Shown piece by piece: positions 1-64,000 of a stretch of 64,000 bases of DNA (the first letter of the stretch is position 1; every line of letters begins with the position of its first letter). Source of the stretch: Haloferax litoreum (GTDB lineage Archaea; Halobacteriota; Halobacteria; Halobacteriales; Haloferacaceae). The stretch spans positions 2,480,001 to 2,544,000 of the forward strand of contig NZ_WKJO01000001.1 of the NCBI RefSeq assembly GCF_009674605.1, given 5' to 3'. The notes below the pieces were generated by a model. That model was not told where the DNA came from, did not search any database, and worked only from the letters and a program-made list of their open reading frames with translations. The translations under genes and the position numbers were made by a program.

Positions 1-683
1 CCAGCGAGGGCGGACCACGTGAGTGGCGTTCGAAGCGCGTCGAAGTCACGGGCGTCGACGAGTTCCCAGACCGGTTTTTCGCGGTCTGCGACGGCGAGTG
101 CGACCATGACCGCGAGGACAGCGAAGCCCTGGAAGAACGGTTCGGCGATGTTGTGGTCGGCAAAGCCGACGAGGCCACGTCGGAGGAACGTCCCCGGGAG
201 GAGCATCAAGATGAGTGCTCCGAAGAGACCACCGAGACGCCCACCGAGGCGTCGTCCGATCAGGAACGTTGGGATGACGACTAGTGCTCCGAAGACTGCG
301 GGGGCAACGAGGAGCGTCTTCGCGACGAGGTCAGCCGATGGGCTACCGAGGCCGACGATGAGGGCGGCCGTCGCAACTATCTGGTCGTAAATCGTCCCGA
401 ACTGACCGACACTCGTCCCGAATGGGAAGTAGGTCCACGGGTCGAACGGCATCGTGCTCGGCCAGTGACGGACTGTGTACGACACCTCTCGGAGGTGGTA
501 CCAGGCGTCGTTTCCGGAGAACAAGACGCTCCCATCTGTGATGAAATTGCTGTACGACTTCAGACGAATAGCCAACATCGTGACTAGTACCACGAGGAGG
601 ACGGGGACGTGGTACCAGTCTTTGAACAGTTCGAGGACCGACGAAGAGTCAGGGCCCTCTGTGTGTTCAGAGTCTGTACTCAT
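1..683 (-). CDS. aglB: Dolichyl-phosphooligosaccharide-protein glycotransferase (oligosaccharyltransferase), 3' part missing
   Basis: Only the first ~227 residues are present; the gene runs off the left edge. AglB is the archaeal STT3-type enzyme that transfers lipid-linked glycans to Asn of surface proteins such as the S-layer glycoprotein, with its active site outside the membrane. Visible here are a short acidic cytoplasmic N-terminus, a first membrane helix (residues ~29-44), the first catalytic loop with GNDAWYH, and a later GFADHN segment matching the second acidic motif of STT3 proteins. Several further hydrophobic helices follow. A TATA-like box 28 nt upstream supports the ATG. It is transcribed away from the glycan cluster, and its position next to sugar-modifying genes is typical of haloarchaeal agl loci. 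Confidence 0.93.
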   Translation of the reverse strand, partial: MSTDSEHTEGPDSSSVLELFKDWYHVPVLLVVLVTMLAIRLKSYSNFITDGSVLFSGNDAWYHLREVSYTVRHWPSTMPFDPWTYFPFGTSVGQFGTIYDQIVATAALIVGLGSPSADLVAKTLLVAPAVFGALVVIPTFLIGRRLGGRLGGLFGALILMLLPGTFLRRGLVGFADHNIAEPFFQGFAVLAVMVALAVADREKPVWELVDARDFDALRTPLTWSALA

Positions 684-707
684 TGGTTTGTGCGACTGGG
701 AAAACGC

Positions 708-714
708 GTATAAG
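708..714 (-). promoter_or_regulatory. TATA-like box of aglB
   Basis: On the minus strand this reads CTTATAC, centred 28 nt before the aglB ATG. That spacing predicts a leaderless transcript. Confidence 0.6.
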
Positions 715-963
715 CCTTGTGATGGATGGTTGCTGATTCACTGGTTCCTGATTTCAAACGTAATGTCGGTCTCCGCCGATTCGGGTAGTAATTGCGCAGA
801 CCAAACTAAACATAATTAATAGCACATTTGTCCACAATTTTGAACGAGGGAATTGTTGCTATGTTACTTGATTTCGAACGGTTCGGTGACTCTCGTGGTT
901 TCTTATGTCAACATCGTTTTTCCAATCGCAGTATTCTTGTCGGCACAGACAATGGTGGGTCAT

Positions 964-2124
964 ATGACCGACCGCTTCGTTAGTGTTGCCGAGCCGATAA
1001 TCGGAGAGGAAGAACGAGAAAATATCAATCGGGTGTTAGACAGTGGACGATTTCTTCAGGGTCCATTAGTAGAAGAGTTTGAAAAGAAATGGGCAGACTA
1101 CGTGGGTACTAAACACGCCATCGCTGTGAGTAACGGCACAACTGCAATACAGCTTTCGCTAAACGCGCTCGGTCTCGAGCCTGGTGACGAAGTAATCGTT
1201 CCAAGTCTTACCTTTGGTTCAACAGCAACTGCGGTCGTACACCAAGCCTGTGTGCCTGTTTTCGCTGACATCGATAGAGAAATTTATACGCTCGACCATA
1301 CCGACCTCGAACGATGTCTTTCAGATCGCACAGAAGCTATTCTTCCTGTCCATCTTTATGGCCACCCAGCAGAGATGGACAAAATCCGCTCGTTCGCAGA
1401 CGAGCACGATTTGGCAATCGTCGAAGATGCGGCTCAAGCACACGGCGCTTCATATAAAGGAGACCCTGTTGGTAGCATCGGAGACGTTGGTTGTTTCTCT
1501 TTCTATGCGACCAAGAACATAACTACTGGAGAGGGTGGGATTGTCACCACTGATGACGATGACATTGCAGAGTCTATTCGCCTATTGCGGAGTCACGGTA
1601 TGGCCAACCGTGACGAGCACGTGTCTCTTGGGTATAACTATCGAATGAGTGAACTCAATGGCGCGATTGGTTCCCCGCAAGTTGACCGTCTTCCTGATTT
1701 CAATCGTCGCCGTACCGAAATCACAGAACGTCTTTTCGCTGAGCTCGATGATCTCGATTGGATTCGCCCTGCGACGGTTAGGGATTATGTTGACCACGCG
1801 TACTTTTGGGCACCGTTCGAACTTGATACAACTGCGATAGGAATGTCCGGAAAAGAGGTCTGGAAAAAATTAAAAGAACAAGGTGTTGAAACCCGCCATC
1901 GATATGTGGATCCACTGTATAAACAACCTGTTTTCACCGAACACCGCGGGTTTAATTCTGATTTCCCGTGGTCGGCAAACGAGCATACCCACGATTACGG
2001 TAACCTCTCTTTGCCGAACGTTGAAGCAGTCGCCGGAAAGACAATCGGTCTTCCAAACCACCCCGGTTTAGACGACGAAGAAGTCGATTACGTTATCGAG
2101 ACCGTCCGCGGGTTCGATTCATGA
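964..2124 (+). CDS. DegT/DnrJ/EryC1/StrS-family PLP-dependent sugar aminotransferase
   Basis: A 386-residue enzyme expected to add an amino group to a nucleotide-linked keto-sugar. The order of motifs is that of the family: N-terminal FLQGP, SNGTTA cofactor-phosphate region, EDAAQAHGA, the PLP lysine in YATKN (about K184), and the GYNYRMSE segment. An upstream in-frame extension to a TTG at 853 is hydrophobic and unlike the family, so ATG 964 is preferred; ATG 952 is possible. The gene is first in an AT-richer cluster and ends 1 bp before a convergent gene. Sugar substrate cannot be read from sequence. Its partner may be the epimerase/dehydratase at 3309. Confidence 0.88.
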   Translation: MTDRFVSVAEPIIGEEERENINRVLDSGRFLQGPLVEEFEKKWADYVGTKHAIAVSNGTTAIQLSLNALGLEPGDEVIVPSLTFGSTATAVVHQACVPVFADIDREIYTLDHTDLERCLSDRTEAILPVHLYGHPAEMDKIRSFADEHDLAIVEDAAQAHGASYKGDPVGSIGDVGCFSFYATKNITTGEGGIVTTDDDDIAESIRLLRSHGMANRDEHVSLGYNYRMSELNGAIGSPQVDRLPDFNRRRTEITERLFAELDDLDWIRPATVRDYVDHAYFWAPFELDTTAIGMSGKEVWKKLKEQGVETRHRYVDPLYKQPVFTEHRGFNSDFPWSANEHTHDYGNLSLPNVEAVAGKTIGLPNHPGLDDEEVDYVIETVRGFDS

Positions 2125-2125
2125 G

Positions 2126-3085
2126 CTACTCTGCATAGCCGAGCATTCTGAGTCGCTCGTGCGCTACATCCATGTCTTCGCTGGCGACCTGTTGTGGTTC
2201 TTCGGCAATTATCTGTCTTCGCTCTCCGCATTGATGTTCGAAGTATGGCACGCTGGTTAGTGCAGGGATATAAACACCAAGTGGGTGACCATAAACACGG
2301 ATGGGGAAGGGTTTCGCGAACTCGCCAAAAGCGTTTCCATGATCCGCAGTAACGACGGTTTTCCCTTCGACTTCGGTGAGCAATTCACGAACCGGCGGAA
2401 GTGCTCTCTCCAGATTCAATCGATATGCTTCCCACACCTCTTCTTTTTCCAATTCACCTCGGTCCAACCGTTCGAACGCCGTCGCTTTTCGTTCAGTGTT
2501 GTCCTGCGTTTCCTCGTTCAACGCTTGCCGTCGAATTGCACTAAACTCGCGTAGCCCGAGTTTCTTTTTGCCGATAAACGGTTCGTGTGGTTGAACAAAG
2601 TGGAATATCAATCGCTTATTTGGATATTCTTTGGCAACTCGTCTCGCAGTGTCACACATCGCTTCTGGGGTCACGGTCTGAACGTCGTCGTCCCAATTCT
2701 CTTTCCAAACCGGAATGACATCGTGAAACTGGTCCGGAGACAACAGCGTACTGACATAAGCATTTCCAGTGACGTACACCGTGTCGTGGAACGTTCCATC
2801 ACCAAAGTTTTCTCGCAGGAACCCCGGTGTCCCCGATTCGAGAGATTGTCTCTTCGAGAGCGTTCCGGGAAGATCGAAATCTGAGTAACAGTCCTCGAAT
2901 AAATCGTACCGGCAGGCATCAAGGATGATGAGGTTATCCCAATCACATTCGTGAATGGGACGGGAATCTGATTGACGATATCTCCTGAAGTACTTACTAG
3001 CGACGTTCGACAAGAACCGTTGACGCCACCAGTGTCTGCTTGAGCCGTTCTTTTTGATTTCCGCAAGTGCGTATCTAGGGTTCAT
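2126..3085 (-). CDS. Sulfatase-like (alkaline-phosphatase superfamily) protein
   Basis: A soluble protein of 319 residues. The superfamily pattern is visible: an early metal-binding Asp in ILDACRYD, a candidate nucleophile region SGTPGF, HFVQPHEP, and the C-terminal metal site TADHGN followed by YGHPLG. There is no Cys in a C-x-P-S-R context, so a formylglycine sulfatase mechanism is unlikely. Related genes are common in archaeal glycan clusters and are thought to act on glycan sulfate or phospho-substituents; the reaction here is unknown. The start was placed at MNPRYAL because the upstream 59 in-frame residues are Cys-rich and unconserved in character. Oriented against its neighbours, it converges with the aminotransferase. 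Confidence 0.78.
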   Translation of the reverse strand: MNPRYALAEIKKNGSSRHWWRQRFLSNVASKYFRRYRQSDSRPIHECDWDNLIILDACRYDLFEDCYSDFDLPGTLSKRQSLESGTPGFLRENFGDGTFHDTVYVTGNAYVSTLLSPDQFHDVIPVWKENWDDDVQTVTPEAMCDTARRVAKEYPNKRLIFHFVQPHEPFIGKKKLGLREFSAIRRQALNEETQDNTERKATAFERLDRGELEKEEVWEAYRLNLERALPPVRELLTEVEGKTVVTADHGNAFGEFAKPFPIRVYGHPLGVYIPALTSVPYFEHQCGERRQIIAEEPQQVASEDMDVAHERLRMLGYAE

Positions 3086-3277
3086 GTTGTTTGACTCTAA
3101 CCAACCGGGGTATTGATTACAACGGTTACGTGTGAAGGCCCGACGACCATAGTATTCCACGGTGAAAGCTGAGGTGATTTTGTGAACGTATTGTGCTTCA
3201 CTCAAGAGACAATTGATGCAGTGCAGTATCGCAGAAATGAAGGTGCAATCTAAGCACTGCAATAATTACGGAAGGAA

Positions 3278-3285
3278 TTTATTGG
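3278..3285 (+). promoter_or_regulatory. TATA-like box of the epimerase operon
   Basis: TTTATTGG lies about 27 nt before ATG 3309, in an AT-rich stretch. It fits a leaderless start for the 3309-6410 run of genes. Confidence 0.5.
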
Positions 3286-3308
3286 TGTCTGTAACAGGTA
3301 GTCGTATA

Positions 3309-4301
3309 ATGCGTGTACTCGTTACAGGCGGTGCTGGGTACATCGGTAGCTACATTGTTGAAGAACTACTCCAGAACGGACACGATGTGCGCGTTCTTGA
3401 CTCCATGCTGTGGGGAGATGATGCTTTAGAGCCGTTTAAAGATGATGACAACCTCGAGATTCGTGAGGGTGACATTCGTCACATAGAGGATCTCTCGTAC
3501 GCCATGAAAGGTATGGACGCGGTCATCCACATGGCAGGTATCGTGGGTGATCCTGCGTGTGGAGTGAACGAACAGGCCACACAATCGGTCAATGTCGAAG
3601 CCACAAAATCTCTCGTCGAAATCGCCAAACTCCACGATATCGACCGCCTAATCTTCGCGTCCACGTGTAGTGTTTATGGAGCTAGTGAATTGATGGAACT
3701 AAACGAAGGGTCGTTCCTCAACCCACTCTCTCTCTACGCCAAGTCAAAGATTGACTCTGAAGAGATAATTCTACACGAGACGCATGACAAATTCTCTGAC
3801 GACAATATCACGTCTACAATTCTACGGCTTGGCACAATCTTCGGTTGGTCCCGTCGGATGCGTTTCGACCTTGTTGTCAATATCCTCACAGCAAAGGCAG
3901 TTCTCGAAGGCGACATCCCCGTGTTCGGTGGTGAGCAGTACAGGCCGCTCGTTCACGTTCACGACGCTTCCCGTGCGTTTGTTGCTGTCCTCGAAGCAGA
4001 TGAAGAGAAAGTCGACCACCAAATATTCAACGTTGGTGACAATGACTTAAACTACCAGATCAAAAAGGTTGGCAAAATAGTTGAAAATACGATTGATGAC
4101 GCGGAAGTTCGATTCGTCGAACACAAAGAAGACAACCGCACGTACCGCGTCTCCTTCGACAAAATCAATCACATACTCGGCTGGGAAGCGGAAAAAGACA
4201 TCACTGACGGCGTCGAGGAAATTAAACAGTGGATGGCTGAGGAAGACATTACTGACTACTCTCGGGAAGATATGCGCAACTCCGAATATTCGTACATGTG
4301 A
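3309..4301 (+). CDS. NAD-dependent epimerase/dehydratase (extended short-chain dehydrogenase family)
   Basis: A protein of 330 residues that should epimerise or dehydrate a nucleotide sugar. It begins with a Rossmann dinucleotide motif GGAGYIGS, has MAGIVGDP and the STCSVYG strand, and carries the catalytic YxxxK pair (Y143, K147 in YAKSK). A C-terminal substrate domain follows (RPLVHVHD, FNVGD). ATG 3309 is supported by the TATA-like box and by the glycine motif starting at residue 7; an earlier in-frame start would add 32 unlikely residues. It leads a tight run: its stop is 1 nt before the acyltransferase ATG, and that gene overlaps the second aminotransferase. Together they suggest synthesis of an N-acylated amino sugar. 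Confidence 0.9.
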   Translation: MRVLVTGGAGYIGSYIVEELLQNGHDVRVLDSMLWGDDALEPFKDDDNLEIREGDIRHIEDLSYAMKGMDAVIHMAGIVGDPACGVNEQATQSVNVEATKSLVEIAKLHDIDRLIFASTCSVYGASELMELNEGSFLNPLSLYAKSKIDSEEIILHETHDKFSDDNITSTILRLGTIFGWSRRMRFDLVVNILTAKAVLEGDIPVFGGEQYRPLVHVHDASRAFVAVLEADEEKVDHQIFNVGDNDLNYQIKKVGKIVENTIDDAEVRFVEHKEDNRTYRVSFDKINHILGWEAEKDITDGVEEIKQWMAEEDITDYSREDMRNSEYSYM

Positions 4302-4302
4302 T

Positions 4303-5370
4303 ATGTCTGTAACTGTCCTCTCACAGGAGAACATTACCGAATGGCGAGAGTGGTTCGCGTCACTTCCCGAGGCGGGGCCTTACCACGACCCCGATTATTT
4401 GACGCTACTAAGCGGTGGGTTCGAACAAGAAGAAGAAGTTGCTGAGGCGTTCGTATACGCCAACGGTGACCAATTCGTATACTACCCGTATATTCGACGT
4501 TCACTGTCGGAGGTGCCACATAGTGATGAACTCGACCAAGATATCGAAGACTACTCCGATATCGTCTCGTCGTGGTACTATGGCGGACCGATTCTCTCGA
4601 CGGAAACTGACACGGACATTACCGCAGAGTTTGCCGAGGCATTTTCTGAGTACTGTGTCGATGTGGGAATCGTCTCTGAATTCCTTAGATTTGACCCCAA
4701 CTTACAGAATGCGACTGACTTCGAAGTCCTTAACCCGCGCGTCGAGCGTGAAACGGTCTACGTTGATTTGACCCAGAGCCACAACGCAATCTGGGATAAT
4801 TTTGAGAAACGAAACCGGAATGCGATTAGACAAGCACAGGAAACTGACCTCGTCGTTGAGCCCACGAGGGACCATGCCGACTATCGCGCGTTCTACGATA
4901 TCTATACGAACGCGATGGACGCAAAAAACGCTTCAAAGCACTACCGGTTCCCATTCTCGTTCTTCGAAAAATTATTTGGACAGGAATCGATGTCTACACT
5001 CCTCGTCGCTCGACACGATGAGGACGTCGTTGGAGGTGCAGTCGTCGTCCACGACGGCACTGTTGCTCACGACTACCTCCGTGCGTCGAACCCAGACTAT
5101 TGGGACATGCGGGTCAACAACCTCCTCTGCTACGGTGCGCTGATGCAGATGAAAGAGACTGGTCGCCAACTGTTCGACTTCCAAGGTGGCCGACCCGGTG
5201 TGTTCCGATTCAAAAAAGGGTTCTCGCAGACCGAGCGTGGTGAGTTCTCTGTGGCAACTCGGATTCATATCCCTGAGGTTTACGACTCACTAGTGGGCGC
5301 TGCCCGAGACGAAGGAGTCGATACAGACACGGGTTACTTCCCTGCGTACCGTGTAGCCCAGTCAAACTGA
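4303..5370 (+). CDS. FemAB/GNAT-fold acyl- or aminoacyltransferase
   Basis: A protein of 355 residues resembling the FemAB / lipid II aminoacyltransferase branch of the GNAT fold. Supporting stretches are PYHDPDYLTLL near the N-terminus, an Arg-rich helix RNRNAIRQAQ (about residue 170), GGAVVVHDG, and the C-terminal FDFQGG plus FKKGFSQ that typify the second acyltransferase subdomain. Bacterial relatives add amino acids to peptidoglycan bridges; archaea lack that polymer, so an acceptor made by the neighbouring aminotransferases, an amino sugar, is the likely substrate. It starts 1 nt after the epimerase stop and its TGA overlaps the next ATG by one base. Function is inferred; the fold is fairly secure. 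Confidence 0.8.
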   Translation: MSVTVLSQENITEWREWFASLPEAGPYHDPDYLTLLSGGFEQEEEVAEAFVYANGDQFVYYPYIRRSLSEVPHSDELDQDIEDYSDIVSSWYYGGPILSTETDTDITAEFAEAFSEYCVDVGIVSEFLRFDPNLQNATDFEVLNPRVERETVYVDLTQSHNAIWDNFEKRNRNAIRQAQETDLVVEPTRDHADYRAFYDIYTNAMDAKNASKHYRFPFSFFEKLFGQESMSTLLVARHDEDVVGGAVVVHDGTVAHDYLRASNPDYWDMRVNNLLCYGALMQMKETGRQLFDFQGGRPGVFRFKKGFSQTERGEFSVATRIHIPEVYDSLVGAARDEGVDTDTGYFPAYRVAQSN

Positions 5371-6410
5371 TGATTCCATTAGGCTCTCCACAAATCGACG
5401 AACAAACTGTCTCCCGTGTGAAGGGCCTCCTCGAATCGGGTCTGCTATCGACCGGCGAAGTGGTTTCAGAGTTCGAATCGGAACTCTGTTCTCTTGTCGG
5501 TCGGTCGTACGGTGTCGGAGTCTCTTCTGGGAGCATTGCACTTGAGATGGCTCTGGAGAGCGTATTCGAGTCGGGTGACGCAATCGCAATCTCTCCGTAC
5601 AATTGCGGTGCAGTGTTGTACGCGACTCTCCGTGCTGGTTTGGAACCAGTGTTCGTCGATGCCGAACCGGAGACGTGTTGTATCGACCCTATGCAGCTGG
5701 CAAATGTTGAGACAGAACTCGATGGGATTCTCGTGGCCCACCTGTTTGGTCAGCCTGGAAAGATGGACCAACTTCTGTCCGTCGGGGACGACTTAGGTGC
5801 AACGGTCGTCGAGGATTTTGCACAAGCACCCGGTGCTTCGTATCGCGGGCAGCCTGTCGGGTCCTTCGGTGAAGTGAGTGTTTGCAGCTTTGGTGCGACG
5901 AAAAATCTCACAACAGCAGAGGGTGGTATCATCGTGACGGATAACCAAACGCTCTCTCGCCAAGTTTCGTCTCGCCGCTCCAACACGAGTGACACTGCTT
6001 TCCTCCCCCGAAGCGTGCGAATGAACGATATCGAAGCGGCTATTGGTCTTGGCCAACTTCGAAACTATCCTCGGGTAGTTGAACAGAAACGCCGTGTTGC
6101 AGAGGTCTACCTTAATACTATTACCACAGGTAAATTGCCAAAAACCATCGATGGCTCTACGCACGTGTATCACGGATTTCCGCTTCGACACTCCGAGGCT
6201 GACGAACTCGCAACCCATCTAGAAAAGAATGATATCGGGACGTCTCGACTCTATTCAAACCCTCTTCACAAATACAAAGCGAGTCCAATTACCGACGAGT
6301 CGTTTTCGGTGGCAGAACGATTATCAGACGAGATTGTGTTATTGCCGATACATGGGGGTATAAGTCTCTCTGAAGCCGAAACTGTCTCTTCAATTGTCAA
6401 CGCATTTTGA
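5370..6410 (+). CDS. Second DegT/DnrJ/EryC1/StrS-family aminotransferase
   Basis: A 346-residue paralogue of the gene at 964, but clearly diverged. Present are PLGSPQID at the start, SSGSIALE, VEDFAQAPGASY, the PLP lysine in GATKNLTTAEGG (K178) and MNDIEAAIG. The usual Tyr-Arg pair before this last motif is replaced by SVRMND, and the C-terminal region is short, so substrate choice probably differs from the first copy. The ATG overlaps the acyltransferase TGA (TGATG), implying translational coupling; acyl transfer onto the amino group formed here would be a coherent two-step modification. Confidence 0.85.
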   Translation: MIPLGSPQIDEQTVSRVKGLLESGLLSTGEVVSEFESELCSLVGRSYGVGVSSGSIALEMALESVFESGDAIAISPYNCGAVLYATLRAGLEPVFVDAEPETCCIDPMQLANVETELDGILVAHLFGQPGKMDQLLSVGDDLGATVVEDFAQAPGASYRGQPVGSFGEVSVCSFGATKNLTTAEGGIIVTDNQTLSRQVSSRRSNTSDTAFLPRSVRMNDIEAAIGLGQLRNYPRVVEQKRRVAEVYLNTITTGKLPKTIDGSTHVYHGFPLRHSEADELATHLEKNDIGTSRLYSNPLHKYKASPITDESFSVAERLSDEIVLLPIHGGISLSEAETVSSIVNAF

Positions 6411-6418
6411 ACCAATAA

Positions 6419-6426
6419 TTTAAATA
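6419..6426 (+). promoter_or_regulatory. TATA-like box of the 6451 gene
   Basis: TTTAAATA centred 28 nt before ATG 6451, in the 40-bp gap after the second aminotransferase. It suggests a separate leaderless transcript for the sulfatase-like, glycosyltransferase and flippase genes. Confidence 0.6.
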
Positions 6427-6450
6427 TCATCGATAGATTTCTGAGTAACA

Positions 6451-7713
6451 ATGAACGTAGTTCTCGCATCGATTGATTGTCTTAGACCTGACGCTCTTGA
6501 CAGTCGATTCCTTGATGGACAAAAAACCAAAGGTTCTTTTTATGACACGTGTATCGTTCAAGCCCCATTTACTAGTCCTTCCCACACTTCGATGCTTACG
6601 GGACAGAACCCTCACAATCACGGGGTTCGGTGGCTAATCGATTACCATACGGATGCGACGACGCTTCCAGAGGTCCTTTCGGAACAAGGATACAACACTG
6701 CGGCATTCATTGGCGGCTATCCGCTTCCCACCGGAAACCTAGATGAGGGGTTTGACACGTTCGAACACATCACTTCGATTAAAGACTGGAAAGAAGGCCG
6801 ACAAGAGTTCGGTCCTGCAAACGTCCTAGTAAACCGCGCAATTAATTGGCTTGACGAACACGAGGGTGAGGATAATTTTGTCTTCCTACACTTTTTTGAC
6901 CTCCACTTCACACTTCGTTCAGAGTTCGGCAAGCGCGAGCGTCCGGATTTTGATGGTGATCACATTTACAAGAACGTTGAGCAGTACATCGGCCGACAGA
7001 AGCGCCGGTACTACGAAGAAGCCGAGTTCGTTGGTCGCCAACTCGAAATTCTTCACGAACTTGTCGATATTGACACGACCGTAATCACTGGGGACCACGG
7101 TTCGAAAATGCCTGGTGAACACGGCTACCCGTGGGTGTACGACTCGAAAGGAAACAGGGTCGGTTCGCAGTTCCGTGCTGTTGAACTGTACGATAACATC
7201 ATTCGAGTCCCGCTCATGTTCACCGGCGATGCGTTCTCCAGCCAGACGGTTCACAAGCAGGTCAGGTCCATCGATATCGTACCGACTCTCCTCGACGCAT
7301 TGGACGTTGAACACGACCCTGTCGATGGAATTTCGCTCCTCGACGGTGAATTGCCGGAATTTGCGTACTCCGAAACGTACCATGGGCAACTCACGAAGGA
7401 GAATAAGCTCACACACAAGATGAATGAGAACTACGACTTCGGGTGGAACGAGCTGGACTCGCTCGTTTCGATCCGCTCGAACGAATGGAAGCTTATCTGT
7501 ACGGCCAATGGTGACCTCGAACCAGTTGAACTGTACAACATCGCCCAAGACCCTGGTGAGCACCAGAATTGCATCGACGAACAGCAGGATATCGCCGAAG
7601 AATATTTCGACAAACTACTGTCTCTCATCGGAGACGACGACCAACGGTATGCAACGGCCGATGAGGTCGATAGTGAAGTTCGCCAACATCTCGAAGACCT
7701 CGGGTATATATGA
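6451..7713 (+). CDS. Sulfatase-like alkaline-phosphatase superfamily enzyme with Thr at the nucleophile position
   Basis: A protein of 420 residues with sulfatase architecture: IDCLRPDAL at the N-terminus (metal ligand D9), TSPSHTSMLTG at residues 41-51, then FDLHF and the second metal site TGDHGSKMPGEHGY (about residue 213). In true sulfatases the aligned motif is C/S-x-P-S-R-xxx-TG. Here the modified residue is Thr41 and the Arg is His45, which argues for a phosphatase, phosphodiesterase or phosphotransferase chemistry rather than a formylglycine sulfatase. No signal peptide is seen, so it would act in the cytoplasm, perhaps on lipid- or nucleotide-linked sugars. It overlaps the glycosyltransferase start by 4 nt. 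Confidence 0.85.
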   Translation: MNVVLASIDCLRPDALDSRFLDGQKTKGSFYDTCIVQAPFTSPSHTSMLTGQNPHNHGVRWLIDYHTDATTLPEVLSEQGYNTAAFIGGYPLPTGNLDEGFDTFEHITSIKDWKEGRQEFGPANVLVNRAINWLDEHEGEDNFVFLHFFDLHFTLRSEFGKRERPDFDGDHIYKNVEQYIGRQKRRYYEEAEFVGRQLEILHELVDIDTTVITGDHGSKMPGEHGYPWVYDSKGNRVGSQFRAVELYDNIIRVPLMFTGDAFSSQTVHKQVRSIDIVPTLLDALDVEHDPVDGISLLDGELPEFAYSETYHGQLTKENKLTHKMNENYDFGWNELDSLVSIRSNEWKLICTANGDLEPVELYNIAQDPGEHQNCIDEQQDIAEEYFDKLLSLIGDDDQRYATADEVDSEVRQHLEDLGYI

Positions 7714-8819
7714 ACACTGACGGTCAGAAGGTCTTGCTACTCTCTGACCACCGTTTTTCTGACCCCGGTGGACGGGCAGAGCGGTTCCGAACCCGAGCGA
7801 AGCACCTCGAAGAGTGCGGTTGGCAGGTCGAACTCGGGTACGTATCCGAACCGTACGTACTTCGGTTCCCAATAGAAGTCATCCGCCTCGTTCGAAAGGC
7901 TCGACGTGAGAAGGTCGATGTGGTCAATTCAGTTAACCACCCGTTCCATCTCCACGTCATCGGATTCATCGTTGCACTCGTAGCGGGAGTCCCGTGGCTT
8001 GTCGAATTCCGCGACCCGATGGTCACACACCCCGATATCGAAGACGACGTACTGCTACCTCTCCGACGGTTTGTCGAGTGGTTGTCTGTCCACTTCTCTG
8101 ACAAAGTTGTTTGGGGAGACGGTATTCAAATACCTGATAATTACTACGAGGAAACGTACGCAATCCCTGAAGGAAAAGTGACGAGGTTGCCCTTTGCAGG
8201 GTACAATGCTGAGGCATTCGAGAGCGCAAGCACTCGACAGTACAGCAGGTTTACTGTGACGTACGCTGGTTCGTTCTACGAGGGATGGATTGAACCGTAC
8301 GAGTTCTTAGCAGGCATCGAACAGTATGTGGCCCAATACGACCCAGAACCATTCACAGTCCAGTTCTATGGGGATTGGTCGAGTGAGTACCAGCGTGAAG
8401 TCGAAAAGCGGGGACTTGAAAAATATATCAAGGTTCACGATTTCGTACCACACGACGAGATAATTCCAGTCTTGAAAGGGTCCGACGTTCTCGTGTATCT
8501 CAGTGGAACTAAAACGTGGAACCAGCAAAACGTTCCGTCGAAGATTATGGACTACATCGGAGCCAAGCGGCCAATACTTTCGATTTCTCCCGAAGAATTC
8601 CGCGTCTCGAAACTCATCGAAGAACACCAGTTCGGTATCGTCTCTGACCCGACAGACCCGGAAGATATCGCGGACAAACTCCATGCGCTCCGACGCGGTG
8701 AACGCCGCTTCAGTTCAACGGAGGGCGATGCTGACGACTTCACACGTCGAAAAAAGAACAAGCAACTAGTCTCGATACTTAACGAAATGGTTGGAACTGA
8801 AAACGGGCATGCAAACTAG
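7710..8819 (+). CDS. Glycosyltransferase, GT4-like (GT-B fold)
   Basis: A 369-residue protein with the two-domain layout of GT-B glycosyltransferases. The N-terminal half starts with LLLSDHRFSDPGGRAER, typical of the glycine-rich acceptor loop. The C-terminal half has TYAGSFY, then FVPHDEIIPVLKGSDVLVYLSG and PSKIMDYIGAKRPIL, the usual donor-nucleotide region. It would add a sugar to the growing lipid-linked glycan on the cytoplasmic side. ATGA overlap with the sulfatase-like gene indicates one operon; a 21-nt gap separates it from the flippase. Donor and acceptor are unknown. Confidence 0.87.
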   Translation: MNTDGQKVLLLSDHRFSDPGGRAERFRTRAKHLEECGWQVELGYVSEPYVLRFPIEVIRLVRKARREKVDVVNSVNHPFHLHVIGFIVALVAGVPWLVEFRDPMVTHPDIEDDVLLPLRRFVEWLSVHFSDKVVWGDGIQIPDNYYEETYAIPEGKVTRLPFAGYNAEAFESASTRQYSRFTVTYAGSFYEGWIEPYEFLAGIEQYVAQYDPEPFTVQFYGDWSSEYQREVEKRGLEKYIKVHDFVPHDEIIPVLKGSDVLVYLSGTKTWNQQNVPSKIMDYIGAKRPILSISPEEFRVSKLIEEHQFGIVSDPTDPEDIADKLHALRRGERRFSSTEGDADDFTRRKKNKQLVSILNEMVGTENGHAN

Positions 8820-8840
8820 AAGTACCTCAACCAAAAGCCA

Positions 8841-10241
8841 ATGAGAATCGGACAGAATTCGATCATCGCGTTCCTCTCGGATTTTTTGTCTACGATTCTG
8901 GGCTTCGTCTCTACGATACTCATCGCCCGATTTCTCGGTGCAGATGTCCTCGGTATCTATGGGTTGTTCGTGTCTGTTGTGATTTTCACGGCGAGTATCT
9001 GCTCGTCTGGGTTCAATATCGCTATTAAAAAGCGGATTAGTGAACCTGGCGACAGTGGAAAGATACTCACTGCAGGATTTGTTTCAGAACTCGTCTTGTT
9101 CCTGTTTTTCGCGCTACTTGCGTGGATATTCCGCAGCGCAATCGAACAGTACTTACGAGGAGTGAGTGTCGAAATTCTGATTGGGATTGTCGCTGTTTCT
9201 ATGCTTTCCGGGTTGGTTACGAGCGTACTCGACGGTGAAGGGAGCGTCCATATCTCGTCTTTACTCCGACCGGTCGAAACGGTCGTTCGGAGTTCGTTGC
9301 AGATCGTCCTGATTCTAACTGGCTTCGGCCTGACTGCGCTCATAATTAGCTACTTAATTGCGCTGTCGGTCTCCTCACTCATCGGCATATACTTCATATC
9401 GATACGTGCTCAGGTTCCCTCCCGAGAATCATTCACGTCGATTTTTTCGTTCGCTAAATATTCTTGGATTTCGAACCTCAGAAACCGTGCCTTTAGCTCG
9501 ATGGATATCTTGATTTTAGGGTTCTTCGTCTCTGAGGGACTTATCGGGATTTACAAAGCAGCGTGGAATGTCTCGCTAATTCTCGGACTGTTCAGCAATG
9601 CCGTTAGCCGTGCAATCTTCCCCCAAGTGAGTCAAATCGCGAATGCAGACCCCCGGAAAGCAAAGCAACTGGTCCAAAATGCACTCCCATACGCTGGATT
9701 TCTCATAATTCCTGGCCTATTGGGCGGTGCTGTTATCGGAAAACAGGTGTTAGCGCTATATAGCCCTGAGTTTACCATCGGATACAATATTCTTCTGCTC
9801 TTGATATTAGCACAACTATTGTATAGTTTCTCAACAATTCTCGAGACCGGAATCAATGCTTTCGACAAACCAGAGGTGTCCTTCAGAATCAACGGACTGT
9901 TCATTGTTGCTAACTTCATCCTCAATATCTTGCTGATTCCCATCTTCGGATGGGTAGGTGCGGCACTGGCAACATTCTCTTCGGGTGCCATCTCCCTGTT
10001 GGGATATTGGCACGTCTCTCGTGAGATTATGCCAGTCTCGTTCCCGAAGCGTGATGTTTTCCTACAGCTCATTTCTGCACTGTTGATGGCCATCGTCGTT
10101 TTTCTCTTTGAACAGCTCGTTCCCCAAGGTGAGATATACACCGTAGTGATTGCTGGAATTGGTTCTGTCTGTTACTTCGGAGCACTCATGACACTATCAC
10201 CGAGTTTCAGAGTCATCGTCCGGTCAAACCTCCCAATATAG
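8841..10241 (+). CDS. Polysaccharide/lipid-linked oligosaccharide flippase (MOP superfamily, Wzx/AglR-like)
   Basis: A very hydrophobic 466-residue protein with about 12-14 predicted membrane helices. It begins with the typical NSIIAFLSDFLSTILG helix and ARFLGADVLGIYGLF loop of oligosaccharide flippases, and later has MDILILGFF and GIYKAAWN segments. The family moves lipid-linked glycans across the cytoplasmic membrane; AglR of Haloferax volcanii has been proposed to do this for dolichol-linked sugar. Placement after the glycosyltransferase and near aglB and aglJ supports export of the glycan made by this cluster. It is the last clearly AT-rich gene. Confidence 0.9.
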   Translation: MRIGQNSIIAFLSDFLSTILGFVSTILIARFLGADVLGIYGLFVSVVIFTASICSSGFNIAIKKRISEPGDSGKILTAGFVSELVLFLFFALLAWIFRSAIEQYLRGVSVEILIGIVAVSMLSGLVTSVLDGEGSVHISSLLRPVETVVRSSLQIVLILTGFGLTALIISYLIALSVSSLIGIYFISIRAQVPSRESFTSIFSFAKYSWISNLRNRAFSSMDILILGFFVSEGLIGIYKAAWNVSLILGLFSNAVSRAIFPQVSQIANADPRKAKQLVQNALPYAGFLIIPGLLGGAVIGKQVLALYSPEFTIGYNILLLLILAQLLYSFSTILETGINAFDKPEVSFRINGLFIVANFILNILLIPIFGWVGAALATFSSGAISLLGYWHVSREIMPVSFPKRDVFLQLISALLMAIVVFLFEQLVPQGEIYTVVIAGIGSVCYFGALMTLSPSFRVIVRSNLPI

Positions 10242-10437
10242 CATCCAAAAGATGGCCGTCCTCATCAGTATCGAGTGTCGTCACGGTTGTTGGATGGGGA
10301 GTAAGTCACATGGTGAATCTTCTGTTCCTGTTCACTGCAGCGCTGGGGTCTCCCAAACCACGTCGAATAGATAGGGACGTGGTAGGGCCCTGATTATACT
10401 TGACGAAAAAAACCGTGTCCTCGAATTGAGGATGTGG

Positions 10438-11592
10438 CTACTCGTACTGGTCTCGAAGTTCTTCGTCCACTTCCCAAATCGCACTGCCTTCTCCGCGGAG
10501 CAGTTTCACACTGGCAAACAGCAGTGACACCTGCGTGTCGAAGAGTGCGTAGGCCGGTTGGAGCGAGCCTAACTTGTCACGCGACCCGAGAGAGACGAAC
10601 CCTGCGAGTGCGCCGGGGACGACGAGACCAAGCGGGCCAGAGAGTGCGAACCCTGCCAGCGTCGTGACGGCGAGTGCACCGGCGAGAAGCCACGGCGAGA
10701 CGATCATGAACCACCAGTTGAACGGCAGCACGACACCGCCGTACAGCCCATAGCGACCCAGTGCATCTCGGTGGTGTGCGAGGAGGCGGATGAGACCCAT
10801 CGCGCGACGGTCTTTCTGGGTCCGGCGCTTCGAGAACTCAGAGTGCGACGCCTCCTTGTACCGGATGTCTGGGTCGAAGATGACCCGCTTCCCGTTGCGT
10901 CGAATGAGCAGGGCGAGTTCGGTGTCGTCGGCGATAGAATCGGGGTCGATGGGGACGATTTCGTCGTTCTCGAACGCCGAAAACGGTCCGTGGAAGATGA
11001 GCGTCGAGTCGAGGTGCGATTCGAGTGTCTGGATAGTCGCTTGGATGCCGCGGTAGCCTTCTTCGACGCCGCTTCCACCGAGCACGTCGGCGTTGCGTCC
11101 AGTGACTGCACCGACGTCGGGGTCGGCGAGGTTCGCGGCGGCGACGCGAAGTGCGTCGGGTGCGACTTTCGAGTCGCAATCAGTCTTGACGACCATCTCG
11201 TTCTTCGCGGCGGCGTAGGCATCGTTGAGGGCAGGCGCGAGGCCACGTCGCTCGTCTTCTTCGATGAGGTTCAGCGTCGGGGCGTCTCGGCCGTCAAACC
11301 AGTCACGGATGATGTCTCGAGTCGAGTCGTCGCTCGAATCGACGATGACGACTTCGACCTTCTCCATCGGATAGTCGAGTGCGAAGATGTCGTCGAGTTT
11401 GTTCTCGATGATTCGTTCTTCGTTGTACGTCGGGAGGACGATACTGACCGTCGGTTCGGATTCCTGCTTGTTCGCCGGCGACCCCTCGGGGTCGATGAGG
11501 TAGTAGAGCAACCCATAGACCAGGTACGGGAGTCCTGTGAGCGAAAGGAGGAACATCGCCCCTTTCGACAGACGGCGAGCGAGAGTGCGCAT
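10438..11592 (-). CDS. Membrane-associated GT2 family glycosyltransferase
   Basis: A 384-residue GT-A protein. After an N-terminal hydrophobic helix come VSIVLPTYNEE, VVIVDSSDDSTRD, the metal-binding KTDCDSK (DxD-like), DDTELAL and a basic RRTQKDRR segment, and then two to three C-terminal membrane helices. This layout fits a processive or dolichol-linked glycosyltransferase facing the cytoplasm. ATG 11592 is preferred over upstream in-frame starts because a TATA-like box lies 24 nt before it. It is divergent from aglJ with about 107 bp between starts. GC-rich and codon-typical, it belongs to the core side of the glycan locus. Specific sugar unknown. Confidence 0.86.
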   Translation of the reverse strand: MRTLARRLSKGAMFLLSLTGLPYLVYGLLYYLIDPEGSPANKQESEPTVSIVLPTYNEERIIENKLDDIFALDYPMEKVEVVIVDSSDDSTRDIIRDWFDGRDAPTLNLIEEDERRGLAPALNDAYAAAKNEMVVKTDCDSKVAPDALRVAAANLADPDVGAVTGRNADVLGGSGVEEGYRGIQATIQTLESHLDSTLIFHGPFSAFENDEIVPIDPDSIADDTELALLIRRNGKRVIFDPDIRYKEASHSEFSKRRTQKDRRAMGLIRLLAHHRDALGRYGLYGGVVLPFNWWFMIVSPWLLAGALAVTTLAGFALSGPLGLVVPGALAGFVSLGSRDKLGSLQPAYALFDTQVSLLFASVKLLRGEGSAIWEVDEELRDQYE

Positions 11593-11611
11593 ACCCCCGG
11601 TTGAACGACGG

Positions 11612-11619
11612 TCATAAAA
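11612..11619 (-). promoter_or_regulatory. TATA-like box of the 11592 glycosyltransferase
   Basis: The minus strand reads TTTTTATG, centred about 24 nt before the ATG. It shares the 107-bp divergent interval with the aglJ promoter. Confidence 0.5.
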
Positions 11620-11670
11620 ATAACACGGGTCTCTCGGTTGTCGTCGCCAGAACACGAATTGAGAAGTCCT

Positions 11671-11678
11671 TTTATATT
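11671..11678 (+). promoter_or_regulatory. TATA-like box of aglJ
   Basis: TTTATATT centred about 26 nt before ATG 11700, predicting a leaderless mRNA. Confidence 0.6.
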
Positions 11679-11699
11679 GCCCGTCTGTTTTGCCGCGTA

Positions 11700-12608
11700 A
11701 TGGATTACGCCGACGTGTGCGTCCTCATCCCCACCTACAACGAGGCGGAGACCATCGCCGACGTCGTCGCCGACTACCGAGACGAGGGATTCAGCAACGT
11801 CCTCGTCATCGACGGTGACTCCACGGACGGGACGCGTGAACTCGCCGACGAGGCCGGTGCGCGCGTGGTCGTTCAGTCCGGCTCCGGGAAGGGCCAAGCG
11901 GTCAGAGAGGCCGTCGAGAAGTACGTCGAGGCAGAGTACGTGCTCATGCTCGACGGCGACGGAACCTACGAGGCGGCGGACGCGACGAAGATGCTCGAAC
12001 CGTTGGAGGAGGGGTACGACCACGTCATCGGCAACCGGTTCGCCGACATGCGAGCAGGGGCGATGACGAGGTTGAACCAGATTGGAAACAAAATCATCAA
12101 CCGGGCGTTCGGACTCATCCACGGACAGGACTTCAGAGACATCCTCAGTGGCTACCGGGCGTTCACGCGCGAGTCGTTCCTCCAGATGACGCTCACGTCG
12201 GACGGGTTCGGTATCGAGACGGAGATGGCCGTCGAGTGTGCGAAACGCGGGTTCAAGACGACTGTCGTCCCCACGACGTACTACCCCCGACCGAGTGGGT
12301 CGAACACGAACCTTCATCCAATCCGCGACGGCGGAATCATCTTCCTCGAACTGTACCGACGGGCGAAGACCAACAATCCGCTGTTCTACTTCGGGAGTGT
12401 CGGACTCGCGTCGACGGCGGCCGGTCTCGGCCTCGCACTCTACGTCGGATACGAGTGGGTCGTCCGCTCGATTTCACACGAGGTTATCGCTGTCGTCTCC
12501 GCGGCGGGTATCCTCTTCGGCGTCCAACTGCTGATGTTCGGTGTCCTCTCGGACCTCATCCTCTCACTCCATCGGGACCAGATGAAGCGTATCGAAGAAC
12601 TGGAGTGA
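11700..12608 (+). CDS. aglJ: Dolichyl-phosphate hexosyltransferase AglJ
   Basis: A 302-residue GT2 enzyme that, in Haloferax volcanii, attaches the first hexose to dolichol phosphate in the S-layer N-glycosylation pathway. Motifs run CVLIPTYNEAET, VIDGDSTDGT, the DxD site MLDGDGTYE, then DILSGYRAF and the GFGIETEMA region typical of DPM/AglJ-type enzymes. Two C-terminal membrane helices (about residues 235-285) anchor it. ATG 11700 is fixed by a TATA box at the leaderless distance; upstream in-frame codons are not needed. The gene is compositionally native, unlike the AT-rich cassette, so the first step is conserved while later sugars vary. Confidence 0.92.
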   Translation: MDYADVCVLIPTYNEAETIADVVADYRDEGFSNVLVIDGDSTDGTRELADEAGARVVVQSGSGKGQAVREAVEKYVEAEYVLMLDGDGTYEAADATKMLEPLEEGYDHVIGNRFADMRAGAMTRLNQIGNKIINRAFGLIHGQDFRDILSGYRAFTRESFLQMTLTSDGFGIETEMAVECAKRGFKTTVVPTTYYPRPSGSNTNLHPIRDGGIIFLELYRRAKTNNPLFYFGSVGLASTAAGLGLALYVGYEWVVRSISHEVIAVVSAAGILFGVQLLMFGVLSDLILSLHRDQMKRIEELE

Positions 12609-12678
12609 CGCGCGCCGTCGGTGTCGGATTATCGCGTTACTGACGCTGAATCGAGGGGTACTGCCGTCTCCGTTCCCT

Positions 12679-13005
12679 TCAAAATGGGACGAGAGACCGA
12701 AGTCGTGCGACGAGACTCTTCGACGCCTTGGCGCGGAACTGCTCGAACACCGGGTGCAGTGACTCCAGCAGGTCACGACGCGACTCGAACTGTGATTTCT
12801 GAGTTTCTTCGAGCACCTCGTCTATCGTGACCGTGTTCCCCGCGGCGTCGATGGGGACGGCGACGTGGTCGAGCGCCTGCGCAATCGTCTGCGCGTCGGC
12901 CGGGTAGTCGATATCGGCGGCGTCGACATCGTCGGACAGTGCCGCGATGCCGAACTCGATAGTGTCAGGGTCCGACGTCTCGTTCTGCGGCGGTCTCGCT
13001 GCCAT
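12679..13005 (-). CDS. Small haloarchaeal protein (DUF5789-like)
   Basis: An acidic 108-residue protein. The N-terminal half (NETSDPDTIEFGIAALSDD, then DYPADAQTI) resembles a haloarchaeal family I recall as DUF5789, in which this segment precedes a small alpha/beta domain; the C-terminal part is helical and Lys/Arg rich (FRAKASKSLVARLRSL). No catalytic motif or membrane segment is visible. It converges with aglJ across 70 bp and is divergent from the RHH gene at 13138. Function unknown. Confidence 0.72.
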   Translation of the reverse strand: MAARPPQNETSDPDTIEFGIAALSDDVDAADIDYPADAQTIAQALDHVAVPIDAAGNTVTIDEVLEETQKSQFESRRDLLESLHPVFEQFRAKASKSLVARLRSLVPF

Positions 13006-13137
13006 CAGATAGAACTACGAAGTGCGGACGGGAAAAACCCCCGACCATTCGTGACGACTTCGTGTCGTCCAGTTCATCTGTGCCGCACCGGTCTTCGCAC
13101 CGTTGGGATTAACCCCCACGAGCGCCAGGTGCCAGCC

Positions 13138-13350
13138 ATGACCGAGTACACGACGGTTTCTATCCCGAAAGAGTTGGCCGGGCGCGTCGAGGAGACGCTC
13201 GAAGGAACGACGTTTTCGAGTACGAGTGACCTCGTGCGGTTCCTCTTGCGAAGTATCGTCATCCAGCACGAACGGTCGGGCGGCGAACTCTCCGAATCCG
13301 AGTTCCAAGAGATTGCCGAGCAGTTGACCGACCTCGGGTATCTGCGGTAG
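13138..13350 (+). CDS. Ribbon-helix-helix (CopG-like) DNA-binding protein
   Basis: A 70-residue protein with the RHH pattern: a short beta strand EYTTVSIPKELA, helix A (GRVEETLEG), and helix B beginning STSDLVRFLLRSIV. The C-terminal tail (ESEFQEIAEQL..LGYL) could mediate dimerisation. Such proteins are usually dimeric transcription regulators or antitoxins. No toxin-like gene is adjacent, so a stand-alone regulator is more likely. The in-frame sequence before this ATG is not RHH-like. Confidence 0.8.
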   Translation: MTEYTTVSIPKELAGRVEETLEGTTFSSTSDLVRFLLRSIVIQHERSGGELSESEFQEIAEQLTDLGYLR

Positions 13351-13426
13351 GCGCGACCGACTGGTCTCGTTTCGAGAGGAGACCACGCGGAGAGGACACT
13401 CGTCCAGCGCGAGGTGCGTTCCGTGC

Positions 13427-13945
13427 TCAGGCGAGTTCTTCTTCTGGTGGTTCCGCGTCGACGACGACGAGGTCGAGTTTCCGTCCTGCGCGGTCGAACG
13501 CGGCGAGGGTCTCTTCATCCCACGGTGGGACAGCGAGGAGAACGACGGCGGCCAAATCGTCGCGCTCGGTGAGTTCGAACGGCCCTTGCGGGTGCGTGAT
13601 GAAGCGTGCACGACCACGGCCTGCCGGCGTTCCGAGGTCGACACCGAAGATGGCGCTGACCGACCCGCCCGCTTCGGCCATGTAGAAGTGCGTGAGCACG
13701 GGAGTCTCGGGGTCGATTCCGAGGTCGTCGTCGAAGTCTCCGGCGGGCGTCGGCGCGAGCACCAGATTCGTCTCCTGTGGTTCGGCCGCTTCAGCCATGT
13801 CGAGGAGGACCTCGACCAGTCCCCGAGTCACGTGGATACGCCGGCGGGAACCCGGGCTATCTGGTTCGACTGCTGTCGAGTGAGCCGAGTCGCCCTCGTC
13901 GGTCGTGTGGCCGCCATCACCGACGACGCGCCGCTGGTCAGTCAT
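13427..13945 (-). CDS. Conserved haloarchaeal protein with a JAMM/MPN-like pattern, probably degenerate
   Basis: A 172-residue protein whose first ~40 residues are acidic and disordered. After that the order HVTRGLVEVLLDMAEAA, PQETNLVL, THPQGPF and TERDD resembles the JAMM (MPN+) deubiquitinase/desampylase fold: helix, P-x-E-x-x-x-L strand, HxHP loop and SxxD. The first zinc His of HxHP is Ile here and the Ser is Thr, so a complete zinc site is not visible. The C-terminal FDRAGRKLDL also resembles haloarchaeal JAMM proteins. Assignment is tentative. Its ATG overlaps the TGA of the MBL-like gene (one base), so the two are co-translated. Confidence 0.6.
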   Translation of the reverse strand: MTDQRRVVGDGGHTTDEGDSAHSTAVEPDSPGSRRRIHVTRGLVEVLLDMAEAAEPQETNLVLAPTPAGDFDDDLGIDPETPVLTHFYMAEAGGSVSAIFGVDLGTPAGRGRARFITHPQGPFELTERDDLAAVVLLAVPPWDEETLAAFDRAGRKLDLVVVDAEPPEEELA

Positions 13946-14631
13946 CAGTCTGAAACCATCGTCTTGAACGCTTGGACGTACGCACTGGGGAGGTTCTTCC
14001 GCGCGTTCGCGAGGGCGGTTCGAAGTTCGTCACCCGCGTTCTCCATCACTCCAGCACCGTGACCGACGAGCAGGCGTTCAGGGTCGAACGATGAGAGCAG
14101 TCGGCGTGGTGGGAACGGTCGGAGCATCGGATGGACACCGAGTCGCTCACCGGGCGCGCAGTAGTACCCAACGGTCCCGACCGCTTCGGGAACGACGAGT
14201 GTGTCGAGTTCCTCGTGGAAGAACCCGGCTTCTTGCCACGGCGGGACCGTCTTATCGACGACACGGAACGTCTGGAACCCCGAGTCGGCGAGTTCGCTTC
14301 CGAATCGTTCGACCGTCACGTCAAGTTCGTTGGCGACTCCCGTCATCCACGACGCGACGTAGACCGGAACCTCGTGGCGGTTCGCCACCGCTGCCGCATC
14401 GCGTTTGTGCCGGTCGAGTCCGACGACGACGCCAGCGACGTCGCCAAGGTCGTCGAGCAAGTCGTCGACGCCCGGTGCATCGACTGGGTCGAACACCCAC
14501 ACGTCGCCGTCTACCTCGACGGCGTGGCTGGCCCGTTGCATGGCCTCGTCAGGATACGCAAGCCACCCGACGCCGTGGTCCCATCGGTCGATTTCACGGA
14601 GCTGAGAGCGTCCGCTACCTTTCATCGGCAT
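13945..14631 (-). CDS. Metallo-beta-lactamase-fold-like protein with an incomplete metal site
   Basis: About 228 residues. The sequence follows the MBL fold: AVEVDGDVWVFDPVD strand pair, a loop VVVGLDRHKRDA where MBL enzymes have HxHxDH, and a C-terminal LLVGHGAGV strand that retains the usual His. At the main motif only one His and the Asp are kept, so it may bind metal weakly or not hydrolyse anything. ATG 14631 is chosen because TTATG lies 27 nt upstream; starts at 14625 and 14658 are possible. It is the first gene of a two-gene unit with the JAMM-like protein. Confidence 0.68.
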   Translation of the reverse strand: MPMKGSGRSQLREIDRWDHGVGWLAYPDEAMQRASHAVEVDGDVWVFDPVDAPGVDDLLDDLGDVAGVVVGLDRHKRDAAAVANRHEVPVYVASWMTGVANELDVTVERFGSELADSGFQTFRVVDKTVPPWQEAGFFHEELDTLVVPEAVGTVGYYCAPGERLGVHPMLRPFPPRRLLSSFDPERLLVGHGAGVMENAGDELRTALANARKNLPSAYVQAFKTMVSD

Positions 14632-14830
14632 GATAGTACCGTAGGCCGGAACGCGCATAAGCCCTCCTCCACCGGTGGTTGCGCCCGGTTTCTCTCACGT
14701 TCGCGTGCGGAGTTTCGAACTGTGTTGTCGATAGCGGAGTGCAGTCGGGTTCGGCGTCACTGCGAGACACAGAGACCCCCGAGAAGAACGGGGCGGAGGA
14801 AAGGCCGAGATGGGGACGACGACCCGACTG

Positions 14831-15118
14831 TTAGAGGTTGTCCGTGTTGATGTCGACGCCCGGCGGCGTGACGACGAGGAACTTCCGGAAGTGCATCAAG
14901 TTCCCACCCATGTCTTTCACGTCGCGTGCGAATCCGGCGGCGAGTTTGTTGAGGTCACCTTCGATGGCGAGAAAGAGCGTGTTACCCCGTGCGATGGACT
15001 CGACCCACTCTTGGGGGGGTGTCGACCCGTCGAGGACGCCGAGGACGACGTCGCCTTCGGCGTCGTCTTCGTCGAGGTGTTCTTCGGCCGTCTGCAAGTT
15101 GAGGTTGAAGTCGCCCAT
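14831..15118 (-). CDS. Conserved haloarchaeal protein (DUF5779-like)
   Basis: A 95-residue acidic protein beginning with a DFNLNLQTAEEH segment, then VLGVLDGSTPPQEW, GNTLFLAIEGDLNKLA and a C-terminal LMHFRKFLVVTPPG. I associate this pattern with a haloarchaeal family named DUF5779, without known role. The alternation of strands and one long helix suggests a compact alpha/beta fold. No membrane segment, no metal motif. It is a single gene pointing away from leuA. Confidence 0.7.
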   Translation of the reverse strand: MGDFNLNLQTAEEHLDEDDAEGDVVLGVLDGSTPPQEWVESIARGNTLFLAIEGDLNKLAAGFARDVKDMGGNLMHFRKFLVVTPPGVDINTDNL

Positions 15119-15565
15119 ACCCGGTCGGTTGTCGAGCGACGAGAAAAGGGTTCGGTCACCGTCGGTGGCCGGTGTCGTCTCGGGGAGCGTGGCGGGACTA
15201 ACTTAGGGGGAGTGTGGTCGGGTTGCCGACTCGTCCAGTGACGGCAGAACCGGCGGTGTCTCACCGATAGTCACCGTCCGACTCGTGTCAGGTGTTACCA
15301 TTCAATTCGGACAACATTCGTCCAATCGTGAGTGCGCGAAACGGGGTCGAATTATCGTTTCTAAACCCAAAGGAGTTAATTAATTACTTGGTTGGGGGTG
15401 GATGCTGTGACGCTGTATCAGGACAACATATGACATGATATCGTATAAGGTCGTTTAGGTACTGCGATTAGGGGTGTGTGGTACACTCACAGTGTTGCTG
15501 GTGAACGACCGTGATACTGTCTGGGAGAAACATTTATATACGAGTTCCCACACCTGACTGACACG
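15119..15565. other. Intergenic region upstream of leuA
   Basis: About 447 bp without a supportable gene. The middle (15345-15390) is AT-rich with repeated TTAATTAATTA-like sequence. An imperfect dyad, ATTCGGAC / GTCCAAT, lies at 15305-15326. The leuA TATA box is at the right end. The interval is long for a haloarchaeal promoter region and could hold regulator sites for leuA or the divergent small gene. Confidence 0.6.
15533..15540 (+). promoter_or_regulatory. TATA box of leuA
   Basis: TTTATATA, a near-ideal archaeal TATA box, centred about 29 nt before ATG 15566. It places the transcript start at or just before that ATG, which is in a different frame from the conserved LeuA sequence. Confidence 0.7.
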
Positions 15566-16805
15566 ATGTCTCACAACGACACGGAGGATTCGTCGGGTTC
15601 CCCGGCGGGTCGAGTTCTTCCAGGGCACATTAGCCCAACAATCTGAAATCGAAGACGTACGAATCTTCGACACGACACTCCGCGACGGCGAACAGTCACC
15701 GCGAACCTCGTTCAGTTACGAGGAGAAGCGCGACATCGCCGCCACCCTCGACGACATGGGCACCCACGTCATCGAGGCAGGGTTCCCAGTGAACTCTGAT
15801 GCGGAGTTCGAAGCAGTTGCTGATATCGCTGCTTCGGCGGACTATTCGACGACGTGCGGGTTGGCCCGCGTCGTCGACAAGGATATCGAAGCCGCGCTGG
15901 ATTCCGGCGTGGACATGGTTCACACGTTCGTGAGCACCAGCGATGTCCAGTTGGCCGACTCGATGCACGCCTCTCGCGAAGAGGCTGTCGAGCGGGCCGT
16001 CCGAAGTGTCGAACGCGTCCGCGACGCGGGCGCCGAAGTAATGTTCTCGCCGATGGACGCCACCCGGACGGACGAGGAGTTCCTGATAGAAGTCGTCGAA
16101 GCGGTCTCTGAGGCCGGCGTCGACTGGATCAACCTCCCCGACACGTGCGGTGTGGCGACGCCGACTCGCTTCGCCCGGATGGTCCGGACGGTCCGCGAGC
16201 ACACCGACGCCAAAATCGACGTGCACGCGCACGACGACTTTGGACTGGCATCGGCCAACGCGATGGCCGGTTTCGAAGCGGGTGCCGCACAGGCACAGGT
16301 GTCGGTCAACGGCATCGGCGAACGTGCCGGTAACGCCGCCTACGAGGAGGTCGTCATGGCCGCAGAATCCCTCTACGGCGTCGACACCGGCATCGACACC
16401 ACGAGAATCACCGAGTTAGCTCGCATCGTCGAGAAGGCGTCCGACATCCCGATTCCGGCGAACAAGCCGGTCGTCGGGCGGAACGCCTTCTCCCACGAGA
16501 GCGGCATCCACGCCGCCGGCGTCATCGAGAACGCCGACACGTTCGAACCGGGTGTCATGACCCCCGAGATGGTCGGCGCCACGCGCGAGTTCGTACTCGG
16601 CAAACACACGGGGACGCACTCGGTTCGCAAGCGCCTCGCAGATATCGGGTTCGACCCCACGGACGCCGAGGTCCGTGAGGTAACCCGCCGCGTCAAAGAC
16701 TACGGCGCGGAGAAAGAGCGCGTCAACGACACGACGCTCGAGGCGTTCGCCCGCGACGTCGGTGTCACCCACGAAGACGAGAGAGAGGAGGAGGTCCGCG
16801 CCTGA
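15566..16805 (+). CDS. leuA: 2-isopropylmalate synthase / (R)-citramalate synthase family protein; apparent +1 frameshift near the start
   Basis: Condenses acetyl-CoA with a 2-oxo acid, the entry to leucine (or isoleucine via citramalate). The conserved barrel runs from FFQGTLA (15615) through DTTLRDGEQSP, HAHDDFG, NGIGERAGN and HESGIH. The C-terminal leucine-binding regulatory domain is absent (~400 residues in all). The promoter and ATG at 15566 lead into MSHNDTEDSSGSPAG, in the frame that ends at TGA 15644-15646. The LeuA frame has a stop at 15555 and no ATG, GTG or TTG before 15756; starting there would delete the catalytic DTTLRDGEQ. A +1 shift near CCCC (15600-15603) or GGG (15607-15609) would join the two. 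Sequencing error, mutation or programmed shift are all possible. Confidence 0.85.
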
Positions 16806-16887
16806 TGGCGCCGGGCTGTGGCCCTACTGGGCGACCGCCCTGCACTCTGTCCCGGCCGGCGTGCAATCGTTGCCCGCCGCGCAACAG

Positions 16888-16895
16888 TTATTATG
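16888..16895 (+). promoter_or_regulatory. TATA-like box of the ilvB leader transcript
   Basis: TTATTATG centred about 29 nt before the ATG at 16920. This is the best promoter in the leuA-ilvB gap and predicts a leader RNA of about 250 nt before ilvB. Confidence 0.55.
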
Positions 16896-16919
16896 ACCCG
16901 GGAGTACGTGTGCCATACG

Positions 16920-17021
16920 ATGAACCAGCACGACGCACGGTTGGCATCCGCTTCGCCGCAGTCAGCGGCGAGCGCCGCCACCGTCGGTGCTGTTCGGTCG
17001 CTCATTATTGTAGGGGCATAG
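16920..17021 (+). CDS. Candidate 33-residue leader peptide upstream of ilvB
   Basis: A short ORF positioned exactly where a leaderless transcript from the 16888 TATA box would begin. It encodes an Ala/Ser-rich peptide ending Ser-Leu-Ile-Ile-Val-Gly-Ala-stop. The Leu-Ile-Ile-Val run is encoded CTC ATT ATT GTA; ATT and GTA are less used than ATC and GTC in the GC-rich genes around it. The next gene, ilvB, makes precursors of exactly these three amino acids, begins 148 nt downstream and has its own Shine-Dalgarno. Bacterial ilv operons are controlled by such peptides; an archaeal case is an inference. It could also be a chance ORF. Confidence 0.5.
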   Translation: MNQHDARLASASPQSAASAATVGAVRSLIIVGA

Positions 17022-17064
17022 CCCCCTCACACTCCATCTCTCAGTCCTCGGGTTCGAACCGTTT
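17012..17064 (+). promoter_or_regulatory. Candidate attenuator hairpins after the leader ORF
   Basis: Two small inverted repeats follow the Leu-Ile-Ile-Val codons. One, AGGGG / CCCCT with a 6-nt loop (17012-17027), spans the leader stop codon. The second is the 10-bp palindrome GGTTCGAACC (17051-17060) followed directly by G and four T (17061-17065), resembling a weak U-tract terminator. No energy calculation was made. Confidence 0.35.
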
Positions 17065-17169
17065 TCAGACACTTCAGCAGTCCCCAACCATGGAGCACCA
17101 GTACCACGCAACCGACCGACAGCACACGCATCGATATCGACGACCAACACACCGCCACGGAGGCCACAC

Positions 17170-18930
17170 ATGAGTGAACGCACTGCCGCGACGACCGACG
17201 CAGACGCGTCGTCACAGTCCGACGACGAACCGACCCAGACCGAAGTCACGTCGGGCGCGACCGCCGTCGTCCGCGCGCTCGAAAACGCCGGCGTCGAGAC
17301 GGCGTTCGGCGTGCAGGGTGGAGCAATCATGCCCATCTACGACGCCCTGTACCACTCCGACATCCGTCACGTGACGATGGCCCACGAGCAGGGCGCGGCC
17401 CACGCCGCAGACGCCTACGGCGTCGTTCGCGGTGACCCCGGTGTCTGTCTGGCAACCTCGGGTCCCGGTGCGACGAACCTCGTGACCGGCATCGCCGACG
17501 CCAACATGGACTCCGACGCGATGCTCGCACTCACCGGGCAGGTCCCCTCGGACATGGTCGGGTCCGACGCGTTCCAAGAGACGGACACGACGGGCGTCAC
17601 CGCCCCAATCACGAAGCACAACTACTTCGCTTCGTCTCCCGACACTGTCGGCGACACCGTCGGCGAAGCGTTCGCACTGGCCGCGGAAGGCCGACCCGGC
17701 CCGACACTGGTCGACTTACCGAAGGACACCTCCCTCGGTGAGACTGACCGTGAACCCGGCGACGCACGCCCGCCAGAGACGTGCCGTCCACGGACCGACC
17801 CCGACGACGCACAGGTCGAAGCGGCCGCCCGCGCAATCGAACAAGCAGAGAATCCACTCCTCCTGTTCGGCGGTGGAGTCGTCAAGGGTAATGCGACCGA
17901 CGTCGCCCGGAACTTCGCGACCGAGCACCAGATTCCGGTCGTCACGACGATGCCCGGAATCGGCGCGATGCCGGAAGACGACGAACTCTGTCTCTCGTGG
18001 GCAGGGATGCACGGCACCGGATACGCCAACATGGCTATCACCCACACCGACTGCCTCATCGCTATCGGGACGCGCTTCGACGACCGCTTGACCGGCGGCA
18101 TCGACACCTTCGCGCCCGAAGCGGAAGTCGTCCACGTCGACATCGACCCGGCGGAAATATCGAAAAACATCCACGCAGATTACCCAGTCGTCGGCGACGC
18201 CGGTACCGCCATCGAGCGCATCGGGGCAGAGATGGAACACAGTCCGGACGCCCGCGAATGGCGCGAACAGTGTCTCGTCTGGAAAGACGAGTACCCGATG
18301 GACTACGCGGCACCAGAGGACGAACCCCTGAAACCGCAGTTCGTCGTCGAAGCGCTGGACGAAGCGACCCCAGACGAGACCATCGTCACGAGTGGGGTCG
18401 GCCAACACCAGATGTGGGCCGCCCAGTACTGGACGTTCCGCGAACCGCGCCGGTGGGTCTCTTCGCACGGCCTCGGCACGATGGGGTACGGTCTCCCGGC
18501 CGCCATCGGTGCTCGACTCGCCGCTGACGACGACGAGACTGTCGTCTGCGTCGACGGCGACGCCTCGTTCCTGATGACGATTCAGGAACTGTCCGTCGCC
18601 GTGCGCGAGGACCTCGACATCACCATCGCCATCCTGAACAACGAGTACATCGGGATGGTTCGCCAGTGGCAAGACGCCTTCTTCGAAGGGCGTCGCATGG
18701 CCGCCGGCTACGAGTGGTGTCCGCAGTTCGACAAACTCGCCGAGGCCTTCGGTGCCCGCGGGTGGACTGTGGACTCCTACGACGAGGTTGCAGACGCCAT
18801 CGAAGAGGCACTGGCCTACGACGGTCCGTCGGTCATCGACTTCCACGTCGACCCGGCGGAGAACGTCTACCCGATGGTCTCCTCGGGCGCACCGAATGGA
18901 AAGTTCGCACTCTCGGAGGACCAATTATGA
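17170..18930 (+). CDS. ilvB: Acetolactate synthase large subunit
   Basis: The ThDP- and FAD-dependent catalytic subunit (586 residues) that joins pyruvate with pyruvate or 2-oxobutyrate, the first common step of valine, leucine and isoleucine synthesis. Visible are the acidic N-terminus, FGVQGGAIMPIYDAL, the catalytic Glu in HEQGAAHAADAYG, TSGPGATN, a central FAD domain, and the C-terminal ThDP motif beginning VDGDASF and ending LNNEYIGMV. GGAGG at 17159-17163 is a good Shine-Dalgarno, in keeping with a transcript that starts well upstream. The ATGA overlap with ilvN couples catalytic and regulatory subunits. Length and motifs are complete. Confidence 0.96.
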   Translation: MSERTAATTDADASSQSDDEPTQTEVTSGATAVVRALENAGVETAFGVQGGAIMPIYDALYHSDIRHVTMAHEQGAAHAADAYGVVRGDPGVCLATSGPGATNLVTGIADANMDSDAMLALTGQVPSDMVGSDAFQETDTTGVTAPITKHNYFASSPDTVGDTVGEAFALAAEGRPGPTLVDLPKDTSLGETDREPGDARPPETCRPRTDPDDAQVEAAARAIEQAENPLLLFGGGVVKGNATDVARNFATEHQIPVVTTMPGIGAMPEDDELCLSWAGMHGTGYANMAITHTDCLIAIGTRFDDRLTGGIDTFAPEAEVVHVDIDPAEISKNIHADYPVVGDAGTAIERIGAEMEHSPDAREWREQCLVWKDEYPMDYAAPEDEPLKPQFVVEALDEATPDETIVTSGVGQHQMWAAQYWTFREPRRWVSSHGLGTMGYGLPAAIGARLAADDDETVVCVDGDASFLMTIQELSVAVREDLDITIAILNNEYIGMVRQWQDAFFEGRRMAAGYEWCPQFDKLAEAFGARGWTVDSYDEVADAIEEALAYDGPSVIDFHVDPAENVYPMVSSGAPNGKFALSEDQL

Positions 18931-19583
18931 GTGACAAACAGAAGGGACTGCAAGGGCCCGCACCAGACGAACGACCCCACCCAGCAGGCCGACGCAACTC
19001 GCAAGGTATCCGTATCGACCCCGAAGTGGAGTCAGAACCCGAACGACGCCGCACGGTGCTTTCGGCCATCGTTGAGGACGAACCCGGTGTCCTCTCGCGA
19101 ATCGCCGGCCTCGCCGCACGGCGCCAGTTCAACATCGAGAGTCTCACGGTCGGTCCGACCACCGTCGACGGCCACTCGCGTATCACGATGGTCGTCGAAG
19201 AACCGGACCCCGGCATCGACCAGATAGAAAAGCAGATTGCGAAACTCAAGCCCGTCATCTCCATCGGCGAACTGGACGACGACGCCGTTCGCGCGGAACT
19301 CGTCCTCCTGAAGGTCCGCGGCGAAGACCCCGACAAGGTCCACGCCATCACGAAGATGTACGACGGCACGACCCTCGACGCCGGTCCGGAGACCATCACG
19401 GTCCAACTCACCGGCGACGAGCGGAAGATAGACGACGCCGTGGACGCGTTCCGCCGATTCGGCATCATCGAAATCGCCCGAACCGGCCAGACCGCCCTCG
19501 CCCACGGTGCGAAGAAGACAGTCCCCGGAGAGGAACCCGGAACCTCCGGCGAACCGACGAAACCGACGACAAATACCCAATGA
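18927..19583 (+). CDS. ilvN: Acetolactate synthase small (regulatory) subunit
   Basis: A 218-residue ACT-domain protein that binds the large subunit, raises its activity and confers feedback control by valine-type effectors. After a basic/polar extension of about 45 residues comes the ACT domain ([28 protein letters not shown]), a linking helix, and the C-terminal ferredoxin-like domain ([10 protein letters not shown] ... [10 protein letters not shown]). The last 25 residues are low complexity (Gly, Pro, Thr). ATG overlaps the ilvB stop, and its stop overlaps the ilvC ATG, so subunit ratio is probably set by coupled translation. Confidence 0.95.
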
Positions 19584-20623
19584 CCGAACTCAATACAACT
19601 GTATACTACGACGACGACGCAGACCGCTCCCAAATCGACGACAAGACCGTCGCCATCATCGGCTACGGGAGTCAGGGCCACGCCCACGCACAGAACCTCG
19701 CCGACAGCGGCGTCGACGTGGTCGTCGGCCTCCGTGCCGACTCCTCGTCGCGCGCAGCAGCACGCGAAGACGGACTCCGCGTTGCGACGCCCGCCGAGGC
19801 CGCCGCGGAAGCCGACATCGTCTCCATCCTCGTCCCCGACACCGTCCAACCGGCGGTGTTCGAGGAGATTCGAGACGGACTCGAAGACGGCGACACGCTC
19901 CAGTTCGCCCACGGGTTCAACATCCACTACAACCAGATTCGCCCACCGGAGAACGTCGACGTGACGCTCGCCGCGCCGAAGTCCCCCGGCCACCTCGTCC
20001 GCCGGAACTACGAGGCTGGCGAAGGGACCCCCGGCCTCATCGCCGTCTATCAGGACACGACCGGCGAGGCGAAAGAAGAAGCGCTGGCGTACGCCCACGC
20101 AATCGGGTGTACCCGTGCCGGTGTCATCGAGACGACGTTCCAAGAAGAGACCGAGACCGACCTGTTCGGCGAACAGGCCGTCCTCTGTGGCGGTGTCACC
20201 TCGCTCGTCAAGCAGGGGTACGAGACGCTCGTCGACGCGGGCTACTCCCCTGAGATGGCCTACTTCGAGTGCCTGAACGAACTGAAGCTCATCGTCGACC
20301 TGATGTACGAAGATGGACTCGGCGGCATGTGGCACTCCGTCTCCGACACCGCGGAGTTCGGCGGCCTGACCCGTGGTGACCGCATCGTCGACGAACACAG
20401 CCGAGAGCGCATGGAAGAGGTCCTCGAAGAGGTCCAAGACGGCACCTTCGCCCGCGAGTGGATTCTGGAGAATCAGGCGGGTCGCCCGTCGTACACCCAG
20501 CTCAAGGAAGCCGAAGAGAATCACGAAATCGAGCAGGTTGGCGCACCGCTCCGCGAGTTGTTCGCGTGGGGTGACGACGACGCCGACGACACAGAGAAAG
20601 CAGAAGCACCAGCAGACGACTGA
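19580..20623 (+). CDS. ilvC: Ketol-acid reductoisomerase, class I
   Basis: A 347-residue enzyme that isomerises and reduces acetolactate (or acetohydroxybutyrate) with NAD(P)H. The Rossmann motif [13 protein letters not shown] is followed by LRADSSS in the loop that selects the cofactor; the Arg and Ser residues suggest NADPH. Mg-binding residues are in [12 protein letters not shown] and the C-terminal knotted helical domain includes [14 protein letters not shown]. The extreme C-terminus is an acidic tail typical of halophiles. It overlaps ilvN by 4 nt and is followed after 21 nt by a small ORF. Confidence 0.96.
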
Positions 20624-20644
20624 CCAGCCAGCAGCGCCCCACAC

Positions 20645-20926
20645 ATGACACGAAACGAAACACGAGACGGCACAGCCGAACGAATGGGAGACATCAGCCA
20701 CACGAATCCCTATACGGGAGAGACCTTCACGACGGTCTACGAGCGCGGTCCGGCCGCCACCGACGGCGGCGAAGTGGCCGGCACCACGCCGGAGATGACC
20801 GGCGGGTCCGAGACGATGGAAGACGTCGACCACACCCCGCGCAACGGCGCGGATGCAAGCGAAGTCTGGAAACGCGGCCGCGACGACGGCCCCGCTCGAA
20901 CGGTATCGGGTGACGTAGATGAGTGA
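20645..20926 (+). CDS. Small acidic protein between ilvC and leuC, function unknown
   Basis: A 93-residue hydrophilic protein without recognisable domain. It has [14 protein letters not shown] near residue 15, a Gly/Thr-rich middle, then [23 protein letters not shown] recall a protein of this kind at the same place in related haloarchaea, which suggests selection, but no motif reveals a role. Its last 8 nt overlap the start of leuC, so its translation is probably needed for efficient leuC expression. The unusual richness in Gly, Asp, Glu and Thr suggests disorder; a chaperone or regulator role would be a guess. Confidence 0.75.
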
Positions 20927-22340
20927 GGGAACGCTCTACGACAAGGTGTGGGAAGAACACACTGTCTCCGAACTCCCGACGGGCCAGACGCAACTGTTCT
21001 GCGGCCTGCACCTCATCCACGAGGTGACGAGTCCGCAGGCCTTCGGGATGCTCCAAGAACGCGACTTAGAAGTCGCGTACCCCGAGCGAACGCACGCGAC
21101 GGTAGACCACATCGTCCCCACGTCGGACCAGTCGCGGCCCTTCCGTGACGACGCCGCCGAAGAGATGATGGCCGAACTCGAACAGAACGTTCGCGACGCG
21201 GGCATCAACTTCTCGGACCCGACCTCTGGCGACCAGGGTATCGTCCACGTCATCGGGCCAGAGCAGGGCCTCACCCAACCCGGCATGACCATCGTCTGTG
21301 GTGACAGCCACACCTCGACCCACGGCGCGTTCGGTGCGCTGGCGTTCGGTATCGGGACGAGCCAGATTCGCGACGTGCTGGCGACCCAGACCGTCGCCAT
21401 GGAGAAGAAGAAGGTTCGAAAAATCGAGGTCACGGGCGAACTCGGCCCGGGCGTCGAAGCGAAGGACGTCGTCCTCGAAATCATCCGTCGCCTCGGAACC
21501 GAAGGCGGCGTCGGCTACGTCTACGAGTACGCCGGCGAGGCCATCGAGAACCTCGAGATGGAAGGGCGGATGAGTATCTGCAACATGTCCATCGAGGGCG
21601 GTGCTCGCGCGGGCTACGTCAACCCAGACGAGACCACCTACGAGTGGCTGAAGCAGACCGATTACTTCCAAGAGAACCCCGAGAAGTTCGACGAACTCAA
21701 GCCGTACTGGGAGTCCGTCCGCTCCGACGAGGACGCCGAGTACGACGACGTCGTCACCATCGACGGGTCGGAACTCGAACCCGTCGTCACGTGGGGTACG
21801 ACACCCGGACAGGGAGTCGGCATCACCCAACCAATTCCGGCCCCCGAAGACCTGCCCGAAGAGAAGCAGGACACCGCTCGGATGGCCCAAGAACACATGG
21901 GCGTCGAACCCGGCGAGACGATGCAGGGCTACAAAATCGACGTGGCGTTCCTCGGGTCGTGTACCAACGCCCGAATGCCCGACCTGCGCCGTGCCGCAGA
22001 AGTCGTCGAGGGCCGGCAGGTCGCCGACAGCGTCCGCGCGATGGTCGTCCCCGGCAGTCAGCGCGTCAAGGCCGCCGCCGAAGCGGAAGGCCTCGACCAG
22101 GTGTTCGAAGAAGCCGGCTTCGAGTGGCGAGAAGCAGGGTGTTCGATGTGTCTCGGCATGAACGAAGACCAGTTAGAGGGCGACGAGGCGTCTGCATCCT
22201 CGTCGAACCGCAACTTCATCGGTCGGCAGGGGTCGAAAGACGGCCGCACCGTCCTGATGAGTCCGCGCATGGTCGCCGCCGCGGCCATCACCGGGGAAGT
22301 GACTGACGTACGCGAACTGAAGGAGGTGAACACGGCATGA
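20919..22340 (+). CDS. leuC: 3-isopropylmalate dehydratase large subunit
   Basis: A 473-residue aconitase-family subunit that, with LeuD, isomerises 2- to 3-isopropylmalate through a 4Fe-4S cluster. The three cluster cysteines are visible in GSCTN and in CSMC, and substrate-binding segments are [18 protein letters not shown] and PGSQRVK. The motif set is complete, so an active dehydratase is expected. The start codon lies inside the preceding small ORF, and the stop overlaps leuD by 4 nt (ATGA). It could also serve citramalate in a pyruvate-derived isoleucine route if the LeuA homologue has that specificity. Confidence 0.95.
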
Positions 22341-22945
22341 CCGACGAGATTCCAGCGATAGATTCCGCCTCCGGGTCGGGCGTCCCAATCCGTGGGAACG
22401 ACATCGACACGGACCAGATTATCCCGGCGCGGTTCATGAAAGTCGTCACGTTCGACGGCCTCGGTGAGTTCGCGTTCTTCGACCAGCGATACGACGAACA
22501 CGACGAACCCAAAGCCCACCCGATGAACGAGGCGCACTTCCAGGACGCCTCCATCATGGTCGTCAACGCCAACTTCGGGTGTGGGTCGTCGCGCGAACAC
22601 GCCCCACAGGCGCTCATGCGTTGGGGTATCGACGCCATCGTCGGCGAGTCGTTCGCCGAAATCTTCGCCGGCAACTGTCTCGCACTCGGCATCCCGACGG
22701 TCACGGCAGACCACGAGACCATCGTCGAACTCCAGGAGTGGGTCGACGAGAACCCCGACGGCGACATCGACGTCGACGTGGAGAACGAGACGGTCACGTA
22801 CGGAGACACTACCGTAGACGTGACCGTCGACGACGCACAGCGAAAGGCACTCACCGAGGGTGTCTGGGACACGACGGCGCTCATGAAGTCGAACGCCGAC
22901 GCCGTCGCCGAGAAAGCCGCCGCTCTCCCTTACGTCGATGACTGA
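22337..22945 (+). CDS. leuD: 3-isopropylmalate dehydratase small subunit
   Basis: A 202-residue swivel domain partner of LeuC. Diagnostic segments are [14 protein letters not shown] and [15 protein letters not shown], which supply substrate contacts at the interface. Mature length is typical of stand-alone LeuD. It is translationally coupled on both sides: ATGA overlap with leuC and an 8-nt overlap with leuB. Confidence 0.95.
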
Positions 22946-23912
22946 GGAAATCGTCGTCATCCCCGGTGACGGAATCGGGAGCGAAGTCATCCCCGCCGCC
23001 GTCGACGTGCTCGACGCTGTCGGCGACTTCGAGTTCGTCGAAGCCGACGCCGGCGACCACGTGAAGGCGGAGACGGGCGAGGCACTCCCACAGGAGACGT
23101 ACGACCTCGTTGCCGAGTCGGACGCGACCCTGTTCGGCGCGGCGGGCGAGACTGCCGCCGACGTCATCCTCCCGCTTCGAACGGCCGTCGATTCGTTCGT
23201 CAACGTCCGCCCGGCGAAAGCCTACCCCGGTGTGGACGCACTCCGTCCGGAGACAGACCTCGTCTTCCTGCGAGAGAACACCGAGGGCGTCTACTCGGGT
23301 CACGAAGACCGCCTCTCGGACGACCTCTCCACGCTCACGCGCGTGGTGACGACGTCCGCCTCGGAACGACTCGCCGAGTACGCCTGCGACTACGTCGGTG
23401 GCGAAGGCGGCAGTTTCCAGGTCGCCCACAAGGCGAACGTCATGCGCGAGACGGACGGACGCTTCCGCGACGCCGTCGTCTCTGTCGCAGACGAACGCAG
23501 CGTCGAGACCGAAGAAGTCCTGATGGACGCCTTCGCGACGCGTGTCTGTCTCGACCCGACGCAGTTCGACACTATCGTCTGTCCAAACCTCGCGGGCGAC
23601 GTCCTCTCGGACCTCGCCGCCGGTCTCGTCGGCGGACTCGGACTGCTCCCGTCGGCCAACATTGGCCCGGACAGCGCCCTGTTCGAACCGGTTCACGGGT
23701 CTGCCCCCGACATCGCCGGCGAGGGTATCGCAAACCCTGCGGCTACCATCCTCTCGGCCGCCATGCTACTCGACTATCTCGACTACGAGGACGAGGCCGA
23801 GCAGGTTCGTGCGGCAGTCGAAGGCGTCCTCGAAGACGGTCCGCGGACGCCGGACCTCGGCGGCGACGCGTCCACTGAAGACGTGACTGTGGCCATCCTC
23901 GACCGCCTCTAA
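22938..23912 (+). CDS. leuB: 3-isopropylmalate dehydrogenase
   Basis: A 324-residue member of the isocitrate/isopropylmalate dehydrogenase family that oxidises and decarboxylates 3-isopropylmalate with [12 protein letters not shown] at the N-terminus, [20 protein letters not shown], the metal-binding NLAGDVLSD and the nucleotide loop [12 protein letters not shown] are all present. It ends the ilv-leu operon; about 250 bp of non-coding sequence separates it from glpR, so fructose genes are under separate control. Confidence 0.94.
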
Positions 23913-24061
23913 CCGACCGGTCGCGACTGGTCGCCGACCAGTCTCATCACTCTGCGGTACGCTGCGTACAGTTGTGCCCGACTGTACGATGATTTTCTCC
24001 CGTCTCGCCCCTGCCCAACCACGCCCGACGTGCAGTTCGTCGGTAACCTATTTTCGTTCCT

Positions 24062-24096
24062 GTTCGTCCTCCACCCGGTTTCGAACACATACGAAC
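24062..24096. promoter_or_regulatory. Inverted hexamer repeat upstream of glpR (candidate GlpR operator)
   Basis: GTTCGT at 24062-24067 and its complement ACGAAC at 24091-24096, with a TTCGAA palindrome between (24080-24085). AT-rich CATAAACAATTAA just downstream (24105-24117) could be the TATA region. From memory, GlpR of Haloferax volcanii is reported to recognise an inverted hexameric repeat; whether this is it is inferred. Confidence 0.4.
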
Positions 24097-24162
24097 GGAA
24101 TCCAACATAAACAATTAACACTACTCGTCACCCACTTCCCATCTAACGAGGAATCGTTACAG

Positions 24163-24930
24163 ATGTTACCAGCAGAGCGAAAACGCCGTATCGTCGAACT
24201 CGTCTCCGAGTCCGACGGCCGCTCGGTCGAGGGACTGTCCGAGGACCTCGGGTACTCGAAGGCGACGATACGTCGTGACTTACGCGAACTCGAAGACCGC
24301 GGACTGGTCGAACGGTCACACGGTGGGGCCGTTCCCGTGACCTCCGTCGGCCAAGAGCAGACCTACGGGCAGAAAGAAGTACAGAACCTCGACGCGAAAC
24401 GGGCAATCGCCAAGCGCGCCATCGAGGAACTCGCCGAGGGACAAGTCGTCTTCTTCGACGCGGGGACGACGACGATGGAAGTCGCCCGGACCGTCCCGAA
24501 AGACGGCACGATTCTCGCCGTCACGAACTCGCCACGACTCGCCATCGAACTGAACGACGAGGACAACGAGGTCAAACTCACCGGTGGGACCCTCCGCCGC
24601 CGGACGCGCGCACTCGTCGGTCCAACTGCAGAATCGTTCATGCAACGGACGAACTTCGACGTCCTCTTTCTGGGAACGAACGCACTCGACGTCGAGTCGG
24701 GGCTGACGACGCCGAACGAAGACGAGGCCCGGATGAAAGAACTGATGGTCGAGAAGGCCGCAAAAGTCGTCCTCGTTGCCGACTTTTCCAAACTCGGTCG
24801 CCGGAGTTTCGTCCAGTTCGCAACGCTCGAAGACGTCGACCTGTTCATCACTGACGGCGAACTCGACCCCGAGACGCGCGAGGAGATAGAGAGTGCGGGC
24901 GTCGAAGTCGTCGACGGAGTTTCCCAATGA
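24163..24930 (+). CDS. glpR: DeoR-family repressor of fructose/glycerol catabolism
   Basis: A 255-residue transcription factor. The N-terminal winged helix-turn-helix (residues 1-57: ERKRRIVELV, VEGLSEDLGYSKATIRRDLREL, SHGGA) is typical of DeoR proteins; the rest is the sugar-phosphate sensor fold with FFDAGTTTMEVA, VTNSPRLAI, LTGGTLRRRTRALVG and VLVADFSKLG. In Haloferax volcanii GlpR represses fructose and glucose kinase genes in glycerol. ATG 24163 is chosen because the HTH begins right after it; upstream in-frame residues are unlike the family. An ATGA overlap places it in an operon with pfkB, so it likely regulates itself. Confidence 0.94.
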   Translation: MLPAERKRRIVELVSESDGRSVEGLSEDLGYSKATIRRDLRELEDRGLVERSHGGAVPVTSVGQEQTYGQKEVQNLDAKRAIAKRAIEELAEGQVVFFDAGTTTMEVARTVPKDGTILAVTNSPRLAIELNDEDNEVKLTGGTLRRRTRALVGPTAESFMQRTNFDVLFLGTNALDVESGLTTPNEDEARMKELMVEKAAKVVLVADFSKLGRRSFVQFATLEDVDLFITDGELDPETREEIESAGVEVVDGVSQ

Positions 24931-25844
24931 TTCTCACGATTACACCGAACCCTGCGGTAGACCACACGATTCACTTCGACGAACCACTCGAACCCGGTGT
25001 CGTCCATCGAACCGACGAAGCGGTGTTCACCGCCGGCGGGAAAGGCATCAACGTCGCAAAGTACGTCTCTGCGCTCGACGTCGAGGCGACAGCATCCGGG
25101 TTTCTCGGTGGTCACTTCGGGACGTTCGTTCGTGACCGACTCGACGCGGATGGCGTCCCGAGCGACTTCGTGAACATCGACGACCACACTCGATTGAACA
25201 CGACTGTTCTCGCCGACGACGGCGAGTACAAACTCAACCACAACGGCCCGCACATCACGGACGCCGACGTGGACGAACTCGTCGAGGCGGCACAGGCGAA
25301 CGAACCCGAAACGCTCCTCGTCGGCGGGAGTCTCCCGCGCGGAATGGCGCTCGAATCGGTCGATAGACTCGCCCGGGCGGGTGACTGGCGAACGGCAGTC
25401 GACATGGGCGGGAAGTACCTCGCAGAACTCGACGCCGACTACTTCGTCTGTAAACCCAACCGGTCGGAACTCGCGGAAGCGACTGGGCGAACCGTCGAGA
25501 CGAACGAAGACGCGATTGCGGCGGCAGAAGAACTCCGTGACGGGCAGTTCGAATACGTGCTCGCCTCCCTCGGGGGCGACGGTGCCGTCCTCGTGACCGA
25601 AGACGCAATCCTATCTGCGCCGGCACTCGACGTCGACGTCGTCGATACCGTCGGGGCGGGTGACGCGATTCTGTCTGGATTCCTCGCGGCACTCGAACGC
25701 GGGATGAGCGATTCTGATGCCCTCCGAATGGGGATTCTCACTGCTGCACGTGTCGTCGGCGTCGCCGGAACCCGAGTCCCCCACCTCGAAGACGTGCTCA
25801 CGAACGAGACACACGTCGACGTGAGCACTGTCCGGGCTCGCTGA
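24927..25844 (+). CDS. pfkB: 1-phosphofructokinase (PfkB family)
   Basis: A 305-residue ribokinase-fold enzyme that phosphorylates fructose 1-phosphate, the product of the PTS encoded just downstream, to fructose 1,6-bisphosphate. The N-terminal LTITPNPAVDHTI, GGKGINVAKYVSAL and the C-terminal DTVGAGDAILSGFLA with the catalytic Asp of GAGD are the PfkB signatures; CKPNRSEL is also typical. Coupled by a 4-nt overlap to glpR, and followed by a large inverted repeat before the transporter gene, so expression of kinase and PTS may differ. Confidence 0.93.
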   Translation: MILTITPNPAVDHTIHFDEPLEPGVVHRTDEAVFTAGGKGINVAKYVSALDVEATASGFLGGHFGTFVRDRLDADGVPSDFVNIDDHTRLNTTVLADDGEYKLNHNGPHITDADVDELVEAAQANEPETLLVGGSLPRGMALESVDRLARAGDWRTAVDMGGKYLAELDADYFVCKPNRSELAEATGRTVETNEDAIAAAEELRDGQFEYVLASLGGDGAVLVTEDAILSAPALDVDVVDTVGAGDAILSGFLAALERGMSDSDALRMGILTAARVVGVAGTRVPHLEDVLTNETHVDVSTVRAR

Positions 25845-25845
25845 C

Positions 25846-25906
25846 CTTTCGGATGAATGTTTATTAAGGACTAAAACACTCAGGAACATTCATATTCGAA
25901 AGGGTT
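25846..25906 (+). promoter_or_regulatory. Long inverted repeat plus T-run between pfkB and ptfC
   Basis: Left arm CTTTCGGATGAATGTT (25846-25861), right arm AACATTCATATTCGAAAG (25885-25902): two matching blocks, CTTTCG/CGAAAG and TGAATGTT/AACATTCA, separated by a short bulge. GGGTTTTT follows. It can be read as a transcription terminator or read-through attenuator for glpR-pfkB, or as an operator for ptfC. A TATA-like GATATA lies just downstream (about 25912). Confidence 0.5.
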
Positions 25907-25949
25907 TTTGAAGATATACGTGTAGAAACGATAACGGGGTGGCAACACT

Positions 25950-27080
25950 ATGGCAAACGATGCAGAAGACGCGGTTCGGTCCTACCTCACGTCGGTGAAG
26001 GAGGACCTCATGACAGGGGTATCGTTCATGATTCCGTTCGTGACCATCGGCGGAATCTTTCTGGCACTGGGCTACGCGGTAGCCTCGCTTTCGAACAACG
26101 TACAAGACGTGTTCAGTAGCACTGGCACGGCAGGCTGGTTCCTCGCGCAAATCGGTGTCGCGGGACTTACACTCATGGTCCCGGTTCTCGGGGCGTACAT
26201 CGCGTACGCAATCGCCGACCGTCCGGGCCTGGCACCGGGGTTCATCCTCTCGTACATCATCCAGCAAGGAAACGTCCTGCAGGCGGCAGGTGACGTCATC
26301 GGTCTCCAGGGCGGTTCGGCCGGTGCCGGCTACCTCGGCGCAATCGTGGCTGGGTTCCTCGCCGGTCTCGTCGCTCGCTGGTTCAAGCAACGCAACGTGC
26401 CGGAGTTCGTCGCACCGATGATGCCGGTGCTCCTCATCCCGGTGGCGACCACCGCCGTCTTGACGCCGATTATGCTGTTCGTGCTGGGCGTCCCGATTTC
26501 CATCGCCAACGCTGAACTCACCGCGTTCTTGAGCAACATGCAGGGCGGCAGTCAGGCCATCGTCTTCGGTGCCCTCGTGGGCGCGATGATGGCGTCCGAC
26601 ATGGGCGGCCCAATCAACAAGGTGGCGTACGTGTTCTCGGTCGGCCTCATCTCCGAGGGCGTCACCGCCCCGATGGCCGCCGTGATGATTGCCGGGATGG
26701 TCCCACCAATCGGCCTCGCGCTCTCGAACTTCATCGCACCGCAGAAGTACGCAGAAGAGATGTACGAGAACGCCAAGAGCGGTGTCCTCCTCGGCTTCTC
26801 GTTCATCACCGAGGGTGCGATTCCCTACGCAGCAGCAGACCCCGCACGCGTCATCCCCAGCGTCGTGGCTGGCAGTGCAGTCGCGGGGGCGGCCTCGATG
26901 GCACTCGGCGTGACGATGCCTGCTCCCCACGGCGGCATCTTCGTCGTTCCGCTGTCGAACCAGCCGTTCGCGTTCATCGGCTGTATCCTGCTCGGGTCGC
27001 TCGTGACGGCAGTCATCGCGACGGGCATCAAGCCCGACTTCGAAGTCACGGCGGGTTCGGCACAGAGCAGCGACGACTGA
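25950..27080 (+). CDS. ptfC: Fructose-specific PTS membrane component EIIC
   Basis: A 376-residue polytopic protein, about 9-10 membrane helices, that carries fructose across the membrane for phosphorylation. After a short cytoplasmic start come FMIPFVTIGGIFLALGYA, RPGLAPGFILSYI, GFLAGLVARWFK, SDMGGPINKVAYVFS and the ITEGAIPYAAADP segment, all characteristic of EIIC-Fru. There is no fused EIIB domain; EIIB is the separate ptfB. A GGGGTGG stretch about 8 nt before the ATG can serve as Shine-Dalgarno. It heads the five-gene PTS run ending at 30023. PTS systems are rare in archaea and considered bacterial in origin. Confidence 0.95.
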   Translation: MANDAEDAVRSYLTSVKEDLMTGVSFMIPFVTIGGIFLALGYAVASLSNNVQDVFSSTGTAGWFLAQIGVAGLTLMVPVLGAYIAYAIADRPGLAPGFILSYIIQQGNVLQAAGDVIGLQGGSAGAGYLGAIVAGFLAGLVARWFKQRNVPEFVAPMMPVLLIPVATTAVLTPIMLFVLGVPISIANAELTAFLSNMQGGSQAIVFGALVGAMMASDMGGPINKVAYVFSVGLISEGVTAPMAAVMIAGMVPPIGLALSNFIAPQKYAEEMYENAKSGVLLGFSFITEGAIPYAAADPARVIPSVVAGSAVAGAASMALGVTMPAPHGGIFVVPLSNQPFAFIGCILLGSLVTAVIATGIKPDFEVTAGSAQSSDD

Positions 27081-27122
27081 CCACGACACCTAACCAATCT
27101 TTCCATACCCGAACGAAGTACC

Positions 27123-27587
27123 ATGGACGTAGCAGACATCAGCACCATCACACCGCTCGAACTGATTTCACTCGAAGAGCCCCCGGCGACCAAGGACGGA
27201 GCCATCGAATTCCTGCTCGACCTGGCAGTCGACGCAGGCCGTGTCGAGGACCGTGAGGCGGCACTCGACGCACTCCTCGAACGAGAAGAAGAGGCGACCA
27301 CCGGTGTCGGCTTCGGCATCGGCATCCCGCACGCGAAGACGGACGCAGTCACCAAGCCGACTGTCGCATTCGCTCGTTCCACCGAGGGAATCGACTTCGA
27401 CGCCATGGACGACAAGCCGGCACGCCTGTTGTTCATGATTCTCGTCCCTGCCGAGGGTGGCGAAGACCACCTCCAGATTCTGAGCGCACTCTCTCGGTCG
27501 CTCATGCACGAAGACGTGCGGGAGAACCTCCTCGAAGCAGAGAACGAGGAGACGGTTCAGGACATCCTCAGTGAGGTGGTGGCCTAA
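27123..27587 (+). CDS. ptfA: Fructose PTS component EIIA
   Basis: A 154-residue phosphocarrier accepting phosphate from HPr on a histidine and passing it to EIIB. The active His is H70 in GIGIPHAKT, matching the EIIA-Fru/Mtl family. The remainder (LLFMILVPAEGGEDHLQILSALSR) is the conserved second half of the domain. The gene is 42 nt after ptfC and its TAA overlaps the next ATG, TAATG. Naming follows my memory of the Haloferax volcanii order ptfC-ptfA-ptsH1-ptsI-ptfB. Confidence 0.93.
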   Translation: MDVADISTITPLELISLEEPPATKDGAIEFLLDLAVDAGRVEDREAALDALLEREEEATTGVGFGIGIPHAKTDAVTKPTVAFARSTEGIDFDAMDDKPARLLFMILVPAEGGEDHLQILSALSRSLMHEDVRENLLEAENEETVQDILSEVVA

Positions 27588-27856
27588 TGGAACGAATCGT
27601 CACCGTCGTCCCCGAAGACGGCCTTCACGCACGACCAGCCTCGAAGTTCGTCGAGACGGCCAACGAGTACGACGCGGACGTGCAACTCGGCCGTGCAGAC
27701 ACAGACGACTTGGCACCCGCCGCGAGCATGCTCGCCGTGACGGGACTGGGCGTCTCTGCCGGCGAAGACGTACGTCTCGTCGCCGAAGGCGACGATGCAG
27801 AAGCGGTTCTCGACGCACTCGAAGATATCCTTTCGACGCCTGAAGCCGAACACTGA
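27587..27856 (+). CDS. ptsH1: Phosphocarrier protein HPr
   Basis: An 89-residue HPr. The phosphorylated histidine is H14 in GLHARPAS, followed by the usual second helix and the ASMLAVTGLGVSAGEDV region that includes the position equivalent to regulatory Ser46. No HPr kinase gene is seen in the window, so Ser phosphorylation is not implied. Highly acidic, as expected for a cytoplasmic halophilic protein. Two nt separate it from ptsI. Confidence 0.94.
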   Translation: MERIVTVVPEDGLHARPASKFVETANEYDADVQLGRADTDDLAPAASMLAVTGLGVSAGEDVRLVAEGDDAEAVLDALEDILSTPEAEH

Positions 27857-27858
27857 CC

Positions 27859-29556
27859 ATGGCCGAACGAACCCTCTCTGGTATCGGCGTGACACCGCTC
27901 TCCGGGGTCGGAAAGGTCGTCTGGTACCGTCCAGACGCCGACCTCTCGGACCCGCCCGCCCCCGAGGACGTCGATGCCGAGAACGAACTCGCACGATTCG
28001 ACGAGGCGCGGAGCGTCGCCGAAGACGAGTTGCAGGCAGAACGCGCACGGACCGCCGAACGCGTCGGTGAAGAAGAGGCCGCCGTGTTCGACGCCCACGT
28101 GCAGTTCCTCAACGACCCGCAGATTACCGACGGCGTCACCGACGCCATCGAAGGCGGATTACCGGCCGAACATGCCGTCCAAGAGACGTTCACGGGGTTC
28201 GTCGAGCAGTTCGAGAGCATGGGCGGGCGCATGGGTGAACGCGCAGACGACCTGCGTGACATCCGTGACCGACTCGTCCGCGTTCTCTCGGACGGCGAAC
28301 GTGTCGACCTCTCGTCGCTCCCGAAAGGGAGCGTCGTCGTCGCCGAACGTCTCACGCCGAGTGACACGGCGCAACTCGACCCGAAGCGGGTTGCAGGATT
28401 CGTGACCGTGACCGGTGGACGAACTTCGCACGCGGCCATCTTCGCTCGGTCGCTCGCCCTCCCCGCCATCGTCGGCGTCGGGGACGAACTGGAGTCGATA
28501 GAAGACGGGACTGAAGTCGTCGTCGATGGCGACGCGGGTGACCTCATCGTCAATCCCGACGACGACACGAAAGCGGCCGCCACCGCCGAGGCGGACGTTC
28601 ACGTCAGAACCGGTCCTGCGGAGACGGCCGACGGCGTCGGCATCGAAGTCGCGGCCAACGTCGGGACACTCGCCGACCTCGAACCCGCAGTCGACCGTGG
28701 GGCCGACGGTATCGGCCTGTTCCGAAGTGAGTTCCTCTTCTTAGACCGGGAGACGCCACCGGACGAAGACGAGCAGTTCGACGCGTACGTCGACGCACTG
28801 GAGTCGTTCGAACACGGCCGCGTCGTCGTCCGAACCCTCGACATCGGCGGCGACAAACCGGTTCCGTACCTCGACTTGCCGGAAGAGGAGAATCCGTTCC
28901 TCGGTGAGCGCGGGATTCGACGGTCACTCGGCCCCGACGCGTCGCTCTTCGAGACACAGATTCGCGCGCTATTGCGGGCCGCGGGAAGCACCGACGGGAC
29001 GCGTCTCTCGGTGATGCTTCCCCTCGTGACGACGCTGGACGAACTCCACGAGGCACGCGAGCGATTCGAATCCGTCGCGTCCGACCTCGCCGAAGAGGGA
29101 CTCGCCCACGAGGTGCCCGAGTTCGGCATCATGATAGAGACGCCCGCCGCGGCGTTCATGGCCGACCGATTCGCACCGCACGTCGACTTCTTCAGTATCG
29201 GGACGAACGACCTCGCCCAGTACGTGATGGCCGCCGAACGCGGTAACGAACGCGTCTCTGAACTCGGCGACTATCGCCAACCCGCGGTCCTGCACGCCAT
29301 CGATGCGACTGTCGCGGCAGCAGACGGTCACGACTGTTGGGTCGGCATGTGTGGCGAGATGGCAGGTGACCCGGACCTCACCGAACTCCTCGTCGGTCTC
29401 GGGTTAGACGAGTTGAGCATGAGTGCCGTCACGGTCCCGCACGTGAAAGCGGCCGTCACGGAGACGAACACGGGAGACGCCGAAGCGCTCGCCGCGAACG
29501 TTCTCGCGGCTGACACCAAAGATGAAGTCACTAACATCCTAACCTCAGACCAATGA
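27859..29556 (+). CDS. ptsI: PTS enzyme I (phosphoenolpyruvate-protein phosphotransferase)
   Basis: A full-length 565-residue enzyme I that moves phosphate from PEP to HPr. The N-terminal HPr-binding helices are followed by the phospho-histidine domain with the active H191 in GGRTSHAAI, then the PEP-binding barrel: GADGIGLFRSEFLF, RTLDIGGDKP, NPFLGERGIR, MIETPAA, FFSIGTNDLAQY and the C-terminal GMCGEMAGD containing the catalytic Cys. All elements are intact. It overlaps ptfB by 4 nt. It is distinct from PEP synthase, which carries an extra N-terminal domain. Confidence 0.95.
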   Translation: MAERTLSGIGVTPLSGVGKVVWYRPDADLSDPPAPEDVDAENELARFDEARSVAEDELQAERARTAERVGEEEAAVFDAHVQFLNDPQITDGVTDAIEGGLPAEHAVQETFTGFVEQFESMGGRMGERADDLRDIRDRLVRVLSDGERVDLSSLPKGSVVVAERLTPSDTAQLDPKRVAGFVTVTGGRTSHAAIFARSLALPAIVGVGDELESIEDGTEVVVDGDAGDLIVNPDDDTKAAATAEADVHVRTGPAETADGVGIEVAANVGTLADLEPAVDRGADGIGLFRSEFLFLDRETPPDEDEQFDAYVDALESFEHGRVVVRTLDIGGDKPVPYLDLPEEENPFLGERGIRRSLGPDASLFETQIRALLRAAGSTDGTRLSVMLPLVTTLDELHEARERFESVASDLAEEGLAHEVPEFGIMIETPAAAFMADRFAPHVDFFSIGTNDLAQYVMAAERGNERVSELGDYRQPAVLHAIDATVAAADGHDCWVGMCGEMAGDPDLTELLVGLGLDELSMSAVTVPHVKAAVTETNTGDAEALAANVLAADTKDEVTNILTSDQ

Positions 29557-30023
29557 AATTAGTCGCAGTCACATCCTGTCCGACGGGTATCGCACACAGC
29601 CAGATGGCGGCAGAGAACCTCCTGCAGACCGGTGAGCGTCTCGGCCACGACATCGACGTCGAAGTCCAAGGTGCCATGGGGACTCAAGACGAACTGTCGT
29701 CTGAGGCCATCGCGGAAGCCGACGCGGTCATCATCACCTCAGATACGTCGGTTAGTCGCGACCGATTCGATGGCAAACTCGTCGTCAAAGGCACCGTCAA
29801 AGACGGCGTCAACAACGCCGAGGCAATCGTCGAGCAGGCAGTCGAACTCGCCGAAGCAGGGAAGACCGGGTCCGTCTCGTTCGGTTCCGACGGAAGCGAC
29901 GCCGAGTCGGCGGACGACGAATCGGGCGACTCCGAGCCCGAAGTGGAATCTGAGGAACCGGTCCGCCGTGGCGGCGACCCCGAAAAGGGCCTGTTCGCAC
30001 GCCTGAAGAAACTGTTCTCCTAA
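29553..30023 (+). CDS. ptfB: Fructose PTS component EIIB with a C-terminal extension
   Basis: The first ~105 residues are a complete EIIB-Fru domain; the phosphorylated cysteine is C9 in TSCPTGIAHS and the sugar-binding loop includes QGAMGTQD. A further ~50 residues follow: an acidic Ser/Asp/Glu-rich linker (residues about 108-138) and a basic end, GLFARLKKLFS, that could form an amphipathic helix lying on the membrane near EIIC. That tail is not part of the classical domain. It is the last gene of the PTS operon; fba follows after 165 bp with its own promoter elements. Confidence 0.92.
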   Translation: MKLVAVTSCPTGIAHSQMAAENLLQTGERLGHDIDVEVQGAMGTQDELSSEAIAEADAVIITSDTSVSRDRFDGKLVVKGTVKDGVNNAEAIVEQAVELAEAGKTGSVSFGSDGSDAESADDESGDSEPEVESEEPVRRGGDPEKGLFARLKKLFS

Positions 30024-30153
30024 CTCTCGCCGCGTTGTCGCTCCGTTTTCTTCACGGTTCTGAGCGGCGCGTCTCGTGCTCGCTGAAAATTAACTCGAAA
30101 ATGAACGAACGAGAACGTGCAAAACCGAAACCGGTTTCCCATAGATTATTATC

Positions 30154-30177
30154 CTCGCGTTCGTTGCCGAACACGAG
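30154..30177. promoter_or_regulatory. Dyad at the fba promoter
   Basis: CTCGCGTTCG, a TTGC loop, then CGAACACGAG: a 10-bp dyad with one mismatch, between an AT-rich TATA-like GATTATTATC (30145-30154) and the Shine-Dalgarno GAGGTGA (30175-30181). The position overlaps the expected transcription start, as for a repressor operator. Its core GTTCG/CGAAC resembles the repeat upstream of glpR. Confidence 0.45.
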
Positions 30178-30188
30178 GTGAACGCATA

Positions 30189-31181
30189 ATGCCGTTTTAC
30201 GGCGGGGAGGAACTCGCCACTGTATACGACGAGGCGCTCGACGAAGGGTTCGGTCTCATCGCGAGTAACGTCGCGGAACCGAACGTCATGATGGGACTCA
30301 TGGAGGGTGCCGACCGGATGAACTCGGACCTGCTGCTCCAACTCAGCGGCGGTGCGTGCAAGTTCGCCGGTAACGGTGACCCCGTCGCGGGCCTGAAGTC
30401 CATGGGTACCTACATCGAGGCAATCGCCGAACAGTACGACATCGGCGTCTTCCTCAACATGGACCACCAGACGGACCTCGAGTTCATCGAACAGCAGATA
30501 GAACTCGACATCCCGTCGTCGATTATGATAGACGCTTCCCACGAACCGTTCGACGAGAACGTCGCGACGAGTCGGGAAGTCGTCGAGATGGTCGAGGCCG
30601 CGGACTCCGACACCCTCATCGAGGCCGAACTCGGCCAGATCAAGGGTGTCGAAGACGAAATCGAGGCTGAAGAGGCGTTCTACACGGACCCCGAGCAGGC
30701 GGTCGAGTTCGTCGAGAAGACGGGCGCTGACCTCCTCGCTATCTCCGTCGGCACGCAACACGGCGTCGCCAAGGGCAAGGACCTCGAACTCCGCCCAGAC
30801 CTCGCACACGACATCCGGCAGGCCCTCAAGGACCACGGCCTCGACACGCCACTCGTCCTCCACGGGTCGTCCGGCGTCCAACCCGACCAACTCCAAGAGA
30901 TGCTCAAACACGGCATCTGCAAGGTCAACAAGGACACGCGCTACCAGTACGAGTACACGCGTACCGCCTACGACCTCTACCGCGAGAACCCCGACGCCAT
31001 CGTCCCGCCGGAAGGCGTCGAGGACGCTCGTGACACGTTCTTCAACGAGACCGAGTGGTCGCCAGACAAGTCGGTGTTCGACCCACGCGTCGTCGGACGT
31101 GACATCCGCGCCCGTATCGCGGACGTGCACGCTGGCCTGACGGAAGTCTCCGGCAGCGCCGAACAGACGCTGTTCAAGTAA
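30189..31181 (+). CDS. fba: Fructose-1,6-bisphosphate aldolase, class II
   Basis: A 330-residue zinc aldolase cleaving fructose 1,6-bisphosphate, completing the fructose route from PTS and PfkB. It has [10 protein letters not shown] and [12 protein letters not shown] with zinc-ligand histidines, [26 protein letters not shown] and the phosphate-binding [12 protein letters not shown]. The ATG at 30189 follows a clear Shine-Dalgarno 8 nt upstream, so this mRNA is not leaderless; in-frame codons before it are not family-like. The C-terminal ~50 residues ([12 protein letters not shown] onward) are an extension typical of this bacterial-type class II branch. Confidence 0.94.
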
Positions 31182-31345
31182 CGCCGCGTCGTTTCAGGTG
31201 CCGGTCTTCCGCCGTCACCTTCGCCGCCGTCTTTCATTTTCGCTGCCGCCTACTCGTTTCGAGGACCACCCGCGACACACCGATTCGCCGGTCGTCGATT
31301 CGATTTCCCCGGCCGCTTAAGGTGTCACGTGGCGTGGGAGTACGT

Positions 31346-31495
31346 ATGCCACAAATCCACGTCGACGACTCCACCATCGAACGACTCGACAACCTGCGCG
31401 AAGAAGACGAAGACTACGACGAACTCATCAACGAACTGATGAACATCTACGAAGCGAGCGAGCGGACGCTGTTCCACGCCGGCGACGAGTACTGA
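31346..31495 (+). CDS. 49-residue conserved haloarchaeal small protein, antitoxin-like
   Basis: Short acidic protein with the pattern PQIHVDDSTIERLDNLR, then YDELINELMNIYEASERTLFHAGDEY. The beginning (a beta strand followed by a helix) and the YDELI segment resemble small VapB/RelB-like or RHH proteins that are widespread in haloarchaea. A TTAAGG promoter element lies near 31317, about 27 nt before the ATG. No toxin gene adjoins it, so a solitary regulator is more likely than a toxin-antitoxin module. Codon use is normal for the genome. Confidence 0.72.
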   Translation: MPQIHVDDSTIERLDNLREEDEDYDELINELMNIYEASERTLFHAGDEY

Positions 31496-31542
31496 GAGAC
31501 GGTCTCGTCGACTCGTGGCCTCCTCGTCGTGCTACTGAACAG

Positions 31543-31992
31543 TCACTCTTGATACGCGATTCTGACCTGTTCCCACTTGCCTTTCTTCTCGAGATGGTCC
31601 TGTAGGGCGTCCGCGTAGGCCTGTGTGAGTCGCTCGGCGTCTTCGAGTTTCTCCTGTTGTCCCTGTTTTCCTCCGTCTCCGAGTCCGAGTGCGCCTTTGA
31701 TGGAATCGACGATGCCACCACCCGACGACGAGTCCTGTTGCCCGCCGGCACCGCCCATCGCCCCCATCTGTTTGCGGATGTTGTCGAGTTCGGGGATAAT
31801 CTGTGGAACTTTTTCGGTGTCTGCGACGATTCGCGCCGCCTCCGGGTCGTCCGCGTTCTCGATTTCGAACTCCGTCGCCGTCATGATGAGGCCCCACTCT
31901 TGACTGTTGAAGCGAGAGTTCATCACGTGGTCGTTGAACTCGCGGTCGACCGTCATCCGGTCACCCACGATACTGTCAGTCCAGTGTGCCAT
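31543..31992 (-). CDS. Conserved haloarchaeal protein (DUF5799-like)
   Basis: A 149-residue protein starting MAHWTDSIVGDRMTVD, with SRFNSQEWGLIMTATEFEIE, a helical middle, then a Gly/Ser/Gln-rich linker (GGAGGQQDSSSGGG) and a C-terminal helix pair. I associate the N-terminal block with a haloarchaeal family called DUF5799; no biochemical role is known to me. The start at 31992 begins directly with this conserved block; the longer in-frame ORF adds a Pro/Arg-rich stretch that looks non-coding. It is divergent from the HAD gene with about 120 bp between. Confidence 0.72.
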   Translation of the reverse strand: MAHWTDSIVGDRMTVDREFNDHVMNSRFNSQEWGLIMTATEFEIENADDPEAARIVADTEKVPQIIPELDNIRKQMGAMGGAGGQQDSSSGGGIVDSIKGALGLGDGGKQGQQEKLEDAERLTQAYADALQDHLEKKGKWEQVRIAYQE

Positions 31993-32113
31993 GTGCACAC
32001 GTCGTCGTCCAGTCAGTATCAGGGTTGCGGGGTCGGTCGACGACGGCGCGCCGGGTCCCGACACGAATCGCCGGCCACGCGGGTTTAATGCGACTGCGTA
32101 ACCACCCCGTCAC

Positions 32114-33334
32114 ATGGAGCGGTACGACCTCCTGTACCGACTGTACGGGAACTTCGACGCAGACGCAGTCCGCGACGCACAGGATTTCGTGGACCTCTTG
32201 CCCCCACTCGACTCCTCGGTGGCACTCTCACACTGGCAGGAGGTCGACGACGAACTGACCGACAGAAAAGACCGTATTCGACGTGGCATCCCGGACGGCG
32301 ACCGGTACGCCGAACTCGCCGCCCGAGCGACGAGAGACCAGGCGTTCACCGCCCTCGACCTGTACACGAAGTACGGCAAAGCGGTCAACGCACTCGTGCT
32401 CGACGTGGACGAGACGCTTCGGTCGGCAGGGCGGACTGACAACGAGATTCCGCGCGAGGTGCTCCACCTCCTCACCGAATTCCACGAGATGGACGTTCCC
32501 ATCGTCATCTGTACCGGCCAGACGTTAGAGAACGTCAAGGGATTCGCCATTCAGGGCCTCGGCAACGAACTCGTCCACTCTGGCGACGTGAGCATCGTCT
32601 ACGAGGCGGGGACGGGCGTCTTCACGCCCGGACACGGGCCGAACACGAAGTGCCTCCTGTACGAGACGCTCGACGACGCGGTGCAGTCTGTCTTCGAGTC
32701 GGTTCGCGGCCGTGTGATTCGTGACCTCCCGGACGGCCTCCGAGGGCGCGTCCACCTCCAAGGCAACGAGTTCAACGTCACGCTCAAGCCCAACTTCGAG
32801 ACCGGAAGCGAGGACGCGGAAGGAGTTATCGACGACTCACTCGTGTACATGTTGGACCTCCTCGGTGAGGCAGTCACCGACGACCCTGACGGGCCGACGT
32901 GGACGCGTGCGTACTACGCCGAACGCGACCCAGAAATCGAAGGCGTCCTCGCCGACAGAGACGAACGTCCAGACCCAGAGACGACCGTTCCCGACGACGT
33001 CGCTGAGACGTTGGACCGAGTCACCGTCGCCTACTACCACGCCGACGCCGCAGAACTGTCTGCGGTCGATTTGAACAAAGCGGCAGGCGTAGAGGCCGCA
33101 CTGGAGGTTCTCGGCGTGGACGACCCGTTCGTGCTGGTCATGGGTGACTCGAAGTCGGACCTCGACGTGATGCGGTGGGCCGCAGACGGGAACCGTGGAC
33201 TCGCCGCCGCACCGGACCACTCGTCTCCCGGCGTCCTCGAACACGTCGAAGAGACAGATGGCCTCGTCTTCGACAGAGGCGACGCGGCGTCGATGCTCCG
33301 AACCGCCTTCGCCCTCAACGTACTCGTGGAGTAA
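32114..33334 (+). CDS. HAD-superfamily hydrolase with an N-terminal helical extension
   Basis: A 406-residue protein. Residues 1-90 are helical and unassigned; the HAD domain starts with the nucleophile motif LDVDET (D97, D99), motif II in VICTGQT, and motif IV near residue 343 in MGDSKSDLDVM. The large cap in between resembles the C2 cap of the Cof/phosphomannomutase group that acts on sugar phosphates or nucleotides. Lys of motif III is probably in LNKAAGV. Substrate is not predictable. The gene stands alone with a short upstream gap. Confidence 0.83.
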   Translation: MERYDLLYRLYGNFDADAVRDAQDFVDLLPPLDSSVALSHWQEVDDELTDRKDRIRRGIPDGDRYAELAARATRDQAFTALDLYTKYGKAVNALVLDVDETLRSAGRTDNEIPREVLHLLTEFHEMDVPIVICTGQTLENVKGFAIQGLGNELVHSGDVSIVYEAGTGVFTPGHGPNTKCLLYETLDDAVQSVFESVRGRVIRDLPDGLRGRVHLQGNEFNVTLKPNFETGSEDAEGVIDDSLVYMLDLLGEAVTDDPDGPTWTRAYYAERDPEIEGVLADRDERPDPETTVPDDVAETLDRVTVAYYHADAAELSAVDLNKAAGVEAALEVLGVDDPFVLVMGDSKSDLDVMRWAADGNRGLAAAPDHSSPGVLEHVEETDGLVFDRGDAASMLRTAFALNVLVE

Positions 33335-33437
33335 GGAGAGAACAGAACGAACCGTGCGGGAACGACTCTGGAAAAGTGGGGGCGACCGGTGAACTCCGTG
33401 GGGTGTTCTCGCCGAACACCTGACTGTGTCTCAGACG

Positions 33438-34049
33438 TTACACAGTGCACATCCCTCCTGAGTCGTCGTTCGGCGTCGATTCGTCATTATCGTCGTTCGG
33501 CGTCGATTCGTCGGCCGGCGTTGAGTTGTCGTTGTCGTCGTTCGGCGTCGATTCGTCGGGGGTGTCAGTCGGTGTGGAGTCGCCATCGGTCGACGACGAG
33601 TCGTCGGTCGTGGTAGACTTTGTGTCGTCACTGCGGTCGTTCGTGGCCCCGGTATACGGCGGGTCGTCGTCTTCATCGTCGTACTCAGAGGAACTCTTGT
33701 ATCTGAGGACCGTGGTCGTTTGACTCTTCGACGACGACGTCGAGTCGTCTGTCTCGTCGACCGATTCGAACGTTCCGCTCGCACGTTCGGTGTCGTCGGC
33801 GTCACCTGACGAGTCCTCGCCATCTGTCGCCGGGTCGTCTGGACCGTCGTCTGCGACGAGGGGTTCTTCGACGTCTCCACCGTCGTCGGTGCGTGATTCG
33901 TCAGTCGGGTCTGTGGTCTCTGCACCGAGACTGGCGTCTGCATCCGATGCAGGTCCTTGCTCGTTGGGGGCGTTCAAGCCGCCCGAGAGGAACGCAAAGG
34001 CAACGACGACGACGACGATACCGGCCACACCGAGTTGTACTCTGTTCAT
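33438..34049 (-). CDS. Surface-exposed Ser/Thr/Asp-rich repeat protein with an N-terminal membrane anchor
   Basis: A 203-residue low-complexity protein. Residues 6-23 (LGVAGIVVVVVAFAFLSG) form one membrane helix or uncleaved signal; there is no lipobox Cys. The remainder is very acidic and rich in Ser and Thr, ending in three copies of a DESTPNDDN-type unit and a GGMCTV terminus. Such a stretch would be disordered and a good target for O-glycosylation outside the cell. No enzyme domain is present. Thr-rich stalks are common beneath haloarchaeal S-layers; a spacer or stalk role is inferred. Confidence 0.75.
   Translation of the reverse strand: MNRVQLGVAGIVVVVVAFAFLSGGLNAPNEQGPASDADASLGAETTDPTDESRTDDGGDVEEPLVADDGPDDPATDGEDSSGDADDTERASGTFESVDETDDSTSSSKSQTTTVLRYKSSSEYDDEDDDPPYTGATNDRSDDTKSTTTDDSSSTDGDSTPTDTPDESTPNDDNDNSTPADESTPNDDNDESTPNDDSGGMCTV
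33464..33557 (-). repeat. Three in-frame tandem-like repeats of about 21 bp inside the surface protein gene
   Basis: The same 20-21 bp block (CGTTCGGCGTCGATTCGTC as core) occurs at about 33464-33485, 33491-33512 and 33536-33557, spaced 27 and 45 bp, both multiples of 3. Each encodes DESTPNDD on the minus strand. Such repeats are prone to copy-number change. Confidence 0.8.
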
Positions 34050-34515
34050 CGGTGGGCACTCCCTATACTGCCGTCGTCGTGGGCACGAGCGTGACTGAAC
34101 TCCGCGGGGAGTGTGGCGACTCGAACCGGGATGGAACCACCGAGGACTGTTCTTGATGACAATGCAACCGAGGGGGTCGAAGACATGTTCACCCTCGTAT
34201 TCGTGTTCCGTCGGTTTCGTTACGAGTCATCTACCCGTCGGTGCGCACAGACAGTGGTGTGACCCATCGACTGTCTGGCTGTCTCCCACCCCACTGACGA
34301 CCATGGACATTCCCTCAGCCGATAATTACCGTTCCTAACGAGTGTTAATGCGAGAATACCCGTGCCAGCAGAGTGTCTGTGAAGTTGCAACTTTCACGAG
34401 TTCATGATAGTCGTGATGTCGTGTGGTTTTTGCTTCAGACCTGTCCATACGTGTCTGGATACCTACTAGTTCCTCCGTGGGAAAATAGTTCTCTATTGAT
34501 AACAAATGAGATGAC
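34050..34515. other. Intergenic region between the surface protein and the TMEM175-like gene
   Basis: About 466 bp without a convincing gene. It separates divergent genes, so promoters for both lie within. Two dyads occur near 34379-34416, and the right half (34430-34515) is AT-rich relative to its surroundings. No tRNA or structured RNA was recognised. Confidence 0.6.
34379..34416. promoter_or_regulatory. Two adjacent inverted repeats upstream of the TMEM175-like gene
   Basis: GTGAAGTTGCAACTTTCAC (34379-34397) is a near-perfect palindrome, offset by a single T. TCACGA (34394-34399) pairs with TCGTGA (34411-34416) around an 11-nt spacer. They lie 100-140 bp before the ATG at 34516 and could be a regulator site. 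Confidence 0.4.
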
Positions 34516-35154
34516 ATGGGTATCTCGTTTCACCGGGAGCAAGAAGAGACGGACCGATTGCTCGCGTTGAGCGACGGCGTCATCGCCATTGCAATCACGC
34601 TGTTGGTTCTCGAAATCACTGTTCCGGAGATTCCGGTGGGGAGGCCCGTGTCGATACTCTCGAATCTTGTCTTCGACCAGTGGCACGAGTTCTTCTCGTA
34701 CGTGTTGAGTTTTCTCGTAATCGGGAATTACTGGGTGTTACACCGCCGGATATTCCTCCACATCGAAGCGCACGACAGAAGCGTCGTCTGGCTGAATCTG
34801 TTGTTCTTGCTCCTGGTGGCGTTCGTTCCGTACGGGACGAGTCTGTTCAGCATGTATCCGACACGATTCGGTGTCGTGTTCTACGCGGGCATCTTGGCGC
34901 TCACCGGTCTGATTCTCACGCTGTTGTGGAGTTACGCCTCGCGGCACGATATCCTCGAAGAAGGTCTCACGTCGACGCTCGTCGTCCTCGAAGGTGCGCG
35001 GTTCCTCGCATCGCCGCTGGTGTTCGTCTTCTCCATCGTCGTCGCAAACTTCGACACGACACTCGCAATCCTCTCGTGGTTTCTGTTGCTTCCGATAAAC
35101 GGCGTCTTGCAGTCGCGGTTGGTCGAGAACCTCGAACAGCCAGAACCGGTCTGA
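34516..35154 (+). CDS. TMEM175-family (DUF1211) potassium channel-like membrane protein
   Basis: A 212-residue protein with six predicted membrane helices. Helix 1 carries RLLALSDGVIAIAITLLVLEI, the hallmark of TMEM175, in which the usual FSD is LSD here. Helices 2-6 include FFSYVLSFLVIGNYWVLH (the conserved second helix), LNLLFLLLVAFVPYGT and further hydrophobic spans. Prokaryotic TMEM175 proteins form tetrameric cation channels selective for potassium to varying degrees; in a salt-in halophile a potassium pathway would be pertinent. Orientation and selectivity cannot be proved from sequence. An upstream double dyad suggests regulation. Confidence 0.83.
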   Translation: MGISFHREQEETDRLLALSDGVIAIAITLLVLEITVPEIPVGRPVSILSNLVFDQWHEFFSYVLSFLVIGNYWVLHRRIFLHIEAHDRSVVWLNLLFLLLVAFVPYGTSLFSMYPTRFGVVFYAGILALTGLILTLLWSYASRHDILEEGLTSTLVVLEGARFLASPLVFVFSIVVANFDTTLAILSWFLLLPINGVLQSRLVENLEQPEPV

Positions 35155-35208
35155 CCGCGTTCCGATTCTCTAACACTCGCTTATGCTCTCGGCGAGCGTA
35201 CGTTCTCC

Positions 35209-35655
35209 ATGACCGCTACGATAGACAGCATCGTCTCACACGTCCGGCAGTGGCCGGGCGTCGACACCGCACCGCACCGATTCGGTGGCACCGAGTTCCT
35301 CGTCGCCGACAAAGAGATTGGTCACGTCCACGACGTCGGTATCGTCGACCTCGCCATCACCAAGCGGGTCCGTGATAGCCTCGTCACCGATGGCCTCGCT
35401 GACCCCCACCATGTTCTCCCGGACTCTGCGTGGGTGACCTACCGCGTCCGAAGCGACGCGGACGAACGGGACGCGATACGACTGCTCAGACTCGCGTATC
35501 TCTGGCGTGTGCTCGCACTCCGTCGCCGCGGCATCGACGTCGACCCATCGGTGGCCCCTGAGGACGAACTCGTCCGACTCGACTTCCCACCCGAACTCGA
35601 CACTCTCGTTCGAACGACGTTCAGTGACTCACTCGACGGACGCGCATCGGCCTGA
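35209..35655 (+). CDS. Luciferase-domain-like protein (DUF5519 type)
   Basis: A 148-residue soluble protein with FGGTEFLVADKEIGHVHDVGIVDLAI, LADPHHVLPDSAWVTYRV and ERDAIRLLRLAYLWR. This pattern matches a family annotated as luciferase domain or DUF5519; it is named after a part of dinoflagellate luciferase-related sequences and has no established reaction. Conserved His pairs (GHVHD and PHHVLP) could bind a ligand or metal. A CTTATGC element 27 nt before the ATG supports a leaderless start. Confidence 0.75.
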   Translation: MTATIDSIVSHVRQWPGVDTAPHRFGGTEFLVADKEIGHVHDVGIVDLAITKRVRDSLVTDGLADPHHVLPDSAWVTYRVRSDADERDAIRLLRLAYLWRVLALRRRGIDVDPSVAPEDELVRLDFPPELDTLVRTTFSDSLDGRASA

Positions 35656-35751
35656 ACGCCTAGTAGACAGCCTGTTCGTCCGCCGGCGCTGACAGCAGAA
35701 CCAGTGCCTCTGTCGCAAAAACTTTACTAATGACCGAGTAAACCCCTATTC

Positions 35752-36990
35752 ATGGGAAAGAATTACGCGGACCTTCACGACCCCAACGCGGAGTATACGA
35801 TGCGAGAACTCTCCGCAGACACGATGGGCGTGACCGCGACGCGCGGTGGCGGCCGAGACGTGGAGATTACGGACGTACAGACGACGATGGTCGACGGCAA
35901 TTTCCCGTGGACACTCGTCCGCATCTACACCGACGCGGGCATCGTCGGCACCGGTGAGGCCTACTGGGGCGCTGGCGTCCCCGAACTCATCGAGCGCATG
36001 AAGCCGTTCATCATCGGCGAGAACCCACTCGACATCGACCGTCTCTACGAGCACCTCGTCCAGAAGATGTCCGGTGAAGGCTCCGTCGAGGGTGTCACCG
36101 TCACGGCTATCTCCGGCATCGAAATCGCGCTGCACGACCTCGCGGGCAAGATTCTCGACGTTCCCGCGTACCAGTTGCTCGGCGGAAAGTACCGCGACAA
36201 GGTTCGCGTCTACTGTGACTGCCACACGGCCGACGAGGCCGACCCGCAGGCCTGTGCCGACGAAGCAGAGCGTGTCGTCGAGGAACTCGGCTACGACGCC
36301 CTGAAGTTCGACCTCGACGTGCCGTCCGGTCTGGAAAAGGACCGCGCGAACCGCCACCTCCGTCCCGGCGAAATCCGTCACAAGGCCGAAATCGTCGAAG
36401 CCGTCACCGAGCGCGTGAAGGACCGCGCAGACGTCGCGTTCGACTGCCACTGGACCTTCTCGGGCGGCAGTGCGAAGCGTCTCGCGGCCGCCATCGAGGA
36501 CTACGACGTGTGGTGGCTCGAAGACCCCGTCCCGCCGGAGAACCTCGAAGTCCAAGAAGAAGTCACGAAGTCCACGCTCACCCCCATCACGGTCGGTGAG
36601 AACCGCTACCGCGTGACCGAACTCCGCCGTCTCATCCAGAATCAGGCCGTCGACATCGTCGCGCCCGACATGCCCAAGGTCGGTGGGATGCGCGAGACGC
36701 GGAAGATTGCCGACGTCGCGAACCAGTACTACGTGCCGGTCGCCATGCACAACGTCTCGTCGCCTATCGCGACGATGGCGTCCGCCCACGTCGGTGCGGC
36801 TATCCCGAACTCGCTGGCCGTCGAGTACCACTCCTACCAACTCGGCTGGTGGGAGGACCTCGTCGAAGAGTCCGTCATCGAGGACGGTTACATCGAGATT
36901 CCCGAAAAGCCGGGTCTCGGCCTAACGCTCGACATGGACGCCGTCGAAGAGCACATGGTCGAAGGCGAGACCCTCTTCGACGAGGAGTGA
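35752..36990 (+). CDS. gad: Sugar-acid dehydratase of the enolase superfamily, probably D-gluconate dehydratase
   Basis: A 412-residue mandelate-racemase-type enzyme. In haloarchaea it dehydrates gluconate to 2-keto-3-deoxygluconate in the semi-phosphorylative Entner-Doudoroff pathway; the same genomic place in Haloferax volcanii carries gad. Visible catalytic parts: KFDLDV after the barrel start, metal ligands in FDCHW, WLEDPVPPEN and GENRY, and the base His in AMHNVSSP. The N-terminal capping domain begins ITDVQTTMV. TATA-like CTTTACTA lies about 25 nt upstream of the ATG. Galactonate dehydratase is a possible alternative, given the galactokinase-like gene nearby. Confidence 0.85.
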   Translation: MGKNYADLHDPNAEYTMRELSADTMGVTATRGGGRDVEITDVQTTMVDGNFPWTLVRIYTDAGIVGTGEAYWGAGVPELIERMKPFIIGENPLDIDRLYEHLVQKMSGEGSVEGVTVTAISGIEIALHDLAGKILDVPAYQLLGGKYRDKVRVYCDCHTADEADPQACADEAERVVEELGYDALKFDLDVPSGLEKDRANRHLRPGEIRHKAEIVEAVTERVKDRADVAFDCHWTFSGGSAKRLAAAIEDYDVWWLEDPVPPENLEVQEEVTKSTLTPITVGENRYRVTELRRLIQNQAVDIVAPDMPKVGGMRETRKIADVANQYYVPVAMHNVSSPIATMASAHVGAAIPNSLAVEYHSYQLGWWEDLVEESVIEDGYIEIPEKPGLGLTLDMDAVEEHMVEGETLFDEE

Positions 36991-37139
36991 AACGACTCGT
37001 CGAGCACGTGAGTCCCTGCCTCACATTGTTCGACGAAGCGTAAGCCGCGACCACTCTCTCCTCGATACGGTTGCGTTTTCGAACTCGCCCCTCGACAGCT
37101 AGCTAGCTTTTGTCACTATGGAACGTTACTCGCTAGCGC

Positions 37140-38096
37140 ATGCCATCGTACACCGTCGACTACGAACTGAGCGACGCCGACGAGAACATCCACAACAAGT
37201 GGGACAACAGTCTGGACCCACTCGTGACGGTCGAACCCGGCGAAGTCGTCCGGTTCGAGTGCCGTGACGCGCTGGACAGACAAATCACACCGGAATCGAC
37301 TGCCGACGACCTCGCGAACGCGAGTTTCGACCCAGTGCACCCACTCACCGGTCCTGTCGCCGTCGAAGGTGCAGAACCGGGCGACGTACTCGCTGTCGAG
37401 TTCCTCGACTTCGAACACAAAGGCTGGGGATACACTGGTTACATGCCCGGTGAGATGGGTCTGGGCCTCCTCCCCGAGGACTTCGAGGAGGCCGGCCTCC
37501 ACATCTGGGACCTCGACGACGACGTGGCGCACTTCGTGAACGGAATCGAGGTGCCACTGGACATGTTCCCCGGTATCGCGGGCGTCGCACCCGAGGAAAA
37601 CGGCGCACACAACACACTTCCGCCGCGTGACACTGGGGGGAACTTCGACATCAAGCACCTCACGAAAGGGTCGACGCTGTACCTGCCCATCGAAGTCGAA
37701 GGGGCACTGTTCTCAACTGCCGACTGCCACGCCGCACAGGGTGACGGCGAAGTCTGTGTGACGGGCATCGAAGCGCCGATGTTCGTCACGGCGCGGTTCG
37801 ACGTACTCAAAGACAAGTCAATCTCGCAACCCGAGTTGAAGACGACGGGACCGTTCACCCCGACCGGGTCGGACGAACCGATGTACGGCACGGCCGGTAT
37901 CGCGGACGACCTGATGGAGGCGACGAAGAAGGCCGTCCGCCACATGATTTCGCACCTCGAAACCGAACGTGGTCTGACCCGTGGCGAGGCGTACATCCTC
38001 TGTTCGGCGGCGGTAGACCTCAAGATAAGCGAAGTCGTGGACGCGCCCAACTGGACGGTCACAGCGTACTTGCCGGAGAGTATCTTCCCCGAGTGA
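37140..38096 (+). CDS. Acetamidase/formamidase family protein
   Basis: A 318-residue hydrolase expected to release ammonia from short amides such as formamide or acetamide. Supporting motifs are NKWDNSLDP near the N-terminus, HPLTGPVAVEGAEPGDVL, the zinc/active-site region STADCHAAQGDGEV and the C-terminal YILCSAAVDLKISEVVD. Length agrees with the short FmdA/AmdA branch. No amide transporter is adjacent. It ends 10 bp before the convergent galactokinase-like gene. A nitrogen-scavenging role is inferred. Confidence 0.88.
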   Translation: MPSYTVDYELSDADENIHNKWDNSLDPLVTVEPGEVVRFECRDALDRQITPESTADDLANASFDPVHPLTGPVAVEGAEPGDVLAVEFLDFEHKGWGYTGYMPGEMGLGLLPEDFEEAGLHIWDLDDDVAHFVNGIEVPLDMFPGIAGVAPEENGAHNTLPPRDTGGNFDIKHLTKGSTLYLPIEVEGALFSTADCHAAQGDGEVCVTGIEAPMFVTARFDVLKDKSISQPELKTTGPFTPTGSDEPMYGTAGIADDLMEATKKAVRHMISHLETERGLTRGEAYILCSAAVDLKISEVVDAPNWTVTAYLPESIFPE

Positions 38097-38106
38097 GTCG
38101 AGTCCG

Positions 38107-39300
38107 TTACAGCGCGTCGACCAACCGGACACCGCCACTCGGGCGGCACGAAAACACCTGTGCGTCTGCTCCGACACGCTCCGGGAGTGCTGCCCGAACC
38201 CCCGCTTCTGTCCGGCCGAGTGCATCTTCTGTGACCAGTGCAACCGCGCTCCCGCCGAACCCGCCGCCAGTCATCCGAGCACCGTAGACACCGTCGAACG
38301 CTGTGAGAAGGTCGATGGCCGCGTCGAGTTCCGCGCAACTCACTTCGTAGTCGTCTCGTAAGCTTTCGTGTCCGGCGACCATCTTCGCTCCGACCTGCTC
38401 GAAGTCGTGCGCAGAGAGCGCCTCACAGGCGTCTCTGACGCGTTCGTTCTCGGTCACGACGTGTCGGACGCGTCGGTACAGAACGTCTCCCAGCGCGTCG
38501 ACGTGGGCTTCGAGCAAGTCGACGTCCGCGTCTCTGAGTGACTCGACGGGGGTTTCCGACGACTCTCGAAGTATAGAGACGGCCCGTCGACACTCACGAA
38601 CCCGGTCGTTGTACCCCGAGTCAGCCAATTCGTGCGAGACGCCGGTATCGACGACGAGGATTCCAACGTCGCCGCTGAAGTGGACCTGTTCGAATTCGCG
38701 CGTTCGGCAGTCCAAGAAGAGCGCCGAGTCGGGTTCACAGAGGCCGACGGCGAACTGGTCGAGGATGCCGCACTCGACGCCGACGCCCTCCCGCTCGGCC
38801 CGCCAGCACGCGAGGGAGAGGTCGATGGTGGGAATTTCTGTACCGGCGACACCGAGCAGCGCTCGTCCCACGGCGAGTTCGACGGCAGCGGACGACGAGA
38901 GACCGGCCCCAGAAGGAACGTCCGACGCGATTGCGAGGTCTGCACCGGGAATCGACTCGTCTTCACGGAGGACCCGTGCGACGGCGGCGACGTAGGCGAC
39001 CCAGCCGTCCGGGTCGTCGTCAGGGCCGAACGTCGCCGTCTCGCCGAAGTCAGTCGCGTGGACGCGAATCTGGTCGTCGTCGCGTGCCCTGGCCGCCACC
39101 GCGACGGTTCGGTCGACGGCCATCGGAAGACACAGGCCGTCGTTGTAATCGGTGTGGCCGCCGACGAGGTTCACCCGGCCGGGAGCGAGGGCGACGACCG
39201 GGTCGGGTGTGTCGTCAGCGCCGGCGCCAAATGCCGCTTCGAATCCGTTCAGCGCGCGCTCGACCGGCCCCTCGGATACCTCAGATGCGCTCTCGCTCAC
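38107..39300 (-). CDS. galK: Galactokinase-like GHMP kinase with an altered signature
   Basis: A 397-residue GHMP-fold kinase. It has the galactokinase signature region APGRVNLVGGHTDYNDG, the ATP loop SDVPSGAGLSSSAA, ECGILDQFA and the C-terminal MTGGGFGGSAVAL. In most galactokinases the signature reads G-E-H-x-D-Y; here the Glu that contacts sugar hydroxyls is Gly, so specificity may be altered. It begins with GTG, overlapping the stop of the MOSC gene (GTGA). Near gluconate/galactonate-type dehydratase, which may suggest a shared sugar pathway. Confidence 0.85.
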   Translation of the reverse strand: MSESASEVSEGPVERALNGFEAAFGAGADDTPDPVVALAPGRVNLVGGHTDYNDGLCLPMAVDRTVAVAARARDDDQIRVHATDFGETATFGPDDDPDGWVAYVAAVARVLREDESIPGADLAIASDVPSGAGLSSSAAVELAVGRALLGVAGTEIPTIDLSLACWRAEREGVGVECGILDQFAVGLCEPDSALFLDCRTREFEQVHFSGDVGILVVDTGVSHELADSGYNDRVRECRRAVSILRESSETPVESLRDADVDLLEAHVDALGDVLYRRVRHVVTENERVRDACEALSAHDFEQVGAKMVAGHESLRDDYEVSCAELDAAIDLLTAFDGVYGARMTGGGFGGSAVALVTEDALGRTEAGVRAALPERVGADAQVFSCRPSGGVRLVDAL

Positions 39301-39857
39301 GCTTCGTCACGCTCCGTGTGTGTCGTCTCTTCGTTCGTGCCTCCCAATCTGGCGGCGATTCGCTGCCCAATCTCTCGCGGGTTCGCCTCGGTTATGCGAA
39401 TCTCGTCGCCGACGCTGACCTGTCCGGACGTGACCACGTCGGCGCAGATGCCGCCGCGGCGCTCCCGAAGTGCCTCGACGACGCTCTCGTCGCCGACGAG
39501 TTCGCCGAGGTACGCGCACGGTGGTCTAAGCCGAGTCCCGCGAAGTTCGGCGGTGCCGACCCTGAACGTCGCGTCGAGGAAGTCTGTCGGGTCGATACCG
39601 CGGACGACGATGTTCCGCCGATGACGACCTTCCGAGAGGTCGATGTCGAACTCGTCGTGGGCATCGTCGAGAACTGCGGCGTCGACGAGCGTCACCTGAC
39701 ACCCGTCGGTGGCCGAGTAGTACCCCGTCCCACGGAGGTAGCGGTCACCGTCGATACCACCTTCTCTGACGGCTATCGCCTCGTGTGCAACCATCGGTTC
39801 GCCCTTCGACGGTGCGGTGTAGAGGCCTTCGACGACTCCGTCGGCCGCTGTAGTCAT
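39297..39857 (-). CDS. MOSC-domain protein
   Basis: A 186-residue protein consisting mainly of a MOSC domain, a beta-barrel that in other proteins binds molybdenum cofactor or handles sulfur. Indicators are EGLYTAPSKGEPM at the start, GIDGDRYLRGTGYYS, VTLVDAAVLD, HRRNIVVRGID, and the conserved Cys in LRPPCAYLGELVG. The start at 39857 precedes this domain directly; the longer in-frame extension is Thr/Ser-rich non-coding-like sequence. It is transcribed before the galactokinase-like gene, with overlap, though no metabolic link is evident. Confidence 0.85.
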   Translation of the reverse strand: MTTAADGVVEGLYTAPSKGEPMVAHEAIAVREGGIDGDRYLRGTGYYSATDGCQVTLVDAAVLDDAHDEFDIDLSEGRHRRNIVVRGIDPTDFLDATFRVGTAELRGTRLRPPCAYLGELVGDESVVEALRERRGGICADVVTSGQVSVGDEIRITEANPREIGQRIAARLGGTNEETTHTERDEA

Positions 39858-39933
39858 AGCTCTGGGTAGCACCGGTTGGGATGAATACGTTGGGTCGCGG
39901 CGAGTGCGTGCTGAAACGTCGGTGTGACCGGAC

Positions 39934-40569
39934 TCAACAGAGTGGCTTCGGGTCCACGCCGAGTTCTGCGAGACCGTCGGCGTAGTCGTCGTACGCGACC
40001 TGGACGACGTACTCGGCGACCATCTGCGCACGCTGCCAGTCGTCGTCGTCTTCACACAACTCGTCGAGTAGTTCGAGTCCCGTCGTGAGCGTGTCTTCGG
40101 TCTCGGTCTTCAATTCACGAAACAGGTCCGCGCCCTGCCTGTCAGCCTCGTTGACGAAGAACCCGATGACCTGCGTGTGCGTCCGTAGCGAGACGAGTCC
40201 CCTCCCGACCATCCCGGCGGCGATTCGCTCGACGGTGTCGTCGCGCCCGCGGAGGTAGGCGTGCATCGGCCCTGCCGCGTCAGGGAGTTCGATATCATCT
40301 TCGAGACTGTCGAGGACGCGACGCAAGTGCTCGGCTTCCTGCTGTGCCGTCTTCTCGAACGCCGCTTTCGCGCGTTCGTCACGCTCGTCGGTGGCCCACA
40401 CCCGAAACGTCTCGCGAGCGGCGTGTTCGGAGTTCGCGGCGGCGCGGAGCACGGCCGACTCCGAGAGGTCCGCATTCGTCACCGAGAGGAGCAACTTCGA
40501 GGACCCGAGGCGGTCGAGTTGCGTTCGCTTCGCCGACTCGACAGCCTCACGAAACGATAGAGCGTTCAT
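39934..40569 (-). CDS. Ferritin-like / rubrerythrin-type four-helix protein
   Basis: A 211-residue all-helical protein. Helix pairs with metal-ligand patterns are seen in AAANSEHAARETF and KTAQQEAEHLRRVLDSLED, consistent with E-x-x-H carboxylate-bridged di-iron sites of the ferritin-like fold. The second half (EADRQGADLFRELKTETED) may hold the partner Glu residues. There is no C-terminal rubredoxin domain, so it is a short rubrerythrin-like protein; peroxide handling or iron oxidation is possible. The start 40569 is used because the upstream in-frame piece has no helix pattern. Divergent from hemAT by 144 bp. Confidence 0.68.
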   Translation of the reverse strand: MNALSFREAVESAKRTQLDRLGSSKLLLSVTNADLSESAVLRAAANSEHAARETFRVWATDERDERAKAAFEKTAQQEAEHLRRVLDSLEDDIELPDAAGPMHAYLRGRDDTVERIAAGMVGRGLVSLRTHTQVIGFFVNEADRQGADLFRELKTETEDTLTTGLELLDELCEDDDDWQRAQMVAEYVVQVAYDDYADGLAELGVDPKPLC

Positions 40570-40713
40570 ACACGACGTATCGGGCGCTGAAGACGTGAAC
40601 CTTGGGCCGAGGGTGTCTGAGCCGTGTCGGATATATTGCCCCACGCTATTGTGGTATCAGTCCTGATAGTGGGCAGTGAGGGTTCAAATACGGGAAGGGA
40701 CGATTCGTTCAGT

Positions 40714-42405
40714 ATGACGGATTCCTTCGACCGAGTGACGGCCGACGCCCGTGCCAACGTCGACGGGGCACATCTCCTCTCTCAGTTGGGTATCGGCGAG
40801 TCTGAAATCGAGCGCAGAAAGTCGTTCGTCCGCCTCTCGGACGAAGACGAACAGTGCCTGCGCGAGTGTAAACCAATCTTCGACGAGTTCGCAGAGGAGT
40901 TCGCCGAAGAGTTCTATCAGCACCTCGGTTCACACCCCGAGGCCGAATCGTTCTTCGACAAATCGACCAAGACCGTCGAGATGTTGAAGGCCGACCAAGC
41001 GGCGTACCTCCGCGAACTTGGTCGTGGAGAGTACGACACGGAGTACTTCTCGCGGCGGGCGCGCATCGGGAAGATACACGACATGATAGACCTCGGACCG
41101 AAGTTCTACCTCGGGGCATACTCTGTATACTACGAGGGACTCACCGAGGCACTCGCGGCAGAAGTCAAAGACGAGTTCGCCACCACGACCACGGCAAGCG
41201 GGGGATTCCTCGATGGACTGGTCGGCGGCGGCAGCGAAGACGAACCCGACGCGGTCGAAGCAGCTATCGACACACTCGTCGAGCGTCTCCTCCCGGTCTT
41301 GAAACTTCTCTCGCTCGACCAGCAAGTGGCGATGGACACGTACATCCAGTCGTACAGCGAGGCCGCACGGGAGGCCGCAGCACGCCGGAAGGAACTCGCT
41401 TCGGAGGTCGAATCCGACGTCAGCGCCCCCATCGAAACCTTGCTCGAGACGTCCGAAGAGGTCACAGACCGGACGACCGATATCAAGGAAATCGCCGAGT
41501 TCCAGGCCGACGACATGTCTACCGTCGCCGACGAGGTGTCGAACATGAGCGCCACCGTCGAGGAGATTGCAGCGACTGCGGAGGAAGTCGAACGGACCAG
41601 TTCCGACGCCGCCGAACGCGCCGCAGAGGGCGAAGATGCCGCCGACGAAGCAATCGACGTGATGCGTGACGTGAGTGAGGCGGCCGAGACGGCGTCTGCG
41701 GACGTGCAGGGCCTCCACGACCAGATAGAAGAGATAGACGAAGTCCTCGACGCCATCAACGACATCGCCGAGCAGACCAACTTGCTCGCGCTGAACGCCT
41801 CTATCGAAGCGGCACGTGCGGGTGATGCCGGTGAAGGGTTCGCCGTCGTCGCGAGCGAAGTGAAGAACCTCGCCGAAGAGTCGCAGGCCCGTGCGACCGA
41901 AGTCGAAGAGACGGTCGACCACATCCAAACCGAGGCACAGGAGACTATCGAGAGTCTCTCGCAGACGACCGACCGCCTCTACGACGGTATCGACCGGGGT
42001 GAAGACGTGATGCGCAGTCTCACGGACATCTCGGCTGCGGTCGAACAGACCTCTGCCGGTGTCAGCGAAGTCGCTGCGGCCACAGACGACCAGGCGGTGA
42101 GTGCCGAACAAATCGCCGACATGGTCGACCGTGCGAACGAGATGGCCGTCGAAGTCTCCGACCAGATTGGAGAGATTGCCGAGGCGAATCGCTCGCAGAC
42201 CCAGCAGGTACTCACCATCCGTGATGCGGCACACCGTCTCGGCGGTGACAACGCCGTCGACGGAGACTCGACTGCGGACGAACCCACGACAGACCCTGCG
42301 GGGGAGGTGCCCGTCGATGGGCCACCGGCCGACATTCTCGAATCGGAGGAATTCGACGGCCCACCCGACCACCTACTTAGCAACGACGGCGGAACCACAC
42401 AGTAG
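40714..42405 (+). CDS. hemAT: Heme-based aerotaxis transducer (globin-coupled sensor)
   Basis: A 563-residue soluble chemoreceptor. Residues ~40-190 form a globin domain; the heme-binding proximal His is H122 in [15 protein letters not shown] linker leads to a methyl-accepting signalling domain with the signature [34 protein letters not shown], flanked by long Ala/Glu coiled coils that carry methylation-type Gln/Glu pairs. It has no membrane segments, as known for HemAT of Halobacterium. It would sense oxygen and signal to CheA/CheW encoded elsewhere. The ATG at 40714 is preferred; an earlier in-frame start adds 30 unrelated residues. Confidence 0.93.
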
Positions 42406-42457
42406 ACCTGTCGCACTCGACGGAGTGTTCTTGCGGCGCGAGTGCGTAGTGTGACGG

Positions 42458-43597
42458 ATGACCCCCGACGAACTCGCCGCCCGCCTCCACCGCAGGACAC
42501 CGACAGCGATTCTCGACGTACGCGACCGCGACGAGTTCGACGAGTGGCACGTCGATGGGCGGTTCGTGACCGCGACACAGATTCCGGCGATTCGTTTCAC
42601 GCAGGCGGAAGTCCTCGGGACGGTCGACGACGTTGCCGACCAGTTCCGCGACGCGCCCTCGCCGGTCGTGGTCGTCTGTGGGGAAGGACGCGCGAGCGAC
42701 CACGTCGCCGACCTCCTCACAGATGCCGGTGTCGAGGCTGTGAATCTCGAATCAGGCATGAACGGGTGGGCGCGAGTCTACCGGGTGTCGAGGATTCGCC
42801 ACGCAGATGCGACAGTGCTCCAGTACGACCGGCCGTCCAGTGGGTGTCTCGCGTACCTCGTCGTCGACGGTGACGAGGCAGTCGTCGTCGACCCACTTCG
42901 GGCCTTCGCCGACCGGTACGTCGAAGACGCACACGACCACGGTGCCGAACTCGTCGCCGCTATCGATACACACGTCCACGCCGACCACGTCAGCGGCGTC
43001 CGCGCCGTGGCCGAGCGAACGGGCGCAGCAATCGCTCTCCCTGCTGGCGCGAAGGCGCGCGGTCTCACGTTCGATGCCCGACTGCTCGAAGACGGGGACG
43101 CCGTCTCTCTCGGCGGCGTCGAGCTCGTCGCCGTTCACTCCCCGGGGCACACGAGCGAGATGACCGCATTCCGTCTCGGAGACCTCCTGTTCGTCGGTGA
43201 CGGCCTCTTCGTCGAGAGCGTCGCGCGACCCGACCTCGAAGCGGGCGACGAAGGGGCACCCGCCGCCGCACGGCGACTTCACCGGACGCTCGTCGAACGG
43301 TACGGCGAGTTCGCCGACGAAACACGAATCGCGCCCGGCCACTACAGCACTGCTGCGGTCCCGAACGAAGACGGCGTGTACGTGGCGACGCTCGGCTATC
43401 TCCGCCGACACCTCGATGCGCTGTCGATGGACGCTGACGAGTTCGTCTCGTACACGCTCTCGGAGATGCCACCTCGGCCGACGAACTTCGAGCGTATCGT
43501 CGCGACCAACCTCGGACAGGAGTCGCTCGAAGACGACGACGCGTTCGAAGTCGAGTTAGGACCGAACAACTGCGCCGCGACGACGACCCGTGCGTGA
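42458..43597 (+). CDS. Rhodanese-metallo-beta-lactamase fusion, persulfide dioxygenase-like
   Basis: A 379-residue two-domain protein. Residues 1-108 are a rhodanese domain with the active Cys C74 in VVVVCGEGRAS. Residues 115-330 are an MBL domain with THVHADH (H172, H174, D176, H177), HSPGHTSEM and GHYSTA, similar to the ETHE1/persulfide dioxygenase group. The pairing would transfer a sulfane sulfur to a thiol and oxidise the persulfide to sulfite. In many bacteria the order of the two domains is reversed or they are separate. The C-terminal ~50 residues include MPPRPTNFERI, also typical of the family. Single gene with a short upstream gap. Confidence 0.88.
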   Translation: MTPDELAARLHRRTPTAILDVRDRDEFDEWHVDGRFVTATQIPAIRFTQAEVLGTVDDVADQFRDAPSPVVVVCGEGRASDHVADLLTDAGVEAVNLESGMNGWARVYRVSRIRHADATVLQYDRPSSGCLAYLVVDGDEAVVVDPLRAFADRYVEDAHDHGAELVAAIDTHVHADHVSGVRAVAERTGAAIALPAGAKARGLTFDARLLEDGDAVSLGGVELVAVHSPGHTSEMTAFRLGDLLFVGDGLFVESVARPDLEAGDEGAPAAARRLHRTLVERYGEFADETRIAPGHYSTAAVPNEDGVYVATLGYLRRHLDALSMDADEFVSYTLSEMPPRPTNFERIVATNLGQESLEDDDAFEVELGPNNCAATTTRA

Positions 43598-43729
43598 AGT
43601 CACTGGACAGTCGGTGCGTATAGTCAGTCCGTACGGTCAGTCGTGTGTGCACTCGCACGTCAGTCGTGGTGGACCGAAGCGAAACGAATCGACTGGTGAC
43701 ACGGCCACCCGTGTCGGACTTCACCGTCG

Positions 43730-44053
43730 TCAGTCGTCTGCGGCGGCGTCTGCGGCAGCAGCGTCCTCTTCGATGCTCGGTGGGTAGACGCCGCGTTCGA
43801 GTTTGAGGTCGCTCTGTGGACGTGCCATACAGGTGAGCGCGTAGTTCTCGGCTTCTTCTTCGGTCAGGCCACGGGCGGCGGGTTGGGTGACCTCACCTTC
43901 GAGAATCTCGGCGGTACAGGCGATACACATGCCGACGCGGCACGAGTACTCTTGTGCGATACCCGCTTCGAGACAGGCTTTGAGGATGGTCTGCTTGTCG
44001 GAGACCGTAATCGTGTCCCCCGTGCCGACGAACTCGACGGTGTACTCGGTCAT
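43730..44053 (-). CDS. 2Fe-2S ferredoxin, plant/halobacterial type
   Basis: A 107-residue electron carrier. Iron ligands are C38, C43 and C46 (C-x4-C-x2-C in SCRVGMCIAC) and C75 in ALTCMA. The beta-grasp strands TEYTVEFVG and TITVSDKQT precede the cluster loop. It lacks the long acidic N-terminal insertion that the main halobacterial ferredoxin carries, so it is a smaller paralogue. The C-terminus ends in an Ala/Asp tail. Its redox partner is unknown; it lies near the persulfide dioxygenase-like gene but is in the opposite orientation. Confidence 0.92.
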   Translation of the reverse strand: MTEYTVEFVGTGDTITVSDKQTILKACLEAGIAQEYSCRVGMCIACTAEILEGEVTQPAARGLTEEEAENYALTCMARPQSDLKLERGVYPPSIEEDAAAADAAADD

Positions 44054-44133
44054 ACCGCGGCGTATGAGCGACCACACCAAAACTGTTTATCAAAGCAGTG
44101 CCGCTTGCTCGATTCTGACCTCGGTCGAGGGAG

Positions 44134-44619
44134 TTATTCGTCCGCTTCGTCCGTCGGTGCCGTTTCGGCTTCCGCTTCTGCCTCTGCTTCTTCGTCTCCC
44201 AGTCGGACAGTGAGCACCGGAACCGGTGCCGTGCGGACGACGCGTTCGGTGACGCTGCCGAGCAGATAGTGGCTGAGGCCGGTTCGGCCGTGGGTCCCCA
44301 TGACGACCAGGTCGATGTCGTGGTTCTCGATGTAGTCGTGAATCGACCGGTACGCCGTCCCAGTCACGACTTCGGCGTCGACTTCGACGCCCGCTTCTTC
44401 GGCGGCCTCTCGGACGTGCCGAGTCGCAACCTCGCCCTCGCGTTCGAGTGCGTCGATGACGACGTCGGCCCCGGCGTCGAGGGAGGTGTAGATACTCGTA
44501 TCGACGACGTACAGCGCGTGGATTCGTGCACCGTAGGTCTCGGCGATGTCGAGTGCGTGTTCGATGGCCCGTTCGGCGGCCTTGCTCCCGTCGGTGGGCA
44601 CGAGGATTTCGCTGTACAT
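44134..44619 (-). CDS. Universal stress protein (UspA family)
   Basis: A 161-residue Usp. It starts SEILVPTDGSKAAERAIEHAL and ends the domain with VVMGTHGRTGLSHYLLGSVTERVVRTAPVPVLTV, where G-x2-G-x9-G(S/T) forms the ATP-binding loop. A repeating Glu-Ala tail of about 20 residues follows. Homodimeric nucleotide-binding protein in the cytoplasm, usually induced by stress or starvation. Followed closely by the small gene at 44654 upstream on the same strand. Confidence 0.93.
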   Translation of the reverse strand: MYSEILVPTDGSKAAERAIEHALDIAETYGARIHALYVVDTSIYTSLDAGADVVIDALEREGEVATRHVREAAEEAGVEVDAEVVTGTAYRSIHDYIENHDIDLVVMGTHGRTGLSHYLLGSVTERVVRTAPVPVLTVRLGDEEAEAEAEAETAPTDEADE

Positions 44620-44653
44620 GACAAATTACACTTAGTCCGGAACGGGGTTAATT

Positions 44654-44941
44654 CTACTCCTCGTTCTCGTCGTTCTGGAAGGACCGGACGGCGTCCTCAC
44701 AGGCCTGCAGGCCGTCGATTCTGGCAGTCTCATCGTCGAGCGCGACTGTCTCGACGAGCGTCCACCCCGACACGTCGTCGTAGGCGACACCTTTGACCCA
44801 CGAGTCGGTGGCGAACAGGACGCCGCGTGCCGGCCCGTCGCTCTCGACGGCGACCACGAGTTCGAACGCCTCGGCGCGATTCAGCGAGGTGAGTTCCTGC
44901 GGTTCGAGCGGTCGCGGTGGAAGCGAATCGATGAGCGTCAT
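44654..44941 (-). CDS. Hypothetical haloarchaeal protein
   Basis: A 95-residue acidic protein with no family I can name. It contains PPRPLEPQELTSL, then strands FELVVAVESD and GVLFATDSWVKGVAYDDVSGW, and a final helix. The pattern looks like a small beta-rich domain. It is on the same strand as the Usp gene, 34 nt upstream of it, so they may be co-transcribed. Codon use and acidity suggest a real gene. Confidence 0.7.
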   Translation of the reverse strand: MTLIDSLPPRPLEPQELTSLNRAEAFELVVAVESDGPARGVLFATDSWVKGVAYDDVSGWTLVETVALDDETARIDGLQACEDAVRSFQNDENEE

Positions 44942-45054
44942 ATTCCTGTGCTACCGGTCGGCGGGGTTGACGCTTTCGAAGGCATCGACGCCGGGACTCG
45001 GGGCGGTGCCTCCGAGTCGTAACCTTTCTGGCATCCGGCGCGACACGGTACCTC

Positions 45055-46698
45055 ATGATACCCTCTCGCGCCGAGTGGCGCGCCGACCGACCGACACTCG
45101 CCGTGGGTGCACTCGCCCTCGTCGCACTCGTCGTCCGTCTGGTCGGCCTCGGCGACCGGCCACTCCACTGGGACGAGGCCCGCGTCGGGTACTGGAGTCT
45201 CCGTTATCTAGAGACGGGGTACCTGACGTACCGGCCAGTCGCCGGTGGGCCACTCGTCTACCTCCTCGGTCGGACGTCACTCGCCGTCTTCGGTCCAACC
45301 GACTTCGCGCTCCGTCTCCCCGTCGCCGTCGCTGGTGCCGCACTTCCGCTCGTCTCCCTCCTCTTTCGGTCCCATCTGGAGGACGACGAGACTGTCGCAT
45401 TCGCCGCCGTCCTCGCACTGAGTCCGCTCCTCGTCTACTACGGACGGTTCGCCCGCGGTGACCTCCTCGCGGTAGGCTTTACGCTCGCTGCCTTCGGCTT
45501 CGCCCTCAGATTACTCGACGGCGACGGCCGGCACAACGCATACGGCCTCGCTGCGGCGAGTGCGCTGGCCCTCGCATCGTCTGGCTTGGCCGTCGTCACA
45601 CTCGGGTGTCTCGGAATCGCCGGTGTGCTCGTCTTCGACCACGCGGCACTCCTCCAGTCGTCACGTCCCGCCGCGACGCGACTCGGAGAATTCGCCGCAC
45701 GCATCCGTGGTGAATCGACGTACGCAGCACGCTCGGTGCTCGTCTTCGTGGGCCTCTACATCTTCACCTTCGCTCCGCGGGCCGGCATCACCGACGACGC
45801 TGGACTCTACACGCCGGGGACGATTCTGGCGGCAATCGACGTGGCACTGTTCGAGTCGGTTCGCCGTTTCCTCGGCGTCCGTGTCGCCGACCGCTACCCC
45901 GAGGGCACCCACGAGTACCTCCCGTACCTCGGTGACTTCGTCGAGACACTCGCCGTGGCGGCGTTGCCGGTGACGCTCCTCGCCGTCGCAGTCTTCGTCG
46001 CCGACCGCTACACGGCGGGGGGGCCACGACCCGTCGTCTCTGCGGCCGCCTACTGGGCCGGTGCATCGCTCGTGTTCGTCCCGATGCTGACCGAAGTGTC
46101 GGCCCCGTGGCTGGGTGTCTACGCCGTCGTTCCACTCGCCATTCCGGCGGCCATCGGCCTCGCTACCCTCGTCAGGTGGGGACGAGACGCACTCGATACG
46201 GGGAGTATCCCGCGGGTCGCCGCCGCGGCACTCGTCCTGTTGGCACTCGTTGCCCAGACAGGTGCCGTCGCGACCGGAGAGGTCTACGCACCGAGCGACC
46301 GCGACACCCGCCTCGCGCACTACGCCCAACCGTCGAGCGAGTTCACCGAGTTCCGCGAGAACCTCTCGACGTGGGTCGGACCGACCGACGACGACGAAGT
46401 CGACGTGCTCTACTACGGCAGTTCGATGTACGTCGCCGACGGCGCGGCGGACTATCCTCCGGTCCCCGACCGATGGGGTGAGCGACTCCCGATGGCGTGG
46501 TACGTCGCCCGAATCGGTGCGGATACTGCGTCTGTCACTACGCCGGTGGAACTTCGAGAGCGTCCGAACGAAGCACCAGTGGTCGTCGCACCCGCTGACG
46601 AGCGGTCGACGCTCGCACCGATACTCGATGGCTACGTCGCACACGAGTACGACACGGCGCTCTGGGGGAGGCCTGTCGTCGTGTTCGTCAAAAAGTAG
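45055..46698 (+). CDS. Agl23-like GT-C fold membrane protein (flippase-associated family, TIGR03663 type)
   Basis: A 547-residue polytopic membrane protein with about 10-12 helices. The first extracellular loop starts HWDEARVGYWSLRYL, an acidic motif typical of GT-C glycosyltransferases that use lipid-linked donors, and the C-terminal ~130 residues form a soluble domain outside the membrane. The family is known in halophilic archaea as flippase activity-associated protein and resembles dolichyl-phosphate-mannose protein transferases. A role in N-glycan assembly would match aglB, aglJ and the rhomboid gene in this window. Direct substrate evidence is lacking. Confidence 0.8.
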   Translation: MIPSRAEWRADRPTLAVGALALVALVVRLVGLGDRPLHWDEARVGYWSLRYLETGYLTYRPVAGGPLVYLLGRTSLAVFGPTDFALRLPVAVAGAALPLVSLLFRSHLEDDETVAFAAVLALSPLLVYYGRFARGDLLAVGFTLAAFGFALRLLDGDGRHNAYGLAAASALALASSGLAVVTLGCLGIAGVLVFDHAALLQSSRPAATRLGEFAARIRGESTYAARSVLVFVGLYIFTFAPRAGITDDAGLYTPGTILAAIDVALFESVRRFLGVRVADRYPEGTHEYLPYLGDFVETLAVAALPVTLLAVAVFVADRYTAGGPRPVVSAAAYWAGASLVFVPMLTEVSAPWLGVYAVVPLAIPAAIGLATLVRWGRDALDTGSIPRVAAAALVLLALVAQTGAVATGEVYAPSDRDTRLAHYAQPSSEFTEFRENLSTWVGPTDDDEVDVLYYGSSMYVADGAADYPPVPDRWGERLPMAWYVARIGADTASVTTPVELRERPNEAPVVVAPADERSTLAPILDGYVAHEYDTALWGRPVVVFVKK

Positions 46699-46746
46699 TC
46701 GCGGGTTCTGTGCTGAACTGAATCTTGGCCGCGGCGCTGACTGGAC

Positions 46747-47697
46747 TTAGCGGAAGCCCATCGCTTCGATTTGCTCTTGGTAGCGGTTGCGGATAGTGAC
46801 TTCCGTCACCTGCGCCACGTCGGCGACTTCGCGCTGGGTCTTCTTCTCGTTACAGAGCAGCGAGGCGGCGTAGATTGCGGCGGCGGCGAATCCCGTCGGC
46901 GACTTGCCCGAGAGCAGGCCCTGCTCGGCAGAGACGTCGATGATTTCGGTGGCCTTCGCCTGTACCTCTTCGGACAGGTCGAGGGCGGAGGCGAACCGGG
47001 GGACGAACTGCTTGGGGTCGACTGGCTTGAGTTCGAGGCCAAGTTCTTGGGAAATGTAGCGGTACGTGCGACCAATCTCCTTCTGCGGGACGCGAGAAAC
47101 TTCGGCGACTTCGTCGAGCGAACGTGGGATGCCTTCCTGCCGACACGCGGCATAGAGGGCGGATGTGGCGACGCCCTCGATGGAGCGTCCCCGAATCAGG
47201 TCTTCGTTGAGTGCGCGTCGATAGATGACCGACGCGACTTCACGTACGGACCGCGGGACGCCGAGTGCGGACGCCATACGGTCGATTTCGCTGAGGGCGA
47301 ACTGCAGGTTTCGTTCACCGGCGTCTTTGGTCCGGATTCGTTCCTGCCACTTTCGAAGACGGTGCATCTGCGACCGTTTCTCCGACGAGAGCGACCGGCC
47401 ATAGGCGTCTTTGTCCTTCCAGTCGATGGTCGTCGTCAACCCACGGTCGTGCATCGTCTCCGTGATTGGTGCGCCCACGCGCGACTTCGACTGTCGTTCT
47501 GAGTGATTGAACGCGCGCCACTCTGGCCCTCGGTCGATCTGTCGCTCGTCGAGAACGAGACCACAGTCGTCACACACCAGCTCCCCCTGGTCTGCATCTG
47601 TGACGATCTGGTCAGACCCACACTCCGGGCAGTTGAGTCGCTCGTCCTCTTGTGCCGTTGCCTCCTCTCGTTGACGCTGCCGGCTCGGACGTTCCAT
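46747..47697 (-). CDS. tfb: Transcription initiation factor IIB
   Basis: A 316-residue TFB that recruits RNA polymerase to TBP-bound promoters. The N-terminal zinc ribbon has CPECGS and CDDCGLV, the B-finger/linker follows ([30 protein letters not shown]), and two cyclin repeats cover residues ~125-310, with the HTH contacting the BRE near the C-terminus ([20 protein letters not shown]). Haloarchaea possess several TFBs, so this is one of a set. A minus-strand TATA box 28 nt before the ATG predicts a leaderless mRNA. Confidence 0.96.
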
Positions 47698-47720
47698 TAA
47701 AAGGTTTCTGGTGGAGCTCG

Positions 47721-47728
47721 AATTTAAA
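47721..47728 (-). promoter_or_regulatory. TATA box of the tfb gene
   Basis: TTTAAATT on the minus strand, centred about 28 nt before the start codon at 47697. Confidence 0.6.
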
Positions 47729-47838
47729 CCTTTTTGTCACAATCATGATAGACTGCGCCGTCCCCCGATTACCGGCTCGCGAGTTTCGACGTGTTTGCCT
47801 CTCCTACTTATACGGTTCCCTGACTAACGGTTAATCGA

Positions 47839-48813
47839 ATGGTAAGAGGTGCTACCGCGACACTTGTCATCGTACTACTCGTGGTGTTTTCGGGCTGTCT
47901 GGGTGGCGGAGGAGTGGCCACAGACCCTGCGCCGACACCCACGGAACCGCCATCGACCACGGCCACGTCGTCGCCGACGGACGCGACTGCGACCGGTGAC
48001 GTATCTGTCGAAGTCGTCGAAGTCGTCGATGGCGACACCATCAAAGTCGTCATGCCCGACGGTGCGCGCGAGACGGTTCGACTCCTCGGCGTCGACACGC
48101 CCGAGGTGTACGGTGAGAACACACCCGGCGAGTTCGAGGGCGTGCCAGATACCGACGAGGGAATCGCGTGTCTCCGCGATGCCGGCCACGACGCGAGTGA
48201 CTTCGCGAAAGACAGACTCTCCGGGAAGACGGTCGAACTCCGCTTCGACGAGAAAGCGGGTGAGCGAGGGTACTACGGCAGACTCCTCGCGTACGTCGTC
48301 GTCGACGGGTCCGAGTTCAACTACGAACTCCTCACCGACGGCCACGCTCGGTTCTACGAGAGTTCGCTCGAAGAACGCGAGCGATACGAACGCGCCGAGC
48401 GTGACGCACGCGAACGCGGTGTCGGCCTCTGGGCGTGTGCGACCGAAGGGTCGGCAGCAGGTGGGTCGGACGCGAGTACCGACGACGGGTTCTCTGTCAC
48501 CATCGTCGCCGACGCACCCGGGAACGACAACGACAATCTCAACGAGGAGTACGTGACCTTCAGAAACGACGGCGACGAGGTACTCGACCTCTCTGGGTGG
48601 ACTGTCTCCGACGCCGCCGGTGCGACGTACACCTTCGCCGAGGGGACGGAACTCGCCCCGGGTGGGGTACTGCGACTCCACACCGGGTCTGGAACCGACT
48701 CCGCCGAAGACGTCTACTGGGGGCGGTCGGGAGCAGTCTGGAACAACGGCGGTGACACGATTACCGTGCGCGACGCGTCTGGTGAAACGGTCCTCTCGTA
48801 CACGTACGAGTAG
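47839..48813 (+). CDS. Secreted lipoprotein with staphylococcal-nuclease and lamin-tail-like domains
   Basis: A 324-residue exported protein. The lipobox VFSGC (C20) follows a hydrophobic signal; a Pro/Thr-rich spacer comes next. Residues ~55-205 are a thermonuclease (SNase) domain with VVDGDTIKVVMPDG, RLLGVDTPEVYG, GRLLAYVVVDG and the catalytic Arg-containing segments. Residues ~225-324 resemble a lamin-tail domain (NEEYVTFRNDGDEVLDLSGWTVSD), an Ig-like module that binds nucleic acid or surface partners. It would sit on the outer face of the membrane and degrade external DNA for nutrients or defence. SNase plus LTD fusions are known in bacteria. Confidence 0.88.
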   Translation: MVRGATATLVIVLLVVFSGCLGGGGVATDPAPTPTEPPSTTATSSPTDATATGDVSVEVVEVVDGDTIKVVMPDGARETVRLLGVDTPEVYGENTPGEFEGVPDTDEGIACLRDAGHDASDFAKDRLSGKTVELRFDEKAGERGYYGRLLAYVVVDGSEFNYELLTDGHARFYESSLEERERYERAERDARERGVGLWACATEGSAAGGSDASTDDGFSVTIVADAPGNDNDNLNEEYVTFRNDGDEVLDLSGWTVSDAAGATYTFAEGTELAPGGVLRLHTGSGTDSAEDVYWGRSGAVWNNGGDTITVRDASGETVLSYTYE

Positions 48814-49030
48814 CGAGGCAGTCGACCAGCGAACGCGAAACTCGTCACGGCTGACCAAACGGGCCCCAACGACTCCACGTCGCCGTCAGGGGGAGGGGGC
48901 TGAAGCGTGTGACCCCCAGAAATTCTACGGTGTAATGCCTAATGAGTCTCTAGGCCGGCCATACCCTCCGATTCCGACGTTTTCCAGACAGTCTCCCAGA
49001 TTGATGTATTACCTCTGCGCATTCACAAAG

Positions 49031-49038
49031 TTATATGT
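49031..49038 (+). promoter_or_regulatory. TATA box of the 49065 gene
   Basis: TTATATGT centred about 30 nt before ATG 49065; it decides the start over an in-frame upstream codon at 49035. Confidence 0.55.
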
Positions 49039-49064
49039 ATAACCAAAGGAAATGTGTGAACACC

Positions 49065-49460
49065 ATGAGCACACTCGAGACGTCCCCCGTCGAAGCGGCC
49101 CTCTCGGCAGGCCGACCCACCGACCTGACGCCACTCACTATCGACGCAACGTCGCTCGACTCCACCGCTCCAGACCACTTGCGCGACCTGAAAGCCGGAC
49201 TCGCAGACGAAGGGTACCTTCCGGCGGAACTCGCCGTCGACGCACGATTCGACGAGGACTGTCCGTTCGCGGTCCAGTCGGAGTCGGACCGTCTTCGTGA
49301 GTACGTCCGCGCGGCCTCGTTCCTCGGGGCCGGCCGTCTCGTCGTCGACGTTTCAGAATGTTGCCGACCAGACGACGTGGAGACGACACTCGCTGCCCTC
49401 CAAGAGCGTGCCCACCGCGAGGGTGTCGCTTTTGAGGCTCGAGGTTCCATCGACGCCTGA
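49065..49460 (+). CDS. Hypothetical haloarchaeal protein coupled to a methyltransferase
   Basis: A 131-residue acidic protein. Notable are RPTDLTPLTIDATSLDSTAP, DHLRDLKAGLADEGYLPAELAVDA, VQSESDRLREYVRAASFLGAGRLVVDVSEC and a C-terminal alpha/beta end (ETTLAALQERAHREGVAFEARG). The alternation of helices and strands resembles a thioredoxin- or ferredoxin-like small domain, but I do not recognise a family. Its stop overlaps the methyltransferase ATG, TGATG, so the two products may act together in RNA or protein modification. Confidence 0.75.
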   Translation: MSTLETSPVEAALSAGRPTDLTPLTIDATSLDSTAPDHLRDLKAGLADEGYLPAELAVDARFDEDCPFAVQSESDRLREYVRAASFLGAGRLVVDVSECCRPDDVETTLAALQERAHREGVAFEARGSIDA

Positions 49461-50086
49461 TGGCAACCAAAGCCGCGTTGGAGGCGCAGTTGGCGGTGGT
49501 CGCTGGCTTCGAGAACCCGAAAGTCGCCCTCGAACAGTACCCGACGCCCCCGGGCCTCGCCGCGCACCTCGTCCACCTCGCAGACCTCCGCGGCGACGTC
49601 GAGGACACGACAGTCGTCGACCTCGGGTCCGGAACCGGGATGCTCGCCCTCGGTGCCGCCCTCCGCTCTCCTGCTCGCGTCGTCGGCGTCGAACTCGACC
49701 CCGAGGCGTTACAGACGGCGACGAGCAACGCCCGTCGTGTCGGCGCGAGTGCGCCCATCCACTGGGTCCGCGGTGACGCGACCCGCCTGCCACTGTGTCT
49801 CCCCGAGGACCAGCCAGTGACAGTTCTGATGAACCCGCCGTTCGGCGCACAGCGCGGTAACGAACACGCCGACCGTGCCTTCCTCGAATCGGTCGCCGAC
49901 GTCGCCGACGTGTCGTACTCGGTCCACAACGAGGGGAGCAAGGAGTTCGTCGAAGCGTTCGTCGCCGACGCCGGCGGCGAGTTGACCGACGCCTTCCGGG
50001 CGACGTTCGACCTCGAACGACAGTTCGACTTCCACGACTCGGACCGAAAAGAACTGGACGCCGAAGTGTTCAGAATCGAGTGGTAG
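49460..50086 (+). CDS. METTL5-like SAM-dependent N6-adenine methyltransferase
   Basis: A 208-residue class I methyltransferase. EQYPTPPGLAAHLVH leads into the SAM-binding VVDLGSGTGMLALGAA, then acidic VVGVELDPEAL, and the catalytic motif NPPFG at about residue 131. The family in archaea and eukaryotes (METTL5/TRMT112 type) modifies 18S/16S rRNA adenine at the N6 position. Here rRNA or another RNA is a reasonable target. No DNA specificity domain is present, so restriction-modification is unlikely. Co-translated with the hypothetical protein before it. Confidence 0.85.
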   Translation: MATKAALEAQLAVVAGFENPKVALEQYPTPPGLAAHLVHLADLRGDVEDTTVVDLGSGTGMLALGAALRSPARVVGVELDPEALQTATSNARRVGASAPIHWVRGDATRLPLCLPEDQPVTVLMNPPFGAQRGNEHADRAFLESVADVADVSYSVHNEGSKEFVEAFVADAGGELTDAFRATFDLERQFDFHDSDRKELDAEVFRIEW

Positions 50087-50119
50087 CGACGGGCTGACCG
50101 CGACGGTCGGTGTTTCGTC

Positions 50120-51775
50120 CTACTGGTACGTCTCTTGCCGAGCGACGCGAACGCGCGTCCCCTCGTACTCCGCGAAGACGAACGTGTCCTGCCGGACGAA
50201 CCGAATCCCGTCGAGCGTCGTCGTCACGTTCTGCGACGGCATCGGGCCGCGAACCGACCCGTTTGCGGACGATACAGCGAGGTCGTATCCCGACTCCGTC
50301 GGGACGACTGAGATGTTTCGTCCGGCCACGACTGGTTCTGCTTGGATTGGGTCCGTCGTGTGCGCGAGCGTCACCGAGTCGTTCGACACGAGGAAGACTC
50401 GGTACGCCGACTCACCAGTCCCCGAGACGACGAATCCGTCGCGCACGGCGGTGACCGTGTCTCGCCACCCGAGGCCACCGACCCTGACCGTCGACTCACC
50501 GTCGAACGCCAAGCGTCCGGTCGAGACGGCAGTCGTCCAGATACCCCGCTGTTGGCTCTTGACGATGACGCCAGAGGTGTTCGTCGTCGTCGATTCACCG
50601 AACAGTTCCACGTCGACGACGGCAGTCAAGCCGTTCGGCACGTCTTCGGCGTAGGTAATCTCGTAGTCTCGGACCGAGACGCTCTGTCCGGGCAGGTCGT
50701 CTGCGGCGGCGGTAAACAGGTTGGGGAGGATTGCAGGCCCGGTCAGTGCCGCCGTCGCGAGGAGGAGGACGGCCACGCCGACTTGCCAGCGCTCCGCGGC
50801 GAACAACGAGTTCGCAGGTGCGTGGTCACGAAGCGGCTTGTTGGAAGCCGATACCGTGAGTGCGACCAGTAGCGCGAGCGAGACGACCAGTGCGACTCCG
50901 ATAGCACGAAAGAGGACGAACGTGTCGGTTCCACGGAACCAGTACACCGCCCACATCGACTCGCTGACTGCAAAGAGGAGAACCCCGGCGAAACTCCGGT
51001 ATGCGCTCGGGCGGTCGGTTCCGCGTCGGTGGACCAGCCAAATTCCGAGGAGGACGCCGAACAGGAGACCGATAGCGTGGCCTTGGATGGCGATTTGCGC
51101 CCACCACGGCGTCGAGAACACCGGACGCGCCGTGGCGACGACTTCTGGATTCTGTAAGGCATCGTAGAACAGTCTGACGACGCGCCCGGAGACGAACGCG
51201 AGAATCGTCGTCAGGGGACGCGTGACGAGTGCGAACCCGGCGAACGCGAACACGACGCCGGAAAAGCCGATGACCGGCCCGAGGGCGAACACCGACGTGA
51301 GAAGGCCGACGCCGAACACGGCCAGCGGGAAGATGACGAGCGCCCGTGCGTACGGGTTCTCGGCGAACGACCCAAACGACGTCGACCCGCGGCGTGTCGG
51401 ATAGTGTCCCCACGCGTACTCGGCAATCGGGGCCAACGTCAACGTACCGACGAGGTTGCCGACGAGGTGCCCGGCGCTGGAGTGAGCGAACGCGGCGGTG
51501 ACCATACCGAGCGGATAGAAGTACGACCACGCCCGAAACGGGATGACGAGTGGTCGGTACCACGTCGAGAGTCCTCCCTGAACGAAGAGGTACACGGAGA
51601 GGACGCCCCCGATGCTGACGAGCGTTCCGAGGGGGAGTCCGAAGAGGAACCGACGGCGCAGTGGTGCCGTCAGGCGACGCGGCCGGTCGACGAGCGAGAG
51701 AACGACGAAGGCGACGAGGAACGCGGCGACGGCAGCGAGCCGGTGGAACGGAATCCAGCCGGGGATGTCTAGCAT
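50120..51775 (-). CDS. Rhomboid-family intramembrane protease with a C-terminal extracellular domain
   Basis: A 551-residue protein. The rhomboid core has HLVGNLVG (helix with conserved His/Asn), the catalytic Ser S172 in GFSGVVFAF and catalytic His H233 in QGHAIGLLFG, within about eight membrane helices. After residue ~355 comes a ~190-residue soluble domain rich in beta strands, likely outside the cell. From memory, the rhomboid RhoII of Haloferax volcanii (HVO_1474) affects a sulfated oligosaccharide on the S-layer glycoprotein; the location and size here suggest an orthologue. Substrates are unknown. Confidence 0.88.
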   Translation of the reverse strand: MLDIPGWIPFHRLAAVAAFLVAFVVLSLVDRPRRLTAPLRRRFLFGLPLGTLVSIGGVLSVYLFVQGGLSTWYRPLVIPFRAWSYFYPLGMVTAAFAHSSAGHLVGNLVGTLTLAPIAEYAWGHYPTRRGSTSFGSFAENPYARALVIFPLAVFGVGLLTSVFALGPVIGFSGVVFAFAGFALVTRPLTTILAFVSGRVVRLFYDALQNPEVVATARPVFSTPWWAQIAIQGHAIGLLFGVLLGIWLVHRRGTDRPSAYRSFAGVLLFAVSESMWAVYWFRGTDTFVLFRAIGVALVVSLALLVALTVSASNKPLRDHAPANSLFAAERWQVGVAVLLLATAALTGPAILPNLFTAAADDLPGQSVSVRDYEITYAEDVPNGLTAVVDVELFGESTTTNTSGVIVKSQQRGIWTTAVSTGRLAFDGESTVRVGGLGWRDTVTAVRDGFVVSGTGESAYRVFLVSNDSVTLAHTTDPIQAEPVVAGRNISVVPTESGYDLAVSSANGSVRGPMPSQNVTTTLDGIRFVRQDTFVFAEYEGTRVRVARQETYQ

Positions 51776-51903
51776 TGGCTACCTGTGTCGTGCGAACGGG
51801 TGATAAAGAAACCCGCGGAGAACTGCTTGAGCACTGCTAACGAGCGACACAGCGGCTGACGAAGCGTGACGCACGTAGCCGAACGGACGAGCGTCGCTCG
51901 CGG

Positions 51904-52182
51904 TCAGATTTTGCCTTCGGCGTCTTCGGCCAACTCCTCCATCCGCTTGCCGACGCGGCCAGCACTCGAGAACTCGTCTTCGCTCATCGCAGTCGCGAGG
52001 GCGTTCCCGAGGACGAAGACGGCGTGTTTGTGCTCGCTCTTGGACTTGTGGACGTGAGACGGGTCGACGCCGAGTTCGTCGTACGGGTCGAACAGCGAGG
52101 AGTCTACGTGTTCGCGGGCGGAGAAGTGGTCTTTGATGATAACCATCTGTTCGTGCAGCTCCAACAGTTCATCCTTGTGCAT
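51904..52182 (-). CDS. UPF0058 family protein
   Basis: A 92-residue helical protein with MHKDELLELHEQMVIIKDHF, then LFDPYDELGVDPSHVHKSKSEHKHAVFVLGNALA, which is characteristic of the archaeal UPF0058 family. The His/Lys-rich centre contrasts with an acidic C-terminus. No function is known to me for this family. Single gene with short upstream AT-rich region. Confidence 0.87.
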   Translation of the reverse strand: MHKDELLELHEQMVIIKDHFSAREHVDSSLFDPYDELGVDPSHVHKSKSEHKHAVFVLGNALATAMSEDEFSSAGRVGKRMEELAEDAEGKI

Positions 52183-52240
52183 GAGAGTCCGTTAGGCGCG
52201 AGGATGTTTTAAGAGTTATTGGGTACTGCTGTCATTCGGT

Positions 52241-52453
52241 TCAGAAGACGTACTCGTCTTCGTGACCCATCATCCCGTCGTCTTCGAACGCGCGGTCCTC
52301 GTCGGACATCGGACCGCTGGTCTTGTACGCACGGATGCCAGTCGAGAGCAAGTCTTCTATCGCTTCGTCACGGTTGACGAACTCACCTTTCTCGACGAGC
52401 TGGATGATCTGCATCTCCAGGTGTTCCGGCACGGTAATCTCTACTTTGGGCAT
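52241..52453 (-). CDS. Ribbon-helix-helix regulator
   Basis: A 70-residue protein whose first half is RHH: strand PKVEITVPEHLEMQI, helix IQLVEKGEFVNRDEAIEDLLSTGI. The C-terminus is acidic (DEDRAFEDDGMMGHEDEYVF) and could bind a partner or be disordered. It is likely a DNA-binding dimer controlling nearby or distant genes. No toxin partner is seen beside it. It lies 58 bp downstream on the same strand from nothing else, so it is a single-gene unit. Confidence 0.83.
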   Translation of the reverse strand: MPKVEITVPEHLEMQIIQLVEKGEFVNRDEAIEDLLSTGIRAYKTSGPMSDEDRAFEDDGMMGHEDEYVF

Positions 52454-52636
52454 CTGAACGTCCGACGGTTTGGAAGGGCCGTATATAACTCTACCGGGGT
52501 GACAATAGTGAATGTTGAACTTAGCCTTCCCCTAACCGAACTTCTGTTTTCGTTCTCCCGACTCTTGTTAGTAAATCCGATAGTCATCCGGTTCCGGAGT
52601 CGTTACAGATAGGTGCGTCGGGTCGAAGCATCGAAC

Positions 52637-53230
52637 ATGACCAAAGACGTCACGCACCTCTACGAAGAGTTCGGCGGTGACCGCTTGCCGCCGGGCCAAC
52701 GTGAGACACAACGATTCCCGGTCCTCTCGAAGAGCGGAACCCCGTCGTGGGACCCCGAGACGTGGTCGTTCGACGTATGGGGTGCAGTCGACAATCCACT
52801 CGACCTCTCGTTCGACGAGTTCCGCGACTTGCCGTCCGAGACGCAGCGACAGGACTTCCACTGCGTCACCGGGTGGAGCAAGTTCGACTGCGAGTTCGAA
52901 GGCGTCACGTTTCCGACCCTCGCCGAGGAAGCGGGCGTCACCGACGACGCAGTGCACGTGATGTTCCACGCGCTGGATGGCTACACCACGAACCTTCCAC
53001 TCGACGCGTGTATGCGGGACGAAGTGATGTTCGTCTGGGGCTACAACGGTGAAGACCTGCCAGCAGACCACGGTGGCCCGCTTCGGGTCGTCACCCCACA
53101 CAAGTACGCCTACAAGGGCGCAAAGTGGGTCTCGGGCGTCGAGTTCCTCACCGAACCCGAACGCGGATACTGGGAGAAGCGCGGGTACTCGAACACTGCG
53201 AACCCGTGGAACGAAGAGCGGTACAGTTAG
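52637..53230 (+). CDS. Sulfite-oxidase-fold molybdopterin oxidoreductase, cytoplasmic
   Basis: A 197-residue protein consisting of the molybdopterin-binding domain of the sulfite oxidase family. The Mo-ligating Cys is C76 in RQDFHCVTGWSKFDCEF; HALDGYTTNL, ADHGGPLRVVTPHKYAYKGAKWVSGVEF and the C-terminal YWEKRGYSN are typical of the YedY/MsrP-like short proteins. There is no twin-arginine signal, so it would act inside the cell. The start at 52637 gives a protein that begins near the domain. Substrate unknown: sulfite or an oxidised sulfur compound would be candidates. Confidence 0.86.
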   Translation: MTKDVTHLYEEFGGDRLPPGQRETQRFPVLSKSGTPSWDPETWSFDVWGAVDNPLDLSFDEFRDLPSETQRQDFHCVTGWSKFDCEFEGVTFPTLAEEAGVTDDAVHVMFHALDGYTTNLPLDACMRDEVMFVWGYNGEDLPADHGGPLRVVTPHKYAYKGAKWVSGVEFLTEPERGYWEKRGYSNTANPWNEERYS

Positions 53231-53426
53231 GTCGTCTTCTTTTTCCCCCTGTCGAGTCACCGAAGGGAGACTCTGACAGCGTCCGCGTGCGGCGCGAACG
53301 TCACCCTCGACGACCGAACATGTGGACTAATGGACAGAACCGTCGGCTCGGGGCCGCCGAGCGACACCGATAGCCCTCGGGACAGAAGGGAGAGTTTCAA
53401 GCGTCCCCGGTCCTGACCGTCCATCG

Positions 53427-54752
53427 ATGGAACCGTTGCGGACAGACGAGGTCGCCACACGCCTCGTCAGCAGGTCGGTCCGACTGTCGTTGCCGCCAGT
53501 GACGGCATCTCTCGCGGCGGTAGGTCGCCCACGAACGCTGTGGACTGCCCCCGACGAACCAACAGTCGTCGGCGGCGGCGCGGCCGTGACCGTCGAGGCA
53601 GATGGTCCTGACCGCCTCACACAGGTTCGTGAGTCGGCGTCTGCCCTCCTCGACGGGGCAGACGTGGACGGCCCTGCTGCTGCGCGCCCCCGATTCTTCG
53701 GTGGTCTCGCCTTCCACGAGGAAGCGACTGGTCGCGACCCGTGGGCAGACTTCCCGGCGGCACGGTTCGTCGTCCCCGAGGTCCAACTCGTCTTCGACGA
53801 CGACGCGGCGTGGCTGACCGTCAACGCAGTGGGTTCCGACCCCGAAACGGTCGAAGACAAACTCGCGGCGGTTCGAACGACGCTCGCCGACCTCGACGAC
53901 TCGCCGCCAGAGTCACCGCCGGGCGTCTCGACACGCCACCGAACCACCTCCGTTGAGGCGTGGCGCGAAAGCGTCGATGCGGCCGTCTCGCGTATCCGCG
54001 CAGGCGACTTACGAAAGGTGGTCCTCGCGCAGGCACTGGAGGTCGAACTCGACCGTCCCGCGTCGGTGCCGGACCTGCTCGCTCGCCTCGGTGAAACGTA
54101 TCCCGAGTGTCACCGATTCCTCGTCGAACCCGCCATGGGCGCGAGTTTCCTCGGCGCGACCCCCGAACGACTCGTCTCACTTCGCGGCCGAGACGTCGAA
54201 ACCGGTGCGCTCGCCGGGACGACCGGTCGCGGCGACACCGACGACGAAGACGAGTGGTTGGCGAACGAACTCCTCGCGAGCGAGAAAGACAACCACGAAC
54301 ACGAACTCGTCGCGGAGACGATTCGGGAGCAACTCGACTCGCTCTCGGCCGAGATTCGCGTCGGCGAGCGCGGGGTTCGAAAACTCGCCACCGTTCAGCA
54401 CCTCTGGACCCCAATCGACGCGACCCTCGAACGCGACGAACACGTCCTCTCGCTCGTCGATGCGCTCCATCCGACGCCCGCCGTGGGGGGCTTGCCACCC
54501 GAAGCAGCCCTCGACGTCATCCGCGACACGGAACCGTTCGACCGCGGATGGTACGCCGCACCTGTCGGCTGGTTCGACGCCGAGGGCGACGGCAGTTTCG
54601 CGGTTGCTATCCGTTCGGCAACCGTCGAAGACACGATGGCGACGCTCTTCGCCGGCGTCGGACTCGTCGCCGACTCCGACCCCGACGCCGAGTGGGACGA
54701 GGTACAACTGAAGTACCGACCCATCCTCGACGAACTCGAACGCGACGACTGA
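53427..54752 (+). CDS. menF: Isochorismate synthase
   Basis: A 441-residue chorismate-binding enzyme that makes isochorismate, the first dedicated step of menaquinone synthesis. The C-terminal catalytic domain has LRKVVLAQALEV, VEPAMGASFLGATPERLVSL, GALAGTTGRGDTDDED, KDNHEHELV, TVQHLWTP and HPTPAVGG; the latter block contains Mg- and substrate-binding residues. Isochorismate synthase is chosen over anthranilate or salicylate synthase because of the menD neighbour and this motif set. 69 bp separate it from menD. The N-terminal ~150 residues are the usual variable domain. Confidence 0.92.
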   Translation: MEPLRTDEVATRLVSRSVRLSLPPVTASLAAVGRPRTLWTAPDEPTVVGGGAAVTVEADGPDRLTQVRESASALLDGADVDGPAAARPRFFGGLAFHEEATGRDPWADFPAARFVVPEVQLVFDDDAAWLTVNAVGSDPETVEDKLAAVRTTLADLDDSPPESPPGVSTRHRTTSVEAWRESVDAAVSRIRAGDLRKVVLAQALEVELDRPASVPDLLARLGETYPECHRFLVEPAMGASFLGATPERLVSLRGRDVETGALAGTTGRGDTDDEDEWLANELLASEKDNHEHELVAETIREQLDSLSAEIRVGERGVRKLATVQHLWTPIDATLERDEHVLSLVDALHPTPAVGGLPPEAALDVIRDTEPFDRGWYAAPVGWFDAEGDGSFAVAIRSATVEDTMATLFAGVGLVADSDPDAEWDEVQLKYRPILDELERDD

Positions 54753-54821
54753 CCGACCGTCTCGCCTCCGAGCACTGTCTTTTGACTACTCCACGCACAC
54801 GACGACTTGCAACGAAACGAG

Positions 54822-56570
54822 ATGACACACCCGAATCGTAACACCCTCTGGGCACGGACCTTCGTTGACGAACTGGCACGCACCGACATCGACGCGGTGT
54901 GCATCGCACCCGGCAGTCGCTCGACGCCGCTCACCGAAGCGTTCGACCGACACGACGATATCGAGACGTTCTCACACCTCGACGAACGGTCTGCGGCGTA
55001 CTTCGCGCTCGGACGCGCCCGGCGAACCGGCACGGTCACACCAATCGTCTGCACGTCTGGAACCGCCGCAGCGAACTTCCACCCCGCGGTCATCGAGGCG
55101 TCGCAGGCGCGTGTTCCGATGCTCGTCCTCACCGCCGACCGACCGCCGGAAATCCGCGACAGCGGTGCCAATCAGACCGTCGACCAAGAGAAACTCTACG
55201 GCGACGCCGTCCGCTGGTACAAGGACATGCCCGAACCGGAGGCGACTGACCGGAAACTCCGCAGTCTCCGCACCACCGCCGCGCGGGCCGTCTCCGAAGC
55301 GACGGGCGTCGACGCGGGACCGGTCCACCTCAACTTCCCATTCCGGAAACCACTCGAACCGACGCACGTCGAAGGCGACGTGCCGACCGACCTCGACAGC
55401 GTCGCACTCGACGGGCGAGAGGGTGGCACGCCCTACGTCCGAACGACCGCCGGTGCACCGGAACTCTCCGAGGACCATCTCCGAAAACTCGCCGACGAAG
55501 TCTCTGTGGACCGTGGACTCATCGTCGCCGGCCCGGCCGACCCACCGGGATTCAATACCGAGGCCATCGCGGCGTTCGCGCACGCAACCGGGTTCCCCAT
55601 CGTCGCCGACCCACTGTCGGGACTCCGATTCGGCGGCCACACGCGGACGACGACGGTCCTCGGTGGATACGACGCTTACCTCGACGACCGAGTCACCGCT
55701 AACTGGCCGGACCCCGAAGTCGTCGTCCGAATCGGTGCGTCTCCAACGTCCAAGCCGCTCCGAAAGTACCTCGCACGAACCGATGCTCGGCAGTATCTGG
55801 TGGACCCGACGGGCGGGTGGCGTGAAGCCGAATTCACGGCGACAGACCTCGTCGAGGCCGAACCGTCGGTCCTCGCGTGGCGACTCTCGCAACTCGTCCG
55901 CAACCGACCCGACACCGAGTGGAACCAGTTGTGGACGGACGCGGAGGCGGCGCACTGGGACGCCGTCGACGACGAGACTGCGGCGTTCGAAGGCCGACTC
56001 GCCGCCGACGTGGCCGAAATCGCACCAGAACCCTCGACCATCTTCGTCTCGAACTCGATGCCCGTCCGCGAACTCGACCGGTTCGCTCGTCCATCGACGA
56101 AAGCGCGAACCGTGCTCGGGAACCGCGGTGCGTCCGGCATCGACGGTATCGTCTCGTCCGCCCTCGGTGCCGGGTCGGCAGTGACGGACCACCTGACGCT
56201 CCTGACTGGTGACCTCGCGTACTACCACGACATGAACGGCCTCCTCGCACTCGGCCGACTCGGTGTCGATGCGACTATCGTCCTCGTGAACAACGACGGC
56301 GGCGGCATCTTCCACATGCTCCCCATCGAAGACTACGAACCCCCGTTCACAGACCAGTTTAAGACACCGCACGGTCTCGACTTTGCGGCCACCGAAGACC
56401 TCTACGACCTCTCGTTCGCCTCCGTCGAGATGGACGACTTCCGTGACACCTACGCCGAGTCTGTCGCGTCCGACGGCACCCACGTCATCGAGGTCAGAAC
56501 CGACGCCGAGTCCTCACACCGCGTCCGCGACGACATCCGCGAACGTGTGGTGGACGGGTTGTCCGACTGA
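54822..56570 (+). CDS. menD: SEPHCHC synthase (2-succinyl-5-enolpyruvyl-6-hydroxy-3-cyclohexene-1-carboxylate synthase)
   Basis: A 582-residue ThDP enzyme adding a succinyl unit from 2-oxoglutarate to isochorismate. The N-terminal PGSRSTPLTEAF, the catalytic Glu in HLDERSAAYFALG, TSGTAAANFHPAVIEA, and the ThDP-binding C-terminus with VLGNRGASGIDG, LLTGDLAYYHDMNGLL and NDGGGIFHMLP are all conserved. Start 54822 is used; an upstream in-frame TTG adds only five residues. It follows menF, so the pair probably forms an operon at the top of the pathway. Confidence 0.94.
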   Translation: MTHPNRNTLWARTFVDELARTDIDAVCIAPGSRSTPLTEAFDRHDDIETFSHLDERSAAYFALGRARRTGTVTPIVCTSGTAAANFHPAVIEASQARVPMLVLTADRPPEIRDSGANQTVDQEKLYGDAVRWYKDMPEPEATDRKLRSLRTTAARAVSEATGVDAGPVHLNFPFRKPLEPTHVEGDVPTDLDSVALDGREGGTPYVRTTAGAPELSEDHLRKLADEVSVDRGLIVAGPADPPGFNTEAIAAFAHATGFPIVADPLSGLRFGGHTRTTTVLGGYDAYLDDRVTANWPDPEVVVRIGASPTSKPLRKYLARTDARQYLVDPTGGWREAEFTATDLVEAEPSVLAWRLSQLVRNRPDTEWNQLWTDAEAAHWDAVDDETAAFEGRLAADVAEIAPEPSTIFVSNSMPVRELDRFARPSTKARTVLGNRGASGIDGIVSSALGAGSAVTDHLTLLTGDLAYYHDMNGLLALGRLGVDATIVLVNNDGGGIFHMLPIEDYEPPFTDQFKTPHGLDFAATEDLYDLSFASVEMDDFRDTYAESVASDGTHVIEVRTDAESSHRVRDDIRERVVDGLSD

Positions 56571-56600
56571 CTTTTCCGCCGCCGGTTCGATGGCGGGTCT

Positions 56601-57128
56601 ATGTCCTCCAATTTACGTCGCCAGTACGAACTGAGTGTGTACGTGGTCGCCGCAGTCGTCGGCGTTGCCGTGTTCGCCTACGGGGTAGTCGTCGTTCTCG
56701 CCCCGACGACCGGTTTCTTCGCCGGGACGACTGCCGGCCTCGGTGTTCTCCTCCTCTCGGACTTTGCCGAACGTGGCTATCCACGCACGCTTGGTCGTCG
56801 TGGAACGCTCGCTCTCGTCGCCGGTGTCGTCGTGTTTCTGGTGCTGTGTGTGCTGTCTCAGCGACCGCTTCGGGGCCTCGCACTCGCGCCACTCGTGGCC
56901 GTCCTCGTGTGGGGACTCACCCGGTTCCGAGAGCACGGCTATCCCGACTCGATGGGGCGCAGGCGGTCACTCACGACTGGACTCGTCTCCGGTGGTCTCG
57001 TCACCTACGGGTCGCTCTCGGGGGTGACAGGGTTTCTCGTGGGGATTTGCGCCGCCATTCTCGTCGCTATCGCCTCGTGGGTGACGAGTCCGCGTGGACC
57101 GGTCGCAGGCAGGTCAGTCGGTGAGTGA
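56601..57128 (+). CDS. Hypothetical membrane protein
   Basis: A 175-residue protein with about six hydrophobic segments (for example YVVAAVVGVAVFAYGVVVVL, LALVAGVVVFLVLCVL, GFLVGICAAILVAIASW). Two similar units carry RGYPRTLGRRGTLALV and HGYPDSMGRRRSLTTG, suggesting an internal duplication of a helix-loop-helix. No family was recognised. It is 30 bp downstream of menD on the same strand and may be cotranscribed, though no tie to menaquinone is seen. Confidence 0.72.
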   Translation: MSSNLRRQYELSVYVVAAVVGVAVFAYGVVVVLAPTTGFFAGTTAGLGVLLLSDFAERGYPRTLGRRGTLALVAGVVVFLVLCVLSQRPLRGLALAPLVAVLVWGLTRFREHGYPDSMGRRRSLTTGLVSGGLVTYGSLSGVTGFLVGICAAILVAIASWVTSPRGPVAGRSVGE

Positions 57129-57137
57129 CGCGTCAGA

Positions 57138-57638
57138 TTACGACGGTTGACGGACGACGAAGTACGTCGAAACTCGGAACAAAAGAACGTCTACGAGGAC
57201 GAGGACGGTACCGACGAGTCCCCCGACGAGTGCCGCTATTCCGCCGCCCAAGAGCGTGATGAGTGCGAACGGGAGTACGCCGTCCAACCGAACGGTCCAC
57301 GCCATCGAGACGAGATTGACGAAGGCCACCGCGAGTATCGTCCCGACCAGAAATCCCGCACCGATGAGTGCCCCCGCAATCGCGCCTCGAACGAAGAGGG
57401 AACGGAGTTCTCCCGTCTGTCCCCTGTCGAGACCACCCGTCGACAGAGCCCATCGGGTCGCGAGTATCGTGAGCACCCACAGGTAGCCGAATACCAACAC
57501 CCCTTCGAGCGTGCCGAACCCGCGAAGGACGTCGGCGAGCGACCCACTCAGATGCCCCGTGAGTACTCCGAGAAGCGAGAGGAGGACGACGTTGAACGTC
57601 GAAACCGCCCAGATTTCGAGTCGAGGGGCGTCAACCAT
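57138..57638 (-). CDS. Hypothetical membrane protein
   Basis: A 166-residue protein with four predicted membrane helices and a Gly-rich core (GALIGAGFLVGTILAV, LLGGGIAALVGGLVGTVLVLVDVLL). I recognise no family. The ATG at 57638 lies inside the end of the preceding gene with an 8-nt overlap, so both membrane proteins are translated together and may form a complex. Confidence 0.72.
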   Translation of the reverse strand: MVDAPRLEIWAVSTFNVVLLSLLGVLTGHLSGSLADVLRGFGTLEGVLVFGYLWVLTILATRWALSTGGLDRGQTGELRSLFVRGAIAGALIGAGFLVGTILAVAFVNLVSMAWTVRLDGVLPFALITLLGGGIAALVGGLVGTVLVLVDVLLFRVSTYFVVRQPS

Positions 57639-58062
57639 GAGCGAGTGCCTCCGCCAGTGCAACGACGAGTATCAGTACCAGCGACGTTGCCGAGTAGAAC
57701 TGTCTGAAACGGTCTTCGATGACCCTCCCGACCCCTCGACGTCGGGTGGTGAGAACGACCAGCGTCCGGACGAACGAACCCACGACAAACACCGTGACGA
57801 CGCCAAGTTTCGCCGTCAAGATAGTTCCCCAACGGGTCGTCGGGCCGGGCGCACCGAGCGAACCGAGATTGCCCACGCCGGTGACGACCATCACCGCCAT
57901 CGTCCCCCAGAATAGCCACTCGTAGTGCGTGGCGAACCGAACAGTATCGTACCCAACACCGACAGTCCGAATCGCGTTCCACACGAAGACCGACCCTCCG
58001 ACGAGGAGTGTCACCCCCAGAACGTGGACGAATCGGACGACGAGGGGTGCCGTGGAAGACAT
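57631..58062 (-). CDS. CopD-like small membrane protein
   Basis: A 143-residue protein with four membrane helices, starting TAPLVVRFVHVLGVTLLVGGSVFVWNA and containing HYEWLFWGTMAVMVVTGVGNL, which resemble the CopD/DUF2269-type membrane domain with conserved His residues in helices 1 and 2 that could bind heme or copper. Start 58062 is chosen because the longer upstream reading frame is Ser-rich and basic. It is divergent from menB (125 bp between starts) and overlaps the next membrane gene. Confidence 0.68.
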   Translation of the reverse strand: MSSTAPLVVRFVHVLGVTLLVGGSVFVWNAIRTVGVGYDTVRFATHYEWLFWGTMAVMVVTGVGNLGSLGAPGPTTRWGTILTAKLGVVTVFVVGSFVRTLVVLTTRRRGVGRVIEDRFRQFYSATSLVLILVVALAEALAHG

Positions 58063-58186
58063 ATGATTGACATCTTCTCTGCGAGGGTACAATACGGTTT
58101 GGTTGAGGCGAGGGGACGACGCGGTGTGCGCCAGAGCGACACCGACGCAAGCGAATCTTTTTGCGCCGCCCGCGCCGCCTCTCGGT

Positions 58187-59104
58187 ATGGTCTCGGAGAT
58201 TTTCGACCCCGACCGCTGGGAACCGGTCGACGGGTCCGACGAGTTCGACGACATCACCTACCACCGCGCCGTCGACGTGCCGGCGGTTCGCATCGCCTTC
58301 GACCGGCCGGAGGTTCGAAACGCCTTCCGCCCGGGGACGGTAGACGAACTCTACGCCGCACTCGACCACGCCCGCAAACAGGCCGACGTTGGCTGTGTCC
58401 TCCTGACGGGCAACGGGCCGTCAGAGAAAGACGGTGGGTGGGCGTTCTGTTCCGGCGGCGACCAGTCCGTTCGCGGTGGGTCAGGCTACGAGTACCGCGA
58501 CGACGACGAAGCGGACGCCTCGGACGACCCACTCGTCCGCGAGGCGAAAGCCGGACGACTGCACATCCTCGAAGTCCAGCGACTCATTCGCTTCATGCCG
58601 AAACCCGTCGTCGCCGTGGTTCCGGGATGGGCCGTCGGCGGCGGCCACTCCCTCCACGTCGTCTGTGACATGACCCTCGCGTCGGAAGAACACGCGAAGT
58701 TCCTTCAGACCGACCCCGACGTGGCTTCGTTCGATGGCGGCTTTGGCTCAGCGTACCTCGCCAAACAGGTCGGCCAGAAGAAGGCCCGTGAGGTGTTCTT
58801 CATGGGCAAGACCTACTCCGCCGAGGAGGCAGTGGATATGGGAATGGCGAACGAGGCGATTCCCCACGACGAGTTAGAAGATGTCGCGCTGGAGTGGGCC
58901 GACGAGATGACGAAGAAGTCGCCGACGGCGATGCGCATGCTCAAGTTCGCCTTTAACATGACCGACGACGGACTGGTGGGCCAGCAGGTGTTCGCCGGTG
59001 AGGCGACTCGACTCGGCTATATGACCGACGAGGCGCAGGAAGGCCGCGACGCGTTCTTGGAGAAGCGGCAACCCAGATTCCGCGACTACCCCTGGCACTA
59101 CTAA
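58187..59104 (+). CDS. menB: 1,4-dihydroxy-2-naphthoyl-CoA synthase
   Basis: A 305-residue crotonase-fold enzyme that closes the second ring of the menaquinone precursor. It has RPEVRNAFRPGTVDEL, FCSGGDQSVRG, VAVVPGWAVGGGHSLHVVCDMTLAS, the DVASFDGGFGSAYLA segment and the C-terminal EGRDAFLEKRQPRFRDYPWHY that marks MenB among crotonases. The CTTTTTGCG element 27 nt upstream supports a leaderless start at 58187 over longer in-frame options. Confidence 0.94.
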   Translation: MVSEIFDPDRWEPVDGSDEFDDITYHRAVDVPAVRIAFDRPEVRNAFRPGTVDELYAALDHARKQADVGCVLLTGNGPSEKDGGWAFCSGGDQSVRGGSGYEYRDDDEADASDDPLVREAKAGRLHILEVQRLIRFMPKPVVAVVPGWAVGGGHSLHVVCDMTLASEEHAKFLQTDPDVASFDGGFGSAYLAKQVGQKKAREVFFMGKTYSAEEAVDMGMANEAIPHDELEDVALEWADEMTKKSPTAMRMLKFAFNMTDDGLVGQQVFAGEATRLGYMTDEAQEGRDAFLEKRQPRFRDYPWHY

Positions 59105-59537
59105 CTCACCGTTTTTCGGTTCGGGGTCGCTTCACGACCCACTCATCGTAAAACCCGGTCTTCGTGAGCGGCAGTGAGCGAAGGTTCGTGAGACGCGCCG
59201 CGTCTCACGGTGGGGGAAAAAATATCGAAAGTCTCGCTTCCCTCGCTTTTGGGCCACTGCAGACAGGATTCTACAGCACGGTCTCAGAAACCTACACAGA
59301 CTCTGTCACAACTCGGGCGCAACAGACCGAGGATGAGTTCAGCAAACGGCCATTCATTTGTTTTTCGTTACGAGACGAAAGCGTGACAGCGTCGGTATAT
59401 TCTCTCGTCAGGCCGAATAAAAGACTATGCCGAAATGGGGCCTATGACGATGTACGGTTGGGTATCGGCCGGACAGGGCCGACGTGGACGAAGCACGTTC
59501 GGCACGTCAGGTTCGTACTCCCGACGGTGATTCGGAC
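59105..59537. other. Intergenic region between menB and the DJ-1/PfpI gene
   Basis: About 433 bp with no clear gene. It contains a perfect palindrome at 59188-59208 next to GTGAGCG repeats, a run of A at 59216-59222, and AATAAAAG near 59416-59423 that may be a promoter. The DJ-1 gene then has a leader of roughly 90 nt. Confidence 0.65.
59188..59208. repeat. Perfect 10+1+10 palindrome, haloarchaeal intergenic repeat type
   Basis: GTGAGACGCG, then C, then CGCGTCTCAC. Just before it are GTGAGCGGCAGTGAGCG repeats (59164-59180), a combination I recall as common in intergenic sequences of haloarchaea. It is followed by GGTGGGGG and seven A. Perhaps a terminator or a mobile intergenic repeat. Confidence 0.6.
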
Positions 59538-60071
59538 ATGAAACTAGAAGACAAACGAATCGCCATGTTGGTCGGCCCCGGTTTCGAGGACCTGGAGTTC
59601 TGGGCCGTCTACATGCGCATGAAAGAGGAAGGGGCACAAATCGACGTCGTCGGCATGGATGCCGGTGTGGAGTACACTGGAAAGAGCGGTGGACTCACCG
59701 CCGAGACCGAACTCGCGGCAGGTGAGGTTGACCCGGCAGCCGTCGACGCGGTCCTGGTCCCCGGCGGCTGGACGCCCGATAAGATTCGCCGCGACCAGTC
59801 GGTGCTCGACCTCGTCCGGAACGTCTACGAAGACGACAAAATCATCGGGCTGATTTGTCACGCCGGGCTGGTCGGAATTTCTGCCGGCATCGTCGAGGGT
59901 TCGGACGCGACAGGTTCGCTGGGTATCAAGGACGACCTGATAAATGCCGGCGCGACCTGGGTCGACGAACCGGCGTTCCGCGACGACAACATCGTCTGGG
60001 GACGCGTCGTCGAGGACATCCCCGATTACTGCCGCGTCCTAGTGGACGCACTGGCCGAGCACCCCGCCTAG
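59538..60071 (+). CDS. DJ-1/PfpI family protein
   Basis: A 177-residue protein of the DJ-1/PfpI superfamily, often intracellular protease-like or glyoxalase/deglycase. The N-terminal strand KRIAMLVGPGFEDLEFW contains the conserved Glu, and the nucleophile elbow is C107 in GLICHAGLVG. Typical members have C-H-G-x-x; here CHAG keeps the Cys-His. Length fits PfpI. ATG 59538 is preferred; an in-frame GTG at 59484 would add 18 polar residues. Confidence 0.88.
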   Translation: MKLEDKRIAMLVGPGFEDLEFWAVYMRMKEEGAQIDVVGMDAGVEYTGKSGGLTAETELAAGEVDPAAVDAVLVPGGWTPDKIRRDQSVLDLVRNVYEDDKIIGLICHAGLVGISAGIVEGSDATGSLGIKDDLINAGATWVDEPAFRDDNIVWGRVVEDIPDYCRVLVDALAEHPA

Positions 60072-60192
60072 GAAGCCGTTTCGACCGACTATGCACGCTG
60101 TATCGAGCACGACCACAGGAACCTACCCGGATACTGTGAGAGACGTTGTGTGAGAGACAGCGGGTGAGTTCATCACGCGAGTGCTGTTCGTT

Positions 60193-60549
60193 TCACGTGA
60201 TTGTTTGCTTGATAGCCCGGCGACGTTGAGTGAGGTACACACTTACAGTTAGCAGATTCACGAGCGGAATGAACGAAACAACATACAGGATATTTGGTGT
60301 CCAGTCTGTATACTCTGCGAGGAACCTCCGGTCGTGGTAGATGACGACTGGAGCATACATTGAAACGGCAATGTTTGCTATGATTAGCCACTCTTGGAGA
60401 GTTACGACGTAGCCAGAGAGTCCGATGCTATAATCGGAGACGACGACAGTATTCAGCACGAAAAGGACTTGATGCAGAAGGAACAGCAAGGGTATCAAGA
60501 AGAGCACCTTCCACCACCCTCGGTTTGCAAAATGACTCTGAATATTCAT
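60193..60549 (-). CDS. Hypothetical membrane protein
   Basis: A 118-residue protein with three membrane helices (WWKVLFLIPLLFLLHQVLFVL, EWLIIANIAVSMYAPVVIY, NILYVVSFIPLVNLLTVSVYL) and a basic C-terminus TQRRRAIKQ. Unlike most of the window it is less acidic and more AT-rich, which may point to recent acquisition or a rapidly evolving gene. No family recognised. Convergent with the DJ-1 gene. Confidence 0.65.
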   Translation of the reverse strand: MNIQSHFANRGWWKVLFLIPLLFLLHQVLFVLNTVVVSDYSIGLSGYVVTLQEWLIIANIAVSMYAPVVIYHDRRFLAEYTDWTPNILYVVSFIPLVNLLTVSVYLTQRRRAIKQTIT

Positions 60550-60860
60550 CTAGCTCGGTAGTCTCAGTCCGGACTGGTGCGCAATAAGTCCTCGCAGGGA
60601 GGTTGATTTTATTACTTCATTCGCTCCTACAACTCGGGGTTTCCGTGTTGTCGGTGCGCGCTGTATGTCTCGATTGAACAAGGCAGATTCTGTGACCGAC
60701 TCGCGCTCTCTATTCAGCACGGTCTCGTGCAATCATCAGTATCCAAACAATTCGATAGCGACTAGAACCCACGCGGTTCGTCGAGTCGTCTACAGTCACC
60801 CGTCTCACCCCCGCCACGGAATGCAAAATTTGACCCTCCCCGGTCCCTGAGTAACGCGCA
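60550..60860. other. Intergenic region before menA
   Basis: About 311 bp, AT-richer than average and without a convincing gene. It holds the promoters of the divergent 60549 gene and of menA; GCAAAATTTGA at 60823-60833 lies 28-38 nt before the menA ATG and is a TATA candidate. Confidence 0.55.
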
Positions 60861-61799
60861 ATGAGTACGCAGGACATCTCTCGCAGGCAAGCGTGGGTGA
60901 TGGCGTCGCGGCCTCAAACCCTTCCGGCCGCCGCCGCGCCCGTTTTCGTCGGCACCGCGCTCGCCGTCCACGAAGGCGTCTTCGCACCCCTACCGGCGCT
61001 CGCGGCACTCGTCGGGGCGCTCCTCATCCAGATTGGCACCAACTTCGCGAACGACTACTACGACGCGATTCAGGGTGCCGACACGGAGGCACGCGAAGGA
61101 TTCACCCGCGTCACCGCGGGTGGTCTCATCCCGCCAGCGGACGTGAAGCGCGCGATGTACCTCACGTTCGCCATCGCCATCGTCCTCGGAACCTATCTCG
61201 TCTACGTCGGCGGCGTTCCCATCCTCGTTATCGGTCTCCTCTCTGTCGCCTCGGGCATCGCCTACACCGGCGGGCCGTACCCGCTCGGTTACCACGGGCT
61301 GGGCGACCTGTTCGTCTTCGTCTTCTTCGGCCTCGTCGCCGTCGTCGGCACCTACTACGTGCAAGCCGCGAGCGTCCTCGCAGACCCGTTCTCGATGGGC
61401 ATCCCACCGGGAACGGTTCCGCTTGTCGCCATCCTCGCCAGTCTCCCAATCGCGGCCATCTCGACGAACATCCTCGTCGTGAACAACGTCCGCGACAAAG
61501 AAGAGGACGCGACGACGGGCAAGCGGACGCTCGCGGTCCGATTCGGCTACGGATTCGCCCGCGCGGAGTACGTCGGAATGCTCGTTGTAGCATACGCGAT
61601 TCCGGTCGCCCTGTGGACGCAGTTCGACTTCGAGTGGTTCGTCCTGCTTCCGGTCCTCTCGATGCCCATCGCGGCGCGTATCGCCCGGACCGTCGTCACC
61701 GAGACGAAAGGCGCGAAACTCAACCCGGCGCTCGAAGACACCGGGAAGTTGCTCGCGCTGTACGCCGTCCTCTTCTCGGTCGGACTGGTCTTCGCGTGA
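60861..61799 (+). CDS. menA: 1,4-dihydroxy-2-naphthoate polyprenyltransferase
   Basis: A 312-residue UbiA-superfamily membrane enzyme with about nine helices that attaches the isoprenoid chain to dihydroxynaphthoate. The first Asp-rich motif is NDYYDAIQGAD in the loop after helix 2, and the second is NNVRDKEEDATTGKRTLAV; both bind the Mg-prenyl-diphosphate. The N-terminal MASRPQTLPAAAAPVFVG is typical of MenA. The stop overlaps menC's ATG (TGATG). Confidence 0.94.
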   Translation: MSTQDISRRQAWVMASRPQTLPAAAAPVFVGTALAVHEGVFAPLPALAALVGALLIQIGTNFANDYYDAIQGADTEAREGFTRVTAGGLIPPADVKRAMYLTFAIAIVLGTYLVYVGGVPILVIGLLSVASGIAYTGGPYPLGYHGLGDLFVFVFFGLVAVVGTYYVQAASVLADPFSMGIPPGTVPLVAILASLPIAAISTNILVVNNVRDKEEDATTGKRTLAVRFGYGFARAEYVGMLVVAYAIPVALWTQFDFEWFVLLPVLSMPIAARIARTVVTETKGAKLNPALEDTGKLLALYAVLFSVGLVFA

Positions 61800-62821
61800 T
61801 GCGCGTCCGCGAGTTCGCTCTCGACTTACGACGCCCGCTCTCGACGGCGAAAGGCGATATCGACCGGCGTGAGGGATTTCTCGTCGCCGTCGAGACGGCG
61901 AACGCGACTGGCGTCGGCGAGGCGACGCCGCTCCCCGGATGGACCGAATCGCTCGCCGAGTGCCGCGACGCCCTCGAATCGGTCGACGACCCAGAAACGG
62001 TACTCGCCGGCGGAGCGCTGGACGACACACCGGCGGCCAGACACGCCGTCTCCCTCGCACTCGCGGACGCTCGTGCCCGCGGTGAAGGCCGGTCGCTCGC
62101 GTCGTCGCTAGCCACCGAGTCACACACCTCGGTTCCGGTGAATTCGACCATCGGCGACTCGGGTGTCGAATCGACCGTCGAGGCCGCCAAGGACGCCGTC
62201 TCCGCCGGATTCGACTGCCTGAAAGTGAAGGTCGGCGCGCGCGCACTGGCGGACGATATCGACCGTCTTCGCGCGGTCCGCGAGGCAGTCGGTCCGACCG
62301 TCTCCCTCCGGGCCGATGCGAACGGTGCGTGGGACCGCTGGACGGCAGACCGATTCTTCGATGGCGTCGCGTCGCTCGAACTCGAATACATCGAACAACC
62401 GCTCCCCGCCGAAATTCTCGACGGGCACGCCGCGTTACGGCGACTCCACGACACACCCATCGCGCTCGACGAATCGCTCGCGGCGGTGTCCCCCGAACGG
62501 GCCATCGCGTCCAATGCGGCTGACGTCCTCGTCTGTAAGCCCATGGCGCTGGGCGGGCCGGACCGCGTTCTCTCGGTCGCTGAACGGGCAACTGACGCCG
62601 GTGTGGGCGTCGTCGTCACGACGACAATCGACGCCGTCGTCGCCCGACTCGGTGCCCTCCACGTCGCCGCCGCAGTTCCCGGTAATCGGGCGCACGGTCT
62701 CGCCACCGCGTCATTCCTCGATTCCGACCTCGCTCCCGACCCTGCCCCTGTCGAAGCCGGAACGATGGCTGTTCCAGAAACCCCGGGTCTCGGCATCGAC
62801 GTGACCTCACGCTTCGACTGA
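61799..62821 (+). CDS. menC: o-Succinylbenzoate synthase
   Basis: A 340-residue enolase-superfamily enzyme dehydrating SHCHC to o-succinylbenzoate. Catalytic lysine pair is in LKVKVG, metal ligands are in RADANGAW, YIEQPL and ALDES, and the second acid/base Lys is in VCKPMALGG. The N-terminal half (GVGEATPLPGWTESL) is the capping domain. Translationally coupled to menA. The remaining genes menE and menH are not in this window; the next complete gene is an enoyl-CoA hydratase. Confidence 0.93.
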   Translation: MRVREFALDLRRPLSTAKGDIDRREGFLVAVETANATGVGEATPLPGWTESLAECRDALESVDDPETVLAGGALDDTPAARHAVSLALADARARGEGRSLASSLATESHTSVPVNSTIGDSGVESTVEAAKDAVSAGFDCLKVKVGARALADDIDRLRAVREAVGPTVSLRADANGAWDRWTADRFFDGVASLELEYIEQPLPAEILDGHAALRRLHDTPIALDESLAAVSPERAIASNAADVLVCKPMALGGPDRVLSVAERATDAGVGVVVTTTIDAVVARLGALHVAAAVPGNRAHGLATASFLDSDLAPDPAPVEAGTMAVPETPGLGIDVTSRFD

Positions 62822-62893
62822 AGTTGGTCGACGGGGCTATTCAACTCTCCACGGGCCAAACGTTTTTCACGATTCTGCACGTCTGCGTCGAAG

Positions 62894-63697
62894 ATGACCG
62901 AGGTGGAACTCGATTCCGACGCGGTACGACTCGATATCGACGCGGGCGTCGCCACAGTGACGCTGGACGCCCCAGCGGTACGGAACGCACTCACTGTGGA
63001 GGTGACAGCGGGCGTCCGCGAGGCACTCGACTCGCTCCCCGACGAGACGAGGTGTGTCGTCTTCCGCGGTGCCAACGGTGCATTCTGCGCCGGTGGCGAC
63101 GTGAACGCCATGTTAGAGTTACAGGCCGGCGCGTTGTCGCTGCCTGACGCCGTCGACCACGTCGTCCACGACACCGCCGACTGTGTCCGTCGCGTCTACA
63201 ACTGTGACCTCCCGACTATCGCCGCTATCGATGGGCCGGCGGTCGGTGCCGGGGGCGCGCTGGCTATCGCGTGCGACCTTCAACTGCTCCACGAAGACGC
63301 CCACGTCGGGTTCGGATTCCGCCGCGTCGGACTCGCCGTCGACTCGGGACTCTCGTATCTCCTCCCGCGACTCGTCGGTCGGAACGTGGCGATGGAACTC
63401 GTCTACACCGGCGAACTACTCGGTCCCGAACGGGCACTCGAACTCGGTGTCGTGAACCGCGTCGCTGGCGAGGGCGAATTCGAGGCCGAACTCGACGAGT
63501 TGACCGACCGAATCGCTGGCGGTCCGACGAAAGCACTCACCGCTTCTAAACGTCTGCTCCGCCGACCGGACGACTCAATCGAGGCGGCAATCGAACACGA
63601 GGCGGCGGCACAGGCTGTCATCTTCGAGACTGACGACCACACCGAAGGTGTTGAGTCGTTCATGGAGCGCCGAGACCCAGAATTCGAAGGGCGATAG
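62894..63697 (+). CDS. Enoyl-CoA hydratase/isomerase family protein
   Basis: A 267-residue crotonase. It has VATVTLDAPAVRNALT, FCAGGDVNAM, AAIDGPAVGAGGALAIACDLQL and VGFGFRRVGLAVDSGLSYLLPRLVG, with one of the two usual catalytic Glu positions replaced by Asp or another residue (FRRVGL in place of the E-containing motif). Acyl-CoA hydration or isomerisation in fatty acid breakdown is most likely; it is not menB, which is elsewhere in the window. The gap from menC is 72 bp, so it is possibly part of the same unit. Confidence 0.85.
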   Translation: MTEVELDSDAVRLDIDAGVATVTLDAPAVRNALTVEVTAGVREALDSLPDETRCVVFRGANGAFCAGGDVNAMLELQAGALSLPDAVDHVVHDTADCVRRVYNCDLPTIAAIDGPAVGAGGALAIACDLQLLHEDAHVGFGFRRVGLAVDSGLSYLLPRLVGRNVAMELVYTGELLGPERALELGVVNRVAGEGEFEAELDELTDRIAGGPTKALTASKRLLRRPDDSIEAAIEHEAAAQAVIFETDDHTEGVESFMERRDPEFEGR

Positions 63698-63775
63698 TCC
63701 CCCACGGCGAGCGGTGCGGGGGGCCAACCGGTCGGGGTCGGTGCATACTTGACGCCACCGAGCGACGGCGAGTGT

Positions 63776-64000
63776 ATGGTCACCGTCACCGTCTGGAACG
63801 AATTTCGCCACGAACGCGACAGCGACGAAGTCGCCGCAGTCTACCCCGATGGCATCCACACCGTCGTCGCCGACGCCCTCCGTGAGGATGGTCACGAGGT
63901 GGATACGGCGACGCTCGACGAACCCGAACACGGCCTGCCTGAATCCGTCCTCGACGAGACGGACGTGCTCGTCTGGTGGGGTCACAAAGCCCACGACGAG
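63776..64000 (+). CDS. ThuA-like protein, 3' part beyond the window
   Basis: The first 75 residues: [33 protein letters not shown] and [13 protein letters not shown], which match the start of the ThuA trehalose-utilisation family (class I glutamine-amidotransferase-like fold). In bacteria ThuA helps catabolise trehalose via 3-keto sugars. The gene runs off the right edge, so catalytic residues further on are not visible. Confidence 0.8.

What the first reader, a model, noticed from the sequence alone, without database searches (positions are those of the whole stretch)
4303..6410. FemAB-type acyltransferase coupled to a sugar aminotransferase in an archaeon
FemAB enzymes are best known for peptidoglycan bridges, absent in archaea. 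Here the gene sits between epimerase (1-nt gap) and aminotransferase (1-nt overlap). That context predicts acylation or aminoacylation of an amino sugar in the surface glycan, a modification I do not know as described for haloarchaeal N-glycans.
Basis: partly seen in the sequence, partly recalled or inferred. Interest (0 to 1): 0.55.

Follow-up and report, generated by a model that had tools for sequence, protein, structure and literature searches.

The report
Archaeal enzyme acylating N-glycan amino sugar
A salt-loving archaeon carries, next to its protein-glycosylation machinery, a relative of bacterial cell-wall enzymes that probably attaches a small acyl group, most likely an amino acid taken from a charged tRNA, to an amino sugar destined for its surface glycans.

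Summary
The gene is real: 355 codons (4303-5370), 1-nt gap to the epimerase, 1-nt overlap with the aminotransferase. It lies in a low-GC island beside the oligosaccharyltransferase AglB. It belongs to PF13480. A subfamily profile matches only Fem-type aminoacyl-tRNA enzymes in the PDB (9 of 9 sequences), and the FemX catalytic lysine is kept (Lys304, 14 of 14). The constant partner is not the adjacent aminotransferase (AT2, in 2 of 6 ortholog loci) but AT1, 2.2 kb upstream: all 5 Fem genomes in a 391-genome sample have AT1, found in only 10. AT1 genomes without Fem usually carry a sugar N-formyltransferase instead (4 of 5, against 0 of 6 with Fem). Distant relatives sit beside sugar aminotransferases in other archaea and bacteria. 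Best reading: N-acyltransferase for the AT1-made amino sugar, donor probably aminoacyl-tRNA. In C. difficile flagellin, glycine on Fuc3N is a published precedent. Fold and donor are not shown; the AlphaFold model failed (pLDDT 46).

The parts
1..683 (-). 5' part of aglB (oligosaccharyltransferase), which continues upstream of the window as L002:15561-18683
   Evidence: ORF; PF22627 AglB_core-like, PF02516 STT3, PF18079 AglB_L1
964..2124 (+). AT1, DegT-family sugar aminotransferase; the aminotransferase whose presence tracks Fem
   Evidence: PF01041 381.5 bits; start ATG 964 read; tight orthologs in 10 of 391 class genomes, including all 5 with Fem
3309..4301 (+). Epi, NAD-dependent sugar-nucleotide epimerase/oxidase-like SDR, 330 aa, YAKSK motif
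   Evidence: PF01370 143.2 bits; best solved relative 6vo6, E 1.3e-33; motif
4303..5370 (+). Fem: FemABX-like N-acyltransferase, 355 aa, Phe303-Lys304 in the FKKxF motif, C-terminal FPxYR motif
5370..6410 (+). AT2, second DegT-family aminotransferase, overlapping Fem by 1 nt; present in 2 of 6 ortholog loci
   Evidence: PF01041 238.7 bits; counterpart L080:7283-8347, 44%
6451..7713 (+). sulfatase/alkaline-phosphatase superfamily protein, ortholog in 5 of 6 Fem loci, with Thr at the place of the sulfatase Cys/Ser
   Evidence: PF00884 81.3 bits; neighbours; motif TSPSHTSMLTG
7710..8819 (+). glycosyltransferase
   Evidence: PF13692, PF00534
8841..10241 (+). polysaccharide/oligosaccharide flippase
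   Evidence: PF13440, PF01943
11694..12608 (+). GT2 glycosyltransferase, by position and family possibly aglJ (name recalled, not tested)
   Evidence: PF00535 73.9 bits

Best explanation
Fem is a FemABX-like N-acyltransferase of the AglB-linked glycan pathway. Epi makes a keto sugar nucleotide, AT1 turns the keto group into an amine, and Fem caps that amine with an acyl group before the sugar enters the lipid-linked glycan. The donor is most likely an aminoacyl-tRNA, so the cap would be an amino acid held by an amide bond, with Lys304 doing the work of FemX Lys305. In related clusters the same amine would be capped by other chemistry (formyltransferase, hexapeptide acyltransferase, perhaps an ATP-grasp ligase). 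Shown here: gene, family, conservation of the catalytic lysine, association with AT1, exchange with formyltransferases. Inferred: amine acceptor at nucleotide-sugar level, role of Epi, order of steps. Least secure: the tRNA donor.
For: (1) Association: 5 of 5 Fem genomes in the 391-genome class sample have a tight AT1 ortholog, found in only 10 of 391 (hypergeometric 3.4e-9). In the sixth ortholog genome (Salinibaculum, L008 = G426) AT1 (79%) lies about 0.66 Mb from Fem, so physical linkage alone does not explain it. (2) Exchange: among 11 AT1 genomes, a relative of the L084 sugar N-formyltransferase (E <= 1e-15) is in 0 of 6 with Fem and 4 of 5 without (Fisher p 0.015); class rate 60 of 391. 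In G111 (L084) and G225 (L086) it is the gene next to Epi and carries PF00551 + PF18216; its solved relatives include enzymes named as formyltransferases of 4-amino and 3-amino sugar nucleotides. In G164 and G308 the closest such gene lies elsewhere in the genome. The fifth genome, G246, has a hexapeptide-repeat protein just upstream of AT1; L085 (G308) has a PylC-like ATP-grasp protein next to Epi. (3) Distant subfamily members: a DegT gene lies within 5 kb in 12 of 15 subfamily loci opened (5 of 6 haloarchaeal, 4 of 4 in other archaea of the phylum, 3 of 5 bacterial) versus 0 of 7 control PF13480 loci (Fisher p 0.0007). L122 has dehydratase, aminotransferase, Fem and UDP-GlcNAc 2-epimerase in a row with NeuB and a cytidylyltransferase, and L123 the same order judged by sequence start and BLAST: Fem stands where LegH stands in the legionaminic-acid pathway of PMC6137143 (passages). 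(4) Donor: profile A4 finds 9 PDB sequences at E <= 10, all FemX, FemA or 'aminoacyl-tRNA-dependent peptide synthase' (FemX 2.5e-15). Lys304 is invariant in 23 of 23 (A2) and 14 of 14 (A4) and is aligned with the lysine I count as 305 in FemX 1ne9/1xe4; [quoted passage not shown] The acyl-CoA loop [QR]xxGx[GA] is absent in 6 of 6 orthologs.
Against: No biochemical or glycan data. AlphaFold gave pLDDT 46, pTM 0.42, with low confidence from residue 126 on, so the double-GNAT fold is not shown. The window protein alone scores 15.0 bits against PF02388 FemAB (cut-off 24), and its best single-sequence PDB hit is insignificant (E 0.52). The mixed profile A2 also gave weak, insignificant matches to acyl-CoA GNATs (3f8k E 0.058, 2i79 0.14). 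FemX-like proteins of unknown donor exist, such as HfsK (PMC5362036). Deinococcus actinosclerus has Fem directly followed by a formyltransferase, so the two are not always exclusive. Two of five bacterial loci and one of six haloarchaeal loci have no aminotransferase nearby. L124, counted among the archaea, is a 6.8-kb contig of 65% GC whose Fem groups with a Deinococcus one and may be bacterial contamination. One control locus (H24) has a GlmS transaminase within 5 kb, not counted because it is not DegT. The co-occurrence numbers treat genomes as independent, though such islands move horizontally.
Confidence: 0.55

Rival explanations
1. Fem is an acyl-CoA-dependent N-acetyltransferase (or uses another acyl-CoA) acting on the same AT1-made amino sugar, doing the job of LegH, PglD or PseH with a Fem-like scaffold.
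For: Same context evidence as the best explanation; LegH in Halorubrum PV6 is described as an N-acetyltransferase (PMC6137143, passages); hexapeptide proteins next to AT1 in L087 and in the L083 cluster suggest acetyl-type caps; PF00583 matches 4 of 14 members weakly (best E 0.023).
Against: No [QR]xxGx[GA] loop in 6 of 6 orthologs; all 9 PDB sequences matched by profile A4 are Fem-type aminoacyl-tRNA enzymes.
Confidence: 0.25
2. Fem transfers an acyl or aminoacyl group to some other acceptor of the surface glycan or lipid carrier (a hydroxyl, or the finished lipid-linked glycan), and its company with AT1 only reflects a common island.
For: HfsK is thought to modify the polysaccharide itself (PMC5362036, passages); the island has a foreign composition, 49.7% GC against 63.0% at 12650-64000.
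Against: AT1 is retained, unlinked, in the Salinibaculum genome; formyltransferases, whose solved relatives are named for amino-sugar nucleotides, stand in for Fem.
Confidence: 0.13
3. The adjacent AT2, makes the amine that Fem acylates; AT1 makes a second amino sugar.
For: 1-nt overlap in the window and the same order in L080; both AT2 copies keep the SFGATK stretch of the PLP lysine (role of the lysine recalled).
Against: AT2 is absent from the other 4 of 6 ortholog loci, while AT1 is present in 6 of 6 genomes.
Confidence: 0.07

Closest known systems
Clostridium difficile type B flagellin glycan cluster (CDR20291_0242-0247)
   Same: A FemAB-superfamily acyltransferase gene in one cluster with an FdtB-type aminotransferase and an ATP-grasp gene; the glycan carries Fuc3N N-acylated by the glycine of a taurinyl-Ala-Gly unit, and the acyltransferase is the authors' candidate for that step (PMC5207245, PMC5207246; passages read, abstracts among them).
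   Different: Bacterial, O-linked, 3-amino sugar, peptide rather than single residue; the authors could not make a mutant of the FemAB gene; its sequence was not compared here.
Orf11 of BD-12 (streptothricin-like antibiotic) biosynthesis
   Same: Fem-like enzyme that puts glycine from Gly-tRNA on streptothrisamine, an amino-sugar intermediate, in vitro (described in PMC12945691, passages; the original paper is not held).
   Different: Small-molecule antibiotic, not a glycan; not compared by sequence here.
FemX of Weissella viridescens (PDB 4ii9, 1ne9)
   Same: Best solved match of the subfamily profile (E 2.5e-15); its catalytic lysine aligns with Lys304.
   Different: Acceptor is UDP-MurNAc-pentapeptide, a peptidoglycan precursor; the C-terminal FPxYR motif of this subfamily lies beyond the aligned range.
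N-formyl-legionaminic acid pathway of Halorubrum sp. PV6
   Same: N-acylated amino sugar in a haloarchaeal N-glycan (PMC6137143, passages).
   Different: Formylation and predicted LegH acetylation; no Fem mentioned in the passages seen.
HfsK of Caulobacter crescentus
   Same: FemX-like GNAT protein acting on a surface polysaccharide (PMC5362036, passages).
   Different: c-di-GMP-binding holdfast protein; donor and acceptor unknown.
Threonine on the Methanococcus N-glycan
   Same: An amino acid on an archaeal N-glycan, enzyme not identified as of 2010 (PMC2952790, passages).
   Different: Threonine sits at position 6 of an N-acetylmannuronic acid; an amide to that carboxyl (my recollection) would be the opposite polarity to Fem chemistry.

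Membership tests
PF13480 Acetyltransf_6 | score above the curated cut-off (22 bits) | tested here: met
   56.2 bits
FemAB sensu stricto (PF02388) | score above the curated cut-off (24 bits) | tested here: not met
   window protein 15.0 bits; its relative in L122 passes with 35.6 bits; 13 of 14 subfamily members match at E <= 1
FemABX-type aminoacyl-tRNA transferase | catalytic lysine equivalent to FemX Lys305 | tested here: met
   Lys304 invariant in 14 of 14 and 23 of 23, aligned with the FemX lysine
FemABX-type aminoacyl-tRNA transferase | two GNAT domains | tested here: inconclusive
   AlphaFold model poor; the wide profile A2 aligns with FemX over positions 14-302, the subfamily profile A4 only over 139-330
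FemABX-type aminoacyl-tRNA transferase | use of aminoacyl-tRNA | not testable with these tools
   needs biochemistry
PEP-CTERM FemAB (TIGR03019) | score above cut-off (260.35 bits) | tested here: not met
   51.0 bits
Mig-14 | match to the Mig-14 Pfam family | tested here: not met
   not among the two Pfam families matched at E <= 1 by the window protein
acyl-CoA GNAT | [QR]xxGx[GA] pyrophosphate-binding loop (motif recalled) | tested here: not met
   absent in 6 of 6 orthologs
N-acyltransferase step of an amino-sugar pathway (LegH/PglD/PseH slot) | gene placed with the sugar aminotransferase of the pathway | tested here: met
   12 of 15 subfamily loci opened have a DegT gene within 5 kb, controls 0 of 7

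The most novel reading that the evidence does not exclude
A cross-domain subfamily of Fem-like enzymes, marked by Lys304 and a C-terminal FPxYR motif (both invariant in 14 of 14), aminoacylates amino-sugar nucleotides with amino acids from charged tRNAs. It replaces the usual acetyl- or formyltransferase step in archaeal N-glycan, nonulosonic-acid and bacterial capsule pathways, so that the tRNA pool of protein synthesis feeds the glycans of the archaeal surface. A divergent DegT-like partner found with it in six of nine non-haloarchaeal loci would further process the attached group.
Probability: 0.4. Interest if true: 0.65.

Novelty: new variant of a known kind. Interest (0 to 1): 0.5.

Why it matters
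Archaeal N-glycans are unusually varied, and the enzymes for some substituents are unknown. If Fem adds an amino acid to an amino sugar, archaeal N-glycosylation would draw on aminoacyl-tRNA, a link that I know (from recollection and PMC12945691) for bacterial peptidoglycan, lipids and some antibiotics, and by inference for one bacterial flagellin glycan. The exchange of Fem with formyltransferases around a fixed aminotransferase also gives a simple, testable picture of how haloarchaea vary a surface epitope by swapping one capping enzyme; surface variation is proposed to affect virus sensitivity and mating in Haloferax (PMC5867893, abstract).

Tried and rejected
AlphaFold on the four-sequence alignment A1 gave a poor model (pLDDT 46), so no fold search was run. 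No phage record matched. AT2 as the essential partner was rejected by its absence in 4 of 6 loci. Assigning the position of the amine was abandoned: AT1 resembles QdtB and WbpE as well as perosamine synthase and ArnB. A peptidoglycan or pseudomurein role was not pursued, as the gene lies beside aglB. Passages searched in PMC8305020 and PMC7226565 held nothing on the point; PMC7848895 mentions FemAB domains in sponge-symbiont Thaumarchaeota in general terms, and PMC11078007 uses 'aminoacyl' only for tRNA synthetases.

Full report
Observation. Fem encodes 355 aa and hits PF13480 with 56.2 bits. The stretch 853-10241 has 49.7% GC against 63.0% at 12650-64000. Directly upstream, running out of the window, is an oligosaccharyltransferase with AglB core, STT3 and AglB_L1 domains; further upstream are a nucleotidyltransferase and a UDP-glucose dehydrogenase. 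Downstream are a flippase and GT2 glycosyltransferases. A Haloferax study defines the main N-glycosylation cluster as the genes between aglB and aglJ (PMC5867893, first half of its Results read); the island has that position if the GT2 at 11694-12608 is AglJ, a name I recall rather than test.

Orthologs. A profile of four Fem sequences finds relatives in 94 of 391 class genomes at E <= 1e-8, but only 5 with full-length scores of about 500 bits or more; with Salinibaculum litoreum (L008) there are six orthologs in all (window, L006, L007, L008, L080, L081). In their neighbourhoods Epi directly precedes Fem in five of six, and an ortholog of the sulfatase-like gene follows in the same five (after AT2 in window and L080). 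AT1 lies upstream of Epi in window, L006, L007 and L080, one gene beyond Fem in L081, and elsewhere on the L008 chromosome (79%). AT2 is found only in the window and L080 (44%). So AT1, not AT2, is the constant companion: 5 of 5 Fem genomes in the sample have a tight AT1, which occurs in 10 of 391 (p 3.4e-9 with genomes treated as independent).

What stands in for Fem. Five AT1 genomes lack a Fem ortholog (G111, G225, G164, G308, G246). In G111 and G225 the gene next to Epi, in convergent orientation, is a sugar N-formyltransferase (PF00551 + PF18216), whose solved relatives include PseJ, VioF and formyltransferases named for amino-sugar nucleotides. Searching 11 AT1 genomes with it gives 4 of 5 without Fem and 0 of 6 with Fem; the class rate is 60 of 391. 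In G164 and G308 the closest copy (42% and 47%) is not in the AT1 cluster; the G164 cluster holds a hexapeptide protein and a second, distant formyltransferase type, and in G308 a PylC-like ATP-grasp gene lies 18 nt beyond Epi. G246 has no match in this search but a hexapeptide protein directly before AT1. Small numbers and horizontal transfer make the statistics suggestive rather than firm (Fisher p 0.015; binomial p 0.002), but the picture is that the AT1 product needs a cap on its amine, and Fem is one of several capping enzymes.

Wider family. Full-length relatives exist on plasmids of Cetobacterium, Azospirillum, Priestia and two Deinococcus. In Cetobacterium the order is dehydratase, LegC-family aminotransferase, sugar transferase, Fem; Priestia and D. 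proteolyticus also have an aminotransferase close by; Azospirillum and D. actinosclerus do not. A search of 226 same-phylum genomes matched 11 at E <= 1e-20, among them G000, G181 and two genomes of the control type. I opened the four best new ones (three full-length, one partial): all four have a DegT gene next to Fem. One of these, L124, is a 6.8-kb contig of 65% GC and may be bacterial contamination. L122 combines PF02719 dehydratase, DegT, Fem and UDP-GlcNAc 2-epimerase with NeuB and a cytidylyltransferase, and L123 shows the same order by sequence: the gene set of legionaminic-type acids, with Fem in the place of the N-acetyltransferase LegH (pathway as described in PMC6137143, passages). 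Control loci from the larger haloarchaeal PF13480 group show no DegT neighbour in 7 of 7 (one has GlmS). A tree separates the 14 subfamily sequences from 17 control-type sequences with 100/99 support, with long-branch warnings.

Chemistry. The subfamily profile A4 matches nine distinct PDB sequences at E <= 10, all Fem-type or aminoacyl-tRNA-dependent (best FemX 2.5e-15); the smaller profile A3 gave the same top eight plus two insignificant unrelated ones, and the mixed profile A2 also some insignificant acyl-CoA GNATs. Phe303-Lys304 of the window aligns with the Phe-Lys pair that I count as 304-305 in 1ne9; Lys304 is invariant in 14 of 14 and 23 of 23, and position 303 is Phe or Tyr throughout. 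[quoted passage not shown] The CoA loop motif is absent in 6 of 6 orthologs. I take aminoacyl-tRNA as the likelier donor, but the window protein falls below the PF02388 cut-off on its own, and the predicted model was too poor to test the fold.

Precedent. C. difficile type B flagellin carries Fuc3N whose amine is acylated by the glycine of a taurinyl-Ala-Gly unit; the locus holds a FemAB-superfamily gene, an ATP-grasp gene and an FdtB-type aminotransferase, and the acyltransferase is the authors' candidate for the acylation (PMC5207245 and PMC5207246, passages). This is the nearest known system and makes the proposed chemistry plausible for protein-linked glycans. Literature searches in the held open-access library: FemAB with archaea and N-glycan, 0 papers; Haloferax with agl and FemAB, 140 papers with at least two terms, none of the 10 listed with FemAB; FemAB with legionaminic, only the C. 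difficile paper; aminoacyl with S-layer glycoprotein and haloarchaea, 2 papers, one checked and irrelevant, one not opened. I found no report of a Fem-like enzyme in archaeal glycan synthesis there; subscription papers are mostly outside it.

Verdict. A real and conserved gene; the acylation of an amino sugar is well supported by context (I put it at about 0.75), the aminoacyl-tRNA donor less so (together about 0.55). It is a new archaeal variant of a known kind of chemistry.

Noticed in passing
L121:9771-10934, L122:10725-11834, L123:6299-7390, L124:1687-2748, L101:7794-8891, L102:7838-8800: A divergent DegT-like protein, in four of the six without any Pfam match at E <= 0.01, accompanies Fem in 6 of 9 non-haloarchaeal loci opened. 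AT2 of the window might be its haloarchaeal counterpart; function unknown.
   Followed up: partly
window 6451-7713: The sulfatase-like protein has TSPSHTSMLTG where sulfatases have C/S-x-P-S-R (recalled), so a threonine stands at the nucleophile; it may be a transferase rather than a sulfatase.
   Followed up: no
window 2126-3262 (-): Protein between AT1 and Epi without a Pfam or NCBIfam match at E <= 0.001 but with counterparts in L083, L086 and, split into two ORFs, L007.
   Followed up: no
G000:C3:56992-57399, 99489-100932, 146052-147579 (stretches L096-L098): Five further PF13480 matches on the third contig of the host genome, four of them as two neighbouring pairs. Stretches fetched but not annotated.
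   Followed up: no
L103:4986-6962: Deinococcus actinosclerus has Fem directly followed by a formyltransferase, as if the aminoacyl group or a second amine were formylated.
   Followed up: no
L121:8633-9769: The Fem copy of G596 is interrupted by two in-frame stops, TAG and TAA, next to an open aminotransferase frame.
   Followed up: no
L086:6252-7825 and L083 around 11959-13526: A second formyltransferase type paired with a PIG-L deacetylase-like gene, 67-69% identical between the two loci: possible deacetylation followed by formylation.
   Followed up: no
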